From Bosea sp. BIWAKO-01 (GTDB taxonomy: Bacteria; Pseudomonadota; Alphaproteobacteria; Rhizobiales; Beijerinckiaceae), in NCBI RefSeq assembly GCF_001748145.1, contig NZ_BCQA01000002.1, positions 1-64,000 on the forward strand: DNA of 64,000 nt. The letters are read 5' to 3'. Made by a program: the position numbers and the translations under genes. Shown in pieces: positions 1 to 64,000 of this stretch. Under the pieces are notes generated by a model. That model was not told the origin of the DNA. It ran no database searches and saw nothing but the letters and a program-made list of their open reading frames with translations. The first letter of the stretch is position 1, and the number at the start of each line of letters is the position of its first letter.

Positions 1-358
1 GGGCATTCAAGTCGGCGCTGCCGAAATCCGGCAATTCGACCACCAGCCGGCGCATCGGCCGGGCGGTGTCGACCACCTCCAGGCGCCCGGGATGCGCGGC
101 CCGATAGGCGTTGAGAAAGGCCTGACGTTCCGGCGGCGCGAAATGGCAGACATGGAAAATCGTCTCCAGATGCTGGACCGGCACTGGCGTGGCATAGGCG
201 GGGTTGACGATCTGCGAAATGAAGCTGCGGTTCTTGCCGAGGGCTTCCGCCAGCCGCTGCCGGGTGCCGGAGGGGCGGTTCTCGATGACCGCGCGCAGGA
301 TCGCCTTGTACTCGGCCAATGGCGAAGGGTCGGTCGGGAGGGTTTCGGGGCTGGTCAT
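1..358 (-). CDS. HTH-domain protein, C-terminus cut by window edge
   Basis: The frame opens at an ATG at 356-358 that overlaps the stop of the upstream EI gene by four bases (ATGA), so it is probably translationally coupled. It runs without a stop through base 1, giving at least 119 residues. Residues about 25-60 contain an HTH-like stretch (RQRLAEALGKNRSFISQIVN), then conserved-looking text with PERQAFLNAYRAAHPGR and RRLVVELPDFG. I do not recognise a named family. Its place at the end of the dhaL/PTS operon suggests a regulator or accessory of that operon. The product is partial, so function stays open. The start and frame are well supported by the overlap. Confidence 0.7.
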   Translation of the reverse strand, partial: MTSPETLPTDPSPLAEYKAILRAVIENRPSGTRQRLAEALGKNRSFISQIVNPAYATPVPVQHLETIFHVCHFAPPERQAFLNAYRAAHPGRLEVVDTARPMRRLVVELPDFGSADLNA

Positions 359-1962
359 GCGTCCGCCCCTGGCTGCGAGAGATCGACCTCGCGAATCGCT
401 TCCTTCGCCATCGCTAACAGCCCGGGAGAGACTGATACGGCCCGGACGCCGGCCCGCAGCAATGCGGCGATGGCGCGCGGATCGCCTCCCGCATCGCCGC
501 AGAGACTGACCTCTCGACCAAGCTCCGCGCCATGGCGCGCGACATGGGTGATCATGGCGAGCACGCCGGGATGCAGGACGTCGGCATAGGCCGCGACCGC
601 CGATCCATCGCGGGCGGCGGCGGTCGCGTATTGCGTCAGATCGTTGGAGCCGATCGAGAAAAAGGCGGCGTCGAAGCTCGCGACCGCCATGGCGGCGGCG
701 GGAATCTCGACCATGATGCCGAGCGCAGGCGCTGCATGCGGCACTCCTTCCGCCGCGAGTTCCGCCAGAACGCTGTCCAGCAGCCCTCTCGTTAGTTCCA
801 GTTCCCGCGCTGCGGTGACCATGGGCAGCATGACCTTGAGCGGGCCCAGGCTCGCCGCCCGGGCCAACGCCCGCAATTGGACGCGGAAGATCTCGGGATG
901 GCGCAGCGACAGCCTGATGCCACGCAGGCCGAGAAAGGGATTGGTCTCGCCATCGATCGTGTAGCCGGCGATGGGCTTGTCTCCGCCGGCATCGAGCGTG
1001 CGGATCGTCACCGGCCGGCCGGCGGCCCAGTGCAGCAACGCGGCATAGGCCTCGAACTGCCGCGCCTCATCCTGCAAGGCCTGCTCGACGAGGAACTCCG
1101 TGCGGGTCAGGCCGATGCCGTCGCAGGCCTCGGCCGGGAAGCCGGCGACATCGGCCATCCCCGCGACATTGACCATCACGGCGATCCGGGTCCCGTCGCG
1201 GGTCAGCGCAGGCTCGCGCTTGCGGGTTTCCGCCTTGCTCCGCACGTGGCCGAGTTCATCTGCTCGCCGTCGCGCCTCCTCGATGCTCGCGCGCAACGGG
1301 CCGGTCAGGACGAGGCCTGCCATGCCATCGACGACGACCGTGCCGGAGACCGCCTCCCAATCGGAGCCGATGCCGACCACCATGGGCACGCCACGCCCGC
1401 GCGCCAGCATGGCGACATGGCTGGTCGGGCTGCCGGCCCCGAGAACAATGCCGCCGCCTTGCGACCAATCGATGCCAAGGAAGGCGGAAGGCGGCAGATC
1501 CTGCGCCAGGATGACGGCGCCGGGCGGCGCATTCGTCAGTTCGGGCAAGCCGAAAAGCTGGCGCAGAACCCGGTCCCGGATATCGGCCAGGTCTGCGGCG
1601 CGGGCGCGGAAATAGGGATCGTCGGACGCCTCATATCCCGCGATCTCCTCTGCCAGCGCCTGTCGCCAGGCCGCGTCGGCCGGCACGCCGCGCTCAATTG
1701 CGGCATAGGCGCCCTCGGTCAAGGCGTCGTCTTCGAGCAGCGCCACCTGAAAGCCGACGATATCGGCAGCCTCGCCGTGAAGACTGGCCGCCAAAGCCGT
1801 GACGGCCTGGAGGGAAGCGGCAACGGCGTCCGCCAGAGCCTGTCGCTCGCTGGCGACTGAGCCCGTCTCGCGCCGCACCTCGCCGACTACGCGAAAGGCC
1901 ACCGCCGGGCCGAAGGCGAGCCCGGTCGATGCGGCGAGGCCGGAAAGGCGGCGTTCCATCAC
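355..1962 (-). CDS. ptsP: Phosphoenolpyruvate-protein phosphotransferase (PTS enzyme I) of the Dha system
   Basis: This enzyme moves phosphate from PEP to HPr in the cytoplasm; the chain ends at the EIIA domain of DhaM. The 535 residues cover the EI core with no N-terminal GAF domain. The swivelling-domain phosphohistidine motif SPTSHVAMLAR is at about residue 182. The PEP-binding barrel carries TIRTLDAGGDKP and GSNDLTQY. The active-site Cys lies near residue 488 in LCGDAGGDP, where many EI proteins have CGEMAGDP. It sits directly after the HPr gene with a 3-base gap. A symbol of ptsI or dhaM-EI would serve equally well. The context makes it a dedicated EI for dihydroxyacetone-type kinase rather than the nitrogen PTS. 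Confidence 0.9.
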   Translation of the reverse strand: MMERRLSGLAASTGLAFGPAVAFRVVGEVRRETGSVASERQALADAVAASLQAVTALAASLHGEAADIVGFQVALLEDDALTEGAYAAIERGVPADAAWRQALAEEIAGYEASDDPYFRARAADLADIRDRVLRQLFGLPELTNAPPGAVILAQDLPPSAFLGIDWSQGGGIVLGAGSPTSHVAMLARGRGVPMVVGIGSDWEAVSGTVVVDGMAGLVLTGPLRASIEEARRRADELGHVRSKAETRKREPALTRDGTRIAVMVNVAGMADVAGFPAEACDGIGLTRTEFLVEQALQDEARQFEAYAALLHWAAGRPVTIRTLDAGGDKPIAGYTIDGETNPFLGLRGIRLSLRHPEIFRVQLRALARAASLGPLKVMLPMVTAARELELTRGLLDSVLAELAAEGVPHAAPALGIMVEIPAAAMAVASFDAAFFSIGSNDLTQYATAAARDGSAVAAYADVLHPGVLAMITHVARHGAELGREVSLCGDAGGDPRAIAALLRAGVRAVSVSPGLLAMAKEAIREVDLSQPGADA

Positions 1963-1965
1963 GCC

Positions 1966-2286
1966 TCACTCCTCATCGAACTTGCGTGCGACGATATCGA
2001 CGAGCGCGGCGAGCGCCGCGGAAGCATCTTCGCCGCTGGCCTTGAAATGCAGCACGTCGCCCTTTGCCGCCTTGACGCGCATGATCTTCACCGGGCTCTT
2101 GGCATCGGTCCACGGGCCGGCCGCGCTGGTGGCGACCTCGATACGGGAGCCGAAGCGCTTGGCGGTCTGGGTAAGCTTCACCGAAGGGCGGGCATGAAGC
2201 CCGATCTTGTTGGTGAGCAGGGCGCTGGCCGTCACCTCCTGCATCCTTGCATTCCTCTCGCTACCTTTGGCCGACATGTCATTCAT
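1966..2286 (-). CDS. HPr-family phosphocarrier protein
   Basis: Small PTS phosphocarrier between EI and the DhaM EIIA. The phosphohistidine motif NKIGLHARPSVKL places the active His at residue 31 of the longest reading. The ATG at 2284-2286 overlaps the dhaM stop (ATGA), matching the coupling seen across this operon. A second start at Met15 (2244) would give a 92-residue protein closer to normal HPr length and has GAGAGG upstream, so the start is uncertain. The regulatory serine is not obvious, as expected for a catabolic PTS component in an alphaproteobacterium. Confidence 0.88.
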   Translation of the reverse strand: MNDMSAKGSERNARMQEVTASALLTNKIGLHARPSVKLTQTAKRFGSRIEVATSAAGPWTDAKSPVKIMRVKAAKGDVLHFKASGEDASAALAALVDIVARKFDEE

Positions 2287-2681
2287 GCCGACATGAGTTC
2301 CTCGGCGGTCGCCTGGACGACCGCCAGCGACGAGCCGCCGGACGCTTCGGTCGCGGCCATCACGGCGCCTTCCACAATCGGTGCATTACAGATGACGATG
2401 CGCTCGCGCCGCTCCTCCGGCATCATTTCCACCGCCATCTCGCTATTGGTCTCGGCCCCGCCGAGATCGACCAGGATGGCGACGCCCGCTTCCGACCACG
2501 CCTTGTCGATCGCCGCCATGATGGCGGCGACATCGGTGCCCAGGCCGCCTTCGGCATTACCTCCGGCCGCGGCGAGCGGGACATTGTCGCCGACCATCTG
2601 GCGGACCATGTCGGCGGCGCCTTCGGCTACCTTGGCCGAGTGCGACACGATGACGATGCCGACATTCTTGCTGGCTGGCAT
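2283..2681 (-). CDS. dhaM: DhaM, EIIA component of PTS-dependent dihydroxyacetone kinase
   Basis: EIIA-Man-like domain of 132 residues. In the known system it passes phosphate from HPr to ADP bound on DhaL. The phosphorylatable His is residue 14 in IVIVSHSAKVAEG. GGLGTD and LVDLGGAETNSEM are family hallmarks. In some bacteria DhaM is one EIIA-HPr-EI chain; here the three parts are separate adjacent genes in the same order. It follows dhaL with a 3-base gap and overlaps the HPr start by four bases. Confidence 0.92.
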   Translation of the reverse strand: MPASKNVGIVIVSHSAKVAEGAADMVRQMVGDNVPLAAAGGNAEGGLGTDVAAIMAAIDKAWSEAGVAILVDLGGAETNSEMAVEMMPEERRERIVICNAPIVEGAVMAATEASGGSSLAVVQATAEELMSA

Positions 2682-2684
2682 GTT

Positions 2685-3287
2685 TCAGGCTCCGATGGCG
2701 TTGCAGATTGCGGTGGCGAGCAGTGCCGATGAGCGTGCCCCGGGGTCCATATGGCCGATCGAACGCTCGCCCAGAAACGAGGCGCGCCCGCGAATGGCCT
2801 TGAGCGGCACCGTCGCCTCGGCCGCGAACCTGACGACCTCGGGAAGGCGCTTCGTGAGGTCGGCGCCGCCATGAGCGAGTGCGGCCTGGAGCGGCGCCAG
2901 CACGTCGAGCATGGTCTTCTGGCCGAGATCGGACTTGCCGCGCGCCTTCACGGCCTCGATCGCCGCGGCCAGTGCCCGCGCCAGATCCGCAATCGTCGGC
3001 TCCGGCGGCAGCTCCTTGCCGAGCGTCATGAACAGCGTGCCGTAGAGCGGCCCCGAGGCGCCGCCGACTTTCATCACCAGTGTCGTGCCGATTGCCTTCA
3101 GGGCGTCGGGCAAGGGCTTTGCCGTGATCAGATCCATCTCCGCCAGCACGGCCTCGAAACCGCGCTTCATGTTCAGTCCGTGGTCGCCGTCGCCAATGGC
3201 CTGGTCGAGCGCCGTCAATTCATCGGCATGGGTCACGATTGCCCCCGTCATGGCCTCGATCAGCGTCTTCTTCAACGCGTCATCCAT
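2685..3287 (-). CDS. dhaL: DhaL, ADP-binding subunit of dihydroxyacetone kinase
   Basis: DhaL holds ADP/ATP and donates phosphate to dihydroxyacetone covalently bound on DhaK. The 200-residue all-helical protein has the Mg-nucleotide motif LDQAIGDGDHGLNMKRG (Asp33, Asp35 and His36 in the loop) and a second conserved block KVGGASGPLYGTLF. It starts 3 bases after the ABC ATPase gene, so it is in the transporter operon. No dhaK is present in the window, and DhaL alone would not be expected to bind substrate. A partner must lie elsewhere, for example past the left edge, or the L subunit serves another kinase. Confidence 0.92.
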   Translation of the reverse strand: MDDALKKTLIEAMTGAIVTHADELTALDQAIGDGDHGLNMKRGFEAVLAEMDLITAKPLPDALKAIGTTLVMKVGGASGPLYGTLFMTLGKELPPEPTIADLARALAAAIEAVKARGKSDLGQKTMLDVLAPLQAALAHGGADLTKRLPEVVRFAAEATVPLKAIRGRASFLGERSIGHMDPGARSSALLATAICNAIGA

Positions 3288-3290
3288 GGT

Positions 3291-4304
3291 TCACCTCACC
3301 CGCTGGCCGTCGGCGTCGAAGAACAGCGGCTTGAGCAGGCTCACGCTCACCTCGTCGCTGACATCCAGGCCTTCATCCGGATCGACCAGGCTGACGATCT
3401 GCTGCTGGTTCACTGCGATATGCAGGTGGTTCTGATCGCCGAGCCGCTCGATCCAGTTGACCTTGCCCGTCACCGCACCGTTCCTGGCCTTGGCGATGGC
3501 GAGATGTTCGGTGCGCACGCCGATCGTGGTCGTGCTTGCCGGCGCCTCCAGATCGGGGAAGAGCGCGCGCGGCAGCAGGTTGATGCCGGGGCTGCCGAGG
3601 CGGGTGGCGACATAGATGTCGGTCGGGTCCTCATAGATGCTGCGCGGCGTGCCGATCTGCACGAGGCGCCCCTGGTTGATCACGCCGATGCGCGAGGCCA
3701 GTGTCATCGCTTCGGTCTGGTCATGGGTGACGTAGAGGATGGTCGCGCCGAGATCCTGCTGGATATGCTTCAGCTCGATGCGCAATTCCGAGCGCAGCTT
3801 GGCATCGAGCGAGGAGAGCGGCTCGTCCATCAGGTAGACAGCCGGGCGGCGCACCAGCGCACGGCCGATCGCGACGCGCTGCATCTGGCCGCCGGAGAGC
3901 TGCGTCGCACGGTTCTGCAGCTTGTCCTCGATCTTGAGGAGCTTTGCGACATGGCCGACGGCGCGCCGGATCTCGTCCTCGGGCGTGCGTCGTGTCGGCG
4001 AACGCAAGGGGAAGGCGAGATTGTCGAAGACGCTCAGATGCGGGTAGAGCGAATATTGCTGGAACACGAAGGTGACGTCGCGCGCCGCCGGCGGCAGCGC
4101 CGTGACATCGGCGCCGCCGATGAAGATGCGGCCGTCATCCGGGGTTTCCAGCCCGGCAACGAGGCGCAAGACGGTCGTTTTGCCCGCCCCCGTCGGCCCC
4201 AACAGCACGACGAATTCGCCGTCGGCGATGGTCAGCGAGAGATCGCTCACGGCCTTCACCGCGCCGAACCGCTTCGAGACCTGCGTCAGCGTGACCTCAG
4301 CCAT
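3291..4304 (-). CDS. ABC transporter ATPase, MalK/UgpC type (second of pair)
   Basis: Energises import by the permease pair upstream. The ATG at 4302-4304 overlaps the end of the previous ATPase gene by 8 bases and gives MAEVTLTQVSKRFGAVKAV, a normal N-terminus. Longer in-frame starts only add arginine-rich text read from the overlapping gene. Motifs: Walker A GPTGAGKTT (Thr instead of the usual Ser in GPSG), signature LSGGQMQRV, Walker B VYLMDEPLSSLDA and the H-loop VTHDQ. A C-terminal TOBE-type region follows from about residue 235. Two non-identical ATPases per importer occur in the rhizobial glycerol transporter GlpSTPQUV, so a polyol or triose-like substrate is likely but unproven. Confidence 0.9.
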   Translation of the reverse strand: MAEVTLTQVSKRFGAVKAVSDLSLTIADGEFVVLLGPTGAGKTTVLRLVAGLETPDDGRIFIGGADVTALPPAARDVTFVFQQYSLYPHLSVFDNLAFPLRSPTRRTPEDEIRRAVGHVAKLLKIEDKLQNRATQLSGGQMQRVAIGRALVRRPAVYLMDEPLSSLDAKLRSELRIELKHIQQDLGATILYVTHDQTEAMTLASRIGVINQGRLVQIGTPRSIYEDPTDIYVATRLGSPGINLLPRALFPDLEAPASTTTIGVRTEHLAIAKARNGAVTGKVNWIERLGDQNHLHIAVNQQQIVSLVDPDEGLDVSDEVSVSLLKPLFFDADGQRVR

Positions 4305-5418
4305 GGGAGCGCCTCGTCGTGCCGGCATCATGCAGGGCGGAGCGGATCGCCTTTCCCGTCGCCGCATCGAACAGCGACAGCCGTTCCGGCCTGAACGAGA
4401 GGCTGACGCGGTCGCCGGCGGCCACCAGCAGATGGGCGGGCAAGCGCGCCTTGAGCTTGCCGCGCGGGGTGGTGACCGTCACGATCTGGGTCGTGCCGAG
4501 ATATTCGGTGCCGAAAATCTCGCCCGGAAGGGTGCTGCCCTGCCGGCCGGGATCGCCGATGACGATCTGCTCGGGCCGCACTCCCAGCGCCAGCGGCCCG
4601 GGCGCGTGGCTCTCGCGCAGTTCCGGCAGGGTCACCGAGGCGGCATCGATGCTGACCGAGGTCGAGCCCGCAATGGCTGCGCCGTCGAAGCGGATGAAAT
4701 TCATCGCGGGCGAGCCGATGAAATCCCCGACGAACATCGAATTCGGGCGGTCATAGATCTCCTGCGGCGAGCCGAGCTGCTCGATGACCCCATCATTCAT
4801 CACCGCGATCTTGTCGGCCATCGACATGGCTTCGAGCTGGTCATGGGTGACATAGACCGTCGTCGCCTTCAGCCGGTCGTGCAGCGCGCGCAGCTCGCCG
4901 CACATCAAATGGCGGAATTCGGCGTCGAGCGCGCCCAGCGGCTCGTCCATCATGAAGGCCTTCGGTTCGCGCACGATGGCGCGGCCGAGCGCGACGCGCT
5001 GCCGATCGCCGCCCGAGAGGCCCGAAACCGACTTGTCGAGAAGATGCTCGATGCGCAGCACGCGCGCCGCTTCCTCGACGCGCCGTCTTTTCTCGTCCCT
5101 GGGCACGCCCATCGAGACCAAGGGAAAGCTGATGTTCTTGCGCACGTTCATGTGCGGGTAGAGCGCAAAGAGCTGGAACACCATGGCGATGTCGCGCTCG
5201 CGCGCCCGCTTGAAGGTGACGTCCTCGCCATCGAGCCGGATGCTGCCGGAGGATGGCAGTTCCAGACCCGCAACCATCCGCAATGTCGTGGTCTTGCCGC
5301 AGCCGGAGGGACCCAGCAGGCAGAAGAAATCGCCGTTTTCGACCGTGAAACTGGTATCGCGCACCGCCATGAAGGCGCCGAACCGTTTCACCAGATTGTC
5401 GACCCGGATCTCGGCCAT
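4297..5418 (-). CDS. ABC transporter ATPase, MalK/UgpC type (first of pair)
   Basis: 373-residue importer ATPase with Walker A GPSGCGKTT, Q-loop VFQLFALYPHMNV, Walker B AFMMDEPLGALDA and H-loop VTHDQ. The ABC signature reads LSGGDRQRV, with Asp in place of the usual Gln. A TOBE-like region (NFIRF ... ALGVRPEQI ... LSFRPERLSLFD) ends the protein. It probably pairs as a heterodimer with the downstream ATPase. It lies 3 bases after the small membrane protein gene and overlaps the next gene by 8 bases. Confidence 0.9.
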   Translation of the reverse strand: MAEIRVDNLVKRFGAFMAVRDTSFTVENGDFFCLLGPSGCGKTTTLRMVAGLELPSSGSIRLDGEDVTFKRARERDIAMVFQLFALYPHMNVRKNISFPLVSMGVPRDEKRRRVEEAARVLRIEHLLDKSVSGLSGGDRQRVALGRAIVREPKAFMMDEPLGALDAEFRHLMCGELRALHDRLKATTVYVTHDQLEAMSMADKIAVMNDGVIEQLGSPQEIYDRPNSMFVGDFIGSPAMNFIRFDGAAIAGSTSVSIDAASVTLPELRESHAPGPLALGVRPEQIVIGDPGRQGSTLPGEIFGTEYLGTTQIVTVTTPRGKLKARLPAHLLVAAGDRVSLSFRPERLSLFDAATGKAIRSALHDAGTTRRSHG

Positions 5419-5421
5419 GGC

Positions 5422-5658
5422 TCACTCCGGGAACTTGGTGACGAAGGTGAACATGGCGACGCCGATCAGGGTCGTGACGAAGGAATAGCCGTAGAGCGTC
5501 AGCGAGAACGGCTGCAGCAGCATCAGCACGCCGCCCGAGATCAGCACCGTGGCCAGCGTCTCCATCGGTCCACGTCGCAGTGCCTTCGGCCAGCGCGATG
5601 CGGCCGCGCCTTTCGGCTCAAGGGGATGGCTCGGATGCCGGTTCATGTGCAGGTTCAT
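5422..5658 (-). CDS. Small two-segment membrane protein of the ABC operon (GlpU-like position)
   Basis: A 78-residue protein starting MNLHMNRHPSHP, whose ATG overlaps the permease stop by four bases. A longer in-frame start falls inside the permease gene and is unlikely. After a basic N-terminal tail there are two hydrophobic segments, about residues 33-48 (TLATVLISGGVLMLLQPF) and 53-71 (GYSFVTTLIGVAMFTFV). A small membrane protein sits at the matching place in the rhizobial glycerol importer operon (GlpU). Similarity here is by position and size; the family cannot be confirmed by eye. Confidence 0.72.
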   Translation of the reverse strand: MNLHMNRHPSHPLEPKGAAASRWPKALRRGPMETLATVLISGGVLMLLQPFSLTLYGYSFVTTLIGVAMFTFVTKFPE

Positions 5659-6623
5659 TTGCGCACCGCCCCGAAGGTGATGCCGCGCAAGAGGTGCTTG
5701 CGCAGCAGCACGGTGAAAACCAGGATCGGGATCAGGAACAGCGTCGTTCCGGCCGCGACCGCCGGCCAATCCTGCCCGCCCTCGCCAATGATGATCGGGA
5801 TAAAGGGCGGCGCGGTCTGCGCCGTGCCCGAGGTGAGCAGCACGGCAAAGGCATATTCGTTCCAGGCGAAGATCAGGCAGAAGATCGCGGTGGCGACGAT
5901 GCCGGTCGTGGCCTGCGGCAGCACGACCTTCCGGAAGGCCTGCAGCCGCGTGTAGCCGTCGATCATCGCCGCTTCCTCATATTCGCGCGGGATCTCGTCG
6001 ATGAAGCCCTTGAGCAGCCAGACGGCCAGCGAGACGTTGACCGAGGTGTAGAGCAGGATCATGCCGAGCCGCGTGTCGGAAAGGCCGAGCTCGCGATACA
6101 TCAGGAATATCGGGATCGCGACGGCGATCGGCGGCATCATCCGCGTCGAAAGGATGAAGAACAGAAGGTCGTCCTTCAGCGGCACCTTGAAGCGCGAGAA
6201 GGCATAGGCCGCGCAAGTGCCCAAGCCGACCGAGAGCAGCGTCGAACCGAAGGCGATGATCAGCGAATTGACGAAGCGCGGCACATAATTCGAGGGGCCG
6301 ACGACCACCATGCTGCGCGAGCGCGTGATCTCCTCGCAGGCGGAGCCGGCCGGAGGCAGCGAGGCGAGATAGTCCGCCGTCTGGCGCGAGCGCGTGTTGA
6401 ACAGATTGCAATAGCCTTCGATCGACGGCTCGAAATGCAGGAAGGGCACGACCTTGGGCGGGTAGGAGATCGAGTCCGGCGGCGTCTTGATGCTGGTCAG
6501 GCCGATCCAGAGCAGCGGCACGATCGCCACCAGCGCGTAGAGAACGACTATGGTGCCGGCCAGCAGCTTGACGCGCCCGCTCGGCGCGACGACGGAATGG
6601 GCCGTGGAGAGAGCGCCGCTCAT
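5655..6623 (-). CDS. Sugar/polyol ABC transporter permease (MalG type)
   Basis: Inner-membrane permease of 322 residues. The ATG at 6621-6623 overlaps the stop of the preceding permease (ATGA) and gives MSGALSTAHSVV. The in-frame stretch further upstream belongs to another gene read out of frame. A first membrane segment (IVVLYALVAIVPLLWIGLTS) is followed by a long periplasmic loop and four or five more segments. The EAA coupling loop reads EEAAMIDGYTRLQAFRKVVLPQ, which contacts the ATPases. The C-terminal sequence ends GITFGAVRK, typical of MalG-like proteins. Confidence 0.92.
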   Translation of the reverse strand: MSGALSTAHSVVAPSGRVKLLAGTIVVLYALVAIVPLLWIGLTSIKTPPDSISYPPKVVPFLHFEPSIEGYCNLFNTRSRQTADYLASLPPAGSACEEITRSRSMVVVGPSNYVPRFVNSLIIAFGSTLLSVGLGTCAAYAFSRFKVPLKDDLLFFILSTRMMPPIAVAIPIFLMYRELGLSDTRLGMILLYTSVNVSLAVWLLKGFIDEIPREYEEAAMIDGYTRLQAFRKVVLPQATTGIVATAIFCLIFAWNEYAFAVLLTSGTAQTAPPFIPIIIGEGGQDWPAVAAGTTLFLIPILVFTVLLRKHLLRGITFGAVRK

Positions 6624-7582
6624 CGTGCCTTCACCTTGTTCAGCGCCTTCACATAGATGTTCGCCAGCCCGAACACGGCGACGAACAGGATGATCGCGAA
6701 GGCGGAGGAATAGCCGGTGCGCCAGGCCTCGAAGGCGGCGCGTTTCAGCGTGATCGAGGCGAGTTCGGTGGTCGAGCCCGGTCCGCCCGAGGTCAGGAGA
6801 TTGACCATGTCGAACATCTTGAAGTTCTCGATGCCGCGGAAGAGCACGGCCAGCATGATGAAGGGCAGACACATCGGCAGCGTAATCGAGATGAACTGCC
6901 GCCAGTTGCTGGCCCGGTCGACCTCGGCGGCCTCGTAGATGTAGTCCGGGATCGAGCGCAGGCCGGCGAGGCAGATCAGCATCACGTAGGGCGTCCACAT
7001 CCAGGTATCGACGATGATGATCGCCCAGGGGCTCAGGTTCACATCGCCGAGCATCTGGAAGGAGGACGGCGGAATGCCGGAGAAGAACGAGACCACGTAA
7101 TTGAACAGGCCGATCTGCGGCTGGTACAGGAAGGTCCAGAAATTGCCGACCACCGCCGGCGACAGCATCATCGGGATCAGGATCAGCGTGGTCCAGAAGC
7201 CATGGCCGCGGAACTTGCGGTCGATCAGATAGGCCAGCGCGAAGCCGATGACGGTCTGCAGCAGGATCGTCCAGAACACGAAATGCGCGGTGGCCTGCAT
7301 GCGCTGCCAGACTTCCGGATCCGACAGGATCGTCTGGTAGTGCTCGAGCCCGACATTGCGTAGCGGCGCATTGGGGCGATTGGCGCGGTAATTGGTGAAG
7401 GAGAGCTGGATCGTCCAGATCAGCGGGAACAGGTTGATCGCCAGCAGGAGGATCATCGTCGGCGCGATGAAGATCCAGGCGATGGCCTTGTCGCTGAGAC
7501 CCCGGACGCGGTGGGCGATCGGGGAATAGGCTGCGCGCATCGCTGCCGCGCTCCTGATGCCGGTGATGTCGCTCGCATTCAT
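6620..7582 (-). CDS. Sugar/polyol ABC transporter permease (MalF/UgpA type)
   Basis: 320-residue permease starting MNASDITGIRSAAAMR. Longer in-frame starts reach into the hairpin-rich spacer and look non-coding. The first membrane segment is AWIFIAPTMILLLAINLFPL, and the EAA loop is YEAAEVDRASNWRQFISITLP. It pairs with the MalG-type permease encoded next, whose start it overlaps by four bases. It is separated from the binding-protein gene by about 190 bases holding three inverted repeats. Confidence 0.92.
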   Translation of the reverse strand: MNASDITGIRSAAAMRAAYSPIAHRVRGLSDKAIAWIFIAPTMILLLAINLFPLIWTIQLSFTNYRANRPNAPLRNVGLEHYQTILSDPEVWQRMQATAHFVFWTILLQTVIGFALAYLIDRKFRGHGFWTTLILIPMMLSPAVVGNFWTFLYQPQIGLFNYVVSFFSGIPPSSFQMLGDVNLSPWAIIIVDTWMWTPYVMLICLAGLRSIPDYIYEAAEVDRASNWRQFISITLPMCLPFIMLAVLFRGIENFKMFDMVNLLTSGGPGSTTELASITLKRAAFEAWRTGYSSAFAIILFVAVFGLANIYVKALNKVKAR

Positions 7583-7615
7583 GACTGAGCACCGTTCAAA
7601 GGCAAGGTCGGAGAC

Positions 7616-7641
7616 GGGCTGCGCCTCACAAGGCGCAGCCC
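7616..7641 (-). other. Perfect 10-bp stem-loop between binding-protein and permease genes
   Basis: GGGCTGCGCC (7616-7625) and GGCGCAGCCC (7632-7641) are exact inverted repeats around a 6-base loop. There is no T run after it on the minus strand, so it resembles a 3' stabiliser of the binding-protein mRNA or a partial attenuator more than a full terminator. Confidence 0.65.
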
Positions 7642-7657
7642 CGGTTCGGCCAGATCG

Positions 7658-7684
7658 TCGGACCGGAGATCGCATCCGGTCCGA
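7658..7684 (-). other. Second perfect 10-bp stem-loop in the same spacer
   Basis: TCGGACCGGA (7658-7667) pairs exactly with TCCGGTCCGA (7675-7684) around a 7-base loop. Together with the neighbouring stem it would cap the transcript downstream of the binding-protein gene, allowing more binding protein than permease to be made. Confidence 0.6.
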
Positions 7685-7704
7685 TGATCTAACCTTTTGT
7701 GTTT

Positions 7705-7749
7705 GCATCGGCTTTCCCGAAAACCGCAATCCACTTTTCGAGCCGATGC
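7705..7749. repeat. Rhizobial-type palindromic intergenic repeat
   Basis: GCATCGGCT at 7705-7713 and AGCCGATGC at 7741-7749 are exact inverted repeats. They flank CCCGAAAACCGCAATCC and CACTTTTCG. This arrangement matches a short palindromic repeat I know to be scattered between genes in Rhizobiales. Only one copy was noticed in this window. Confidence 0.6.
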
Positions 7750-7773
7750 CCTAGGGGCGAAAGCCCGCTTGCG

Positions 7774-9102
7774 TCAGAACTTGCCGTCTTCCTTGAAGAC
7801 CTTGTTCCAATCCTGGATCAGCAGGTCGAGCGCCTGTTTGGCGGTGCCCTTCTCAGCCACGACATAGTCGTGGATGCGTGCCTGTTCCGCCTGCATCAGC
7901 TGCGCGTAGGACGGCTCGGCCCAGAAATCGACGACCTGGCCCATGGCGACGAGGAAATCGGCCGCAAAGGGCGCGGATTTGGCAAAACCGGGGTCGTTCA
8001 GCACGCCCTTGTGGCAAGTATAGCCGCCGAGCTCCCACCACTTCTTCTGCACGTCGAGCGAGGCGAACCATTTGATATAGGCCAGCGCGTCGGCCTGGTT
8101 CGGCGAATAGGCGACGACCGAGATGCCCTGCCCGCCGAGCTGCGAGCCCTTCTCCTTCTCAGGCGGATTGACGAAGAAGCCGATCTTGTCGCCGCCGACA
8201 TTGGGATCCTTGTACAGGCCGGGGAAGAAGGCGAACCAGTTCATCTGCATCGCCGCCTGCCCGGATTTGAAGGCGTCCAGGCCCTCCTGCATATAGGCGT
8301 TGGAATAGCCCGGCGGGGTACAGCACTTGTACAGCGACTTGTAGAACTCCAGGCCCTTCACGGCATCTTCGGAATTGACGAAGCCGGCCATGGCGTAGGG
8401 CTTCTTCGGGTCCTGGTATTTGAAGCCGAAGGGATAGAGCGCGTTGGCGACGCCCATCGTGATGCCTTCCGAGCCGCGCTCGGTGAAGATCGCTGCGCCA
8501 TAGACCTTCTTGCCGTCGATGTCGCGGCCCTGGAAGAACTCGGCGATCTGCTTCAGCTCGGTCTGCGACTTCGGGGCAGCGAGCTCGCGGTTGTACTTGG
8601 CCTTGAATTCGGCCTGCAGATCGGGCTTGGAAAACCAGTCCTTGCGGTAGGTCCAGCCGAGCGCATCCCCCATGGCCGGCAACGCCCAGTAATTCGGCGT
8701 GTTCTTCGGCCATTCCGCATAGCCCGTGACGGTCGCCGGCATGAAGTCGTCGATCTTGATGCCTTCTTTGGCAAAGAAATCGTTCAGCTTCACATAATGC
8801 TTGTTCTCGGCAGAGCCGCCGATCCACTGCGAGTCACCGATGATCAGGTCGCAGAGCTTGCCCTTGGAATTGAGCTCGTTGAGCATGCGGTCGGCGAAGT
8901 TCGGCCAGGGCACGAACTCGAACTTCATCGCGATATTGGTCTTGGCGGTGAAGTCCTTGGAAAGCTCGACCAGCGCATTGGCCGGGTCCCAGGCCGCCCA
9001 GCAGAGCGTCAGCGACTTGCCCTGCGCCTGGGCCCCCGTGGCAGCAAGCGCTGCGCTCCCGGCGATGGTCGCGGCCAGCATCCATGTCCTGAATCGTGTC
9101 AT
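7774..9102 (-). CDS. ABC transporter substrate-binding protein (sugar/polyol family 1)
   Basis: 442-residue periplasmic binding protein. It has a classical signal peptide (MTRFRTWMLAATIAGSAALA, cut after AQA near residue 27) and a good ribosome site (GGGAGG) before the ATG. The mature part has family-1 features: LVELSKDFTAKTN, the aromatic-rich block YWALPAMGDALGWTYRKDW, and a C-terminal lobe with ALAYIKWFASLDVQKKWWEL. It opens the operon and is the only binding protein in it. The substrate cannot be read from sequence. The dhaL and PTS genes downstream point to a compound that enters metabolism through a dihydroxyacetone-like intermediate. Confidence 0.9.
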   Translation of the reverse strand: MTRFRTWMLAATIAGSAALAATGAQAQGKSLTLCWAAWDPANALVELSKDFTAKTNIAMKFEFVPWPNFADRMLNELNSKGKLCDLIIGDSQWIGGSAENKHYVKLNDFFAKEGIKIDDFMPATVTGYAEWPKNTPNYWALPAMGDALGWTYRKDWFSKPDLQAEFKAKYNRELAAPKSQTELKQIAEFFQGRDIDGKKVYGAAIFTERGSEGITMGVANALYPFGFKYQDPKKPYAMAGFVNSEDAVKGLEFYKSLYKCCTPPGYSNAYMQEGLDAFKSGQAAMQMNWFAFFPGLYKDPNVGGDKIGFFVNPPEKEKGSQLGGQGISVVAYSPNQADALAYIKWFASLDVQKKWWELGGYTCHKGVLNDPGFAKSAPFAADFLVAMGQVVDFWAEPSYAQLMQAEQARIHDYVVAEKGTAKQALDLLIQDWNKVFKEDGKF

Positions 9103-9255
9103 GTGCTTCCCTCCCTTGGCGTGCCGTCACCAGCCGTCATTGGGGTGACGGGCGAACCTGCGCGACCGCGAAGGGCACTTCCGCAAGCTGGGGCAAGGCC
9201 GACGCGGGATGTTTCCTCACGCCGCCTCGGGACGAGTCGCCCAAGTTCAGCGATT

Positions 9256-9283
9256 TGTTTAGTGAACGCTCAATCACTAAACA
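9256..9283. promoter_or_regulatory. 28-bp palindromic operator upstream of the ABC/dha operon
   Basis: TGTTTAGTGA (9256-9265) and TCACTAAACA (9274-9283) are exact inverted repeats separated by 8 bases. The centre is about 165 bases upstream of the binding-protein start, the first gene of the operon. A symmetric 10-bp arm is what a dimeric repressor would recognise. No cognate regulator gene is adjacent; the HTH protein at the operon end is a candidate. Confidence 0.6.
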
Positions 9284-9583
9284 TGTCAAGTGACGGAAAC
9301 AGCCGGTAACATACTGCAATGCAGCCGATTTTGCTGCGCTGCACAAGTTCAGTGAATTCCCGAACATGCTCAGGTTGGGGCCGTGCGGCCCATCATGTGC
9401 TTCGTGAAGCCCGGCCCGCGCCATTTGCGGACATTGGCGCATTGCCCAGAAGCAGACGCTACGAATGTGCTGACCAGAGTTCCGCTCTTGGCCCCCTTGG
9501 GACGTTCGGCACGTCCGCTGATGGGCATGTCCGGTGCCGTTAAGGCGATGCTGATACCTGTCCGCATCCGGCAGTATCGCAGA

Positions 9584-9712
9584 TCATCCGATGCACGGAA
9601 TCCCAAGCAGGACTCCTCCGTTCCGATCAATCCACTTGCCCGCCTCGGCCAGTGCCACCGCGATCGTCTCCTTGTGCACATTAAGGCTGACATAGGTGAT
9701 AGGCTTCTCCAT
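9584..9712 (-). pseudogene. IS110-family transposase N-terminal fragment
   Basis: A 42-residue frame beginning MEKPITYVSLNVHKETIAV matches the N-terminus of IS110-type transposases (YVGLDVHKETIAVALAEAG). It stops early, and nothing recognisable follows. The first catalytic Asp of the DEDD site, in GLDVHK, is Asn here (SLNVHK). It is therefore a dead remnant. No terminal repeats are visible. Confidence 0.75.
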
Positions 9713-9816
9713 GCCCCGTCACCTATGCAAGAGGCTCGGTGCCGGACCACCCAGCGCAACCCTCGCAACCTGCATACTGTGAGACGGGGCGCCCCTATCT
9801 CAGGCGGACATCTGGT

Positions 9817-10386
9817 CTAGCGCGTTGGAGGAATACTGTCCGACGCGTGGCGGGGTTTGGCTAACCGCGTACGGTCCTTGCCGAGGCCGGTCGCTTCGAG
9901 AAGCCCCTTCCGCTTGGCATCGTAATAGTACCCGCTCCGATAGTAGCGGTCGGCGCGGTTCTGGTCGCGATCGGCCACGAGCCAGGCTCCCCGCAGATAT
10001 TTGAGCCCATAGGTGAGATTGACCTCGGGATCGAGCAACCCCACTGCCGGGCCGGTGTAACCCATGCTGCGCGCCGTCGCGTGCTTGATCTGCATCAATC
10101 CAAAATGACCACCGTTCTGGGCGGTTGGGCGAAAGTTGCTCTCGCGCTTGACGATTCGCCGGACCAAATCCGAGGGGAGTTCGTAATGCGCTGACTGCTG
10201 TTCGATGATCCGGTCGATGCCTGCGCGCGCCGGGCCGCCTGGTGACCGAGGATCAACTGACTGTTCGCCGGAGTAAGCAAGCGGTTTCGCTGCCTCCGCG
10301 AACGTGTCGTCCGGAACGATGCATCCTCCAACCCCGGCAGACAGCAAGGTGATACCGGCTGCAACGAGACGTCTTTGCCACAGCAT
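9817..10386 (-). CDS. Lytic transglycosylase lipoprotein (SLT/Slt70-like domain)
   Basis: 189-residue envelope protein predicted to cut peptidoglycan glycan strands. The N-terminus has a lipoprotein signal with lipobox LSAGVGGC (Cys22), so it should be membrane-anchored. The SLT domain covers about residues 55-150: catalytic Glu82 in VKRESNFRP, then GHFGLMQIKHATARSMGYTG and NLTYGLKYLRGA, the usual order of goose-lysozyme-like motifs. It stands alone, convergent with nothing, in a stretch rich in gene remnants. Confidence 0.88.
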   Translation of the reverse strand: MLWQRRLVAAGITLLSAGVGGCIVPDDTFAEAAKPLAYSGEQSVDPRSPGGPARAGIDRIIEQQSAHYELPSDLVRRIVKRESNFRPTAQNGGHFGLMQIKHATARSMGYTGPAVGLLDPEVNLTYGLKYLRGAWLVADRDQNRADRYYRSGYYYDAKRKGLLEATGLGKDRTRLAKPRHASDSIPPTR

Positions 10387-10685
10387 CTGGCCTCCATCAG
10401 CTGATGAATCTGCTCACGGGGACGCCAACTCTAGGCTCAACCCATCCGCGGCACCTGCAAATTATGGAAGGTACGAATGGATGACTGGGCGAGCTTCAGG
10501 AGGAAAGGCCAAGTTCGGCCGCGACACAATAGGGATTCGAGTGACTTGCTTGGGTCGCGATGAGACGTAGCCTCGGCTGGCCAGGGCGCTATCATGTACT
10601 ACCGCCTCATCGAGCGTCTGCTTCCGGACCGAGATCGAAGGGCTAAAATCGACCCAACCGCGACATTCGCGGCGAGCCGCTAAAC

Positions 10686-10830
10686 GGTCAAAAGTGGCCC
10701 TTTCCCGACATCCAGGGAGTCTGCTTTCGGGAAGTCTGGTTGGCGCGCTGGCCGATGGGCAAAAGTGGCCCTTCCTGACGTTGGGGATGTCCCCTTCCGG
10801 CAAGCTGATTGGTGGCGGCCGAAGTTGGCC
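10686..10830. repeat. Two imperfect tandem copies of an approximately 71-bp element
   Basis: Copy 1 contains CAAAAGTGGCCC at 10689-10700 and copy 2 contains the same word at 10760-10771, a period of 71. Each is followed by a divergent GACRTY...GGGRRTS...CTTYCGGSAAG segment and a final GGCCGAT. The copies resemble decayed intergenic repeats. No function is visible. Confidence 0.5.
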
Positions 10831-10913
10831 GATACCGTTGAAGAAGTCGGCCCTGTGAATGGCTCTGGTGTGGATCGCGTTTCGAGGGCTGAGATGGATC
10901 CCACACCCCGTCA

Positions 10914-10999
10914 CCAAGTGCTGTAATGGCGATCGTCAGAATGTGGAGTCCGACCTCGACCAAGTGATGGTGAAGCTCGAGGCCCGTCATGCCCGGCAC
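10914..10999 (-). pseudogene. Response-regulator receiver-domain remnant
   Basis: A frame reading MPGMTGLELHHHLVEVGLH and then ILTIAITALGD matches the segment just after the phospho-acceptor Asp of FixJ-like receivers (D-x-x-MPGM-x-GLEL). The preceding bases give the expected Asp-Val-Arg only if the reading frame is adjusted, and the rest of a receiver is missing on both sides. It is short, so this is a tentative call. Confidence 0.4.
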
Positions 11000-11152
11000 G
11001 TGTCAGGAACTTGCCGTCCTCGCCTTCGTCGGGACCGCCGTGGTGCTCACCGAATTGCGGACGGTATAATACTTAGAGCGGTGCGAGCCTGTGCCCGGCC
11101 AAGGCCGGAAAGCGCGAACCCCTTCAAGTTCTTGCCGATTCTGCCCCCGGTT

Positions 11153-12133
11153 TTAGTCCAAGAAGTGCACCGGGACGCCTGGACGCAAGATGTCGGCAAG
11201 CTCCTCCACATCCCAGTTCGTCAGTCTCACGCAGCCATGCGACGTCGTTTTGCTGACCTGAGAGGGTTCAGGCGTCCCGTGAATCCCGAATGTTGGCTCA
11301 GACAGTGCAATCCAGACGGTTCCGACCGGGTTATTAGGCCCAGGCGGCAGCACGAGGGTTTCGTCGTTCTTGCCCTGCTGGAAATTCTTCTCGGGGTCGT
11401 AGGTGTAGTTCGGGTTCCGCGCGATGCGGGTGACCTTGTACTGGCCGGACAGAGATGGCGTGTTTTTGCTCCCGATCGTTGCCGGATAGCTCGCGAGGAT
11501 GGTGTCGCCTTCGCCATAGACAACGACCATTCCGGTACTCTTGACGGCTTCGACCCTTTTAGCGCCCCCCCTTTGAAGCGAGCGGTCGCCAGACACGATG
11601 TAAATTCGGCTGCCGGCCTCGGTAAAGGCCTGCCCTTGGTTGAGCTCCATCAAGAGCTTTTCGCTCATGTGAAAGCGTTCGCCGAGCATCTCCTGCGGGC
11701 TGGTAAAGGAGAGGCGCTTCATCTTCGCCTGCTTCGCGTAGTCGCGGGGAATATCGTCAGCGAAGTCGTAATCCGTGTCTTTGTCGGACAGCTTGTATTC
11801 GGCCACGACATCCTGAACGGTATCGCCGCCAAGCCCGCGCCAAGCGACCTCGTCCAATTCGTCGCTTTCACTAAGTTTTTCCTGGCGCCGGAACTGCGCG
11901 ACGGCCTTGCGGAAGTTCTCCCCATCGATGCCATCGATCACACCCGGTGAGATGCTGCGCCGGCTGAGCAAGACCTGGGCCTTCACGATCAAGGGATTGG
12001 GCCCACTCGCTTTCTGGTAGGGACGCGCCGCGAATGTCGCTGTGTTGATTTGCTCGGCTGTCAGAGCCGACGCCGGTGCCGCACCGACGGCCAAGAGGAC
12101 CACCAAGGCTGTCATCAAATCAACGGGTTTCAT
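11153..12133 (-). CDS. L,D-transpeptidase (YkuD/ErfK family)
   Basis: 326-residue exported enzyme that would make 3-3 peptidoglycan crosslinks or anchor proteins to peptidoglycan. A signal peptide (MKPVDLMTALVVLLAVGAAP) is cut near residue 23. A peptidoglycan-binding-like region with IDGENFRKAVAQFRR follows at about 50-80, and the YkuD domain runs from about 190. The catalytic signature is complete: His285 in IHGTPEP, then SHGCVRLTN with His299 and Cys301. The start ATG follows no strong ribosome site, but the signal peptide fits it well. Confidence 0.9.
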   Translation of the reverse strand: MKPVDLMTALVVLLAVGAAPASALTAEQINTATFAARPYQKASGPNPLIVKAQVLLSRRSISPGVIDGIDGENFRKAVAQFRRQEKLSESDELDEVAWRGLGGDTVQDVVAEYKLSDKDTDYDFADDIPRDYAKQAKMKRLSFTSPQEMLGERFHMSEKLLMELNQGQAFTEAGSRIYIVSGDRSLQRGGAKRVEAVKSTGMVVVYGEGDTILASYPATIGSKNTPSLSGQYKVTRIARNPNYTYDPEKNFQQGKNDETLVLPPGPNNPVGTVWIALSEPTFGIHGTPEPSQVSKTTSHGCVRLTNWDVEELADILRPGVPVHFLD

Positions 12134-12637
12134 CGCTCTGAGCTTCCGGTGAGGTCACGATATATACGGCTGAAGCGTCATCATGTTCCCCTGATTCCGC
12201 TGTCGCGCCGTAGGGGAGTTGGTAGGTGCTCATGGATGACGTGGGCGGGTAGGGCGCCCGCCCATTGCTTGGGGAAATGCCGCCTTGTGCCGGAACGTTT
12301 TTGAGCCGAGGCGGCCGATGGAACGGTGCCGAGTCACGCGTGCGGACGGGTGGCTGTGACGTGGTCGATCGTGCCCATGCCATTGAACCGGAAAGCGGAA
12401 CATACGCGATCGGGTCAGGTTGAAATTTCGACTGTCCGGAAATGTGAGTTGGGTAGGATGAGGTCCAGGCGGAGCATGAACGCCTCCCCTTCGTTGGTTG
12501 CGGAGTGGCCGCTCCCGTCGTCCGCAACGCTTGGGTCGTCGGTTCGAGCGAAGGGGATCGAACGCGAAATTCGGGCCCGACTGCCCTGGGCAGCCAGGAC
12601 TTGCATCACGGCCGGGACGGGGCATATCGCATTGCGG
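12134..12637. other. 504-bp spacer with no supported gene
   Basis: Contains a GGAAC-N16-GGTT sequence at 12397-12421 that is one base away from the EcfG consensus and points towards the hypothetical gene at 12638. An open frame extends leftwards from that gene through this stretch, but its composition does not look coding. Confidence 0.4.
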
Positions 12638-13093
12638 ATGTCAGAGGCCGAGACGGATGTATTCAGGGCCGCCTCGGCGTGCATCTCCGAAACGCTGGCC
12701 GGGATCCCAAGGCTACCCGTACTTCCAAGCGAGGCGGAGGATATTCTGACGATCTCTTCCCGCGAGCGTCACAAGTGGGTGAAAGACGGTCGCCTTAAGA
12801 GCATCGGGACACGCACCGTCAAGCTGCGCGGACGCGCAAGAGCCGTGACGTTCCACGTCTTCGACCCGCGGCAGATCGAGGCCGTGCTTGATGGGGACCT
12901 GCCGGCAATTTGGAGAGTGGAGGATGCGCAGGCGCTCGCCGAGACCCGGCGGCGCGCGGCGGGAAAGGCCGCACGGACCCGTGCGGGCAAAGGCCAGGGC
13001 AAGGCCGGCGAAGCCAGGAATGCGCGGGAAGACGCCCCCCGGACGCAGTTGGACGGCTGGGATGCCTTCGAGGCGGAAGGACTGTTGCGTTAG
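12638..13093 (+). CDS. Hypothetical basic protein
   Basis: 151 residues from the ATG at 12638; upstream in-frame starts at 12458 and 12476 are possible. The central part reads SRERHKWVKDGRLKSIGTRT then RARAVTFHVFDPRQIEAVL, which looks like a real folded, perhaps DNA-contacting domain. The C-terminal third is an Arg/Lys/Ala-rich tail (RRRAAGKAARTRAGKGQGK). No named family is recognised, and no good ribosome site is seen at 12638. It could be a truncated gene, given the debris around it. Confidence 0.45.
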   Translation: MSEAETDVFRAASACISETLAGIPRLPVLPSEAEDILTISSRERHKWVKDGRLKSIGTRTVKLRGRARAVTFHVFDPRQIEAVLDGDLPAIWRVEDAQALAETRRRAAGKAARTRAGKGQGKAGEARNAREDAPRTQLDGWDAFEAEGLLR

Positions 13094-13262
13094 CAGAACC
13101 CAAACCGGCCACCCTGTTTCACCCGCGTAACGGGCGGCCAGGACAATGATGGATACGCCTTGCTCGAAATGCGATTGTCGCACGAGCCTGGCGGTAAGGC
13201 TCCGGATGCTTAGTCCTGTGCCGGAGTAGGGACCTATCCAAAGGTTACCTCCTCGCGCACCG

Positions 13263-13849
13263 CTAGTCGGGTGTGCCGGCGTTAGGCTGCTGCGGAATGA
13301 AGGGGCGGCTCCAGAAGCGTGAGCCACGCAGACCGAAGCGAAAGGGCCGCTCAGGCGCTTTGGAAATGCCTATTCCAGTGCCGCTCACAATTGCCGGGCG
13401 TTCAGTGGGCGCGCGTACGAAGAAGGGGGGGTCCGTCAAACTCAGGCCGTTGTGCACATTGGTTATTCCCAGCGCCCTTGCGAGCCGCCCGGGTCCCGAG
13501 CAGAGATTTCTTTCCGTCCCTCGCCGTATGATCATCTTATCGATGCCGACCTCCGGGGCTATCGCGCGGATCAACACGGCGCCATGGCCCTCCGCAACGA
13601 CGTTGAAACACCAATGCAAGCCGTAGGAGCGGTATACATAGGCGTGCCCAGATCCCCAAACATCGTTGCGTTGGCGGGAGTGCGGCCGCGATAGCTGTGC
13701 GATGCGGGATCGTCACGAAGATAGGCCTCGGTTTCGACGATCGTGCCTCCCACACCGTCGACAAGGAACAGCGCTCCTATCAGCTCCTTCGCAAGCTCGA
13801 CGGCGTCAGCGCATTCGAAGTAGGCAGGCGACCTTTTCATCACTGGCAT
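13263..13849 (-). pseudogene. DNA-3-methyladenine glycosylase (AAG/MPG family), frameshifted
   Basis: The first frame gives the normal N-terminus, including the catalytic Glu in TIVETEAYL and [17 protein letters not shown]. The second frame, from about 13645 down to 13263, gives [18 protein letters not shown] and IIRRGTERNLCSGPGRLARA, the substrate-pocket half. The frames join if one base is added between 13646 and 13645, which restores the conserved text [19 protein letters not shown]. The product would excise alkylated purines in base-excision repair. As sequenced it makes only the first part. Either a real one-base deletion or a sequencing error. Confidence 0.88.
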
Positions 13850-14255
13850 TTTGGCAGTTTACCTGGGAGGAAACTTACCGCGGCTCGACAGCTGCCGATC
13901 GAACCCGCGATAGACGATAACCGGAGGGAGCAGCACTTCGTTCCAGATGGGGTGGAAGGACGAAACTTGTCGACGTCCGTCCCCCAAGTGAGGACCGGCC
14001 AGCCCCGCAATGGCAGCGTTCATAAGGCTGTGTTGAAGTAGAGCCCCGCCCGGGGGTAGCGGTGGCCTCGACGACAAGCCCGGCGGAGTAGGAGTAGCCG
14101 AGCCAAGCGGCCGCCTCGAAACTAGTTGTGCCCCATTTGCGGCTCCAAGGTGATTGTCGTGGATCCACCTAGCGGGCTGGGATGCCAACGTCCCACCCAA
14201 GCGGAACCGGGCGGATGCGGGCGTGTTCTGTTTGCAAAGCGCTTCGGGAACCATC
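13850..14255. other. 406-bp spacer between two frameshifted genes
   Basis: No supported gene. A short plus-strand frame near 14126 has a CPICGSK zinc-knuckle-like start but no continuing family. A GGAAC-N16-TGTT sequence at 14203-14227 is a weak candidate promoter for the phospholipase D gene that follows. Confidence 0.35.
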
Positions 14256-15535
14256 ATGAAGATCGCGAAGTATCCGCTAGCCATCGCGGTCCTATCAGCT
14301 GTGGCTGGGGTGTTCGGATGCCTGATCGTCGCCAACCTGATACCGGAACGGCGGGAGCTGCAGCAGCCACTCCCTCATCATCTGGCATCCTCCGACGACC
14401 AGTTCAAAACTTCCCTGGGCGCGCTTTTCGGTTCCAGTAGCATTCCCGGCAACAGGGTCGAGACGCTCGTCAACGGGAACCAGATTTTCCCGTCCATGCT
14501 GCAGGCCATTCGCGACGCCAAAAACACCATCACGTTCGAAACGTACATCTATTGGCGCGGCGACATCGCGGATCAGTTTGCCGACAAGCTGTCTCAGAAG
14601 GCGCGCGAGGGGGTCAGCGTCAAGGTCCTGCTCGACTGGGTCGGCAGCCTCCCGATGGAGAAGGCCTTGGTCGAGCGGATGCAGGCGGCGGGTGTGGAAG
14701 TGGTTAAATTCCGCCCCGTCAGTTGGAGCACGGTGGATCGCGTCAACAACCGTACACACCGAAAGCTCTTAATTGTGGACGGCCGGGTCGGGTTTACGGG
14801 CGGCGTCGGCATAGGCGATGAGTGGAATGGTGATGCCAGGACACCGTCCGAGTGGCGCGACAATCACTACCGCCTCGAAGGCCCTGCCGTTGCAGAATTG
14901 CAGGCCGCGTTTGCCGAGCATTGGATCGAGGCTACCGGAGAACTCTTGATGGGAGACCGGTTCTTCCCGGCCATTAAACAAGATGGCAAGCAGGATGCTC
15001 AGATAGTCGTCAGTTCGACGCATCAGCGCAACGTCATGCATCTCATGCTGATGACGGCGCTTGCCGCGGCCGAAAAGAACATCCGCGTGGAACTCCTTAC
15101 TTCGTTCCTGATGCCATCACCCGACGGCAATTGCTCGAAGCGCGAAAGCGCGGCGTCGAAATCGAGATTATTGTGCCTGGAAAAACGACTGATGCGCGCC
15201 TTGTTCAGAAAGCGTCACGCCACTTTTGGGGCGAATTGCTCGAGGCTGGGATAAAGATCTACGAGTTTCATCCGACAATGTATCACTGCAAACTCGTGAT
15301 CCTCGATGAGGTCTGGACATCTGTGGGGTCCACCAACATCGACGAGCGCGCTCTTCGTTTGAACGACGAGGCCAATATGAATTTTTACGATCCAAGGTTC
15401 GCACGAGAACAAATTGAGATCTTCAAAACCGATCTGACGCGCTCTGCGCCCTACACGATGGTGCAATGGCGACAAAGAACCGTTGGCGAGAAACTGTCTG
15501 ATTGGCTAGCCAGCTTGCTGCGATCCCAAATCTAG
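14256..15535 (+). pseudogene. Cardiolipin-synthase-like phospholipase D, frameshifted
   Basis: The ATG at 14256 gives an N-terminal membrane anchor (KYPLAIAVLSAVAGVFGCL). The first PLD half has the HKD motif HRKLLIVDGRVGFTGG. After about 15100 the reading moves to another frame, giving YFVPDAITRRQLLEARKRG and the second HKD motif YHCKLVILDEVWTSVGST, and ends QWRQRTVGEKLSDW. Both HKD motifs that form the active site are intact. Only the join, around 15096-15115 just before YFVPD, is broken, consistent with a small deletion. The family makes cardiolipin or transfers phosphatidyl groups at the inner membrane. Confidence 0.88.
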
Positions 15536-15961
15536 GGCCGCCGCTCGCATCTGCTTCCCGGTCTGGCTTCGGTTAGATCTGAGCCGACCGGTCAATAGAT
15601 CGGCCACCATCCATGCTACGCCGAGGATACGTTTTTGCGCCGCCTCCCATCTAACGTAAACGGGCTCGTCGAACACTCTTAGCCGTCGAAAAGAAGACGT
15701 TCCTGATGTCGTAAGAGGGGAGCATGAACGCAGTTCATCCGCCGCGTACGCGACGCCGGTCTTTCGATCGACAATCGTAGAATCCGGCTTCTACTGGCGC
15801 TTGCCGAAATCGCCGTCGCACCGACTGGGCCAAGGATCGGATCATGACCTCGGCCGGTCACGAGATTGGTCGTCATCTCATGAAAGAGCGCGCCGAGCTC
15901 ATCGAGTCGCGCTGCCTCCATCATTTTCGGAGGCGCTCCGCGATGCTGGTTTACATTCAGA
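15536..15961. other. 426-bp spacer
   Basis: Nothing with coding character is supported on either strand. An 81-residue minus-strand frame at 15679-15924 has no recognisable motif or ribosome site. Confidence 0.4.
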
Positions 15962-16036
15962 TTACTTCATGAAGAACCACAAAAGGATGATTATTGGGAT
16001 CGGAATACCGAGCAGCCAGAGTGCCAGGGAACGCAT
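15962..16036 (-). CDS. 24-residue single-segment membrane protein (LGIPxPIIILL family)
   Basis: The frame MRSLALWLLGIPIPIIILLW is followed by FFMK and a stop. It is almost wholly one membrane segment broken by the IPxP kink. A strong ribosome site AGGAGGG lies 4 bases before the ATG. A GGAAC-N16-AGTT sequence ends 40 bases upstream. A second gene of the same length and pattern is at 58593-58667, which strongly supports both. Function unknown. It is short enough to be missed by routine gene calling. Confidence 0.75.
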   Translation of the reverse strand: MRSLALWLLGIPIPIIILLWFFMK

Positions 16037-16076
16037 GAGTCCCTCCTATCGAATTTCAATAGCCATGTGTGCCTTC

Positions 16077-16101
16077 AACTCGGCCGGCGAGACTGAGTTC
16101 C
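16077..16101 (-). promoter_or_regulatory. Candidate EcfG promoter (GGAAC-N16-AGTT)
   Basis: On the minus strand GGAAC (16097-16101) and AGTT (16077-16080) are 16 bases apart. The -10 differs from CGTT at its first, least constrained base. It is correctly placed for the 24-residue membrane protein gene at 15962-16036. Confidence 0.45.
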
Positions 16102-16369
16102 CAAAAGGGGCACCCCCGCGATTTGAGGCTCAAGGGTCCCGAATTATTCGGAGATGACGCTGGCCGCCCCAGCCTCTGAGAATGAAAGAAAAAGGAGCGT
16201 GCGAAGCTTGACACTGGACCGCCTTATTCGACATTGCGCGGGCTCTGCTTCCACTTCCAGTTCCAGTCGATTTGTCGTCTCCTCTTCGAAGCAGGCCCGA
16301 TCGGCTTTCGCTCGCGGAGAAGAGCAATGTACGAGCAAATCCTCGACTGTTGGCGCTTGCGGCGTGCCC

Positions 16370-17167
16370 GTGCCCAAGGCCGCTGACCGTCTCGCGAAGA
16401 TCGCCACCTTCAACGTCAACGGCGTGAATGGGCGGCTTTCGGTCCTTTTGCGCTGGCTCGGGGAAGCCGAACCGGACGTGGTGTGCCTCCAGGAACTCAA
16501 GTGCCAGGACGAGCGCTTTCCGGCGCGAGAAATCGAGAAGGCGGGCTACGGCGCGATCTGGCACGGACAAAAGAGCTGGAACGGTGTGGCCATCCTGGCG
16601 CGGGGGCGGGAACCTATCCTCACCCGTCGGGGGCTCCCCGGGGATCCCGACGACACGCACAGCCGCTACATCGAGGCCGCCGTTGACGGGGTATTGATCG
16701 GGTGCCTCTACCTTCCGAATGGCAATCCCGCCCCTGGCCCGAAATTCGACTACAAGCTGCGCTGGTTCCGTCGACTTGAAGTCTATGCGGAGGAACTGCT
16801 CGCGCTCAGGATTCCGGTCGTGCTCGCAGGGGACTTCAACGTGATCCCAACCGATCTTGACGTCTATAAGCCGGAGCGGTGGCGCGGTGACGCCCTGTTC
16901 CGTCCGGAAGTGAAAGAGGCCTTCCACACTCTGACCGGTCGGGGCTGGATCGACGCATTGCGCAGGCTGCATCCGGACGAGCGCGTCTATACGTTCTGGG
17001 ACTATTTCCGAAATGCCTGGAGTAGGGACGCTGGGCTGCGGATCGACCATCTTCTGATCTCTCCACCCGTCGCCGACCGGCTCATCGCCGCCGCCGTCGA
17101 CCGGCATGTTCGGGGATGGGCCAAGGCGAGCGATCACGCTCCGATCTGGATCGAGCTAACAGCGTGA
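16370..17167 (+). CDS. xth: Exodeoxyribonuclease III
   Basis: AP endonuclease / 3'-5' exonuclease of base-excision repair, 265 residues from the GTG at 16370. The family normally begins just before the KIATFNVNG strand, so the much longer open frame upstream is unlikely to be translated. The exact start is uncertain; GTG at 16364 is equally possible. Motifs in order: ATFNVNGVNGR, CLQELKCQDERFP (metal-binding Glu), YLPNGN, AGDFNVIPTDLDVY (catalytic Asp and Asn), DAGLRIDHLL and the final SDHAPIW with the catalytic His. It stands next to catalase and near the broken glycosylase gene. Confidence 0.9.
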   Translation: MPKAADRLAKIATFNVNGVNGRLSVLLRWLGEAEPDVVCLQELKCQDERFPAREIEKAGYGAIWHGQKSWNGVAILARGREPILTRRGLPGDPDDTHSRYIEAAVDGVLIGCLYLPNGNPAPGPKFDYKLRWFRRLEVYAEELLALRIPVVLAGDFNVIPTDLDVYKPERWRGDALFRPEVKEAFHTLTGRGWIDALRRLHPDERVYTFWDYFRNAWSRDAGLRIDHLLISPPVADRLIAAAVDRHVRGWAKASDHAPIWIELTA

Positions 17168-17364
17168 CTTCGACCGACGTCCAGACGGAGGCGCCACCGG
17201 TGCTTCGCGATGGTTCTCCCCGGTTTCTCTTCATTCCGCCGAGGGTGTCATTGTCACGCTGCGGATCATGGCGGCGAAGCTCGCTGACTTGGAGGGGCGA
17301 CGCACGGCTGCGATAACTTCCCCCACAAGTAGCGCCGGGAGGTCCTCCAAAATCACGTCCCGCG

Positions 17365-19455
17365 TTAAGCGAGTGTGCGAATTTTTGGCTCGCGGTCCCA
17401 TTGGCGGGTGCGGGCCGGCGCAACGAAGCTTGCAGCATTGGTGCCGAGGTTCACGACGCCAGCATCCGCAACAATCCCCGCCTTATCGAGAAGCGGTTTC
17501 GCTTCGACGCTGAAGCCGATGGCCTTGAGATGTCCAAACGCCTCTTTGGCGAAATCAACAGCCGCCCCATCGTTGAGCAAGGCCGAGCACCCGGCTTCGG
17601 ACAGTACAAGCGCGACAGCGTCGAAAAGCACCGACGGCGTGCCAGCCAGCTGGCCATCGGCTTTAAGCTTCGTTCCGCCCTTCAGAGTAACGCCGCCGAT
17701 CTTGGGGGTGATGATTTTGACCGTGCCGCCATCGCCTTCAACCGCTTTCTTGACCGCGTCGATTAGGGCGCTGTCCGCGCCGTCTGAAGCGAGGACTCCG
17801 ACCGTACGGCCCTTCAAGGTCTCAGGATACTTCCCGACGATCCGCAGTGCCGGCGATGCCGCCATGTCCTGCGGCGCAGCCGCGGGTACCGACGCCTTCG
17901 GAAGTTCCAAGTTCATGCCGTCCGCGACACGCCTCGCCAGCGCTTCGTCGACATTGCGAAGGTTGGCCAGAACCCGTAGGCGAACATGGTCGAGCGACAC
18001 CTTCGACAGCTCGAAGACCAACGCGCTGGCGATGTGGGCTTGTTCGATTTCAGTCTGCGACCGAAAGAACAGCCTCGCTTGCGAGTAGTGGTCAGCAAAG
18101 CTCTCCGAGCGCAGCCTGACCTTGGTCTCATCGATCGGTAGGGCATAGCTTCGAAAGCCGCTTTTTGGATCCTCGCGCGGGCCGCCATCCTCGCCGGCCT
18201 CAGCCAGGCTGTTTGGCTCGTAATTGGCGCGCCCGGTGAACACCTGCGTCTGCATCTGCCCATCGCGCTGCAGGTTCTGGAAAGGGCAGCCTTTAGCCTT
18301 GTTGATCGGGATCTGGTTGAAGTTGACGGTGCCGAGGCGTGAAAGTTGTGTGTCTTGATAGGAGAACAGCCGTCCCTGCAACAACGGATCTTCCGAGACG
18401 TCGATGCCGGGCGGCATGTTGGTTGGCAGGAAGGCCGCCTGCTCCGTTTCCGCGAAGAAGTTGTCCGGGTTGCGATTGAGGACCATTCGACCGATGAAGC
18501 GGATCGGCACGAGTTCCTCGGGGATCAACTTGGTGGCGTCGAGAATGTCGAAGGGCAGGGCATCTGCCTGCTCTTGGTTCAATAGCTGGACGCCAAATTC
18601 CCATTCCGGGAAATTACCTGCAGCGATGGCCTCGTGCAGATCGCGACGGTGGTAGTCGGGATCGGCACCGGCGATCTTCACGGCCTCGTCCCAGCAGGTC
18701 GATTGTGTGCCGAGCTTGGGCCGCCAGTGGAACTTGACGAAGGTTGGCTCATCTTCGTCATTGAGCAGGCGGAAGGTGTTTACTCCGAAGCCCTCCATCA
18801 TGCGCAGTGAACGCGGAATAGCGCGGTCCGACATCGCCCACATGATCATGTGGGTCGCCTCGGGCATCAGGCCGATGAAGTCCCAGAAGGTGTCGTGGGC
18901 GCTGGCGGCCTGCGGATAGCCGCGATCGGCCTCCATCTTCACGGCGTGAATGAGATCAGGAAATTTGATCGCGTCCTGGATGAAGAAGACCGGGATATTG
19001 TTGCCGACGAGGTCCCAGTTGCCCTCGCGGGTGTAGAACTTGACCGCAAAGCCACGCACGTCGCGCGGCGTGTCGACAGATCCGGCGCCGCCTGCGACCG
19101 TGGAGAAGCGCGTGAATAGCTCGGTCTTGACGCCGACTTCGGTGAGGATCTTGGCGCGCGTGAATTTGGTCAAGGATTGCGTCAGCTCGAAATAGCCGTG
19201 CGCCGCCGACCCGCGGGCATGCACAATCCGCTCGGGAATACGCTCGTGGTCGAAATGCTGGATCTTTTCCCGGAGCACGAAATCCTCGAGCAGGGTCGGG
19301 CCACGCCGCCCCGCCCTGAGCGAGTTCTGGTTGTCGCTCACCGGCACGCCGTGGTTCGTCGTGATCCGCTTGTCCGGAGCAGAAGCGGTCTGGTGCGTTT
19401 CACCTCCATTGCCTGAATTGGTTTGCAGCGTTTCCGTCGACTTTCTCTTGCTCAT
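17365..19455 (-). CDS. katE: Large-subunit catalase (HPII, clade 2) with DJ-1/PfpI-like tail
   Basis: Cytoplasmic haem catalase of 696 residues. The distal His is in RIVHARGSAAHG (about residue 79), the catalytic Asn in GNNIPVFFIQDA (about 152) and the proximal haem Tyr in LFSYQDTQLSRLG. The long C-terminal region from about residue 535 (GRTVGVLASDGADSALID ...) is the flavodoxin/DJ-1-like domain typical of HPII. A perfect EcfG-type promoter lies 73 bases upstream of the ATG, so general-stress control is likely, as is usual for stationary-phase catalases. Confidence 0.95.
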   Translation of the reverse strand: MSKRKSTETLQTNSGNGGETHQTASAPDKRITTNHGVPVSDNQNSLRAGRRGPTLLEDFVLREKIQHFDHERIPERIVHARGSAAHGYFELTQSLTKFTRAKILTEVGVKTELFTRFSTVAGGAGSVDTPRDVRGFAVKFYTREGNWDLVGNNIPVFFIQDAIKFPDLIHAVKMEADRGYPQAASAHDTFWDFIGLMPEATHMIMWAMSDRAIPRSLRMMEGFGVNTFRLLNDEDEPTFVKFHWRPKLGTQSTCWDEAVKIAGADPDYHRRDLHEAIAAGNFPEWEFGVQLLNQEQADALPFDILDATKLIPEELVPIRFIGRMVLNRNPDNFFAETEQAAFLPTNMPPGIDVSEDPLLQGRLFSYQDTQLSRLGTVNFNQIPINKAKGCPFQNLQRDGQMQTQVFTGRANYEPNSLAEAGEDGGPREDPKSGFRSYALPIDETKVRLRSESFADHYSQARLFFRSQTEIEQAHIASALVFELSKVSLDHVRLRVLANLRNVDEALARRVADGMNLELPKASVPAAAPQDMAASPALRIVGKYPETLKGRTVGVLASDGADSALIDAVKKAVEGDGGTVKIITPKIGGVTLKGGTKLKADGQLAGTPSVLFDAVALVLSEAGCSALLNDGAAVDFAKEAFGHLKAIGFSVEAKPLLDKAGIVADAGVVNLGTNAASFVAPARTRQWDREPKIRTLA

Positions 19456-19527
19456 GATGACCGCCTGACTCTGGCTGCAAGTCGTCGTAGCCAGGCCGGC
19501 TCCGCTCGAATTTTGCTGCGCAGATCC

Positions 19528-19552
19528 AACGTTCCGCTAGCCGGGTCGTTCC
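19528..19552 (-). promoter_or_regulatory. EcfG (general stress sigma) promoter of katE
   Basis: Minus strand: GGAAC (19548-19552), 16-base spacer, CGTT (19528-19531). This is an exact match to the EcfG consensus, 73 bases from the katE start. Confidence 0.8.
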
Positions 19553-19861
19553 CCCTTTGCGTTGTGATTGGCTGCTATGCTCTTCGGTCAGAAGAAGGGG
19601 CCAATGGAAGCGGAACGGTTGGGGTGCGGCATCCGTAAGAATTCAAACCGAGCCAGGAGGTCGCGATGCCCGCCTAAGCCAACAGCCCCACGATCCCCGC
19701 CTGGGCGAGCTGACGGAGCGCAGTCAACAGGCGTTCCCGTGTCTCAAGCCGGCGCTATCTCGATCGGCTGGCCGAAGCTGGGAAGCTGGTCCGCGCCGCC
19801 GGTTACTCTCTGCGCCAACCAAGCGGGTGGCTTTGTCTCCGAACGTATGAGAGCCGACGAG

Positions 19862-19890
19862 TTGCGGCTCACGCGACGCGTGAGCCGCAA
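19862..19890. terminator. 14-bp perfect palindrome after the deacylase gene
   Basis: TTGCGGCTCACGCG (19862-19875) and its exact complement (19877-19890) are separated by one base. It lies 6 bases past the end of the minus-strand deacylase gene. The T run is poor, so termination is likely but not certain; a protein-binding site is an alternative. Confidence 0.6.
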
Positions 19891-19896
19891 AGCGGA

Positions 19897-20865
19897 TTAT
19901 CCTTGGAACGGTGTGCCGACATTGCCGATCAACTGATTGGGGGAAATGTAGGCATGCTCAGTTTGGCGTAGCACGTAGCCAGGCATCGGACTGACAATTA
20001 CTTCCGGGGCACTCCGCGCTCCTGCGGTGGGGTGGAGAAGCGCCACGCGTTGGCCCTTCGAGACCTCCTCACCGAGCGCGACGAGATGCTCGACAAGGCC
20101 AGCGCGTGGTGCGACGTACTGGCCCTCCGGCCCGGCAGTGAAATGCACGCCGGAGAACGGGATGGGCTCTACTATTGGCTTGATCGCGCCGAATTCGGCA
20201 AGCGCCCGCAGCAGTCCTTCTTCCATGATCGCCAGCTCGGATGATTTCATGCGGCCGCCTCCGCCCTCGACCTCGATGGAGGCCAGGTCGGCGAGCTTCG
20301 CGGCACCACAGGCCGTTTCGTCGATCCCATCGACATGCTGCACGAACCGATAGCCCCACGCCTCCATCAGGCGGTTCAGGCGAGCGTCATCGACGACGCT
20401 CTTCGCAGTGCTGAAACCGAAGACCATCGGCACGACCGAGACGTCGCTACCCCCGGCATGGACGTCGATCAGCAGATCGACTGCGGGAAACAGCGCCTCT
20501 GCCATGAAGGCGCAGAGGCGCTCGGTCGGCGTGCCGTCGGCCTTGCCGGGGAAGAAGCGATTCATGTTCTGGCCATCGAAGGACGAGAGGCGCTTGCCCT
20601 TCTGCGAGGCGGGGAAATTGAGGGACGGCGCGATGATCACGCGCCCGGTCACGTCAGCGGGTTCGAGCCGCTCGGCAAGGCGGCGCAGGACGATCTGCGC
20701 CTCGTACTCATCGCCATGGATGCCGCCGCAGAGCAGCACTGAGGGGCCGTCGCCGTTGTTGATGCAGCAGACGAGATCGCCGGTGATGCCGTCGAGCGCA
20801 CCGGCGATGGGCCCGAGATCGTAAGTGAACTTGCCCTGGCGGGTGGCGTCGAAATTAGGAAGCAT
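19897..20865 (-). CDS. Succinylglutamate desuccinylase/aspartoacylase-family deacylase (M14-like)
   Basis: 322-residue zinc hydrolase of the AstE/AspA family, which removes acyl groups from N-acyl amino acids or diamines. Zinc ligands appear in CGGIHGDEYE (His and Glu) and in IDVHAGGSD (His). The catalytic Glu is probably in SIEVEGGGGR. A C-terminal beta-barrel region (VSKGQRVALLHP ... SPMPGYVLRQ) resembles a biotinyl-like domain. Next to a DAO-family oxidase and a peptide-type importer, it probably deacylates an imported N-acylated compound; ectoine-pathway DoeB belongs to this family. The substrate is inferred only. Confidence 0.85.
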   Translation of the reverse strand: MLPNFDATRQGKFTYDLGPIAGALDGITGDLVCCINNGDGPSVLLCGGIHGDEYEAQIVLRRLAERLEPADVTGRVIIAPSLNFPASQKGKRLSSFDGQNMNRFFPGKADGTPTERLCAFMAEALFPAVDLLIDVHAGGSDVSVVPMVFGFSTAKSVVDDARLNRLMEAWGYRFVQHVDGIDETACGAAKLADLASIEVEGGGGRMKSSELAIMEEGLLRALAEFGAIKPIVEPIPFSGVHFTAGPEGQYVAPRAGLVEHLVALGEEVSKGQRVALLHPTAGARSAPEVIVSPMPGYVLRQTEHAYISPNQLIGNVGTPFQG

Positions 20866-20941
20866 AGCCGTGTCCTTCCGACCGACAGGGACAGCCAGCC
20901 AAGGCTGTACCCGTCGGCGCTGGTTTCAGATGGATGGGGGA

Positions 20942-22147
20942 TCAGGCGGCCGCGCGGCCGAGAGGCGCGGCGGCGAGCATCTCGGCCGGCTTGTGAAACC
21001 GGACCGGAGAGAACGGCTCCAACACCTCGGGCTTCACTCCCGAGATCAGCCATTCCGTAAAGAGCTTGGTGAACCCCAGAGAGATCGCGAAGCCGTGGCC
21101 GGACCAGCCATAGCCATAGATGGTGTTGGCCAGGCTCTCCGCCTGTCCGATGAGCGGAATGTGGTCGACGGCGACGGTGTCGACCCGTGACGCATCCGCC
21201 TTGAGGAAGGTCGAGTTGTCGATGAAGGGCAGGGTCAGGATTGCATCCGTCACGTTCTGCGTCATCGCGCTGAGCGAGCCCTTCCAGAGACCTTCCGGCG
21301 TATGGGCGACATGGGCGCCGCCCGACAGCATGATCGTTCCGTCGGGGAGCTGCTTGACCGCGAGCCGCCGGTGCGCGTGAGACAGCAGATGCTTGACCGA
21401 CTTCTTCAGCGGGTTCGAGACGTAGTGCATCTGGGGCATGAGGTTCCAGATCGGCCCGAGCTCGTGCGGCTTGAGCACAGACTTCAGCAGCGCCTCGGCC
21501 CCGGCATTGGCAACCACTGCCAGCCGCTCTCCGACCGGGACGATCTCGCCGTCGGCGAGCTTCACGCCGGTGGCCACACCGCGCGCATGCAGGATCTCGA
21601 CGACCTTGGCGCCAGTCCGGATCACCGCTCCGGCCTTCGTCGCCTGTGCTGCGAATTGGAGCGTTGCGAATGTGTGGTCGCCGACGCCGTCATTGGGGCA
21701 GTAGATCGCGCCGATGATACCGGGGGCGAGCTCCGGTTCCCGCGCCAGCGCCTCATCGCGCGTCAACACCTCGGAAGGTGTGCCGAGCCTTGACTGAGCC
21801 GCCGCGTTTGCCGTCATGCGCCCCAGAACTTCGTGTTCGCGATGGCCGTACGACACGTCGTAGACCTGCAGACCGCCGACGCGACGGAAACCGACACCAC
21901 CTTCGAAACTCTCCTGGTAATCGCCCCAGAGCTTCTGGGCGATGGCGCAAATCGGAAGCTCGCGCAGGTCGCGGCCATTGGCGCGCACGCCGCGCTCTCC
22001 CGGTCCGCCAGAGGCGCCGCCGGCGATCTCTCCGGCCTCCAGGAGTGTCACCGTCCTGCCGGCGCTCGCAAGCTGATAGGCCAGGCTCGTGCCGTAAATG
22101 CCACCGCCAACGATGACGATTTCGGAGGCATTGCTGTGATCGGACAT
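20942..22147 (-). CDS. FAD-dependent oxidoreductase, DAO family (amino-acid/amine oxidase type)
   Basis: 401 residues with an N-terminal dinucleotide fold (IVIVGGGIYGTSLAYQLA, then TLLEAG) and a C-terminal DAO closing motif (IYGYGWSGHGFAISLGFTKL). The family oxidises secondary or primary amines such as glycine, sarcosine, D-amino acids or opines. It lies 76 bases from the deacylase and 3 bases from the ABC ATPase gene, so it is part of the same minus-strand catabolic operon. The sequence is less like the two plus-strand DAO proteins than they are like each other. Confidence 0.87.
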   Translation of the reverse strand: MSDHSNASEIVIVGGGIYGTSLAYQLASAGRTVTLLEAGEIAGGASGGPGERGVRANGRDLRELPICAIAQKLWGDYQESFEGGVGFRRVGGLQVYDVSYGHREHEVLGRMTANAAAQSRLGTPSEVLTRDEALAREPELAPGIIGAIYCPNDGVGDHTFATLQFAAQATKAGAVIRTGAKVVEILHARGVATGVKLADGEIVPVGERLAVVANAGAEALLKSVLKPHELGPIWNLMPQMHYVSNPLKKSVKHLLSHAHRRLAVKQLPDGTIMLSGGAHVAHTPEGLWKGSLSAMTQNVTDAILTLPFIDNSTFLKADASRVDTVAVDHIPLIGQAESLANTIYGYGWSGHGFAISLGFTKLFTEWLISGVKPEVLEPFSPVRFHKPAEMLAAAPLGRAAA

Positions 22148-22150
22148 CGA

Positions 22151-23269
22151 TCAGTTCCTTATGTTGCTTCGGTGGTCAGAGTCGGGGAGGCGTTCATCCG
22201 CGAAGTGACATGTCGCGGTGCTGCGGCCTCCCGGCGCAGGCAGGGGCGGTGGCTGGTCCTCGGCGCAAGGCCGTGGCACGCGGCCATCGGCTGTTTCGAC
22301 GATGGCGGTCGTGCCGATGACGAGCCGCCGTGCCAACGGGCAGCGTGTGTGGAAACTGCAGCCCGGCGGAATCGCGAGCGGGCTCGGGATCGAGCCCTCC
22401 AGCACTGGCGCCGGCCGGTCGCGGGAGATCGGGGCGGAGTGGCCGGCAATCGCCATCAGGCTTTGCGTATAGGGGTGGCGGGGTGCGCCACAGACCTCGC
22501 CGACATCGCCTTGCTCAACGAAGCGGCCGAGATACATCACCCCTACGGCGTCGGCCATATGCTCGACCAGGGCCAGGTCGTGCGTGATGATCAGGTAGGT
22601 CAGCGCAAGCTTGGCCTGAAGATCGGCCAAGAGATTGATGATCTGTGCCTGGACTGAAACGTCGAGCGCACTGACCGGCTCGTCGAGGACGAGTACTTCC
22701 GGCTCGCAGATGATTGCCCGGGCGATGGCAACGCGCTGGCGTTGTCCGCCGGACAATTCATGCGGGTAGCGCCCGAGATGAGCCGGATTGAGACCGACCA
22801 GTCCAATCACCGACTTGATCCTGTCCAGGCGGGCCGCCTGTTCGCGATGGAGGCCGTGTACGGTCAGCGCTTCACAGAGCGTATCGAAGACGGTCATCCG
22901 CGGATCGAGCGAAGCCCTCGGATCCTGCAGGACGAGTTGAACCTTGCGGCGCATTGCCCGCAGGCCGGCTGCATCGAGCGTCGAGAGCGGCACGCCATCG
23001 ATCGTGACCTCGCCCTCGGTCGGGCGCAGCAGGCCGACGACAAGCCGAGCCAGCGAGCTCTTGCCGGAGCCGGATTCTCCCACGATGGCGAAGCAGGTTC
23101 CGCGCTGGACCCGGAACGAAACCCGGTCGACGGCCCGTACCACAGGCGCCGCCACACCGCTCAGAAAGCGCCGCCTGCCGCCGAAATGCCGGCTGACATC
23201 CGCGACGACGACGACATCGTCGGTGTCGGTTCCAGGCAGACGAGGTGGGATCGCGAAGGGCGCGTTCAT
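22151..23269 (-). CDS. Peptide/opine ABC transporter ATPase (OppF/DppF type)
   Basis: 372 residues from the ATG at 23267-23269, which overlaps the upstream stop (ATGA); an earlier in-frame start is read through that gene. Motifs: Walker [10 protein letters not shown], signature [15 protein letters not shown], Walker [14 protein letters not shown]-loop ITHD. The C-terminal oligopeptide-transporter extension has the cysteine cluster start [13 protein letters not shown]; it is extended and Pro-rich at the end. It is the second ATPase of the importer, the first being fused to the permease upstream. Confidence 0.9.
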
Positions 23270-25233
23270 TGCGTCGCCTCCTCGGCAAAGGCGCAGGCGA
23301 CGTCGCGACCGGCGACGGCCCGGATACCAGGCTCGCTTGCGGCGCATTCCGCCCGGTTGGCGCTGCGCTGGCAGCGGGGACGGAACGAGCAGCCCGATGG
23401 CAGGCGGCCGATCAGCGGCGGCTCGCCGGCGATGGTCCGCAGATGCCGACCTCGGCCTTCGCTGCCACCCGGCGCCGACGCGCGCAGTGCCTGGGTATAA
23501 GGATGGAGTGGTCGCTCCAGCACGCTCGCAACATCGCCGCTTTCGACGAGCCGGCCCGCATACATCACCGCGACGTCGTCGGCGAAGCGCGCGACCAGGT
23601 TGAGGTCGTGGGTCACGAGCAGAATGGCCATGCCGCGCTTCTTCTGGATCTCGGTCAGCAGGACGAGGATCTGCTGCTGGATCGTGACGTCGAGCGCACT
23701 GGTCGGCTCGTCGGCGAGCAGCACTTCTGGGTTCTGCGCAAGGGCGATGGCGATGACGATGCGCTGCTTCATGCCACCGGAGAACTGGTGCGGATACATG
23801 TCGAGCCGGCGCTCCGGATCGGCGATATTCACGTCGCGAAGCAGCGCGATGCAGCGCTGCCGCACTGTTTCCGGGGCGAGCCGGGAACCGGCCGTGACGG
23901 CCTCGGCAAGCTGGTTGCCAATGGTGAGAACGGGGTTCAACGCACTCGCCGCGTCCTGGAAGACGATGCCGACCTTGCGGCGTCGCAGATCGCGCAGGGC
24001 GGCGGGGCCGAGGCTCAATGCCGGCTCGCCCCCGATATGGATGGCGCCTGCCGTGATCGCGACTTCCTGCGGATTGACCAGCGTGCCGACTGCCCTCAGC
24101 AGCGTCGACTTGCCGGAGCCGGATTCCCCGACCACTGCCAGCGTCCGACCCGGCCTGATCGCGAGATCGACACCGCGCACGACCTCGAGAAGGCCCTCAC
24201 CTGTGCGGTAGGCGATCCGCAAACCGCGAACTGAAACAGCCAGGTCGGTCGCTTTCTCCGCGGATTGCTGTTGCGCATCGCCCGCCGGAGGACGGCGCCG
24301 CAGGAAGCCGAGAAGCGGTGGCCTGCGAGCGACACGCCGGCTGGTCGGGTCGTAAATCGTGCGCAGAGCGTCTCCGAGGAGGTTGAAGGCCAAGGCGGAG
24401 ACGGCGAGGAACAGCCCGGGGAACGTCGCGAGATAGGGATGGCTGCGAATATAGGAGCGGCTCTCGCCCAGCATCGTTCCCCATTCCGGGAAGGGAGGCT
24501 GCGTGCCGAGTCCGAGAAAGCCCAGGCCCGAGGCGGAGAGCAGGGTCGAGGCGAACAGCAAGGTCGACAGGGTCAGAAGCGTGCCGGAGATGTTCGGCAG
24601 CACGTGGCGCAGGATCACGCGCACCGGCTTGGCCCCGAGTGCGATCGAGCCTTCGATATAGGGCTCGGCCAGGATGCTGAGCGTCACGGCCCTTGCCGTC
24701 CGCGCGAAGACCGGGATCGAAACGATGCCGACCGCGATGATCACATTTTGCATGTTGGCGCCGAGGATCGCGACGACCGCCAGCGCAAAGACGATATCGG
24801 GAAAGCTCAGCATGACATCGATCGCGCGCATGACTGCGGCTTCGATCCAGCCCCTCCGCCAGGCGGCGAGGACGCCGAGCGGCACGCCGACCAGAAAGGC
24901 CACGGCGACGCCCCCCACTCCGATACCCAGTGTGGCACGGGCTCCGACCAGGACGCGGCTGAAGACGTCGCGGCCGAGCTGGTCGGTGCCGAACCAATGT
25001 GCGGCGGACGGGGGGCGCAGGGTCTGGGCGAAATTCTGGCGGAAGGCATCCTGAGGCGCCAGCATCGGCCCGAAGATCGCGAGCAGCAGGTAGAACGCCA
25101 CGAGCGTCAGGCCTACGACGCCCTTCGGCTGTGAAAGGATGCGCCGGAGCAGCACCCAGCGCGACTGCGGTGCAAAGTCGTCAACGGGCGCAGCTCTTTC
25201 AGGCGCGCAGAGCACGTTCGGCACGATGCTCAT
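23266..25233 (-). CDS. Fused ABC permease-ATPase (DppC-DppD type)
   Basis: 655 residues from the ATG at 25231-25233, overlapping the DppB-type stop by four bases. Residues about 25-300 are a DppC-like permease with several membrane segments. It carries HWFGTDQLGRDVFSRVLVGA and the EAA-loop equivalent EPYIEGSIALGAKPVRVILR. A linker with ARRPPLLGFLRRRPP leads to a complete ATPase with Walker [10 protein letters not shown], signature FSGGMKQRIVIAIAL, Walker B VLLADEPTSALD and the Cys-rich tail GCSFRPRCQRSANRAEC. The two are separate genes in the plus-strand locus of this window, so the fusion is a real architectural difference. No stop or shift lies between the domains. Confidence 0.9.
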   Translation of the reverse strand: MSIVPNVLCAPERAAPVDDFAPQSRWVLLRRILSQPKGVVGLTLVAFYLLLAIFGPMLAPQDAFRQNFAQTLRPPSAAHWFGTDQLGRDVFSRVLVGARATLGIGVGGVAVAFLVGVPLGVLAAWRRGWIEAAVMRAIDVMLSFPDIVFALAVVAILGANMQNVIIAVGIVSIPVFARTARAVTLSILAEPYIEGSIALGAKPVRVILRHVLPNISGTLLTLSTLLFASTLLSASGLGFLGLGTQPPFPEWGTMLGESRSYIRSHPYLATFPGLFLAVSALAFNLLGDALRTIYDPTSRRVARRPPLLGFLRRRPPAGDAQQQSAEKATDLAVSVRGLRIAYRTGEGLLEVVRGVDLAIRPGRTLAVVGESGSGKSTLLRAVGTLVNPQEVAITAGAIHIGGEPALSLGPAALRDLRRRKVGIVFQDAASALNPVLTIGNQLAEAVTAGSRLAPETVRQRCIALLRDVNIADPERRLDMYPHQFSGGMKQRIVIAIALAQNPEVLLADEPTSALDVTIQQQILVLLTEIQKKRGMAILLVTHDLNLVARFADDVAVMYAGRLVESGDVASVLERPLHPYTQALRASAPGGSEGRGRHLRTIAGEPPLIGRLPSGCSFRPRCQRSANRAECAASEPGIRAVAGRDVACAFAEEATQ

Positions 25234-26156
25234 ATCGCCCGCTCCTGGTCGCGCGTGCGGGGGTCGAGCCACTGGGTCAGCAGGTCGGTGACGAGATTGA
25301 TGATCACGAAGAAGAACGCGAACATCAGGATCGCGTACTGGATCACCGGATAGTCGGCGCGGGAAACGGCGTCGACGAGCAGGCGACCGACGCCTGGAAT
25401 GCCAAACACGGTTTCGGTGACGACCGAGCCGCCCAGCATGCCGCCGAACTGCACGCCGGCGACGCTCACGGCTGCGATCAGCGAATTGCGCAGCGCATGG
25501 AACAGCACGACGCGGGTCTCGCTGAGGCCCTTGGCCCGGGCGGTATCGAGATAGTCCTTGCCCATCGATTCCAGCAGACTCGTCGCGACGAGGCGGCTGA
25601 ACATTGCTGCCGGGCGCGTCGCAATGACGAGGATCGGCAGGACGAAATGGGCAGGCGTCGAGGCGCCCGCCGCGGGCAGCCAGCCAAGATTGACGGCGAA
25701 GAGCCAGATGCAAAGCAGGCCCAGCCAATAGATCGGCATAGAGATGCCGGCGAGCGTGAGCACCGTGATCGCAGCATCGGCGAGCCCGCCCGGCCGCATG
25801 GCGCAGACGATGCCGGCTATCGTGCCAACGACAAGGCCGAGCGCGAGCCCGCCGATTGAGACGATCAACGTGTTCGGCAGACGCTCCGAGAGTTCAACGA
25901 CTACGGGGCGATGCGTGCGGAAGGATGTCGCAGCGGAGGGATCCCAGATGCCGCGCAGAAACTGGCCGTACCGCGTGAGAAGCGGCTCGTTCAGGCCGAG
26001 GAATTTGCGGATGCTCTCGATCTCTTCGTTCGAAGCGGTCGGCCCGGCGAGGATCTGGGCCGGGTCGCCCGGTATCAGGTCGACGAAGAGGAAGACGAGC
26101 AGGGAAACCGCAAAGAGCGTCGGCAGCGCGCTGCCCAGGCGTTTGAGAACGAACAT
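25230..26156 (-). CDS. Peptide/opine ABC permease (DppB type)
   Basis: 308-residue inner-membrane permease. The N-terminal segment LPTLFAVSLLVFLFVDLIPG, the LNEPLLTRYGQFLRGI block and the cytoplasmic loop YLDTARAKGLSETRVVLFHA are all typical of DppB. It ends VTDLLTQWLDPRTRDQERAI. It lies 24 bases downstream of the binding-protein gene and overlaps the fused permease-ATPase start. Confidence 0.9.
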   Translation of the reverse strand: MFVLKRLGSALPTLFAVSLLVFLFVDLIPGDPAQILAGPTASNEEIESIRKFLGLNEPLLTRYGQFLRGIWDPSAATSFRTHRPVVVELSERLPNTLIVSIGGLALGLVVGTIAGIVCAMRPGGLADAAITVLTLAGISMPIYWLGLLCIWLFAVNLGWLPAAGASTPAHFVLPILVIATRPAAMFSRLVATSLLESMGKDYLDTARAKGLSETRVVLFHALRNSLIAAVSVAGVQFGGMLGGSVVTETVFGIPGVGRLLVDAVSRADYPVIQYAILMFAFFFVIINLVTDLLTQWLDPRTRDQERAI

Positions 26157-26180
26157 TGCCGCTTCTCCGCTATGCAGGCC

Positions 26181-27713
26181 TCACTTCAGCGTGACTTTGT
26201 CGAAGACCAGCGTTTCGTTCGGCTGGATCGCCAGCCCCTGAACGCGGTTGGCTACGCCCAGCGCCTGGGTCTGGTACCAGAGGAAGAGGAAGGGCTGGTC
26301 GCTCCAGACGATGTTCTGGATCTCGCCATAGATCTCCTTCTGCTTTGCCGGGTCGGTCGCCGCGCGGCCCTCCTTCAGCAATGCATCGACGCGCGGATTG
26401 GTGTAGCCGGTCCGGTTCGCGCCGACGCCGGTGAAGAACAGGCGGTAGAGCGTATAGTCCATGCCCGCAGTGGCGCGGCCGACCATGCCCATGTTGTCGC
26501 TGCGCTGGGCCGGCTCCATGCCGACGACCTTGGTCCAGGTGCCGCGGTCGACAACGAGGGGCGTCGCCTTGATCCCGATGTTCTCGAATGAACCGGCGAG
26601 GGCCTGGCAGACCTGCGAATCCTTGATGTAGCGACCGGTCGGGCAGGTGAAGCTGAGCGTGAGCTGGCCCGGCTTGTAGCCGGCCTCGGCGATCAGCTTC
26701 TTGGCGCCTTCAGGATCGAAGGAGATCGGCGGGAAGGTTTTGCGCAGTTCGTCCTGCGTGCCTGGGCCGACCATCCCGACAGATGGCGTGCCCAGCCCAC
26801 CAAGAATTCCCTTGGTGATGCCTTCGCGATCGATCGCGAGGTTCAACGCCTTGCGCACGCGCGGGTCGGCGAGCGGCCCGCGCAGCACCATCTCCATGTT
26901 GATGGAGAACATGCTGGGTGGGTTGATGACCTTGGCGTCCTTCAAGGCGTTGATCGCGGGCATGGATTCAGGTGGAACACGTTCGACGACATCGACGCTG
27001 CCGGTCTCCAGCAGCGCCATGCGGGAGCCGTCTTCGGGAACGACGGTGAAATCGATCGCCTTCAGCGTCGCCGGATAGTCGCCGGAGTACGAAGGATTGG
27101 GGACGAGCCGGAAACCTTCGCCGCCGATGAATTTCTCGACCATGTAAGGGCCGGAGCCGACGGGCTTGCGGCCATACTCGGCGCCCATGGCCTGCAGGGC
27201 CTTGACGTTGACGATGCTGGCGGCCGTGTTGGACAGCAGCATCAGAATGTGACCGTTCGGTTCGGCGAGGTGGAACTCGACGGTATCCTCGCCTACCGCC
27301 TTGATCGTCCCGAGCGAGGCATAGAGACCGCGATAAATCGAGCCGGTCTTCTCATCGAGCATCCGGTTGAAGCTTGCCGCGACGGCCTCGGCGTTCAGCG
27401 GGTCGCCGTTGCTGAACTTCCTGCCTGTACGGATCTTCACCGTGAAGACCTTCCCATCCGGCGAGAAGGCATAGTCTGTCGCAAGATTCTTCTGGACGTT
27501 GTTCTGTGGATCGAGCCGGAACAGGCCCTCCATGACGGCCAGATCAACCGCATTCCCGACCGGAAGATCATTGAAGGCAGGATCGAAGGTGGCCGGGTCC
27601 GCACCGACCGCGATGCGAAGCGTGCCGGCCGGCTGCGCCTGCACCTGGAGGGCCATGATCGACACGCCGGCGGATAGGGCGGCGACGTGGCAGGATCGAC
27701 GAAGGTTGCGCAT
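26181..27713 (-). CDS. Family-5 extracellular solute-binding protein (canonical order)
   Basis: 510 residues from MRNLRRSCHVAALSAGVS, with a signal peptide cut after VQAQ near residue 28. Order is canonical: TLRIAVGADPATFDPAFNDL, RKFSNGDPLNAEAV, VRKALNLAIDREGI, DPEGAKKLIAEAGYKPG, then the C-lobe GYTNPRVDALLKEGRA and a final IQPNETLVFDKVTLK. It serves the DppB/DppCD/DppF importer downstream. It is a useful reference for the permuted protein at 35331-37073. Longer in-frame starts into the divergent promoter region are unlikely. Confidence 0.9.
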   Translation of the reverse strand: MRNLRRSCHVAALSAGVSIMALQVQAQPAGTLRIAVGADPATFDPAFNDLPVGNAVDLAVMEGLFRLDPQNNVQKNLATDYAFSPDGKVFTVKIRTGRKFSNGDPLNAEAVAASFNRMLDEKTGSIYRGLYASLGTIKAVGEDTVEFHLAEPNGHILMLLSNTAASIVNVKALQAMGAEYGRKPVGSGPYMVEKFIGGEGFRLVPNPSYSGDYPATLKAIDFTVVPEDGSRMALLETGSVDVVERVPPESMPAINALKDAKVINPPSMFSINMEMVLRGPLADPRVRKALNLAIDREGITKGILGGLGTPSVGMVGPGTQDELRKTFPPISFDPEGAKKLIAEAGYKPGQLTLSFTCPTGRYIKDSQVCQALAGSFENIGIKATPLVVDRGTWTKVVGMEPAQRSDNMGMVGRATAGMDYTLYRLFFTGVGANRTGYTNPRVDALLKEGRAATDPAKQKEIYGEIQNIVWSDQPFLFLWYQTQALGVANRVQGLAIQPNETLVFDKVTLK

Positions 27714-27898
27714 GTTCGACTGTTCCCCAAGCTCGCAAAGATATCGTTCCATGACGACGTAGCCGGGCGACTGCCCGCCCAACGCTATGGAGGGATTGCT
27801 GTTTTTGCTTCCTTGGTCGCTTTCGCGCCGCGATTGGATCGGGCGCAGCAAAGTCAGCGACGGCCCTTAGAGAACCACACGCATTGATCTGCCTCAAA

Positions 27899-27923
27899 TT
27901 CATAATTATGCGATGTATATGAA
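27899..27923. promoter_or_regulatory. LysR-type operator between divergent genes
   Basis: TTCATA (27899-27904) and TATGAA (27918-27923) form an inverted repeat with a 13-base AT-rich centre, in the 231-base gap between the binding-protein gene and the LysR gene. Position and symmetry fit a LysR autoregulatory/activator site controlling both directions. Confidence 0.55.
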
Positions 27924-27944
27924 CTGGGGTTATGGCGAGGCGGC

Positions 27945-28850
27945 ATGAATTATCGTCAAGTCGAGGTTTTCAAGGCGATCATGGACTCCGGCTCCATTAC
28001 GGAGGCCGCGACCATGCTGCGGATCTCGCAACCGGCGGTCAGCAAGGCGCTGAAACAGCTAGAAGACGAGTTGGGATTGCGGCTCTTCTCGCGCACAACG
28101 AAGGGGATCGCGGCAACGGAAGAAGCGCGCGCGCTCTATACGGAAGTCGAGCGCACCTATTTCGGCATGCAGAATCTGACGCGCTTTGCCGCCAGTTTGC
28201 GCGACCGCAAGCAGGGTCGCATCGTGGTCAGCACGATTCCGGCGCTGGGTCTCGCCTGGCTTCCGTCCATGGTCGCGCGGTTTTCCGCAGCCCATCCGGA
28301 CGTTACCGTCTCTCTTCACTCCAGCAATTCCACCGACGCCGCCCGTCTTGTCGGTACTGGCGAGATCGATCTCGGCATCGCCCAGTTGCGAAGCGAGGAA
28401 TATAACCTGTCGCGCCGCAAGCTGTTCGACCTCGAAGGGGTCATCGCCTTGCCGGAAGGGCATCGGCTGACGAGCAGGTCGGAAATCGGGGCCGAAGACC
28501 TCGCCGACGCGGCGATCGTGGGGCTTGGACTGGATGACGAATTCCGGCGTCGGCTGTCCCAGTCTCTCGACGGCGCGGGTGTGCGTTACCGCTCGATGAT
28601 CGATGCGAGCCTGGGCGTCACTGTCTGCACCCTTGTCGCTGAGGGATGCGGCGTCGGTATCGTCGACAGCGAGGCCGCTCGTACCCAGGCCGGGAAGGGC
28701 CTCGTGTTTCGTGCCTTCAGCCCCAGGATTCGCGTCCCGATCTACCTGTTCCGCCAGCGTGGTCGCCCCACGAGCAAATTGGTGGAGGCATTCAGTGCCA
28801 GCCTGCTGCCGCCGTCGCCCTTTCGACGGGACGACGGCGGTGACGACTGA
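27945..28850 (+). CDS. LysR-family transcriptional regulator
   Basis: 301 residues. The N-terminal winged HTH covers residues 3-62 (VEVFKAIMDSGSITEAATML, ISQPAVSKALKQLEDELG), followed by the periplasmic-binding-like effector domain from about 90. It is divergent from the peptide/opine transport operon on the minus strand, with an inverted repeat between them, and so is its likely regulator. It resembles the next LysR gene in overall plan, including the closing segment GVGIVDSEAART, and NocR/OccR-type opine regulators belong to this family. Confidence 0.9.
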   Translation: MNYRQVEVFKAIMDSGSITEAATMLRISQPAVSKALKQLEDELGLRLFSRTTKGIAATEEARALYTEVERTYFGMQNLTRFAASLRDRKQGRIVVSTIPALGLAWLPSMVARFSAAHPDVTVSLHSSNSTDAARLVGTGEIDLGIAQLRSEEYNLSRRKLFDLEGVIALPEGHRLTSRSEIGAEDLADAAIVGLGLDDEFRRRLSQSLDGAGVRYRSMIDASLGVTVCTLVAEGCGVGIVDSEAARTQAGKGLVFRAFSPRIRVPIYLFRQRGRPTSKLVEAFSASLLPPSPFRRDDGGDD

Positions 28851-29001
28851 GGGCTGCGTCCTTCACCTCTTACGTTACGGCCGGCCGAGGTGAGTTATCG
28901 CTATCTATGGCCGGATCAGGATCGCAGTCTGGTTTCGACACAGCCTGCGCGGACGCGCGGCGCTGTTGCATTTGCGATCACGGGCAAGGGGTAGGGCGTT
29001 G

Positions 29002-29901
29002 ATGAATCTCAGGCATGTCGAGCTTTTCCGTCTCATCATGAAGTTCGGGACGCTGACGCAGGCGGGAGAGATCATGGCGATCTCGCAGCCGGCAGCGAGC
29101 AAAATGCTCTTTCAGCTTGAGAGGTCGACGGGGATCACGCTGTTCCAGCGCACCAAGGGACGTCTCAAGCCGACACGCGACGGCGAACTGTTCTTCGCAG
29201 AGGTCCAGCGGACCTGGGAAAGCATCGAGCGGTTGGAGCGGATGTCGAAGGACATCAGCCAAATGCGCTTTGGCCGCCTCAATCTGGGCGTGAAACCAGC
29301 ACTGGCCGGGACGTTGATGCCACCGCTGATCGCGCGTTTCCGCCGCAAGCACGAGAATACGACGATCTCGCTGCATTCGCGCAGTTCCGAGCGCGTGATC
29401 GAATGGGCTATCGCCGGGCAGATCGATCTCGGCATCACCAATACGTCGACGCCGCATCCAAACGTCGCCTGCCGCGTCATGGCGCGCATCCCGGGTGTTT
29501 GCATCCTCCCCGAACAGCACAGGCTGGCGGGGCGCAGCGACGTGCGGCCCGAGGATCTGGACGGAGAGGACTATGTCTCGATCGGCGCGATCGAGCGCAG
29601 CACCATCATCGAGAAGGCTTTTGATGCGGCCGGCGTGCGGTTGCGGATCATGATCGAGGCTCCGATGGCGCATTTGACCTGCGCACTGGTGGCAAGCGGG
29701 GCAGGGGTCGCCATCGTCGACGAGATCAATGCCCGAGCCTTTCACGGTCGCGGCCTCGTCGTGAAGCCATTTGTGCCGGAGATTTCATTTCCCGTCTGGC
29801 ACCTGCGGCCACTCAGCCTCAGCAGCTCCTCCCTTGCCGAGGCCTTGACCCGCGATCTCGAGGACGAATTCGAGCGGCTTGGCTATCGGGCCGAAGCTTA
29901 A
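29002..29901 (+). CDS. LysR-family transcriptional regulator (second)
   Basis: 299 residues from the ATG at 29002 (MNLRHVELFRLIMKFGTLTQ); an alternative start 12 codons earlier lacks support. HTH text ISQPAASKMLFQLERSTGI, and effector domain with SLHSRSSERVIEWAIAGQID and GAGVAIVDEINARAF. It is co-oriented with the importer/oxidase operon that begins 213 bases downstream and is its likely regulator. It aligns along its length with the upstream LysR protein, suggesting a duplicated regulator pair, one per transport locus. Confidence 0.9.
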   Translation: MNLRHVELFRLIMKFGTLTQAGEIMAISQPAASKMLFQLERSTGITLFQRTKGRLKPTRDGELFFAEVQRTWESIERLERMSKDISQMRFGRLNLGVKPALAGTLMPPLIARFRRKHENTTISLHSRSSERVIEWAIAGQIDLGITNTSTPHPNVACRVMARIPGVCILPEQHRLAGRSDVRPEDLDGEDYVSIGAIERSTIIEKAFDAAGVRLRIMIEAPMAHLTCALVASGAGVAIVDEINARAFHGRGLVVKPFVPEISFPVWHLRPLSLSSSSLAEALTRDLEDEFERLGYRAEA

Positions 29902-30113
29902 GCGCTGCTTGGATGCCGCGCCGCTCGAGGCTCGAGATCATAACCTGAAGGAATGAACTAGCAAAAACATATTCTTTGACGGCCTATTTTTCGGCCCATA
30001 CGCTCCTTGTCATTGACGCAGATCAAACAGACCCCGCCGGTTCCATTCGTTCTTAGCAACGCGGTGGAGCGAATGAGATCTGCTGTCCCGTTGATTTGGA
30101 GAAATATTCGCCG

Positions 30114-31082
30114 ATGCGGATTTTCGTCTTCCTGACGAGAAGAATGATCTTTGCGGCCCTGCTGATGCTGGGCGTAAGTGCCGCGATCTTCTTTCTGGTC
30201 AATTCGATCGGCAACCCGATCGAATTGATGATGGCGGAGACACCCGGGATGACCGGGGAGGTAATCGATCGGATGAAGGCCTATTACGGGCTCGATCATC
30301 CCCCGTTGACGCGCTACCTGCTCTGGCTCAGCCGGATCGTTCAGCTCGATTTCGGCACGAGCATCGTCTACAACCAGCCCGTCGGCTCGCTCATTGTGAC
30401 GTGGGGTTGGCAGACCCTCAAGATTCAGCTTCCCGCGATCCTGATCGCGCTTGCGATCGCGATCCTGTTCGGTGTCACGGCTGCGCGCCGACAGCACACG
30501 CGCTCCGATTTCGCGGTGATGGCCACGGCGCTGCTGGGGCAATCGCTGCCGGCCTTCTTCCTTGGTATCCTGCTGATCTTCATCTTCTCCTACAGCCTGG
30601 ATTGGCTGCCGAGCTACGGCGCCTACTCGACCCGCAATCCGCTCTGGGGCAGCCCGACGCTCGATGCGCTCTGGCACATGGCCCTGCCGGTCGCGATGCT
30701 GACCTTCTTCAACACCGCGACGCTGACGCTCCTGATGCGCTCGAACATGGTCGACGTGCTGAAGAGCGACTTCATCGCGGCGATGCGCGCAAGCGGCATC
30801 CCTGAGCGGCGCGTCATCTATGTGCACGCGTTGCGCGCTGCCTTCATCCCGATGCTGACCTATCTCGGGCTGCTGATTGGCCTGATGCTGGGTACGGCGC
30901 CGGTGACCGAATCCGTCTTCACCTGGCCGGGGCTCGGATACCTCTACATCTCCGCGATCCACCAGCTCGACTATCCCGTCATCATGGGGGCGAGTGCGGT
31001 CATCGCCTTCATGCTGATCTGCACCACCCTGCTGACGGACGTCATCTACGTCCTCATCGACCCCCGCATCAGCCTGGAGTGA
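30114..31082 (+). CDS. Peptide/opine ABC permease (DppB type)
   Basis: 322 residues from the ATG at 30114, preceded at about 12 bases by TTGGAG; another in-frame ATG at 30096 is possible. Motifs: MIFAALLMLGVSAAIFFLV membrane segment, YYGLDHPPLTRYLLWLSRI, cytoplasmic loop DFIAAMRASGIPERRVIYVH. The end VTESVFTWPGLGYLYISAI matches DppB. First gene of the plus-strand catabolic operon. Confidence 0.9.
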   Translation: MRIFVFLTRRMIFAALLMLGVSAAIFFLVNSIGNPIELMMAETPGMTGEVIDRMKAYYGLDHPPLTRYLLWLSRIVQLDFGTSIVYNQPVGSLIVTWGWQTLKIQLPAILIALAIAILFGVTAARRQHTRSDFAVMATALLGQSLPAFFLGILLIFIFSYSLDWLPSYGAYSTRNPLWGSPTLDALWHMALPVAMLTFFNTATLTLLMRSNMVDVLKSDFIAAMRASGIPERRVIYVHALRAAFIPMLTYLGLLIGLMLGTAPVTESVFTWPGLGYLYISAIHQLDYPVIMGASAVIAFMLICTTLLTDVIYVLIDPRISLE

Positions 31083-31086
31083 GCAC

Positions 31087-32034
31087 GTGAGCGATCAGAC
31101 GATCACGGCTCATCCGCCGTCTCCTGCAAAGCCGGCCCGTCGTCCGGTCAAGGGTATCTGGCGGCAGGGCTGGCAGCGCTTCGCACGCAGCCGCACCGGC
31201 ATGCTCGGCCTCATCCTCGTCCTGTTTGTCGTGGCGACCGCCGTGATCGGGCCGTTCGTCGCGCCCTTCGATCCGCAGGACCAGAGCCCGATGATCGATC
31301 CCGGCGCCAAGGCGCCTCCGAGTCTGGTCCACCCGCTGGGCACGGACCGCATGGGTTACGATGTCGCCAGCCGTGTGATCTACGGCGCACCGACGGCGCT
31401 TGCCGTGGGGCTTGGGGCGATGTCGATCGCCTCGCTGATCGGCGTTCTGGTCGGCGGCTTCGCTGGTTATCGCGGCGGCACCACGGATGAGGTGCTGATG
31501 CGCTTCACCGATTTCTTCCTCGTCATTCCGATGTTCGTCGTCATCCTCGCCGTCATTCGCCTGCTCGGCGTAGCGGTCGTCAATACGCCCTTCGAAAGCG
31601 TGCCGTATCTCAATCTCGGCGTCATCATCCTGCTGATCGGCGTCTTCTCCTGGGCCCCTATCGCCCGGATGACGCGCGCCGAATTCCTGCGGCTGAAGAA
31701 CCAGGAATTCGTCGAGGCTGCGCGCTGCGTCGGCGCGACTTCGGGCGATATCCTCTTCCGCCATATTCTACCGAACGCCTTGCCATCCCTTGTCGTCATC
31801 GTGGCGCTCGGCATCGGCGGGGCCGTGCTGGCGGAGGCGATGATCGGCTTCCTCGGTTTCGGCGATCCGGCCGCCGTGAGCTGGGGGCAATTGCTCTACT
31901 TCAATTACGAGGCGCTGAAAGTGGCTCCCTGGGCATCGCTGAGCCCGGGTGTCGCCATCTTCATCACGGTGCTCGGCTTCAACCTTCTGGCGGACGGCCT
32001 GACCGATGCCTTCAACCCACGGGCGAAGCGCTGA
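31087..32034 (+). CDS. Peptide/opine ABC permease (DppC type)
   Basis: 315 residues from a GTG start at 31087, four bases past the previous stop. It has the cytoplasmic N-terminus with RQGWQRFARSRTGMLGLILV, HPLGTDRMGYDVASRVIYG, the loop QEFVEAARCVGATSGDILFR and the C-terminal GFNLLADGLTDAFNPRAKR. Unlike the minus-strand locus, it is not fused to an ATPase. Confidence 0.9.
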   Translation: MSDQTITAHPPSPAKPARRPVKGIWRQGWQRFARSRTGMLGLILVLFVVATAVIGPFVAPFDPQDQSPMIDPGAKAPPSLVHPLGTDRMGYDVASRVIYGAPTALAVGLGAMSIASLIGVLVGGFAGYRGGTTDEVLMRFTDFFLVIPMFVVILAVIRLLGVAVVNTPFESVPYLNLGVIILLIGVFSWAPIARMTRAEFLRLKNQEFVEAARCVGATSGDILFRHILPNALPSLVVIVALGIGGAVLAEAMIGFLGFGDPAAVSWGQLLYFNYEALKVAPWASLSPGVAIFITVLGFNLLADGLTDAFNPRAKR

Positions 32035-32035
32035 G

Positions 32036-33118
32036 ATGTCGAGCCTCGCCACCGCAAAGCCAGCCGCCGCCATTTCGATCGACGATACGAGCGTGCTGAC
32101 GCCGCCCGCCCGTGACCTCGTCCGCGTCGAGAACCTGCGGATTCAGTTTCCACCCTGGAACGCGCCCGTTCGCATCATCGAGGATGTCAGCTTTCAGGTC
32201 CGCGCCGGCGAAACGATGGGCATCGTCGGAGAATCCGGCAGCGGCAAAACCCTGTCGAGCCTCGCAATTCTGAATCTTCTGCCGCCTCCCGCGAGGATTA
32301 CCGGCGGCCGCATCATCTTCGATGGCGATGATCTTGCCGCGAAATCGCAGGGCGAGATGCAGAAACTGCGCGGGCGCAAGCTCGCCATGGTCTTCCAGAA
32401 CCCCGGCTATTCCCTCAACCCGCTGATGACGGTCGGCGCGCAGCTCGGCGAGATCCTGAAGGTTCACGAGAAGCTGCCGCGCAGCATTGCGCTGCAGCGG
32501 GTGGAGGAGCTGTTTCGCCTCGTCGGCATTACCGACCCCGGCTCGCGCCTGTCGCAATATCCGCACGAAATGAGCGGTGGCATGAAGCAGCGTGTCTGCA
32601 TCGCCCGCGCGCTGCTGTGCAACCCGGCGCTCGTGCTCGCCGATGAGCCGACGACGGCGCTCGATGTCACGATCCAGGCCCAGATCCTCGATCTCTTCGA
32701 AGACCTGAAAGCACGCTTCGGCATGTCGATGATCTTCGTCACCCACGACATGGGCGTCGTGGCGCGCGTCGCCGATCGCATCACCGTCATGTATGCGGGC
32801 CAGGTCTGCGAGACTGGTGACAAGCACGCCATCTTCGCGCGGCCCTCGCACCCCTACACGCAGGCCCTGCTGGCGAGCACGCCGCGCATCGACAGGCGCT
32901 ACACAATCGACGGCGAGGGTCGTCGCGAGCGCTTGCCTACGGTCGGGCGCGCCGCCGCGCCGGGACAATCACTCGGTGGCGGTTGCCGCTTCGCCGGGCG
33001 CTGTCCCGAAGCCGCACCGGAATGCTCCCGGCTGGTGCCCCAGGCCGCAGCGATTGAGCCAGGCCGTGTCGTTCATTGCCTGAAGCGCGGCAGCGCCGGA
33101 GTGGCCAGCCATGATTGA
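32036..33118 (+). CDS. Peptide/opine ABC ATPase (OppD/DppD type)
   Basis: 360 residues from the ATG at 32036, one base after the permease stop. Walker A GESGSGKTL, signature MSGGMKQRVCIARAL, Walker B LVLADEPTTALDV, H-loop VTHDMGVV and the Cys-cluster tail GGGCRFAGRCPEAAPEC. It overlaps the next ATPase gene by 8 bases. The two ATPases are expected to form the heterodimeric motor. Confidence 0.92.
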   Translation: MSSLATAKPAAAISIDDTSVLTPPARDLVRVENLRIQFPPWNAPVRIIEDVSFQVRAGETMGIVGESGSGKTLSSLAILNLLPPPARITGGRIIFDGDDLAAKSQGEMQKLRGRKLAMVFQNPGYSLNPLMTVGAQLGEILKVHEKLPRSIALQRVEELFRLVGITDPGSRLSQYPHEMSGGMKQRVCIARALLCNPALVLADEPTTALDVTIQAQILDLFEDLKARFGMSMIFVTHDMGVVARVADRITVMYAGQVCETGDKHAIFARPSHPYTQALLASTPRIDRRYTIDGEGRRERLPTVGRAAAPGQSLGGGCRFAGRCPEAAPECSRLVPQAAAIEPGRVVHCLKRGSAGVASHD

Positions 33119-34133
33119 GCCGACGCCGAATATCCACCAGCGCAGTGCGCCACAGCCCCTGTTGACCGTTGATGGGTTGGTGAAGAGCTACCCGCTTCGC
33201 CGCCGCGGGCTCTTCCGCCAGAAGGTCACCGGGGAAATCCGTGCCGTCAACGACATCAGCTTCAGCGTGGCTGCCGGTGAGACGCTCAGCATCGTCGGCG
33301 AAAGCGGCTGCGGGAAGACAACGGCGGCCCGAGCGATCCTGCACCTCGTCGAACCGACTGCCGGCGCAATCCGCCTCGGCAATACGGATATCCGGGCGAC
33401 GTTCGCCGAGGACCGGCGGCCCGACGTGCTCGCGCTGCGCCGTCAGATGCAATACGTCTTCCAGGATCCCTATCTTTCGCTCAACCCGCGCTGGAGCGTC
33501 AGGCAGATCCTGACCGAGCCGCTGCGCGTCCATGGCCACGCCCTGAAGCAGGACTGGGACGCGACAGTCGAGAACCTATTGGAGCGGGTCGGGCTGCCGC
33601 CGGACTATGCCGATCGCTATCCGCACGAATTTTCCGGCGGGCAGCGCCAGCGCATCGGGATCGCGCGCGCTCTGGCCGTCGAGCCGCGACTGCTGATCTG
33701 CGATGAGCCGGTCTCCTCGCTCGATGTCTCGGTGCGGGCGCAGGTTCTCAATCTGCTGGCGGATCTGCAGGAAGACCTCGGACTGTCTTATCTCTACATC
33801 TCGCACGACCTGAGTTCTGTGCGCTTTCTGAGCAACCGCATTGCGGTGATGTATCTCGGCAATCTCGTCGAGATCGGCGAAGTCGACGAGATTTTCGCAC
33901 GGCCGCGCCATCACTACACGGCCGCCCTGATCTCGGCCATTCCGGTGCCTGACCCGTCAAACCAGACGCAGCGTCAGGCGATCCAGGGCGAAGTCCCCAG
34001 CGTCATCCGGCGACCGTCGGGCTGTGTCTTTCACACCCGCTGCCCCGCCGCACTGCCTGTCTGTTCCCAACAGATTCCGCCGCTGTCCGCACCGGACGGC
34101 ACCCACGCCTTCGCTTGCCACAACCCGCGCTGA
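33111..34133 (+). CDS. Peptide/opine ABC ATPase (OppF/DppF type)
   Basis: 340 residues. The N-terminal extension LVKSYPLRRRGLFRQKVTG is typical of OppF. Walker A GESGCGKTT, signature FSGGQRQRIGIARAL, Walker B LLICDEPVSSLDV, H-loop ISHDLSSV and the Cys-rich tail GCVFHTRCPAALPVC. It overlaps the preceding ATPase gene by 8 bases. Confidence 0.92.
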   Translation: MIEPTPNIHQRSAPQPLLTVDGLVKSYPLRRRGLFRQKVTGEIRAVNDISFSVAAGETLSIVGESGCGKTTAARAILHLVEPTAGAIRLGNTDIRATFAEDRRPDVLALRRQMQYVFQDPYLSLNPRWSVRQILTEPLRVHGHALKQDWDATVENLLERVGLPPDYADRYPHEFSGGQRQRIGIARALAVEPRLLICDEPVSSLDVSVRAQVLNLLADLQEDLGLSYLYISHDLSSVRFLSNRIAVMYLGNLVEIGEVDEIFARPRHHYTAALISAIPVPDPSNQTQRQAIQGEVPSVIRRPSGCVFHTRCPAALPVCSQQIPPLSAPDGTHAFACHNPR

Positions 34134-34160
34134 GTGCGGGGAGATACCACAGGAAACGCC

Positions 34161-35273
34161 ATGATGAATGTTATCGTCGTCGGAGCCGGAATTGTCGGCA
34201 GCTCGATCGCCTACCGCGTCGCCCAGGGCGGTGCGAAGGTCACGGTCCTCGAAGCTTCGCGCGTCGGCGCCGGTACATCCGGAGTGAGCTTCGCCTGGAC
34301 GAATTCAAACAACAAGACACCGCGCCCCTATCACGATCTCAATGTCGCAGGCATGCGCGCGCATGCCGCGTTGAAGGATGAGTTCGGATCGACGCCCTGG
34401 TTCCATCAGAGCGGCAGCCTGGAGTGGCGCGTCGATTCGGCTGAGATCGCGGCCCAGGCGCAGAAGGTCGAGCGGCTCCGCGAGTGGGGCTATGCGGCGG
34501 AGTTCATCGACAAGAAGCGGCTGCAGGAGCTTGAGCCGGAGCTGGCGATCGGCGCTGTTTCGGACAAGGCCCAGATCGTCTTCTGCCCCGAAGAAGGATG
34601 GGTGGATCCGGTCCAGTACGCCGGTGCCATGCTGCGCGCTGCCCGTCAGCGTTATGGAGCGGCGCTGAAGACCGGTGTGAAGGTGACCGGGGTAGAGACC
34701 CGCAATGGTCGTGTCGTCGGCGCTCGGGACGATACGGGCGCCGTCCACGCGGCCGACCTCGTCATCAACTGCACCGGGCGCTGGTCCAACGATACGGTGA
34801 GCGAGACGGCGCCGAATGTCCCGTTGGCTCCGACCGTGGGCTTCCTCGTCTTCACGCCTCCGGTCGGTGTTGATCTGCGCCGGCCCTTCCATGCACCCGA
34901 CGTCGATGTCCGCCCGGACGGGGCAGGCCGCCTGATGATCCGCAAGGACTCGCTCGACGACCGTTTCACCGGATTGGAAAGCCGCCTGCCGGATTGCGAG
35001 GAGGCGAAGATCGCGCTCGCAAGCGCAACCGAACTTCTGCCCGGTTTGGCAGGCGTCGAGGCCGAAGCGGTGCGCATGACCGTCAGGCCGATCCCCGCCG
35101 ATGGGCTCTCCACCGTCGGACCAGCCCGCGGCGTCGACGGCTACTACGTCGTCGTGACCCATAGCGGCGTGACGCTGTCTCCCTTCCTCGGCCAGGCCGT
35201 CGCCGACGAGGTCCTGCGGGGCAGGGAGCGTCCGGAACTGGCGCAGTTTCGTCCTTCGCGCTTCCAGGCCTGA
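34161..35273 (+). CDS. FAD-dependent oxidoreductase, DAO family (paralogue 1)
   Basis: 370 residues from MMNVIVVGAGIVGSSIAY with AGGAAA upstream. After the FAD motif and VTVLEA come GTSGVSFAWTNSNNKTPRPY and HDLNVAGMRAHAALKDEFG, blocks almost identical in the paralogue at 38283. The C-terminal DAO motif is GYYVVVTHSGVTLSPFLG. The locus has an opine-dehydrogenase-family gene and a peptide/opine importer, so oxidative cleavage of an imported opine or N-alkyl amino acid is a reasonable inference. Exact substrate unknown. Confidence 0.87.
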   Translation: MMNVIVVGAGIVGSSIAYRVAQGGAKVTVLEASRVGAGTSGVSFAWTNSNNKTPRPYHDLNVAGMRAHAALKDEFGSTPWFHQSGSLEWRVDSAEIAAQAQKVERLREWGYAAEFIDKKRLQELEPELAIGAVSDKAQIVFCPEEGWVDPVQYAGAMLRAARQRYGAALKTGVKVTGVETRNGRVVGARDDTGAVHAADLVINCTGRWSNDTVSETAPNVPLAPTVGFLVFTPPVGVDLRRPFHAPDVDVRPDGAGRLMIRKDSLDDRFTGLESRLPDCEEAKIALASATELLPGLAGVEAEAVRMTVRPIPADGLSTVGPARGVDGYYVVVTHSGVTLSPFLGQAVADEVLRGRERPELAQFRPSRFQA

Positions 35274-35330
35274 GCGCCGGACGCTCTCGGCCTGTTCATT
35301 TCGCACCACCAAGAAACAAGGGGAAAATCG

Positions 35331-37073
35331 ATGTCCAGGAAATCGACGCGACGCGATGTGCTGAAATGGTCCGGAGCCGGAGCGGCCGCGCTTGCGGCGG
35401 GCGGGATCCCGGAGGCGGCGCTGGCCAAGCCGCCGTTCTTCAAACTCTACCTGATGATCTTCAACAACCTCCAGTCGCGGATGATCTGGACTGATCTGAT
35501 CGGCAAGCAGTTCGCCCGCCTCGGCATCGATATCGTGTCGAGCTACCAGCCGCCTTCAGTCGTGATCGCCCGGCGCGCCAATGACAGCGGCAAGACGCAT
35601 GTCGATGGCGGCTGGGACATGTATTCCGAGCGGATTTACTACAGTGGTCTGGCGCCGCTGCCCGAGACGCTCTTCCACAGCAAGAATTTTCCGCCGAACG
35701 GGCAGAATTACTACCGTATCGCCGACAAGCAGATCGATGAAGCGATCGAGAACTATTCACGTGCCGTCTCGCCGGCTGACCGCAAGGCGGCGATCACGGC
35801 CTTCATGAAGCGCTGGTACGAGATCGAGCCGCTCCATGTCGTCTTCTATCCGGAAGAGGTGATCATCACCAATCCGAAGCTGAAGGGCATGGAATCGACG
35901 ACCTACAACCCGGTTTTCTATCCGCGCCCGGAGAACTGGACGATCGAGGGCGCAACTGGCGACGTCACGGCCACTTTCGCCTCATGGCAGCCGCCGAGCC
36001 AGCTCATCCCGATGTATGGCAGTGGCTACAACGAGGCCAATATCTTTGGCCCCGTCTACAACGCGCTGTTCGAATACGACAGTTGGGCGAACAAGAAGCT
36101 CGTCCCGGCGCTGGCGGAGTCGGTGAAGACCTCCGACGACGGCAAGACCTGGGTTTTCACCCTTCGCAAGGGCGTGAAATGGCATAGCGGCGAGGAGTTC
36201 ACAGCCGAAGATGTCAAGTTCACCTGGGATACGGTGATCGACAAGACCTATGCCAGCGTCTTCCAGTCACCCCTTGAAACCGTCCTGGGCAGCAAGGATG
36301 CCTACAAGATAACCGGCACGCATGAGATCACCGTGACCTTGCGGGAGCCGAACGTCATGTTCCGCGATTTCGTCCTGCCGGTCATCGCGATCATGCCGAA
36401 ACACGCATATCAGGGCCTCAAGCCCGAGGAACTGCGTGGCCATGTCATCAGCACCTGGCTCGGCACTTTTCCGGTCAAAACCTCCGACGGCAAGACCTTC
36501 GAGGCAAAGGGCGGTATCGGCACGGGGCCATGGATTCCGCAGGGGTTCGATCCGGCCCGCAAGGCTTACAAATACATCAAGAACGAGAACTACTGGAAGA
36601 AGACCGAAGGCAATGTGAAGACCTTCTACGTGGTCAACATTCAGGGCGCCGACGCTGTTCTCAGCGCGATCAAGGCTGGCTCCATCGATGCGCATGATCC
36701 GATGTACGACGTCGGCGGGCTGCTCGAGACGATCGATCCATCATGGGGCACCGTCAATCGCTTCGACTCCTTCAAATGGATGCAGACCTGCCTGAACATG
36801 AACCACCCGGTGTTCGGAACCGGGGTCGAAACCCCGCTCGGCAAGCAGGATCCCAGCCGTGCGGCAGAGGCTGCGGCCTATATCCGCAAGGCGATGAGTC
36901 ACATGATCCCGCGCGAGCAGATCATCAAGAACGTCGTTGCCGGTTTCGGCAAGCCCGGCACGGTGCCAATTCCCTTCACTTCCGAAGATTATGACCACGA
37001 TCTACTCAAGCCGATCGCCTACGACATGAACCTCGCCAAGCAATATATGGAAAAGGCCGGCTACAAATACTGA
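35331..37073 (+). CDS. Family-5 solute-binding protein with circularly permuted lobes
   Basis: 580-residue exported binding protein of the plus-strand importer. The N-terminus has a Tat-type signal (TRRDVLKWSGAGAAALAAGG). Residues about 36-210 match the C-terminal part of normal family-5 proteins: FKLYLMIFNNLQSRMIW, IGKQFARLGIDIVSSYQ, KQIDEAIENYSRAVSPADRK, EPLHVVFYPEEVI and YPRPENWTIEG. Residues about 211-580 then match the N-terminal part: VTATFASWQPPS, ALFEYD, LAESVKTSDDGKTWVFTLRK, EEFTAEDVKF and YIRKAMSHMIPREQIIK. It stops at NLAKQYMEKAGYKY, exactly where the C-lobe would normally continue. Total length is that of one ordinary protein, so this is permutation rather than duplication. The Tat signal would suit export of a prefolded protein. 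The next gene starts 73 bases on. Confidence 0.85.
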   Translation: MSRKSTRRDVLKWSGAGAAALAAGGIPEAALAKPPFFKLYLMIFNNLQSRMIWTDLIGKQFARLGIDIVSSYQPPSVVIARRANDSGKTHVDGGWDMYSERIYYSGLAPLPETLFHSKNFPPNGQNYYRIADKQIDEAIENYSRAVSPADRKAAITAFMKRWYEIEPLHVVFYPEEVIITNPKLKGMESTTYNPVFYPRPENWTIEGATGDVTATFASWQPPSQLIPMYGSGYNEANIFGPVYNALFEYDSWANKKLVPALAESVKTSDDGKTWVFTLRKGVKWHSGEEFTAEDVKFTWDTVIDKTYASVFQSPLETVLGSKDAYKITGTHEITVTLREPNVMFRDFVLPVIAIMPKHAYQGLKPEELRGHVISTWLGTFPVKTSDGKTFEAKGGIGTGPWIPQGFDPARKAYKYIKNENYWKKTEGNVKTFYVVNIQGADAVLSAIKAGSIDAHDPMYDVGGLLETIDPSWGTVNRFDSFKWMQTCLNMNHPVFGTGVETPLGKQDPSRAAEAAAYIRKAMSHMIPREQIIKNVVAGFGKPGTVPIPFTSEDYDHDLLKPIAYDMNLAKQYMEKAGYKY

Positions 37074-37146
37074 TTTCGATGCCGCAGTCAGCGCCGGGCT
37101 CGTCGGCCCGGCGCTCCAGAAACCTGTACTTCCAAGGAAACAAACG

Positions 37147-38235
37147 ATGCGTGTCGCAATACTCGGTGCGGGCTCGATAGCCTATGGCAATGCTGCGCTG
37201 CTCGCCTCCCTCGGGCATGAGCCCGTGCTGTGGTCGCCGTCCGGCAAAAGCGGGCAAAGCATCGTCGCCGGCAAACCGCTCTCCGCGATGGGCTCGCTCG
37301 AGGGGACGTTCAAGGTCACGATGGCGACGAGTGCGCGCGACGCGATTGCAGGTGCCGACGCCGTGCTGGTGGCCTTGCCGGCCAATGGCCATCGCATGGC
37401 GCTGGATGCCGCGGCTCCCCACCTTGCCAGCGGTCAGATCGTCATCATCAGCTCGCACACCTCATTCAGCGGCCTCTATATCGCCAAGAAGATCGCGGAG
37501 CGCGGGCTCGATATCCCTGTCGTTGTCTGGGGAACCACTGTGACGGCAGGGCGCCGCACCGGGGATGCGAGCGTGAACGTCTCGACGATCCGCTCCAAGG
37601 TCGATATCGCGACCATCCCAGCCTCGGCTGGCGCGCGCGGCCTCAAGGTCTGTCAGGAGCTGTTCGGCGACCGTTTCGTCGAGCGCTCCGACGCGCTGGC
37701 GATTTCACTCTCGAATCTCAATCCGCAGAACCATCTCGGCATCGCCCTGTGCAATTTCACGCGCATGGAGCACGGCGAAACCTGGGGCCAGAACGAAAAC
37801 AACACCGACTCTGTCGGCCGCCTGCTCGAAGCGCTCGACGCTGAACGCCTCGCCATCGCCGAGGCCGCCGGCTACAAGGTGCGCACCATCCGCGAGCACT
37901 ACAACCTCTCCTTCCATGTCGAGCCCGGACCGGTGGGCGAGATGGCCCGCCAGCTTGCCGCTCGCGGCAACGGTGGCAACGGTCCCGATAGCATCGACAC
38001 GCGCTACGTGCTGGAGGATGCGCCTTTTGGTCTGCATCCGACGGTGCTGCTCGGCAAATTGACCGATCGGCCCGCCACCCTGCACCAGGCTGGCATCGAC
38101 GTCTTCTCGGCACTTTATGGCCGCGATTTCGCGAGCGAGAACGATCTGCTCGACGACATCGGGCTCAAGACCATGTCGCTGGCCGAGCTTAAGACGCTGG
38201 TTCGTGACGGCTGGTCCACTCGGTCGCCGCAGTAG
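37147..38235 (+). CDS. NAD/NADP octopine/nopaline (opine) dehydrogenase-family protein
   Basis: 362 residues. The N-terminal Rossmann fold has RVAILGAGSIAYGNAALLAS and ADAVLVALPANGHRMAL. The C-terminal octopine-dehydrogenase domain carries the catalytic-region motif SNLNPQNHLGIALCNFTRME, with its His, and GETWGQNENNTDSV. Such enzymes interconvert opines with an amino acid and a keto acid using NAD(P)H. Placed between the binding protein and a DAO oxidase, it supports the view that this operon handles opine-like compounds. Confidence 0.87.
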   Translation: MRVAILGAGSIAYGNAALLASLGHEPVLWSPSGKSGQSIVAGKPLSAMGSLEGTFKVTMATSARDAIAGADAVLVALPANGHRMALDAAAPHLASGQIVIISSHTSFSGLYIAKKIAERGLDIPVVVWGTTVTAGRRTGDASVNVSTIRSKVDIATIPASAGARGLKVCQELFGDRFVERSDALAISLSNLNPQNHLGIALCNFTRMEHGETWGQNENNTDSVGRLLEALDAERLAIAEAAGYKVRTIREHYNLSFHVEPGPVGEMARQLAARGNGGNGPDSIDTRYVLEDAPFGLHPTVLLGKLTDRPATLHQAGIDVFSALYGRDFASENDLLDDIGLKTMSLAELKTLVRDGWSTRSPQ

Positions 38236-38282
38236 GCCCGGCGTCCAGTTCAATCGCCCCTCATTCGATCGGAAATGCGGTT

Positions 38283-39386
38283 ATGCTTGAGATCATCGTT
38301 GTCGGTGCCGGCGTCCTTGGGACGTCGGTGGCTTATCGTCTTGCGCTCGCAGGCGCGAAGGTCACCGTGTTGGAGGCCACGCGCGTCGGAGGGGGCACCT
38401 CCGGCATCAGCTTCGCCTGGACGAATTCCAGCAATAAGGCGCCGCGCCCCTATCACGATCTGAATGTCGCAGGCATGCGGGCGCATGCGGCACTGAAGGA
38501 CGAGTTTGGTGCGACTCCGTGGTGGCATTCCGGCGGTCGTGTCGAATGGAGGGACGAGGCGGGGAGGGATGAGCACCGCGCCAAGGTGGCCCGCCTCAAG
38601 GAATGGGATTATGCGGTCGAATGGATCGACCGCAAGCAACTGCTTGATCTCGAACCCGATATCGATCCTGCGGCCGTGGGCGATGCGCCTGTCGCCTGGT
38701 ATCCCGAAGATGGATGGCTCGATCCTGTCGTCTATTCGCATGCGATGATGAGCGCTGCACGCCGCAAGGGCGCGCAGTTGCATACGCAAACGAAGGTTAC
38801 CGGCCTCCTTGTTCAGAGCGGCAAGGTCAAAGGGGTGCACACCGAGGCGGGGGAGACCCTGACGGCCGATGTCGTGGTCAATTGCACGGGGCGCTGGTCG
38901 AACGACACGATTGCGGGAACGGCCCCGAATGTGCCGCTGGCGCCGACCGTCGGGTTCCTGGTCTTCACGCCCCCGGTTCCCGCCTCGATCCAGCGTGTGG
39001 TGGCCACGCCGGTTTGTGATTTCCGACCGGACGGCGCCGGCAGGCTGATGGTGCACTGGGGACCGGCCGATGCCCTGGCTACGCCCGAGATCACGAACCG
39101 TCCCGGCCTCGACCAGGCGGCCGATCTGGTCGCGCGGCTGACACGGATCCTGCCCGGAATTGCTCCGGTGAAGCCGGAAGCGAGCCGCATCACCCAGCGT
39201 CCCATTCCAAAGGACGGCCTCTCCGCCATCGGTCCCGTCCCCGGCCTCGATGGCTACTATCTCATGGTCACCCATAGCGGGGCGACGCTATCGCCTGCGC
39301 TCGGAGCGATGGCGGCGGACGAGATCATGAGCGGCAAATCACGTCCTGAACTCGCGCATTTCCGGCCGGCGCGGTTCTTTTGCTAG
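38283..39386 (+). CDS. FAD-dependent oxidoreductase, DAO family (paralogue 2)
   Basis: 367 residues with LEIIVVGAGVLGTSVAYRLA, VTVLEATRVGGGTSG, then FAWTNSSNKAPRPYHDLNVA and MRAHAALKDEFGATPW, nearly the same as paralogue 1. NCTGRWSNDTI and NVPLAPTVGFLVFTPPV are also shared. It ends GYYLMVTHSGATLSPALGAM. The pair probably arose by duplication within the operon and may act on related substrates or stereoisomers. Last gene of the plus-strand catabolic operon. Confidence 0.87.
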   Translation: MLEIIVVGAGVLGTSVAYRLALAGAKVTVLEATRVGGGTSGISFAWTNSSNKAPRPYHDLNVAGMRAHAALKDEFGATPWWHSGGRVEWRDEAGRDEHRAKVARLKEWDYAVEWIDRKQLLDLEPDIDPAAVGDAPVAWYPEDGWLDPVVYSHAMMSAARRKGAQLHTQTKVTGLLVQSGKVKGVHTEAGETLTADVVVNCTGRWSNDTIAGTAPNVPLAPTVGFLVFTPPVPASIQRVVATPVCDFRPDGAGRLMVHWGPADALATPEITNRPGLDQAADLVARLTRILPGIAPVKPEASRITQRPIPKDGLSAIGPVPGLDGYYLMVTHSGATLSPALGAMAADEIMSGKSRPELAHFRPARFFC

Positions 39387-39528
39387 GATCGTGATGGTTG
39401 GAGGCAAATGTGAGCGGGCGGGCACGGTAACGAAGCGCTAAGGACAATAGGAGCAATTCTTTTCAATTAGAGGCAACAACTGCTGCCGATGGCAGTTGGC
39501 TAAGGGTCGCCTTACCCGAAAGCACGTC

Positions 39529-39885
39529 ATGTCAAAATTGGTTGTCCTGATCGTAGAAGACGATCCTCTGCTCCGAATGGACGCCGTCGACTTCATCGAC
39601 GAATCGGGCTTCGAAGCAGTCGAGGCCGCCCATGCCGACGAGGCGATTGCCATTTTGAAGGCCCGCGATGACATCGGGGTTGTGTTCACAGACATCGAGA
39701 TGCCCGGCTCCATGGACGGCATCAAGCTGGCCCATTTCGTCAGGCAGGGGTGGCCGCTGGTCGTGATGGTCGTGGCGAGCGGACGCCTCGTCTCCGCTGC
39801 CGGCGATCTCCCGGACAACGTCCAATATTTCAGAAAGCCTTATCGACCAGCCGAGGTGATAGAGGCCTTCCGGCAGGCGGCTTGA
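39529..39885 (+). CDS. Single-domain response regulator
   Basis: 118 residues from the ATG at 39529; an in-frame start 11 codons earlier is less likely. It is only a receiver: acidic pair VVLIVEDDPLLRMDAVDF, phospho-acceptor Asp in VVFTDIEMPGSMDG, the conserved Lys in FRKPYRPAEV. There is no output domain, so it acts as a phosphate sink, relay or protein-interaction switch. It converges on the HWE kinase gene, whose stop codon begins at the next base. Confidence 0.9.
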   Translation: MSKLVVLIVEDDPLLRMDAVDFIDESGFEAVEAAHADEAIAILKARDDIGVVFTDIEMPGSMDGIKLAHFVRQGWPLVVMVVASGRLVSAAGDLPDNVQYFRKPYRPAEVIEAFRQAA

Positions 39886-40857
39886 TCAGTCCGCGGTCAG
39901 CGCCTCTATAGGTCCGCGAAGCGCGAAGAAGACCCCGGATGGCTCATAGTTTATCCCCGCCGTACCGCTGAAGTATCCCGCCAAGGCGCGCTCGATCATG
40001 CGCGATCCAAAGCCACGCCGGGTGGGCGGCTCGACGGGTGGGCCGCCGCTCTCCCGCCACTCGAAATTGAACTCCCCTCCCACGACCGACCAACTCACGT
40101 CGATACGTCCCTTGTCCTCGCTGAGGGCGCCATATTTCGTGGCGTTGGTCGCCAGCTCATGGAGCGCGAGCGCCATCGCCAGAGCCGTTTTCGACGAGAG
40201 CTCGACCGTGGGCCCCTCGATCCGGAAACGGGTCAGGTCACCGTGCCCCTTCAACGATTCCTTGATGAGGTAGGCCAGGCTCGCCTTGGCCCACACGGAC
40301 TGCGTTAGGATGTCCTGCGCGGAGGCCATCGTAGTGAGGCGGGCGACAAACGCCTCCTTTATGGCGTCTACCTCGGGACCGCCGCGGATCGTCTGATTGG
40401 CGATCGCCTGGATCATGGCGACCGTGTTCTTCATCCTGTGTTTCAGTTCAAGAGCGAGCAGGCGTTGCCGCTGCTCAGCTTCCTTGATCACCGTGATGTC
40501 CCGAGACACCGCCAGGATGGCTTCCGGCTTGCCGTCCGGGCCGATGATCGGCCCAACCTGGACGTCCCAAAAGCGGGGGTTGCCGGCGGCTGTGTTGGCG
40601 GCCCCCTGAAACCGAAAACTGCGTCCTGCGCGCGCTTCCTCGATCGCGAACTTGGCGTCGGCGTTGCCCTGGTCGGCCCAGAAGTCCGGCCACGGGCAGC
40701 CCTTGATGGCGTTGAAGTCGCTGACTTCCATGACGCGCTGGCCACCCTCGCTCATGAACGACAGCTTGCCTTCGAGGTCGATGACCTTGATGCAATCGTC
40801 GGATGCCGCCAACAGGCTTCGCATGAAGCGGGCGTCGCGAAGTTCAGATGTCGTCAA
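39886..40857 (-). CDS. PAS-domain sensor histidine kinase, HWE family
   Basis: 323-residue soluble kinase. A PAS domain covers about residues 10-125 (DDCIKVIDLEGKLSFMSEGG, PDGKPEAILAVSRDIT). The HWE dimerisation/phospho-acceptor motif is LALELKHRMKNTVAMIQAIA. The N box LHELATNATKYGALS, the WRE signature FEWRESGGPPV and the G box GFGSRMIERAL follow. HWE/HisKA_2 kinases feed the PhyR general stress pathway and related relays in alphaproteobacteria. The facing receiver gene is the natural partner. No membrane segment is seen, so the signal is probably cytoplasmic. Confidence 0.92.
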   Translation of the reverse strand: MTTSELRDARFMRSLLAASDDCIKVIDLEGKLSFMSEGGQRVMEVSDFNAIKGCPWPDFWADQGNADAKFAIEEARAGRSFRFQGAANTAAGNPRFWDVQVGPIIGPDGKPEAILAVSRDITVIKEAEQRQRLLALELKHRMKNTVAMIQAIANQTIRGGPEVDAIKEAFVARLTTMASAQDILTQSVWAKASLAYLIKESLKGHGDLTRFRIEGPTVELSSKTALAMALALHELATNATKYGALSEDKGRIDVSWSVVGGEFNFEWRESGGPPVEPPTRRGFGSRMIERALAGYFSGTAGINYEPSGVFFALRGPIEALTAD

Positions 40858-41164
40858 ACTGTCCCCGATCCCGCCCCGGTCGGGCGGAGCGTTCCCGGCT
40901 TATGCCATGGCCTTGGCACATGACCTAATCGCCGTCTCTGTCATTTGACGCCCAAGGTCTTTCTAGCTGGGGGGCCAAGCGAGGCGTTTGGATGCGCCTT
41001 GGGCGCAGGGGGGCGGTTAGTCCTCTCCGGCGCAATCAGTATCTTCGGCGTAATGACGCGATCGATGAGAGACGTTTACCGCGCCACCGAGTGGGGCATC
41101 GCCGATTTGGGGAGTGAGGCATAGGGTACAATCGCCTCGAATACTCACTCCAGACCTCGGTTGG
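40858..41164. other. Intergenic stretch with no supported gene
   Basis: Roughly 300 bases between the divergent HWE kinase and DUF6894 genes. No open frame with a ribosome site and no strong inverted repeat was noticed. The EcfG promoter of the following gene begins at its right end. Confidence 0.4.
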
Positions 41165-41189
41165 GGAACGGTCCTTGTCCCGCCACGTT
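41165..41189 (+). promoter_or_regulatory. EcfG promoter of the DUF6894 gene
   Basis: GGAAC (41165-41169), 16-base spacer, CGTT (41186-41189), an exact consensus match 44 bases upstream of the ATG at 41234. Confidence 0.8.
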
Positions 41190-41233
41190 ACCCGAAAGGG
41201 CACGCCCTAACTCACCCTTAGGGGGTACAGACC

Positions 41234-41695
41234 ATGACCCGCTATTTTTTCGACAGCACGGATGGCGACTTCGTCGATATCGACGAGGACGGAATCGAAC
41301 TTCCCAGCGACGGAGAGGCTCGGCGATCGGCTTTGGACGCCTTACCCGATATGGCTCGCGCGGCGATGCCCAACGGCGACTGCCGGTTGTTCGTCGTCAG
41401 CGTCCGCCGGGAAGACAGTGGCGTCATTTACCGGGCGAGCATGGAGCTTTTGGGTGAGCGGACCGAGCATTGGTCCACAACGGAGGACGACATGGCGAAG
41501 GCAGATCAAAACAAACCGACAGGCCAGCCCGGGAGGACAAGCGATAGCCGCCCGCGGCCGGGGACAGGCATACCAAAAGATGATCGCGCCAAGCCGGCGG
41601 CGGATGCGAATTTCCCAGCACCAGCAAAGGGCGATCCAAAGCCCTCCAGCTCACCGAGCGCGCTCGATCCTGGGCGTCCGGTGAAGAAGGACTGA
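41234..41695 (+). CDS. DUF6894 protein with a long hydrophilic tail
   Basis: 153 residues. The N-terminal 85 or so are a DUF6894 domain (MTRYFFDSTDGDFVDIDEDG, ELPSDGEARRSALDALPDMA, LFVVSVRREDSG). Proteins of this kind usually end near residue 80-95. Here the frame reads on into a Pro/Lys/Ser-rich tail (MAKADQNKPTGQPGRTSDSR). That tail begins with its own ATG behind GGAGG, as if two genes had been joined by loss of a stop. A perfect EcfG promoter and GGGGG ribosome site precede it. Function unknown. Another DUF6894 gene is at 57492. Confidence 0.8.
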   Translation: MTRYFFDSTDGDFVDIDEDGIELPSDGEARRSALDALPDMARAAMPNGDCRLFVVSVRREDSGVIYRASMELLGERTEHWSTTEDDMAKADQNKPTGQPGRTSDSRPRPGTGIPKDDRAKPAADANFPAPAKGDPKPSSSPSALDPGRPVKKD

Positions 41696-41831
41696 ATGGC
41701 GCTGACGGTAGATTCTGGAGAAAATCCGAGCATCGGATTGGTGAGCGGCTGGACTTGGCGGTGGAACTCAAGCGGCTATCTCGAAGGTTTCGTCAGGAGG
41801 CGACTGCTCGTCTGGCGGGCGCGTAACGCAA

Positions 41832-42875
41832 TTAGATCGTTCGCTTCCGCGCCAGGAAAAATCGCGCCATCTCCCGAGATGCGTCTGGTCCGGTAGCGTC
41901 AGTGTACGACCCGAAGGCTTTGCCACCGGCCCACGCGTGCCCGGAGCCGTGTACCACCCATGTCTCCAGCAGCACATTGCCGGCACGTTGACGGTAGGTT
42001 GTTCGGGTAAAATCACGCCCACGGGGAGATCGCCCGATAAAGGTCTGGACCGCGAGCGCACCTCGGTTGGACTGTCGCAGTCGATCGACAAAGCCGTTGG
42101 CATTCGATGGGTGCACCGTGCTGTCGCGATCGCCATGGAAAACGATCGTCGGAAGCGGTTGGGCAAATTTCCCTAAGGCTCCCGCAGGATTTGGCCCGGG
42201 GCCCCGCCGCATTGCCAGACGGGCTTCTGTGAGACTGCTGATCGTTCCGCCCGAGAGACCCGAATGAACTCCTACTGCGACATAGAGTTCAGGATAGGCC
42301 GCAGCAATGATGGCAGCCGCCGCGCCCCCCGCAGAAATTCCCGCGATGTAAACGCGCGCAGGATTGCCCTTGCAGAACCTGAGCACGTGTCGTGTCAGCG
42401 CTGCAATGGTGGCGGGTTCGCCGGAGCCGCGCCTTTGGTTGGCGGGCCGATGCCAGTTCCAGCACCGTGCCATGTTGGCCGAGGCGGATTGCTCGGGATA
42501 CAGCACGAGAAATCCGAGTTCGTCCGCAACTTCGTTCATGCCTGTTCCAGACGCGAAGTCAGAAGCGGATTGAGTGCAGCCATGCAGCATAACAAGCAAG
42601 GGCAGGCGCCTGCGGGGTGAGCCAATGGGCGTGTAAAGCCTGTAGCTCAACGCGCCACCGGAGCCCCTGAAACGATCGCTGATGAAAGTACCCGATGCGG
42701 GTCTAATCGGCGGCACCGCTTTCGCGGTGATGCTCCGTTTGGCCATTTTGGCGGTTTTCTTGGCACGAGCCGGCCTTGGCGCCTTTGTCAGCTTTCGGAT
42801 GAGAGACGCTGATCTTGCCGCGCTCCGGTTTGCGGCGCGTGTTGCGCTCAAAAGCGTTCGAAAGGGATTTCTCAT
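41832..42875 (-). CDS. PHB-depolymerase-family esterase
   Basis: 347 residues, alpha/beta hydrolase of the esterase_phb (LpqC/feruloyl-esterase-like) family. The N-terminal 60 residues are very basic (KAPRPARAKKTAKMAKRS). The catalytic fold shows LLVMLHGCTQSASDFASGTG (oxyanion region), the nucleophile Ser in YIAGISAGGAAAAIIAAA, Asp in IVFHGDRDSTVHPSN and His in VVHGSGHAWAGG. The likely substrate is a polyhydroxyalkanoate or an aromatic ester. The basic N-terminus is not a classical signal peptide, so location is uncertain. Confidence 0.88.
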   Translation of the reverse strand: MRNPFRTLLSATRAANRSAARSASLIRKLTKAPRPARAKKTAKMAKRSITAKAVPPIRPASGTFISDRFRGSGGALSYRLYTPIGSPRRRLPLLVMLHGCTQSASDFASGTGMNEVADELGFLVLYPEQSASANMARCWNWHRPANQRRGSGEPATIAALTRHVLRFCKGNPARVYIAGISAGGAAAAIIAAAYPELYVAVGVHSGLSGGTISSLTEARLAMRRGPGPNPAGALGKFAQPLPTIVFHGDRDSTVHPSNANGFVDRLRQSNRGALAVQTFIGRSPRGRDFTRTTYRQRAGNVLLETWVVHGSGHAWAGGKAFGSYTDATGPDASREMARFFLARKRTI

Positions 42876-43005
42876 GCGCAGATCCCCTGCCGGGCGCTTT
42901 CATCTGCGCATCACAACCTAACCTTCCATCGATTGAAATGATCCGCACTGGAGGCCGCTAGATTCCGCAACATTTTTGATTGCCCGAAGTTCTCTCGGTT
43001 TGGGA

Positions 43006-44064
43006 GTGATCGATTTGCGAGCTCAACGTTTGCTAACCCAGTTGTCATTGGCGGCTCTTGTCGGGTTTGGTGGATCAATTGCCATCTCTCAGTTTGAGCG
43101 TTGGCACACGAGGAAGGGCAGGCGCACGTTAGTGCGCGAAGGCGCTGATGCCGCGACGCCCGTAGAGATACCTGCCGGGGGCTGGTTCGCGATCGTCCGG
43201 CGGACCTATGAGGAGGTCGGAAAGGACCGGGTGCTCGCCGTCGCCGCGGGCGTAACATTCTATGGACTGCTCGCGCTGTTTCCAGCCGTGACAGCATTCG
43301 TTTCGCTGTATGGGATCATTGCTGATCCCGCCACCGTGGCGGATCAACTGGCAATGGCGGAAGGCTTGTTGCCAACCGGCGCCCTCGAGGTTGTGCGCGA
43401 TCAGATTACCCGGATCGCCACAGGCGATGAAACGAAGCTGGGAATAGCATTTCTGATCAGCCTCGGACTGTCGGCATGGAGCGCCAATGCTGGTGTAAAG
43501 GCGCTCTTTGATGCGTTGAACGTCGCCTATGGTGAGGAGGAGAAGCGCGGCTTCCTCCGGCTGAACCTGACCACGCTCGGCTTCACTCTTGCGATCCTCC
43601 TCTTCGCCTTGTTGGCGCTTGGCGCTATCGCAGCCGTCCCGATGCTGCTTGATTTCCTGTACCTGGGCGCGGCAGCGGAATGGCTTCTCTGGCTCGGGCG
43701 CTGGCCAGTGCTGATCCTGGTCCTGATGCTCGGGCTTTCCGCGCTCTATCGGTTTGGGCCCAGCCGCGACAACGCACAGTGGAAATGGGTCAGTCCCGGC
43801 GCCATCCTGGCGAGCGTGACTTGGCTCATCGGTTCTCTCGCGTTCTCCTGGTACGTCGCGACGTTCGAGGATTACAATAAGACCTACGGCACGCTTGGCG
43901 CGGTCATTGCTCTGTTGATGTGGATGTGGCTGTCCGCGACGATCGTTCTGATCGGAGCTGAACTGAATTCGGAAGCTGAGCGCCAGACCTTTCGAGACAC
44001 AACGCAGGGGCCTCCGGAACCTATTGGCTTTCGGGGCGCCGACGCGGCGGATAACAAGTTTTGA
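43006..44064 (+). CDS. YihY/virulence factor BrkB family membrane protein
   Basis: About 352 residues from the GTG at 43006; a TTG at 42976 would add 10 residues, and neither has a clear ribosome site. After a basic N-terminal region the YihY core starts at YEEVGKDRVLAVAAGVTFYG with about six hydrophobic segments, e.g. LGFTLAILLFALLALGAIAA and PVLILVLMLGLSALYRFGPS. The family hallmark NKTYGTLGAVIALLMWMWLS is followed by the end of the core at AELNSEAER. Formerly called ribonuclease BN; the molecular role is unsettled. Confidence 0.87.
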   Translation: MIDLRAQRLLTQLSLAALVGFGGSIAISQFERWHTRKGRRTLVREGADAATPVEIPAGGWFAIVRRTYEEVGKDRVLAVAAGVTFYGLLALFPAVTAFVSLYGIIADPATVADQLAMAEGLLPTGALEVVRDQITRIATGDETKLGIAFLISLGLSAWSANAGVKALFDALNVAYGEEEKRGFLRLNLTTLGFTLAILLFALLALGAIAAVPMLLDFLYLGAAAEWLLWLGRWPVLILVLMLGLSALYRFGPSRDNAQWKWVSPGAILASVTWLIGSLAFSWYVATFEDYNKTYGTLGAVIALLMWMWLSATIVLIGAELNSEAERQTFRDTTQGPPEPIGFRGADAADNKF

Positions 44065-44184
44065 AGAGTCCACTCCGATCCCTCAAACTGTTCGCCTGGA
44101 GGCGGTTCACATCGCCGGACGACAGTTGAGGAAGCGTTCCGACTGGCATGCGTGGGCAGGCGGCCCCAGCGCGTCTCCCACCAT

Positions 44185-44472
44185 TTAGGACAGTTTTGTG
44201 ATCAGTACCGCGGTGTGATCGATCTCGAAGGTTTGCTCATCGACATAGTTCACCAGGGCGCCGGTATCGAGCGTGTATGATGTCCCGCGGATTCCGGGAT
44301 AGAGGCGCCAGACAATGACCGTGTGAAGGTAACCCTCATCGTCCGCGCATCGAACTCGCGACACTTCATTTGGCAAGCTCGCGATCGAACTACCACGAGC
44401 GGGCGGCAACCTGCGGTTTGATGAACGGCTAGGCCTCGAACTCGAATGATGTAGTCTCGGCAAAGAGCCCAT
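44185..44472 (-). CDS. Small hypothetical protein
   Basis: 95 residues from the ATG at 44470-44472, with GAGAGGTGA just upstream. The C-terminal half has a compact conserved-looking sequence: VSRVRCADDEGYLHTVIVWR, then YPGIRGTSYTLDTGALVNYV and TFEIDHTAVLITKLS. It resembles small proteins I know from rhizobial genomes without a function. The N-terminal 35 residues are Ser/Arg-rich and may not be translated. A GGAAC-N16-AGTT sequence 30 bases upstream supports the start and suggests stress control. Confidence 0.6.
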   Translation of the reverse strand: MGSLPRLHHSSSRPSRSSNRRLPPARGSSIASLPNEVSRVRCADDEGYLHTVIVWRLYPGIRGTSYTLDTGALVNYVDEQTFEIDHTAVLITKLS

Positions 44473-44502
44473 TGGGTCACCTCTCCGCTGCTGCAAGACT
44501 TC

Positions 44503-44527
44503 AACTCAATCCCCTTGTCCGTGTTCC
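44503..44527 (-). promoter_or_regulatory. Candidate EcfG promoter (GGAAC-N16-AGTT)
   Basis: Minus strand GGAAC (44523-44527) and AGTT (44503-44506) with a 16-base spacer, pointing at the small gene ending at 44185. Confidence 0.45.
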
Positions 44528-44665
44528 TTGGCTCCGGAACGAATCTCGTAGTCCCGGAAGTGTGACCGCACGGGCGAGGGAGCTGGCGTGGGGCAGCGAG
44601 CACGTACTACCGCGGTAAGTATCTCTATTGGACGTTGAAAACCCAAATTCGGCGTCTCATCATGT

Positions 44666-45304
44666 CTATACGAGAATTGCGAGTTCCGCGATTTTTACTG
44701 TACCGAGTTGACTTTGGAACGTCAGTGAACGGTCGAGACTCTGCTGTTGTGAAACTCCGGAGATTATGTGCTCGCCCGTGTCATAGACGGTCCGTTTGGT
44801 TCCTTCGTCGATGACCAGCCGACGAGCTGCAGGAAAGAACGCGTACCGCATGTCGTTTTGGCTTCCCGCGGTCGCTGGAAGGCCAAACTCGTGAGGCCAG
44901 CCTGATTCGCTTCCGCGCGTTGGATTGTTTGCGCCGGAGGACTTGGCTCCGCCCATCTCGACTTCCCCGCTCCGAAGCGCATCAGCTAGATCATTGAGAA
45001 CGCCATCAAGCTTTGCCTTTGTGGCAGCATTGAACATGTCGCCGACCATACTCATCCCCCCAACGGACCATTGGGCCATGCCGCCGAACTCGGGGTGAGA
45101 GAATTGGGCCATTGAGCCGTGACCGCGTCGAAGCGCGGCCAAGGCAACCTCTACCGCGTCTAGACCCACCCCATGCTTCTGCGCCGTCCTCGCAATCAAA
45201 TCCTGACCAAGGCCATTTGCCGACACGGCTGGAGCGGGGCGAATTCCGCTTCTTATGGCGGCTTCTTGCGCCGGGGAAAGAGGATGTCCGTGTCCGTCTT
45301 TCAT
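44666..45304 (-). CDS. SHOCT-like hypothetical protein
   Basis: 212 residues from MKDGHGHPLSPAQEAAIRSG, preceded by AGGTGG; a longer frame upstream is Arg-rich and unlikely. The region about 30-115 has a helical repeat and a conserved segment GHGSMAQFSHPEFGGMAQWS then VGGMSMVGDMFNAATKAKLD, a pattern shared with SHOCT-type bacterial proteins. The C-terminal part is beta-rich (RRLVIDEGTKRTVYDTGEHI, SLTFQSQLGTVKIAELAILV). No signal peptide or membrane segment. Role unknown. Confidence 0.72.
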   Translation of the reverse strand: MKDGHGHPLSPAQEAAIRSGIRPAPAVSANGLGQDLIARTAQKHGVGLDAVEVALAALRRGHGSMAQFSHPEFGGMAQWSVGGMSMVGDMFNAATKAKLDGVLNDLADALRSGEVEMGGAKSSGANNPTRGSESGWPHEFGLPATAGSQNDMRYAFFPAARRLVIDEGTKRTVYDTGEHIISGVSQQQSLDRSLTFQSQLGTVKIAELAILV

Positions 45305-45621
45305 TTGCCACCTATGATGCTTTGGATTGCGGTTTGCGGCACGAGCCCGTGCTCTCGATGAACAGGGGCATCTGCGCATTGTTCCGTGCGAACCATTCCA
45401 TCGACAGGGCTTGATGAACGGGGAGCCCTCGGCGGCTAATCAGGGCTGTGTCCCCAAAGTCGCCGTTGGGGGCAGGAATCTTATGCCACGATGGCTGAAG
45501 CCGGCATGGAGCGGACCCAAGTGCGAGCGCCTTTGAAGTCCGACGAAGCACTGATTTAGAGATCTTGCTTCAGGTGCCAGATTGCGGCGCCGAGGGATAT
45601 TAAACGAGCGGCGCCTTTCCG
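45305..45621. other. 317-bp spacer with a candidate EcfG promoter only
   Basis: Holds the GGAAC-N16-TGTT sequence at 45361-45385. No gene is supported on either strand; short frames lack ribosome sites and motifs. Confidence 0.4.
45361..45385 (-). promoter_or_regulatory. Candidate EcfG promoter (GGAAC-N16-TGTT)
   Basis: Minus strand GGAAC (45381-45385) and TGTT (45361-45364), 16-base spacer, 57 bases upstream of the SHOCT-like gene start. One mismatch in the least conserved -10 base. Confidence 0.4.
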
Positions 45622-45876
45622 TTAGGTCGTCGAGGTCTTTGTTTCCCGTCCTATGAAGACAAGCCTGTGGTCCGACACCGAGGTGACCACTATGAGCATT
45701 TCAATGCCATCATCGCAGGACAGGCGCATGCTTTCCGCGAAGATGCCGGGGTCCGTTGGGCCCGGTTCACAAAACAAGTGACCCGCTCGACCGGCCTGCG
45801 CCGTTTCGATGTATCTGTAAGTTACGGGCACACTTATCGCACCTTTGGCAACCAAAACACCTTTGCCGGTAAACAT
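45622..45876 (-). CDS. Small hypothetical protein
   Basis: 84 residues from MFTGKGVLVAKGAISVPVTY, with AGGTG upstream. The sequence looks like a small beta-rich domain (YIETAQAGRAGHLFCEPG, FAESMRLSCDDGIEMLIVVT, DHRLVFIGRE) and resembles proteins of unknown function seen in rhizobia. No signal or membrane segment. An in-frame start seven codons earlier is possible. Confidence 0.65.
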   Translation of the reverse strand: MFTGKGVLVAKGAISVPVTYRYIETAQAGRAGHLFCEPGPTDPGIFAESMRLSCDDGIEMLIVVTSVSDHRLVFIGRETKTSTT

Positions 45877-46146
45877 CGCGCACCTGCTTGCCGCCAAATC
45901 CGCAACGGAATGGATGCAGTATCACAGAATTAAGCCCCGGAGCGGAGTGAATGCAACCAATCAGACCGTGTATGGAGTAGGCGAATTCTTCGATCGCGCT
46001 AAGCGGGCCATCAGCGGGTTCGTCTGGGCACCCGCTTCTCGGCAAACGTACTGCACGGCCGAGCGATAGCCCGCGCTGCGGCACAAATCTCGTTTCCGAG
46101 AGTTGGAGGTACGAAGCCGCATTTTCGCGGCACCGGAGTCAAGAGG

Positions 46147-46389
46147 ATGTTCGATATCTTCAAATTCATCACTGAAAAAGTCCGCGAACAAGCCACGGAA
46201 TACGCGGAAGCGCAGGCCCAGGTCGGTTCCCGGCAGATCGCTGCCTATCTCGATCCTTTCGGCCTTGTGGCGGCGGTAGCTTCGCCCAGTCTGGCGCCCG
46301 TCACCATCCGCGCTACGAAGTCGAGTACGCCTCGGCTGGCGAATGAGCGGCGGCCGGTCCAGGGTAAGCGGAAGCCGAAACAGCGCTAG
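46147..46389 (+). CDS. Small hypothetical protein
   Basis: 80 residues: amphipathic N-terminus (MFDIFKFITEKVREQATEYA) and a basic Pro/Lys/Arg-rich C-terminus (RRPVQGKRKPKQR). GGAG lies 11 bases before the ATG. No family recognised. Composition is plausible, but there is no independent support. Confidence 0.4.
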   Translation: MFDIFKFITEKVREQATEYAEAQAQVGSRQIAAYLDPFGLVAAVASPSLAPVTIRATKSSTPRLANERRPVQGKRKPKQR

Positions 46390-46452
46390 GGTAGGGTTCC
46401 ATCCGACACCGATGGGCGCCGGATGCAAGCGAAGTTTACCGGGCGGGGCCCA

Positions 46453-46932
46453 CTAGGTGTTGGGTTGCTTGCGAGGACCGCCGGGCTTTGCCCGGGTGCG
46501 CTTCACGGCAACGGGTGGAGGTGGTGCCGCCTTGGTCTTGCGCCCCAGGCCTGATGCCTTTGCAAGAGCGGCCCGAGCCTCGGAATACGTTGGTGCAACC
46601 ATCGGATAATCCGACGGCAGGCCCCATTTGGCGCGATATTGCTCCGGCGTCAGGTTATAGGCTGTGCCCAGATGACGCCTGAGGGATTTGAACGCTTTCC
46701 CGTCTTCCAGGCAGATGATCGCGTCCGGCGTTACGGACTTCTTGATCGGAACAGCCGGGACTAACGGCTCTGGTGCTGGCATTAGTGCGGGTTTGGTGCC
46801 GAGCTTTGCGAGCGCGGAATATGTGCTCGCAATCAAGCCCGCGAGATCGCTGCGCGGCACATCGTTGTGCGCGACATAGGCCGAAATAACAATCGTGGTG
46901 AGCTCGAGTAAACCTTCTTCTTCTTTTCCCAT
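46453..46932 (-). CDS. MucR/Ros-family transcriptional regulator
   Basis: 159 residues. The zinc-finger-type DNA-binding core reads PDAIICLEDGKAFKSLRRHL, then YNLTPEQYRAKWGLPSDYPM and VAPTYSEARAALAKA, the usual MucR end. The N-terminal half (LLELTTIVISAYVAHNDVPR, DLAGLIASTYSALAKLG) is the oligomerisation region. The C-terminus is Pro/Lys/Arg-rich. MucR proteins are H-NS-like silencers and global regulators in alphaproteobacteria. It is encoded alone. Confidence 0.93.
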   Translation of the reverse strand: MGKEEEGLLELTTIVISAYVAHNDVPRSDLAGLIASTYSALAKLGTKPALMPAPEPLVPAVPIKKSVTPDAIICLEDGKAFKSLRRHLGTAYNLTPEQYRAKWGLPSDYPMVAPTYSEARAALAKASGLGRKTKAAPPPPVAVKRTRAKPGGPRKQPNT

Positions 46933-47271
46933 AGCGCTTCCTATTTATAACGTGCCCCCCGCGCATCAGTTATTCTGACAAGAAGGGCGGTTGCAATACT
47001 CTTTGCCACGACGATCGTGCTTCGGTTTGATTTTCGAGTTATTATTCTGCTGATCTGCACGCACGGGCTGCGATAGGTAATTTTCGGAAGCGGGTGCAGT
47101 GTTGCCGCGCAATCCTGCTAACGTCCGCACTGCAGTCTCGCCTGATCGTCTGCCGAAGCCCTGACGCCACGCGAGTCGACCGTAAGCGAGCATAATCGAC
47201 GCTTCAGAGGGAACCAAACTGCCGCAACCGCGTTTTGGTCTGTCGGTGAAAGCCGGAGTACGGGGGAATCC
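46933..47271. other. 339-bp spacer carrying an EcfG promoter
   Basis: Divergent region between mucR-type and receiver genes. Besides the promoter at 47210-47234 nothing is supported. An 83-codon minus-strand frame across it has an Asn/Lys-rich end and no ribosome site. Confidence 0.45.
47210..47234 (+). promoter_or_regulatory. EcfG promoter of the receiver-domain gene
   Basis: GGAAC (47210-47214), 16-base spacer, CGTT (47231-47234), exact consensus, 37 bases before the GTG start at 47272. Confidence 0.8.
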
Positions 47272-47655
47272 GTGTCAGGTGTGAAACCTAGGGTGCTCAT
47301 CGCTGAGGATGAGCCGATCATTTCGATGATGCTCGAGGAGTTCCTTCTTGATGCAGGTTGTGAAGTCGCGGCGACAGCTCAGACTCTCGCGGCCGGGCTT
47401 GCTCTCGCCAGTGCAACCGAATTGGACTTTGCCATTCTGGACATGAGCCTCGGCGCGAATTCGTCTTTCGCCATTGCTGATGTACTAGCGAGCCGCGGAA
47501 TCCCCTTCATCTTCGCGTCGGGGTTTGGGCGCGATTCCCTTCCGGAGCATCACCGGGGGCAAATGGTGCTCAATAAGCCATTTCAATACCCTGATCTCGT
47601 CAAGAGCTTGAACATCGCCCTCGGGGGGCGTTTTTCTCTTGAGGAGTTCTTCTAG
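47272..47655 (+). CDS. Single-domain response regulator under EcfG-type promoter
   Basis: 127 residues from a GTG at 47272. Receiver motifs: RVLIAEDEPIISMMLEEFLL, phospho-acceptor Asp in FAILDMSLGANSS, the switch region GIPFIFASGFGRD, Lys in VLNKPFQYPDLV. The LDMSLG form and the ASGFG switch resemble receivers associated with HWE kinases. No output domain. An EcfG promoter suggests feedback inside the general stress network. It converges with the REC-HK-REC kinase gene. Confidence 0.9.
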   Translation: MSGVKPRVLIAEDEPIISMMLEEFLLDAGCEVAATAQTLAAGLALASATELDFAILDMSLGANSSFAIADVLASRGIPFIFASGFGRDSLPEHHRGQMVLNKPFQYPDLVKSLNIALGGRFSLEEFF

Positions 47656-47738
47656 CCCGAACTCGTTGCCCGGTCGTTGCGCCACGAAAATCAGCAACAC
47701 CAGTGCATCATATCGCTACAGCGGCGAATGCTATCGCG

Positions 47739-49429
47739 TCAGCAAGGGGGCAACATTGCATGCTCGATTGCAGCAGCAAGCTGGGCCTGTGCGAAAGGTT
47801 TCCCCAGCCGATGCAGGTTGGCCAGGCCTTCATCATCGGGTAATTCGGCATATCCGGATGCTAGGATTATCGGAAAGGTGGGCTGGGACGACCTGACCCG
47901 GCGCGCTAGTTCGGCGCCGGTCATGCCAGGCATCGCATGATCGGTAATAATCAATTCAATCTGTGGATTTGAAGCCAGGACTTCCAACGCCTTCGCTCCG
48001 GACATAACCTCGATTGCCGTGTGCCCGAGATCCTCCAGCATGGCTGCCGTACCCATCGAAACGAGCGCATCGTCGTCCACGACGAGAATTGTCCGGGAAA
48101 CAAACTCTGACTGGCGCTCGGGATCTGCCGCCTCCTCGAATAAGGTCTCCACCTCTGGCTCCTCCGACGAAACTGGAAGCCAGAGGTCGACGCGCGTGCC
48201 TCGGTTGACCTCGCTCGAAAGCGCCAGCGTACCACCCGACTGTGCTGCAAGGCCGTGCACCATTGATAACCCCAGGCCTGTCCCTTTGCCCGGACCTTTG
48301 GTCGTGAAGAACGGTTCCGCGGCCTTAGCTAGCGTAGCCGAGTCCATACCGAGCCCGGTATCGGAAACGCTGATACACACATACGCGCCGGGCTTTAGGT
48401 TTTGATACTGATGGTCCGAAGAAATAATCTTATCCTCGGCATGAATCGTGATTGCGCCGCCCGATGGCATGGCGTCGCGTGCATTTACAACCAAGTTCAA
48501 CAACGCAAGCTCAAGTTGATTTGAATCAGCCAGTACTTTTGTGAGGTTTTCCGGAAGGCTACTGGATAACTTGATGCCCGGGCCGACCGCGCGCTGGAGA
48601 AGATTCTCCATTTCGTTGACGAGATGAATAATATCAACGGTTTGGGGTTTCAGTTCTTGCCTGCGCGCAAACGCGAGAAGTCGCTGGGTTAGTGCCGCGC
48701 CGCGTTCGGAAGCCTGTATCGCATTATCAAGCAACCTGTCGGTTCGCTCCTCTCTCGGCAGATGCTTCCTGAGCAGATTCAAACTTCCAAGAGCAGCCAT
48801 CAGGAGGTTGTTGAAATCATGGGCGACACCGCCCGTGAGCTGCCCGATCGTATCGAGCTTCTGGGCCTCGAATAGCTGCGCTAGCGCTTCTTCGCGTTCG
48901 CGTGTGCGCTCTTCGATGCGGTGCTCAAGGTGTTCATTGAGCAGACGAAGCTCGGCAGATGATGCCTCAAGTTCGGCCGTCCGCTCAGCGACGCGGCGTT
49001 CGAGTTCAGAATTGAGACGTTCAAGCTCCCGGTTCTTGCGGTAGAGCTCACAGAAGACCTTGACCTTTGCTCGAAGGACCTCGGGAACCACCGGAACCGC
49101 AACGTAATCAACTGCACCGACCTCGTAACCGCGCAAGCGATCGGGCTCGGCCATCATGACGGCAGAGACAAAAATGATTGCCGTCTTTTGGTAGCGAGGG
49201 TGTTCGCGGATCATCGCGACGAGCTCGAAACCGTCCTGATCCGGCATACAGACGTCAACCAGTATGACGGCCACGTCCGTTTTTAGAAGATGCTCCAGAG
49301 CTTCCCGGCCGGACTTTGCCTTTATGAGATTTTCACCCAATTTCCCAAGAATGACTTCGTAGCTCAGCAGCTTCGCCGGCTGGTCATCAACGAGCAGGAT
49401 ATTGACCGGATCCATAGTTTGGATTCCCA

Positions 49430-49430
<1 letters not shown>
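47739..49430 (-). CDS. Hybrid histidine kinase REC-HisKA-HATPase-REC
   Basis: About 563 residues from the ATG at 49428-49430, which overlaps the stop of the HAMP-repeat kinase by one base (TGATG), so the two are coupled. The N-terminal receiver has Asp in VILVDVCMPDQDGFE, but the Lys position reads DYVAVPVVPEV, without Lys. A coiled coil (ERLNSELERRVAERTAELEA) leads to HisKA with the phospho-His in GQLTGGVAHDFNNLLMA. The ATPase boxes NLVVNARDAMP, VSDTGLGMD and GTGLGLSMV follow. The C-terminal receiver has Asp in LIITDHAMPGMTG and Lys in LGKPF. No membrane segment, so a cytoplasmic relay partner for the upstream kinase. Confidence 0.92.
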
Positions 49431-55762
<6,332 letters not shown>

Positions 55763-56114
55763 GGATACTGGCTCCGTTCGGTATCGACCCCAAGGCATAT
55801 CCGTGGCGTGCCGCTAATCCAGCTCGCCCACCTGAACGCAAATTCGACCGGGGCACTCTCGGTGAACCTTAACTATGCGCCCAGTCGAATCGCGAGTGCG
55901 GGACGGGAGGTTTTGATGTCCATCGCGCCGGAAGTTCTTTGTGAGAAGGTCCGACCGGAGAACGCGCTGCCTCATTGTCCTTCGCCCCCGTTTCCGCGGC
56001 GCGCGAAGCCTGTCCTCGGCCACGATACCAGATCAAACATCTTTGAAGAGAATGGTTGAGGGAGGCTGAGCGTGCCCCTAGCGCGGCGGCTCGGGAAGTG
56101 GTCGGGGCAATCGC
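55763..56114. other. 352-bp spacer upstream of the kinase operon
   Basis: No EcfG-type site, strong palindrome or supported gene was seen. Frames on both strands lack ribosome sites and motifs. The promoter of the kinase operon should lie here but is not recognisable by eye. Confidence 0.4.
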
Positions 56115-56189
56115 TCAAAGATGCTCGCCCATGCAGAATCCAACGGCGGATGCACACGCCAGCGTCGTGCTGGTTTTTAGGATGCCCAT
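56115..56189 (-). CDS. 24-residue small protein behind a perfect EcfG promoter
   Basis: Reads MGILKTSTTLACASAVGFCM then GEHL and a stop. It is a short hydrophobic segment with two Cys. GGGGAGG lies 4 bases before the ATG. A perfect GGAAC-N16-CGTT promoter has its -10 element 30 bases upstream. No relative was recognised. The promoter could alternatively make an untranslated RNA, so translation is inferred from the ribosome site. Confidence 0.5.
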   Translation of the reverse strand: MGILKTSTTLACASAVGFCMGEHL

Positions 56190-56218
56190 CCCCGCCTCCC
56201 CATCTGAGTTCGAGTTAC

Positions 56219-56243
56219 AACGCATTCCGCTTGCCTTAGTTCC
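56219..56243 (-). promoter_or_regulatory. EcfG promoter of the 24-residue protein gene
   Basis: Minus strand GGAAC (56239-56243), 16-base spacer, CGTT (56219-56222), exact consensus. Confidence 0.75.
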
Positions 56244-56396
56244 AACACAACTAGGTCGGTCCGACGTGAGTTCATTCCTCGGATTTCTCTTCAGCGAATG
56301 TTGTTGCCGAGCAGCGCGAGAAGAACACCCTGACAAGCCCTGCTGCGGCGTCTGGGGAGCGCGGTCGCGGCCGAACGGAAAGAGCAAAAGTTCCGT

Positions 56397-56421
56397 GGAA
56401 CAACCGCGCCACGTTGCGGTT
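56397..56421 (+). promoter_or_regulatory. Candidate EcfG promoter (GGAAC-N16-GGTT)
   Basis: GGAAC (56397-56401) and GGTT (56418-56421), 16-base spacer, 40 bases upstream of the exported-protein gene at 56461. One mismatch in the -10. Confidence 0.5.
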
Positions 56422-56460
56422 TGTGTTGGCACATATGCTAACCGTTTCAGGGAGATACCG

Positions 56461-56760
56461 ATGAAAAGGACCATGATCGCGGCGGTTGTCGGGGTTGCGG
56501 CAATCCTGGGTGCTCAGGCTCAGACATCGACGACCGCGCCAACTCCTTCACCAAATGCTCCTGCCGACGCGAATGCGCCGCTGCCCGGCGCCAATAGCTT
56601 CACGGAAGGCCAAGCGAAGAGCCGCCTCGAAGCTAACGGCTACACCGCAGTCTCCGAACTCAAGAAGGACGACAACGGCGTGTGGAAGGGCAGGGCGACG
56701 CACGACGGCCAGCCGGTCAATGTGAGCGTCGATTATCGCGGCAACATCACGCGCAACTGA
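56461..56760 (+). CDS. Small exported PepSY-like protein
   Basis: 99 residues. Signal peptide MKRTMIAAVVGVAAILGAQA, then an Ala/Pro-rich linker and a PepSY-like fold (SFTEGQAKSRLEANGYTAVS, ELKKDDNGVWKGRATHDGQP, VNVSVDYRGNITRN). Periplasmic. AGGGAG precedes the ATG. The general-stress-type gene starts 12 bases later, so they form an operon. Similar small exported proteins are common in stress regulons of rhizobia; precise role unknown. Confidence 0.8.
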   Translation: MKRTMIAAVVGVAAILGAQAQTSTTAPTPSPNAPADANAPLPGANSFTEGQAKSRLEANGYTAVSELKKDDNGVWKGRATHDGQPVNVSVDYRGNITRN

Positions 56761-56771
56761 GGATCTCCCAG

Positions 56772-57308
56772 ATGACCCAGACAATCACGCGTTCGTACGA
56801 TACCTACGAGCAGGCTGAATCCGTGGTTCGAAAGCTGAAGGACGCCGGCGTCACCGATTCCGATATCAGCCTTGTCGGCCGCCACGCCGATGTCGATGAA
56901 AGCCACGCGGGCGAGGGGGCGGGAGTCGGGGGCTTGATCGGCGGTGCAGCAGGGCTGCTGGCGGGCCTCGGTCTGATTGCCATCCCCGGCATCGGCCCTG
57001 TGGTGGCCGCTGGATGGCTTGCCGCAACCGCGGCGGGAGCTGCGACCGGCGCCGTCGCGGGGGGGCTTGTGGGCGCCCTGACGAGTTCGGGCGTCGATGA
57101 AAAGGACGCCCACTACTATGCGGAGGCTGTGAGGCGTGGCGGCAGCGTCGTGGCTGTTCGAACAACCGATGAACAGGCCCCGGCAGTCGTCGCAATAATG
57201 GACGGCGCCACGCCGATTAACACCGTCGACCGCCGCACTGCGTATGAGAGGGAAGGGTGGACCCAATTTGATCCGGAAGCCCCGCCATACGTGAGGCCCT
57301 CGCTTTAA
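56772..57308 (+). CDS. General stress protein 17M-like (YflT-type) glycine-zipper protein
   Basis: 178 residues. The N-terminal domain SYDTYEQAESVVRKLKDAGV and DSDISLVGR is the YflT/GSP17M-type ferredoxin-like fold. A long Gly/Ala-rich membrane-like stretch follows at about 50-105 (GVGGLIGGAAGLLAGLGLIA, GPVVAAGWLAATAAGAATGA). The fold then returns with DAHYYAEAVRRGGSVVAVRT. Probably membrane-associated. In operon with the exported protein upstream; stress-related by family and context. Confidence 0.82.
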   Translation: MTQTITRSYDTYEQAESVVRKLKDAGVTDSDISLVGRHADVDESHAGEGAGVGGLIGGAAGLLAGLGLIAIPGIGPVVAAGWLAATAAGAATGAVAGGLVGALTSSGVDEKDAHYYAEAVRRGGSVVAVRTTDEQAPAVVAIMDGATPINTVDRRTAYEREGWTQFDPEAPPYVRPSL

Positions 57309-57491
57309 CTGACGAGCAGGCCCCGGCAGCAATGGCGGGGCCGCCGGCCGGTTGTCCAGGAGGTTGCACAACAGCCTGCCACCCTGCGCCGCTATCTCGA
57401 TCGATCAACTTCCCAGCGGCGGCCGCGATGCGATGAATTGAACGCGCCGAGGGGAGCGGGAACTTGGCTACGTCGCCACGGATAAGAATGC

Positions 57492-57779
57492 ATGGCCCAG
57501 TATTTTTTCGACATCGAGATCAACACGGAACTGGTCGTAGACGACGAAGGAATCGACCTTGAAGATCACGTCGCCGCGCGTCTTTCGGCCCTTTCAAGTC
57601 TGGGCGACATCATCGCCGAGCACATCCAGACCAGTGACGATCTGAGAGTGGATATGAGAATCCGCTACGCCGATGGCACCCCCATATTTGCAGCGAAGCT
57701 GACGCTCAATAGCCAGTGGCTAACCCCAGTTCCCCCCTCTCAACTTCGGCAGATGGTGCCTCGCAAGACGGAACCGTGA
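57492..57779 (+). CDS. DUF6894 family protein
   Basis: 95 residues: MAQYFFDIEINTELVVDDEG, IDLEDHVAARLSALSSLGDI and ADGTPIFAAKLTLNSQW match the single-domain DUF6894 pattern, as in the N-terminus of the protein at 41234. No partner gene; function unknown. A GGAAC lies upstream, but no matching -10 was found. Confidence 0.82.
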   Translation: MAQYFFDIEINTELVVDDEGIDLEDHVAARLSALSSLGDIIAEHIQTSDDLRVDMRIRYADGTPIFAAKLTLNSQWLTPVPPSQLRQMVPRKTEP

Positions 57780-57865
57780 GAGAGGAGTGCATCATCTTGG
57801 GTAGTGCCCATGGGAAACTGCGGCCTACAACCGGGGCCACAACAGGAAGCCGAGACGGCGCCCGA

Positions 57866-58204
57866 TCACTCCGAGATGACCTCAACACTCTTGTCGATTG
57901 TGATCGGCAGACTGCGAACGCGTTTGCCTGTCGCGTGAAATATCGCGTTGGCGACGGCGGCCGCGGTGCCAACGATGCCCTTCACCGAGACCTTTACCCC
58001 GATCGGGCTGAATTGATCGTCATGCTCCTCAACAAAGATCACCTCGATGCCGTCGATATCGGCGTTCGAAGCGACGTGATGTTCACCGAGATTGCTGTTT
58101 ATGAACCGACCGTAGCGATGGTCGGTCAGTGTGTCCTCGTGAAGGGCCATTCCGATGCCCCGGGGCGACCCCGAAACTGCCGGCGTGATCGCGAGCACGG
58201 CCAA
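57866..58204 (-). pseudogene. C-terminal fragment of a xanthine dehydrogenase-family molybdopterin subunit
   Basis: The 112-residue frame reads GIGMALHEDTLTDHRYGRFI, NSNLGEHHVASNADIDGIEV and AAAVANAIFHATGKRVRSLP. This is the extreme C-terminus of PaoC/YagR-type aldehyde or xanthine dehydrogenase large subunits, normally about 730 residues. The rest of the gene is absent upstream. It is a remnant and would not encode a working enzyme. Confidence 0.82.
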
Positions 58205-58282
58205 AGCGCTGCTGGGGGCTATTGTGCCGGGAAACCGGAAAGATTGACGGAGCTAGATTTCGAAGCCGTCATCCAATCTGAC

Positions 58283-58480
58283 TTACTGATTAATCTGCGC
58301 GTGCAACCATAACACTCCGGAGCCCAGGAGCATGAGCCACGCGAACATGACCACAAACAACACAAAGGCGAATGAACCCTCTCGATCGCGAGGGGTAACA
58401 TTGAAGGGATTCTGATCCCCTTCGGCTGCGTTGGCGTCATCAGCATTGAGCGGCAGGTGAGTCCGGTGGAGTGCTGTCAT
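58283..58480 (-). CDS. Small C-tail-anchored membrane protein
   Basis: 65 residues from MTALHRTHLPLNADDANAAE; longer starts (GTG at 58573, ATG at 58543) are possible and the choice is uncertain. A hydrophilic N-terminal half (GDQNPFNVTPRDREG) leads to one strong membrane segment, FAFVLFVVMFAWLMLLGSGV. No family recognised. It lies downstream of the 24-residue membrane protein gene on the same strand. Confidence 0.55.
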   Translation of the reverse strand: MTALHRTHLPLNADDANAAEGDQNPFNVTPRDREGSFAFVLFVVMFAWLMLLGSGVLWLHAQINQ

Positions 58481-58592
58481 TGCGGCAGTCCGTTCCGTTT
58501 GAGGCCAAACTCCAATCACCTTGGAAAACCCTTCGCTAACCATTTGGTTCGCACCAGCCAGGGCAAATCGCACCTAAATTCTGGCAGACACG

Positions 58593-58667
58593 CTATCGGA
58601 AGAAAGCGAGCAGGATGATAATCGGCAGCGGAATTCCCAACATCCAGAGAAGTATGCCGCGGCCCAT
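58593..58667 (-). CDS. 24-residue single-segment membrane protein (LGIPxPIIILL family), second copy
   Basis: Reads MGRGILLWMLGIPLPIIILL then AFFR and a stop. Same length and same core (LW[ML]LGIP[IL]PIIILL) as the gene at 15962-16036. Ribosome site GGAGGATC lies 3 bases before the ATG. A GGAAC-N16-GGTT sequence begins 28 bases upstream. Paralogy with matching signals argues that both are real genes. Confidence 0.78.
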   Translation of the reverse strand: MGRGILLWMLGIPLPIIILLAFFR

Positions 58668-58694
58668 GACTGATCCTCCAGTTTGCGTAGATTG

Positions 58695-58719
58695 AACCCG
58701 AAAGATACGCGAGTGTTCC
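58695..58719 (-). promoter_or_regulatory. Candidate EcfG promoter (GGAAC-N16-GGTT)
   Basis: Minus strand GGAAC (58715-58719) and GGTT (58695-58698) with a 16-base spacer, immediately upstream of the 24-residue membrane protein gene. Confidence 0.5.
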
Positions 58720-59021
58720 GCGGGTATGGGTTACCCGTAGAAATGACCAGCTCCGCCTTCTTTTGATGCTGCCGCCGCTTCTGGGGAAGCGGCCGCTCTG
58801 ATCCGTCAGCAGGCCGATCGGCTAGGCCCGGATTTGGACGATGTCATGAGATCGGCCGGTCACCGGAGCACCGATTCCCGAGCGGGAGCAAACATTAGGG
58901 GATTTCGTCGAGGGGAGCGTTGCGCAGAACTGCCGGCCCTTCTTCAGGTGGGCAGGCTCATTCATCGAAGTCGCATTCTGAACAATCCATGATGAGACGC
59001 GTCGAGGCCGGCGGGGCCAAT
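58720..59021. other. 302-bp spacer
   Basis: No supported gene. One plus-strand frame running about 58760-58992 is open and acidic/Ala-rich (GEAAALIRQQADRLGPDLDD), but it has no start codon with a ribosome site and no known motif. Confidence 0.35.
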
Positions 59022-59282
59022 TCAGGGATTGACCGGCAATGGATAAACGACCCTGACTTTAAGAGTGCTTTGGACGCTTGGATGGATCTCATCGGCGGGG
59101 ATAGCCGACCTTCGCTGCCCATCGACAACCTGCTCAATTGCGGACCCCTGTGCCGTGGACAGCCGCTCCCCCAGTACGATCGGGCCGACTTGACCGTGCG
59201 GAGTGACCGGACTGTCGGCCAAAACGAAGACTGGTGAAAGCAGCACGATGGCGGCACACATAACGGTCGATCGATAATTCAT
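59022..59282 (-). CDS. Small exported protein
   Basis: 86 residues from MNYRSTVMCAAIVLLSPVFV, a clear signal peptide cut after VLA. GGAG lies 9 bases before the ATG. The mature part (DSPVTPHGQVGPIVLGERLS, VRVVYPLPVNP) resembles small periplasmic proteins with a VPLPRPRP-like end of unknown role. A candidate EcfG promoter lies 26 bases upstream. Confidence 0.7.
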   Translation of the reverse strand: MNYRSTVMCAAIVLLSPVFVLADSPVTPHGQVGPIVLGERLSTAQGSAIEQVVDGQRRSAIPADEIHPSVQSTLKVRVVYPLPVNP

Positions 59283-59307
59283 TATGATGCTCCGAATTTG
59301 AGCATCA

Positions 59308-59332
59308 AACCTTTGATATAGTATAATGTTCC
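59308..59332 (-). promoter_or_regulatory. Candidate EcfG promoter (GGAAC-N16-GGTT)
   Basis: Minus strand GGAAC (59328-59332) and GGTT (59308-59311), 16-base AT-rich spacer, 26 bases upstream of the exported-protein ATG. Confidence 0.5.
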
Positions 59333-59396
59333 ACATCAATCTGGCTGGCGGCCCTTGAATTACGCTTGCGCTGGTTGAAGCTCTTCAGGAGCGCGG

Positions 59397-59567
59397 ATGA
59401 AACGAATGTCCCCCAAGAACAACCAAAGTGAGGCCGATCCAGGGTGCACCGGACAAAGATTTCTTGAACAAAGTCTCGATCAATCCGAAGAATCGGGATC
59501 GGGATCTGCCGATAAACCGGATCCCAAAACCAGGCGAGAAGTCGCCGATAAGTGGCGCCAAGAATGA
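59397..59567 (+). CDS. 56-residue hydrophilic small protein
   Basis: Starts MKRMSPKNNQSEADPGCTGQ and ends DPKTRREVADKWRQE. AGGAG lies 5 bases before the ATG. It is charged, Ser/Glu/Lys-rich and probably unstructured at first, with a helical end. It lies divergent from the exported-protein gene. No family recognised; support is the ribosome site and a balanced composition. Confidence 0.5.
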   Translation: MKRMSPKNNQSEADPGCTGQRFLEQSLDQSEESGSGSADKPDPKTRREVADKWRQE

Positions 59568-59668
59568 GGTTGGCCCGCTGACGGAACAGATAAGGGGTGC
59601 TCGGAATTCCCTTTCCAAACTGACGCAGCAAGCCCTGCCTGCGGGTCTAATGAGAAGGACTTCCGACC

Positions 59669-60070
59669 ATGCGCGCCATCGCTCTTACCCTCGCCGCCGC
59701 CCTGCTGTCCGGCACCGCCTTCGCCCAAACGGCTCCCGTCCCTGCACCGGCGGAGCCAAAGGTGTTTGTTTCCGTCGACGAAGCATCGGCGCTCGTCAGC
59801 AGCCTCAAGGGGCTGAACGTCAAGAACGCCGCTGACGAGACTGTCGGCGAAATCGAGGACTTCGTCATCGCCGGAAACTCCTTTGCTTCCTACATTCTGT
59901 CGGTCGGGGGCTTTCTAGGCATGGGAACCCATTATGTTGCAGTGAGCCCAAGCGCCCTTGCCGTCACCTGGAACGCGACGGACAAGAAATGGAATGCCAG
60001 GATCAACGCCACCAAGGAGCAGCTGAAGGCCGCGCAGCAATTCAAGTATGAAGGGCGCTTCGCGAAGTGA
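59669..60070 (+). CDS. Exported PRC-barrel domain protein
   Basis: 133 residues. Signal peptide MRAIALTLAAALLSGTAFAQ, then a PRC-barrel: LKGLNVKNAADETVGEIEDF, SYILSVGGFLGMGTHYVAVS. The C-terminal helix is ARINATKEQLKAAQQFKYEG. Periplasmic; such proteins are abundant in stress responses of rhizobia. AGAAGGA lies about 10 bases before the ATG. A textbook terminator follows at 60121-60145. Confidence 0.87.
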   Translation: MRAIALTLAAALLSGTAFAQTAPVPAPAEPKVFVSVDEASALVSSLKGLNVKNAADETVGEIEDFVIAGNSFASYILSVGGFLGMGTHYVAVSPSALAVTWNATDKKWNARINATKEQLKAAQQFKYEGRFAK

Positions 60071-60120
60071 TCTGACGCGCTCAGCCTCGCACAGCCAGTT
60101 CCTTCGTCCGGAGGAAAAAT

Positions 60121-60145
60121 GGCCCGCCGCTCGGCGGGCCTTTTT
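60121..60145 (+). terminator. Rho-independent terminator of the PRC-barrel gene
   Basis: GGCCCGCC (60121-60128), 4-base loop, GGCGGGCC (60133-60140), then five T. The stem is perfect. Confidence 0.9.
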
Positions 60146-60155
60146 GCCTTTCGGC

Positions 60156-60180
60156 GGAACCCTGCGTTTCCATGCGCGTT
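60156..60180 (+). promoter_or_regulatory. EcfG promoter of putative sRNA A
   Basis: GGAAC (60156-60160), 16-base spacer, CGTT (60177-60180), exact consensus. The next 66 bases run directly into a terminator without a gene. Confidence 0.8.
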
Positions 60181-60187
60181 CAGCCGG

Positions 60188-60246
60188 CACTACCCATGAA
60201 CCCCGGACTTGGCCCGCTGCGTGAGGACGCCGCGGGCCCTTTTTTG
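60188..60246 (+). ncRNA. Putative EcfG-driven small RNA A
   Basis: Start is inferred about 8 bases after the -10. The transcript of about 59 bases would end in a strong hairpin: GGCCCGC (60211-60217) with GCGGGCC (60232-60238), an inner 4-bp stem, and a purine loop GAGG, then six T. No ribosome site with an open frame is evident. The whole unit, including promoter and terminator with the CAGCC, ACTTTGGCCCGCTG and GGACGCCGCGGGCCC blocks, is repeated at 62265-62352. Confidence 0.6.
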
Positions 60247-60265
60247 TTTCTTTCTCTCGTACTTA

Positions 60266-60291
60266 GGAACCCTCGGTGGCCACGATCCGTT
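60266..60291 (+). promoter_or_regulatory. EcfG promoter of putative sRNA C
   Basis: GGAAC (60266-60270), 17-base spacer, CGTT (60288-60291), exact consensus, only 20 bases after the terminator of sRNA A. Confidence 0.8.
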
Positions 60292-60298
60292 TTGCTGG

Positions 60299-60380
60299 CG
60301 CGAGGGCGTGGAGCGATTGACACTCCACGGCCGCAACCCTCGCAGCCTGGGGCCCCGCTGCTGTCATTCGGCGGGGCTTT
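60299..60380 (+). ncRNA. Putative EcfG-driven small RNA C
   Basis: About 82 bases. A 5' structure pairs CGAGGG (60301-60306) with CCCTCG (60337-60342) and, inside it, CGTGGAG (60307-60313) with CTCCACG (60323-60329). It is followed by a terminator hairpin GCCCCGC (60352-60358) / GCGGGGC (60371-60377) and TTT. Similar units at 62605-62713 and 62986-63087 share a CACTC core, a CCGCA block and the GGCCCCGC terminator stem. Confidence 0.6.
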
Positions 60381-60513
60381 CTTCGGCTTTGAGCGGCAGA
60401 ATGTCGTTTGTTGCATTATGACCACGGTTGCACTGGACCGCTCGGTGCGTACCTTTCCGCGCTTGTCTTCTTTTTAAATGTTTTAAACTGTGAGCATCGC
60501 ACAGGAGTAAGCG

Positions 60514-60777
60514 ATGCCATTTCGTTCGATCGTAGCCTCGCCTGAAGAACTGGCCCGGATCGCTTCGGCGTTCGAGGAAGCGTGGGGTGAGGTCGCACAA
60601 TCGGTCGACCCCTTAAGTGCACCGGGGCAACGCGAGCGTCTCGCCGCCGTTATCACCGAGCTTTGGTCAGAGGACCCGACGATCGATCTCAAGCGAAGGG
60701 CGGTTCAACGCTTTCAGGAAATCGCGCTGAAAATTGCCGCCCCAGACGCCAAGGCGCCTCAAAAATCCGGAGGTTGA
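60514..60777 (+). CDS. Small helical protein, MPF(R/A) family copy 1
   Basis: 87 residues starting MPFRSIVASPEELARIASAF, with AGGAG 8 bases before the ATG. Predicted helical throughout (FEEAWGEVAQSVDPLSAPGQ, LKRRAVQRFQEIALKI). A close relative is at 63229 and a frameshifted third copy at 61437-61659. A shared TTTTAAACTGTG word lies at 60481-60492, ending 21 bases upstream, with identical spacing in the 63229 copy. No known domain. Lies just downstream of sRNA C. Confidence 0.75.
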   Translation: MPFRSIVASPEELARIASAFEEAWGEVAQSVDPLSAPGQRERLAAVITELWSEDPTIDLKRRAVQRFQEIALKIAAPDAKAPQKSGG

Positions 60778-60865
60778 AAGTCCCTGCGGAACCAAGTGCA
60801 TCGCTAATGGGCTATCGCGCGTGTCGACGCCGTGATCCCCTTCCGGCGCCGTGACAGCCTTGGGA

Positions 60866-60903
60866 GCCCCGCTGACCCCAACTCATTGGCCGGCGGGGTT
60901 CCG
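60866..60903 (+). terminator. Terminator-like hairpin after the small helical protein gene
   Basis: GCCCCGC (60866-60872) pairs with GCGGGGT (60893-60899) around a long loop, followed by a weak TTCC. The preceding bases (GACAGCCTTGGGAGCCCCGCTG) resemble the 3' part of sRNA C, but the GGAAC at 60776 lacks a -10 match. Either this gene's terminator or a decayed sRNA copy. Confidence 0.5.
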
Positions 60904-60976
60904 TGGCGTGTGACGCCCGAGATGTAGGGCGATGCGCTCAATCGCTGAGAAATAGCTGTGGTGGCGTCGCGATCCC

Positions 60977-61300
60977 CTACCGCGCTCTCACCGGCCTGAG
61001 AGGGCCTCGCCTGGAGCGGTGGGGCCCACATTCAGCCTTCATTTTAAGCCGCAGCCGCTCGATCTGAACCTTCAGCGCAGCGACTGCTGCCTCACCGCGA
61101 ACGGCCTTGATGCCTTGGTTCTCGCGGTCGATCGCGTGGGGGACGCCATCAAGGATTCGGGCTCGTTCCGCCTTTGGGAGGGCGAGAAGATACTCGACCT
61201 CGCATTCGTGCCGCCACTCCCCGGAATCGGAAAGAACCTCGCGACCGAAGAGATGGGACCAGACGACGCGAGGAGCGGTCTCATGAACTGTCCTATGCAC
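60977..61300 (-). CDS. Hypothetical protein with WRHECEV motif
   Basis: 107 residues from a GTG at 61298-61300, which has GGAGG six bases upstream; longer in-frame starts upstream have no such signal. Sequence VLSDSGEWRHECEVEYLLAL, PKAERARILDGVPHAIDREN, then GEAAVAALKVQIERLRLKMK resembles small rhizobial proteins in which a W-R-H-x-C-E-V motif precedes a helical repeat. Function unknown. Cytoplasmic. Confidence 0.65.
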   Translation of the reverse strand: MHRTVHETAPRVVWSHLFGREVLSDSGEWRHECEVEYLLALPKAERARILDGVPHAIDRENQGIKAVRGEAAVAALKVQIERLRLKMKAECGPHRSRRGPLRPVRAR

Positions 61301-61436
61301 GGTGAACCTCCAGGGGTTAACCCCAGACGGATCGATTTCATGAAAGCACCGACGTAACCGCATCCCGTGTGGCACAACTCCAGGGCGCGAAATTGTCAGT
61401 TCCACGGAGTGGTTCCACTTACTTTGCGGATGTTGG

Positions 61437-61659
61437 TCACACGTTCGTTGTCTGTCGGAAGCGTTCTTTGGCCCGCCACGCCAGGTCGTCTTCGTCTTCG
61501 GCCACATGGACCAGCGCAGCCACGATGTAAGCGAGCCGGATGTGCTCCCGCTCCTCATATCCATGGGGAACGGTCGATCTGACTTCGTTCCAGGCGGCAT
61601 CCAGCGCCGCGCGCGCCCCGAGCGAGGTCAACGGGGTCATTCAGCGTTGCGAATGGCAT
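61437..61659 (-). pseudogene. Small helical protein, MPF family copy 3, frameshifted
   Basis: The ATG at 61657-61659 has a strong GGGAG ribosome site and begins MPFATLNDPVDLA, matching the family start. That frame soon leaves the family. The family core resumes one base out of phase as ARAALDAAWNEV, EREHIRLAYIVAALVHVAED and LAWRAKERFRQ, ending at 61437. One extra base in the GC-rich run near 61615-61625 explains it. A shorter intact product could start at the ATG 61640 but without a ribosome site. Confidence 0.65.
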
Positions 61660-61688
61660 GACTCCCTCCCTCCACAGTGAATCTGACG

Positions 61689-62117
61689 CTAGGAGCCGAT
61701 GAGGCGCTTTGCCCGTTGCACGGCCTCCATGCATTCGGTCTCCCGACCAGCGCGATCGAGCCCCTTCGCCCGATCCAGCGCTGCAGAGGCTTCAGCCTTG
61801 TTCGTTACGGCCGGCGGACGCGATCCCTTTCCCTGCTCGGCGGTGGTCGATCGGCCTTGCGTCTGGCGCCGGACATCTTCAGGCGAGATCGCCTTGCCCT
61901 GAGCTTCGCGGTTCATAATTTCCGCCGGCGGATGTTGGGTTGCCCCGGCGCCGGACTCGCTTGTGCCTGCAGCGCCCGACGTTGGTCCAGAACCCGCGTC
62001 CGTCGCGGCCAATGTCTTCGTGAGGGCTTCGACTTCACCGGTGCAGGGACCGGCGAATGCTATGCTGGCCTGAAGAGCGGACGCGAAACCCACGGAGAAA
62101 CAGCGAGAGAGTTTCAT
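61689..62117 (-). CDS. Small exported Ala/Glu-rich protein
   Basis: 142 residues from MKLSRCFSVGFASALQASIA, a signal peptide ending AFA. The mature N-terminus PCTGEVEALTKTLAATDAGS is followed by a disordered Gly/Ser/Thr-rich stretch (GPTSGAAGTSESGAGATQHP), then QTQGRSTTAEQGKGSRPPAV and a helical end with a Cys (KGLDRAGRETECMEAVQRAK). Resembles small periplasmic proteins of unknown role in related bacteria. A perfect EcfG promoter lies 46 bases upstream. Confidence 0.78.
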   Translation of the reverse strand: MKLSRCFSVGFASALQASIAFAGPCTGEVEALTKTLAATDAGSGPTSGAAGTSESGAGATQHPPAEIMNREAQGKAISPEDVRRQTQGRSTTAEQGKGSRPPAVTNKAEASAALDRAKGLDRAGRETECMEAVQRAKRLIGS

Positions 62118-62162
62118 GATTGGTGCTCCCGTTGCTCGAGGCACGGACAATCGCGACCCAAA

Positions 62163-62188
62163 AACGCGTAGGCGTTTTCGAATGTTCC
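62163..62188 (-). promoter_or_regulatory. EcfG promoter of the exported-protein gene
   Basis: Minus strand GGAAC (62184-62188), 17-base spacer, CGTT (62163-62166), exact consensus, pointing at the gene starting at 62117. Confidence 0.78.
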
Positions 62189-62264
62189 GGCCGGCGCGGC
62201 CGTGTCCGTCATCGCCCTAGGGTTGGCCAATCCAAGGGGGTGGCGGGCCTTTTTGCAATGGCGC

Positions 62265-62289
62265 GGAACCCGCCGTTCTTATCCGCGTT
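62265..62289 (+). promoter_or_regulatory. EcfG promoter of putative sRNA B / cold-shock leader
   Basis: GGAAC (62265-62269), 16-base spacer, CGTT (62286-62289), exact consensus. Followed by a terminator and then the cold-shock gene. Confidence 0.8.
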
Positions 62290-62296
62290 CAGCCCG

Positions 62297-62352
62297 TCAC
62301 TGATGAGCCAGACTTTGGCCCGCTGTGGGAGGACGCCGCGGGCCCTTTTTTT
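62297..62352 (+). ncRNA. Putative EcfG-driven small RNA B (or attenuating leader of csp)
   Basis: About 56 bases from the inferred start, ending in GGCCCGC (62317-62323) / GCGGGCC (62338-62344) with the same mismatch and purine loop (GGGAGGA) as sRNA A, then seven T. Copy of sRNA A. Here the terminator lies 25 bases before the cold-shock ATG, so it could also be a 5' attenuator controlling read-through into that gene. Confidence 0.58.
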
Positions 62353-62377
62353 GGGCTCAGAGTTGCGGAGGACGGCC

Positions 62378-62587
62378 ATGGCGACGGGAACGGTGAAGTG
62401 GTTCAATCCCACCAAGGGATTTGGTTTTATTCAACCTGACGACGGCGGGCACGATGTGTTTGTTCACATCAGCGCCTTGGAGCGTGCGGGATTGAGAGAG
62501 CTGCGCGACGGACAGAAAGTCGCTTACGATCTCGTTCCCGACAAACGCTCGGGAAAAACCTGTGCCGAGAACCTCAAGCCGGAATAG
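62378..62587 (+). CDS. cspA: Cold-shock domain protein
   Basis: 69 residues, single CSD that binds single-stranded RNA/DNA. RNP1 [10 protein letters not shown] and RNP2 DVFVHISAL are intact, with [18 protein letters not shown] at the start. Ribosome site GCGGAGGA precedes the ATG. Upstream lie an EcfG promoter and a terminator hairpin (sRNA B), so expression may need read-through. The symbol is generic; alphaproteobacteria carry several copies. Confidence 0.93.
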
Positions 62588-62604
62588 GGCCGGCTGATAA
62601 TCAT

Positions 62605-62630
62605 GGAACTAGACTACGGGACTATTCGTT
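62605..62630 (+). promoter_or_regulatory. EcfG promoter of putative sRNA D
   Basis: GGAAC (62605-62609), 17-base spacer, CGTT (62627-62630), exact consensus, 18 bases after the cold-shock stop codon. Confidence 0.8.
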
Positions 62631-62637
62631 TGGTTGG

Positions 62638-62713
62638 CGTGCTGGCTTCTATTCCACTCTCGGAGGCCGCACGGCCTAAGGCCCCGCTGTATTTGCCTGC
62701 GGCGGGGCCCCTT
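62638..62713 (+). ncRNA. Putative EcfG-driven small RNA D
   Basis: About 76 bases. Contains the CACTCTC core, a small hairpin AGGCCG / CGGCCT (62664-62677), and a terminator stem GGCCCCGC (62680-62687) / GCGGGGCC (62702-62709) with a weak T run. Same plan as sRNAs C and E. Confidence 0.55.
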
Positions 62714-62985
62714 GACGAGATCTTTTCGATATCTGTGAGGCCTGAGCTGGCGTGGATAGGACCTGAGTTTTGGACCAGGTCGGAAGCGCCAGAACACGCC
62801 AATCTGATGAGGGAATAGCGGCCGCGTTGGAATCGGAAGCGCTTGCAGCCGCCGCCGCGTAGTCTGCCACGACACTGGGAATGTCCAAAGGTAGGAAGCA
62901 GCGAGGCGCGGAAGCAGACACGGCTTATCTCCTGAGGCTTGCCGCCAGACGACCACGCCGTCGCATCCATTTCAATGGAGATCCC

Positions 62986-63011
62986 GGAACGAATCTCCCA
63001 GGGCCGGCGTT
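62986..63011 (+). promoter_or_regulatory. EcfG promoter of putative sRNA E
   Basis: GGAAC (62986-62990), 17-base spacer, CGTT (63008-63011), exact consensus. Confidence 0.8.
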
Positions 63012-63018
63012 CTCTGCG

Positions 63019-63087
63019 CGTGCTGGCCAACACTCTCCATAGCCCGCACCGCCTGGGGCCCCGCCGCAGCCATACGGCGGGGCCTTT
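63019..63087 (+). ncRNA. Putative EcfG-driven small RNA E
   Basis: About 69 bases with the core CACTCTCC and a near-perfect terminator GGCCCCGCCG (63057-63066) / CGGCGGGGCC (63075-63084), then TTT. The GCCTGGGGCCCCGC block is shared with sRNA C. It precedes the second copy of the small helical protein gene, as sRNA C precedes the first. Confidence 0.6.
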
Positions 63088-63228
63088 GCGGCGGCACTCT
63101 TCTTCCTCCCCCCGCTCCCATTTGTGCTATGATAACAACGGCTTGGCTGGATCGGGCGGCGGCTGGGTATTTCGCACTTGCACTGGTGGAAGTAGTTTTA
63201 AACTGTGCGGTTCGCGGGGGAGGATGCG

Positions 63229-63522
63229 ATGCCGTTCCGATCGATTGTCGCCACGCCCGAGGAGCTTGCCGGAATTGTCGCAGCGTTTGAGGACGCATGG
63301 CGCAAAATAGATGCACGGGGATCTATTGATCCCCTAAGTGCTTCAGCTGAACGCGAGCGTCTCGGATACATCGTTGCTGGATTGTGGTCGGCGGGCCATG
63401 CAGACGCACTGGCAGAGTTAGCTGTCAGACAGTTCGATGAAACTGCTGGGACTTCTCGCGCTCAAGCCCGCAATAATATGCGCGCGAGTTCCCCGAACAA
63501 TATGGGCACGCCGGGGAACTAG
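63229..63522 (+). CDS. Small helical protein, MPF family copy 2
   Basis: 97 residues from MPFRSIVATPEELAGIVAAF, with GGGGGAGG just upstream. EDAWRKIDARGSIDPLSASA and ERERLGYIVAGLWSAGHADA align with the copy at 60514. The last 25 residues are a Gln/Asn/Ser-rich tail (ARNNMRASSPNNMGTPGN) not shared by the other copies. The TTTTAAACTGTG word at 63196-63207 ends 21 bases upstream, exactly as for copy 1. No known domain. Confidence 0.73.
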   Translation: MPFRSIVATPEELAGIVAAFEDAWRKIDARGSIDPLSASAERERLGYIVAGLWSAGHADALAELAVRQFDETAGTSRAQARNNMRASSPNNMGTPGN

Positions 63523-63523
63523 G

Positions 63524-64000
63524 GGGGCACTGCGGGTTCGCTACCGTCTCGCCATCCACATTGATAATCGCACAGTGCGAATCCTCACCCGCGGCGGTCA
63601 TGACTGGGCGAACCGCTTTCCGACGATCGCGGGAGATGCGCTCGACCTCGGAGTGGACAGCGCCCTCCTGGACGGTGAAGCCGTGGTGCTCAATAAGCGC
63701 GGGGCTTCTGACTTCGGCGCCTTGCAGCAAGCTCTCGGTGGCCGGGGCGGCAAGCGATCTGCTGCCGGCGCGCTCCTCTACGCTTTCGACCTGCTCTATC
63801 TCAACGGTCACGATCTACGCCCGATACCGTGCGAGGAGCGACGCACGATCCTCGCTGGCGTCATAAAGCCCCATACCTCGATCCTGTTCAGCGAGGAGGT
63901 CGACGCCGTCGGCGACGCCTTCCTGACGTTGGCCTGCGAGATGGGTCTGGAGGGCATCATCGCGAAGCGCAGGGATGCGCCCTATCGCTCCGGGCGCGGC
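63524..64000 (+). pseudogene. ATP-dependent DNA ligase (LigD-type) fragment, 5' truncated and cut by window edge
   Basis: The frame is open from just after the previous stop to the right edge. From 63542 it reads YRLAIHIDNRTVRILTRGGH, LLDGEAVVLNKRGASDFGAL, LLYAFDLLYLNGHDLRPI and EGIIAKRRDAPYRSGRG. These are nucleotidyl-transferase motifs III, IIIa and IV of bacterial NHEJ ligases. The N-terminal part with the AMP-accepting Lys (motif I, KxDG) should lie immediately before YRLA but is replaced by unrelated LRVR, and there is no start codon with a ribosome site. It is therefore probably a broken copy; the rest lies outside the window. Confidence 0.8.

Follow-up and report, generated by a model that had tools for sequence, protein, structure and literature searches.

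Putative sibling small RNAs behind general-stress promoters in a Bosea genome

The best-studied small RNA (sRNA) of the alphaproteobacterial general stress response, GsrN, is the product of a single gene in the available account (PMC5869019). A cluster of EcfG-type promoters in Bosea sp. BIWAKO-01 raises the question of whether the RNA arm of this response can also exist in many copies. An earlier note on the locus had proposed five sRNAs in two paralogous families, each behind a GGAAC-N16/17-CGTT promoter. The 64-kb stretch of DNA that contains the cluster (the window) was analysed together with the rest of the genome and with related genomes. On balance, we favour the reading that the units are two unrelated families of EcfG-driven sibling sRNAs, present as diverged copies in this genome and acting in trans under stress. 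That there are many copies, most of them behind a general-stress promoter, suggests that the general stress response has an RNA arm made up of multiple copies.

EcfG promoters and the layout of the cluster

The pattern GGAAC-N16/17-CGTT occurs 10 times on the two strands of the window (mean 0.88 and largest value 4 in 100 shuffles), and all five promoters of the earlier note are present. The whole genome has 164 matches in 7.33 Mb, or 1.43 expected per window, and the interval 60156-63011 contains six (five on the plus strand and one on the minus strand) versus 0.06 expected at the genome rate. A reversed control pattern gives 160 matches genome-wide, so that there is no overall excess and no proof in the motif by itself; the weight is carried by the way the sites cluster and by what lies downstream of them. 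The published consensus, GAAC-N16,17-C/GGTT in the available text of PMC4814048, fits all five window copies, 10 of the 11 accepted BDE-type matches of this genome and four of its seven A-type matches. Further clusters of the pattern lie in two chromosomal islands and around nepR (C1:1923379, E 4.8e-13); the window itself is on C2. The genome has the phyR-nepR-ecfG core, with NepR identified by match and the flanking ORFs taken as phyR and ecfG from position only.

The features of the cluster are as follows; R1 and R3 are covariance models of the BDE-type RNA, R2 is the A-type model, and z is a folding z-score.

60121..60145, plus strand: intrinsic terminator behind the PRC-barrel gene, upstream of promoter A (sequence; weak partial R2 match)
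60156..60180, plus strand: EcfG promoter of A, GGAAC-N16-CGTT (pattern search)
60181..60248, plus strand: A, A-type RNA, with an unpaired 5' part containing CATGAACCCCGGACTT, then the terminator GGCCCGC...GCGGGCC-T6 (R2 match 73.4 bits, model seed; fold)
60266..60291, plus strand: EcfG promoter of B, GGAAC-N17-CGTT (pattern search)
60292..60383, plus strand: B, BDE-type RNA, with a 5' hairpin, then a GC hairpin with TTTCTT (non-seed R1 match, E 1.6e-4; z -3.5)
60514..60777, plus strand: small ORF of 87 aa, MPFRSIVA family (ORF reading; no match in Pfam or NCBIfam)
60788..60813, plus strand: degenerate promoter of F, GGAAC-N17-GGCT (sequence)
60815..60905, plus strand: F, sixth, weaker BDE-type copy (R3 match, E 0.23)
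61689-62117, minus strand: ORF behind the minus-strand EcfG promoter, secreted-looking by eye (ORF list, eye)
62163..62188, minus strand: EcfG promoter, GGAAC-N17-CGTT (pattern search)
62265..62289, plus strand: EcfG promoter of C, GGAAC-N16-CGTT (pattern search)
62288..62354, plus strand: C, A-type RNA with terminator and T7 (R2 match 75.1 bits, seed, beginning 2 nt within the promoter box; fold)
62378..62587, plus strand: cold-shock protein (csp) gene, 69 aa, start codon 23 nt past C (Pfam PF00313, E 2.4e-23)
62605..62630, plus strand: EcfG promoter of D, GGAAC-N17-CGTT (pattern search)
62631..62714, plus strand: D, BDE-type RNA with two hairpins, U tract absent (R1 seed; z -4.6)
62986..63011, plus strand: EcfG promoter of E, GGAAC-N17-CGTT (pattern search)
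63012..63089, plus strand: E, BDE-type RNA with loop CACUCUCCA, two hairpins and a short TTT (R1 seed; z -3.2)
63229..63522, plus strand: small ORF of 97 aa, MPFRSIVA family (ORF reading)

A GC hairpin does follow each of the five promoters. The z-scores lie between -3.2 and -4.6 in the three BDE copies but reach only -1.6 to -1.8 in the A-type pair. The T runs that the earlier note saw behind most hairpins are clear in A and C and moderate in B, but short in E and absent in D. Its statement that no long frame is evident holds inside the RNAs, but not just beyond them: the cold-shock ORF follows C, the 87 aa ORF starts 130 nt past B, and the 97 aa ORF 139 nt past E. The proposed families A/B and C/D/E, if the letters follow coordinate order, gave way to A/C and B/D/E in both alignments and models, and the count of five missed copy F. 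Copy G078b of another genome has a position relative to the MPFRSIVA ORF that matches that of F. The central proposal of paralogous stress-sigma sRNAs keeps its paralogy, with promoter retention and BDE covariation on its side, and loses its family grouping.

Two families of promoter-linked RNAs

The BDE type comprises the window copies at 60266, 62605 and 62986 and the weaker one near 60788-60905. Model R1 leaves out the promoter bases, and among 67 genomes of the genus seven of its nine non-seed matches lie directly behind GGAAC-N16/17-(C/G)GTT; the two without a promoter are weak (E 0.027 and 0.097). The promoter is present in 14 of the 17 BDE-like sequences listed, one of them with a 15-base spacer. 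Identity in the spacer and upstream DNA is 0.25-0.30, with the promoter boxes retained. In the model-fitted alignment, five of nine pairs of the 5' hairpin are changed on both sides. An unfitted MAFFT alignment of 14 sequences recovers the same two hairpins, with five of 15 pairs changed on both sides, three of these in the 5' hairpin. Promoter retention in non-seed copies whose spacer and upstream DNA have diverged, together with the compensatory changes, argues for paralogous stress-sigma RNA units. With spacer identity near chance and boxes and pairings kept, the copies are old, judging by their sequences.

This age bears on the idea that the units are repeat cassettes spread by recombination in stress islands, their promoter and hairpin kept by recency alone. 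A promoter-only remnant without an RNA at C2:288340, and the occurrence of copies on both replicons, would fit such spreading. However, boxes and pairings retained in the face of near-chance spacer identity make it highly improbable.

The accepted matches in this genome number 11 of the BDE type and seven of the A-type, with the promoter at 14 of the 18 (10 BDE, four A-type); the BDE list is partly circular, since c4228 (E 2.49) was taken in for its promoter, three R3 matches without one (E 0.4-2.2) were left out, and eight of the best nine R3 matches had served to train R3. A C/U-rich motif such as CACUCUCC lies in hairpin 1 of nine of 15 BDE copies. Its mean unpaired probability is at least 0.8 in five of the nine, 0.60 and 0.44 in two, and 0.23 in B and c4228. 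No clear U tract is seen in D, F, c4783 or c5963, which leaves it uncertain whether these copies have discrete 3' ends.

The A-type (window copies at 60156 and 62265) has a different shape in its predicted fold: the 5' part (CAUGA-CCC-GACUUGG) is single-stranded, without a hairpin, and the terminator hairpin is the only one. Support for this family is weaker than for BDE. Its stem pairs hardly vary, its spacer identity is 0.39-0.44, and its R2 seeds were chosen partly by promoter. The promoter stands at one of three full-length non-seed R2 matches with E < 0.003 in the 67 genomes. Of 33 R2 matches in the genus, 23 were read, and past the nine strongest only G078C44 has a promoter. The A-type hairpins look like common terminators of the GGCCCGC kind, and it is such terminators that account for the weak R2 matches read elsewhere.

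That resemblance, and the placement of D and c4784 just behind csp genes, would also suit hairpins that are mere terminators of neighbouring genes, with the promoters driving ordinary mRNAs and the RNA itself functionless. The earlier note had named this outcome as one that would undo its proposal. The cluster makes it quite improbable. The PRC-barrel gene ahead of A has its own terminator at 60121-60145 and does not need hairpin A to end it; B begins only about 20 nt past the T run of A; the 270 nt between D and E contain no convincing gene in the ORF list or by sequence reading; and the BDE type has a second, covarying 5' hairpin. In the order-wide sample R2 gave 11 matches in 11 genomes other than this one, and the seven that were read, in other genera, are plain terminators without an EcfG site and were dropped as A-type candidates outside Bosea.

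The promoter sequences, folds, families and paralogy described so far are computed directly; from them we infer transcription, termination and action in trans on mRNA targets. In the favoured reading of sibling sRNAs, the EcfG sigma factor would transcribe each RNA from its own promoter. A BDE-type RNA would start a few bases past the CGTT box, form the 5' hairpin, often with the C/U-rich motif, and end in the second GC hairpin. The C/U-rich BDE loop, or the single-stranded 5' part of the A-type, may then pair near the ribosome-binding sites of mRNAs. Many copies would give a higher dose, and siblings would be free to drift toward different targets. Inspection by eye had also suggested that the A-type loop (GGAGG) might kiss the BDE loop (CUCUCC). 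This idea was set aside: 35 co-folded pairs had a mean of -3.9 versus -6.3 kcal/mol for shuffles, in a nested co-folding that cannot represent loop-loop kissing.

Small ORFs behind the RNAs

The RNAs probably stand alone, but a small ORF (one a broken csp) common to another copy comes directly after 11 of the 27 copies, at a distance of only 20-23 nt in some cases, and some of these copies may be 5' leaders. Each unit could then be an EcfG promoter with a structured leader in which transcription partly terminates and which controls expression of the downstream ORF, from the cold-shock protein, MPFRSIVA, EIWSSEVLIPI or MPxHxxPPV families. In the csp case, the terminator in the leader could be melted by the cold-shock RNA chaperone that the gene itself encodes. 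The csp genes start 22-23 nt past the A-type RNAs, which leaves no space for another promoter. Two ORF families, 64-66% identical, are found behind both RNA types. Copy c5963 has no U tract and its orthologue G070C33 merely a displaced CTCTTTT, and the ORFs behind them start 20-21 nt downstream.

Several observations argue that this leader arrangement, while possible, is rather unlikely as a general account. The other 16 copies have no directly following ORF, intact or broken, that is shared with another copy; among them, a BDE copy lies between A, or its G078 counterpart, and the MPFRSIVA ORF; the ORF behind c4784 is a truncated MPFRSIVA, and the one behind c4783 has 97 aa and is of uncertain standing. 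EcfG sites are upstream of only three of 15 MPFRSIVA ORFs and one of 30 csp genes read, so most relatives lack the promoter and these ORFs do not need the RNA; csp was accordingly rejected as an obligate partner. Two further csp copies of this genome, outside those 30, are also behind an A-type RNA. A-type RNAs precede three csp genes; one of these genes carries a frameshift and another is truncated, and the RNA is retained beside both. The MPFRSIVA genes near the cluster keep their own TTTTAAACTGTG element close to the start codon behind an RNA (B, E, G078a), and the element occurs in diverged form at MPFRSIVA genes without one (L002, L170).

In a related scheme, which we also consider unlikely, the promoter-RNA units are interchangeable stress cassettes that would couple a terminated regulatory RNA to controlled read-through into a small stress-protein mRNA, with the two RNA types, though unrelated, serving one function and having been swapped before the same ORF families. 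If so, one genome would hold an unusually large sibling sRNA set, with riboregulation coupled to small-protein output. Since some copies have a small ORF behind them and others do not, the set allows a test of whether mRNA leaders give rise to stress sRNAs or the reverse. If the favoured sibling-sRNA reading is true, the 14 promoter-bearing copies in two families would mean that a stress RNA arm is expandable by duplication, in parallel with sibling sRNAs elsewhere, and the many copies would be natural replicates for target finding.

Known stress RNAs and distribution across genomes

The CcsR RNAs of Rhodobacter are tandem homologous stress sRNAs of an alphaproteobacterium and adjoin a small protein gene. 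Unlike the Bosea units, they have RpoH-type promoters and form a cotranscribed array.

The comparison with GsrN drawn in the earlier note stands as an analogy of logic. In the available text of PMC5869019, GsrN is a short RNA of the general stress response directly under an EcfG-type sigma factor, with an exposed C-rich loop in its 5' part and a 3' terminator. In the BDE type, the C/U motif is predicted to be clearly unpaired in five of the nine copies that carry it; the A-type lacks a 5' hairpin altogether. Compared by description, the 11 BDE and seven A-type matches of this genome differ from the single gsrN gene, whose homologues typically lie beside phyR/nepR/ecfG (PMC5869019). The window RNAs are not near nepR (C2 versus C1 at about 1.923 Mb), which is not disqualifying by itself; gsrN of Caulobacter crescentus is itself distal (PMC5869019). 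Neither an R1 match nor a full-length R2 match lies in the nepR locus (L121, 19 kb), and no GsrN-like RNA was recognised by eye in the parts read.

Sinorhizobium meliloti Sigma-E2 (RpoE2) is similar in that 23 sRNAs have a predicted general-stress motif upstream, and microarray data back eight intergenic regions; the available text, compared by description, differs from the Bosea case in describing no sibling family (PMC3616915). The Listeria LhrC RNAs are multicopy siblings built of a stem-loop and a terminator loop; their CU-rich motifs base-pair close to ribosome-binding sites (PMC13350326, available text). Unlike the Bosea RNAs, LhrC1-5 and two further members are under LisR, and no homology is claimed.

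Plain BLAST of 61 genomes gave one short terminator-like match outside this genome, and covariance models were used for that reason. This search, proposed in the earlier note, yielded further copies, with accepted copies in four of 67 genomes of the genus. Both families occur in Bosea sp. LC85. None was accepted outside the genus in the order-wide sample, where sensitivity was limited and absence is weak evidence (23-25 candidates scored per genome, 69-76 in the genus scans); for BDE there was one weak match, without an EcfG site, among 198 genomes other than this one. The Rfam check suggested in the same place gave no match at gathering score in the whole window, and five sub-threshold matches in 60000-63200. 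Among the 244 plasmid records, the 20 listed match the csp, PRC-barrel and 61482-61679 stretches, and none of these 20 matches the RNAs. A literature search found no paper joining Bosea, sRNA and EcfG; from this search and the Rfam scans, both families appear to be unreported. The order A, BDE, MPFRSIVA ORF, BDE is found again in genome G078.

Two probable RNA types behind the EcfG sites

An earlier note had proposed a small RNA behind each of five GGAAC-N16/17-CGTT sites, and a pattern search of the window found all five (for the EcfG promoter consensus, see PMC4814048). The cluster contains (single positions are those of the EcfG sites, each with its putative RNA behind it):

60156, RNA A (A-type: one terminator hairpin)
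60266, RNA B (BDE-type: 5' hairpin plus GC hairpin)
60514-60777, MPFRSIVA small-protein gene
60815-60905, F, a sixth, weaker copy
62265, RNA C (A-type)
62605, RNA D (BDE-type)
62986, RNA E (BDE-type)
63229-63522, MPFRSIVA small-protein gene

The grouping proposed in that note, A/B against C/D/E, had to be redrawn, as the sequences pair A with C and join B, D and E. The window holds 10 EcfG-pattern sites against 0.88 expected from shuffling, and the RNA cluster 6 against 0.06 expected at the genome rate. Because there is no genome-wide excess of the pattern (164 matches, against 160 for the reversed pattern), the evidential weight is placed on the sequence behind the sites and not on the motif. 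The units are very probably EcfG-driven structured RNAs.

A pattern search of 61 genomes of the genus returned mostly unrelated matches, with related units in three (G070, G078 and G013). Two covariance models were built with the RNA part only: R1 for BDE, seeded with D, E and a pair of copies from G078, and R2 from nine A-type copies. R3 is the BDE model rebuilt from 12 copies.

Promoters and structure of the copies

Over 67 genomes, R1 gave 13 matches at E <= 0.1, four of them seeds; GGAAC-N16/17-(C/G)GTT lies directly upstream of seven of the nine others and is absent at two weak ones. In the Bosea genome itself, R3 matched 14 places at E <= 5. The promoter is present at the best nine (eight being training copies) and at 4228604 (E 2.49), and is degenerate at F; three promoterless matches (E 0.4-2.2) were set aside as chance. 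Among 17 listed BDE-like sequences, 14 carry the promoter (G078a with a 15-base spacer), the exceptions being F and two partial copies. Against only 0.25-0.30 identity in the spacer and in the 20 bases preceding the promoter, the GGAAC and (C/G)GTT boxes persist, the mark of a promoter maintained by selection; a caveat is that copies were counted by their exact boxes. G078b, G070C67, c4219b, c4784b and F look like a second BDE subgroup, in which the box reads GGTT or GGCT.

The promoter case is less clear for the A-type than for BDE. Nine of 12 listed A-type sequences have the promoter, with spacer identity of 0.39-0.44, as does only one of three full-length non-seed R2 matches with E < 0.003. 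Elsewhere in the order R2 has eleven weak matches, of which the seven read are ordinary terminators with no EcfG promoter.

Both hairpins are predicted in each of 14 folded BDE copies. A model-fitted alignment of 12 copies has six pairs changed on both sides, five in the 5' helix (shuffle mean 1.9, 0/500 as high; slid alignments at most 4), and an unfitted MAFFT alignment of 14 gives the same hairpins with 5 of 15 pairs so changed. A-type stem pairs hardly vary. By reading, a C/U-rich motif (CACUCUCC or close) lies in hairpin 1 of 9 of 15 BDE copies; five of the nine reach a predicted mean unpaired probability of at least 0.8 for it, two others have 0.60 and 0.44, and the last two have 0.23.

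No Rfam family matched at gathering score, and among the papers searched none joined Bosea, sRNA and EcfG. PMC3616915 describes sigma-E2 motifs at 23 sRNAs in S. meliloti, with microarray evidence for 8 intergenic regions. The units here would also be general-stress sRNAs, but they form two large families of siblings, in cassettes that have been shuffled.

Leaders or trans-acting RNAs

An ORF shared with another copy lies directly 3' of 11 of the 27 copies examined, as would suit RNAs that are mainly leaders:

csp (cold-shock protein gene): behind C, c4214 and c4783A (frameshifted there)
MPFRSIVA ORF: behind B, E and G078a
EIWSSEVLIPI-like ORF: behind c5963, G070C33 and G070C67A
MPxHxxPPV-like ORF: behind G078b and G078C44

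In the remaining 16, a BDE copy and then MPFRSIVA follow both A and its equivalent in G078, and a truncated MPFRSIVA follows c4784. The order A, BDE, MPFRSIVA ORF, BDE is common to the window and G078. The EIWSSEVLIPI-like and MPxHxxPPV-like ORFs are each found behind both RNA types. Yet the ORFs of these families mostly occur without the RNA: among the upstream regions read, an EcfG site is present in 3 of 15 for MPFRSIVA and in 1 of 30 for csp (c4214 and c4783A lie outside those 30). Of the three csp genes that follow A-type RNAs, two are defective, G000:C1:4783687 (L120) being frameshifted and C1:4214610 (L118) shortened with a foreign tail. A mainly leader role seems rather improbable, and we lean modestly towards mainly trans-acting sibling sRNAs. 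As such, the C/U loop (BDE) or the A-type 5' tail might pair near ribosome-binding sites, by analogy with LhrC (PMC13350326) and GsrN (PMC5869019).

The MPFRSIVA family has no Pfam or NCBIfam match, and has matches at E <= 1e-5 in 49 of 67 genus genomes. A conserved 5' leader, containing a GGCC-TGATGACTT-GGCC hairpin or near variant, is common to several ordinary Bosea csp genes (L094, L098, L099, L103, L106-L108 and others).

Genome setting

The window is positions 1-64,000 of contig C2, which is 494,138 bases long; the whole genome has 7.33 Mb. EcfG-pattern sites cluster in the window, around nepR, which lies on the other contig (C1:1923379), and in two islands of the chromosome, at about 4.22 and 4.78 Mb. 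Two chromosomal ORFs recognised by eye as presumably Ku (L119:3679 and L120:18774) each have a perfect EcfG site and so plausibly serve as a positive control for the motif. Four other perfect sites in the window are followed by no match to R1 or R2:

19528-19552 (-)
41165
47210
56219-56243 (-)

Another perfect site, 62188-62163 (-), lies inside the cluster upstream of a 142 aa ORF (61689-62117, -), which lacks an NCBIfam match and, as judged by eye, is putatively secreted. At C2:288340-288373 (-), promoter A recurs as 34 identical bases; the stretch upstream is also similar but the RNA is absent, so this is a remnant. Adjoining the cluster, an ORF that runs from 63437 off the window is, we assume from its appearance, DNA ligase D.
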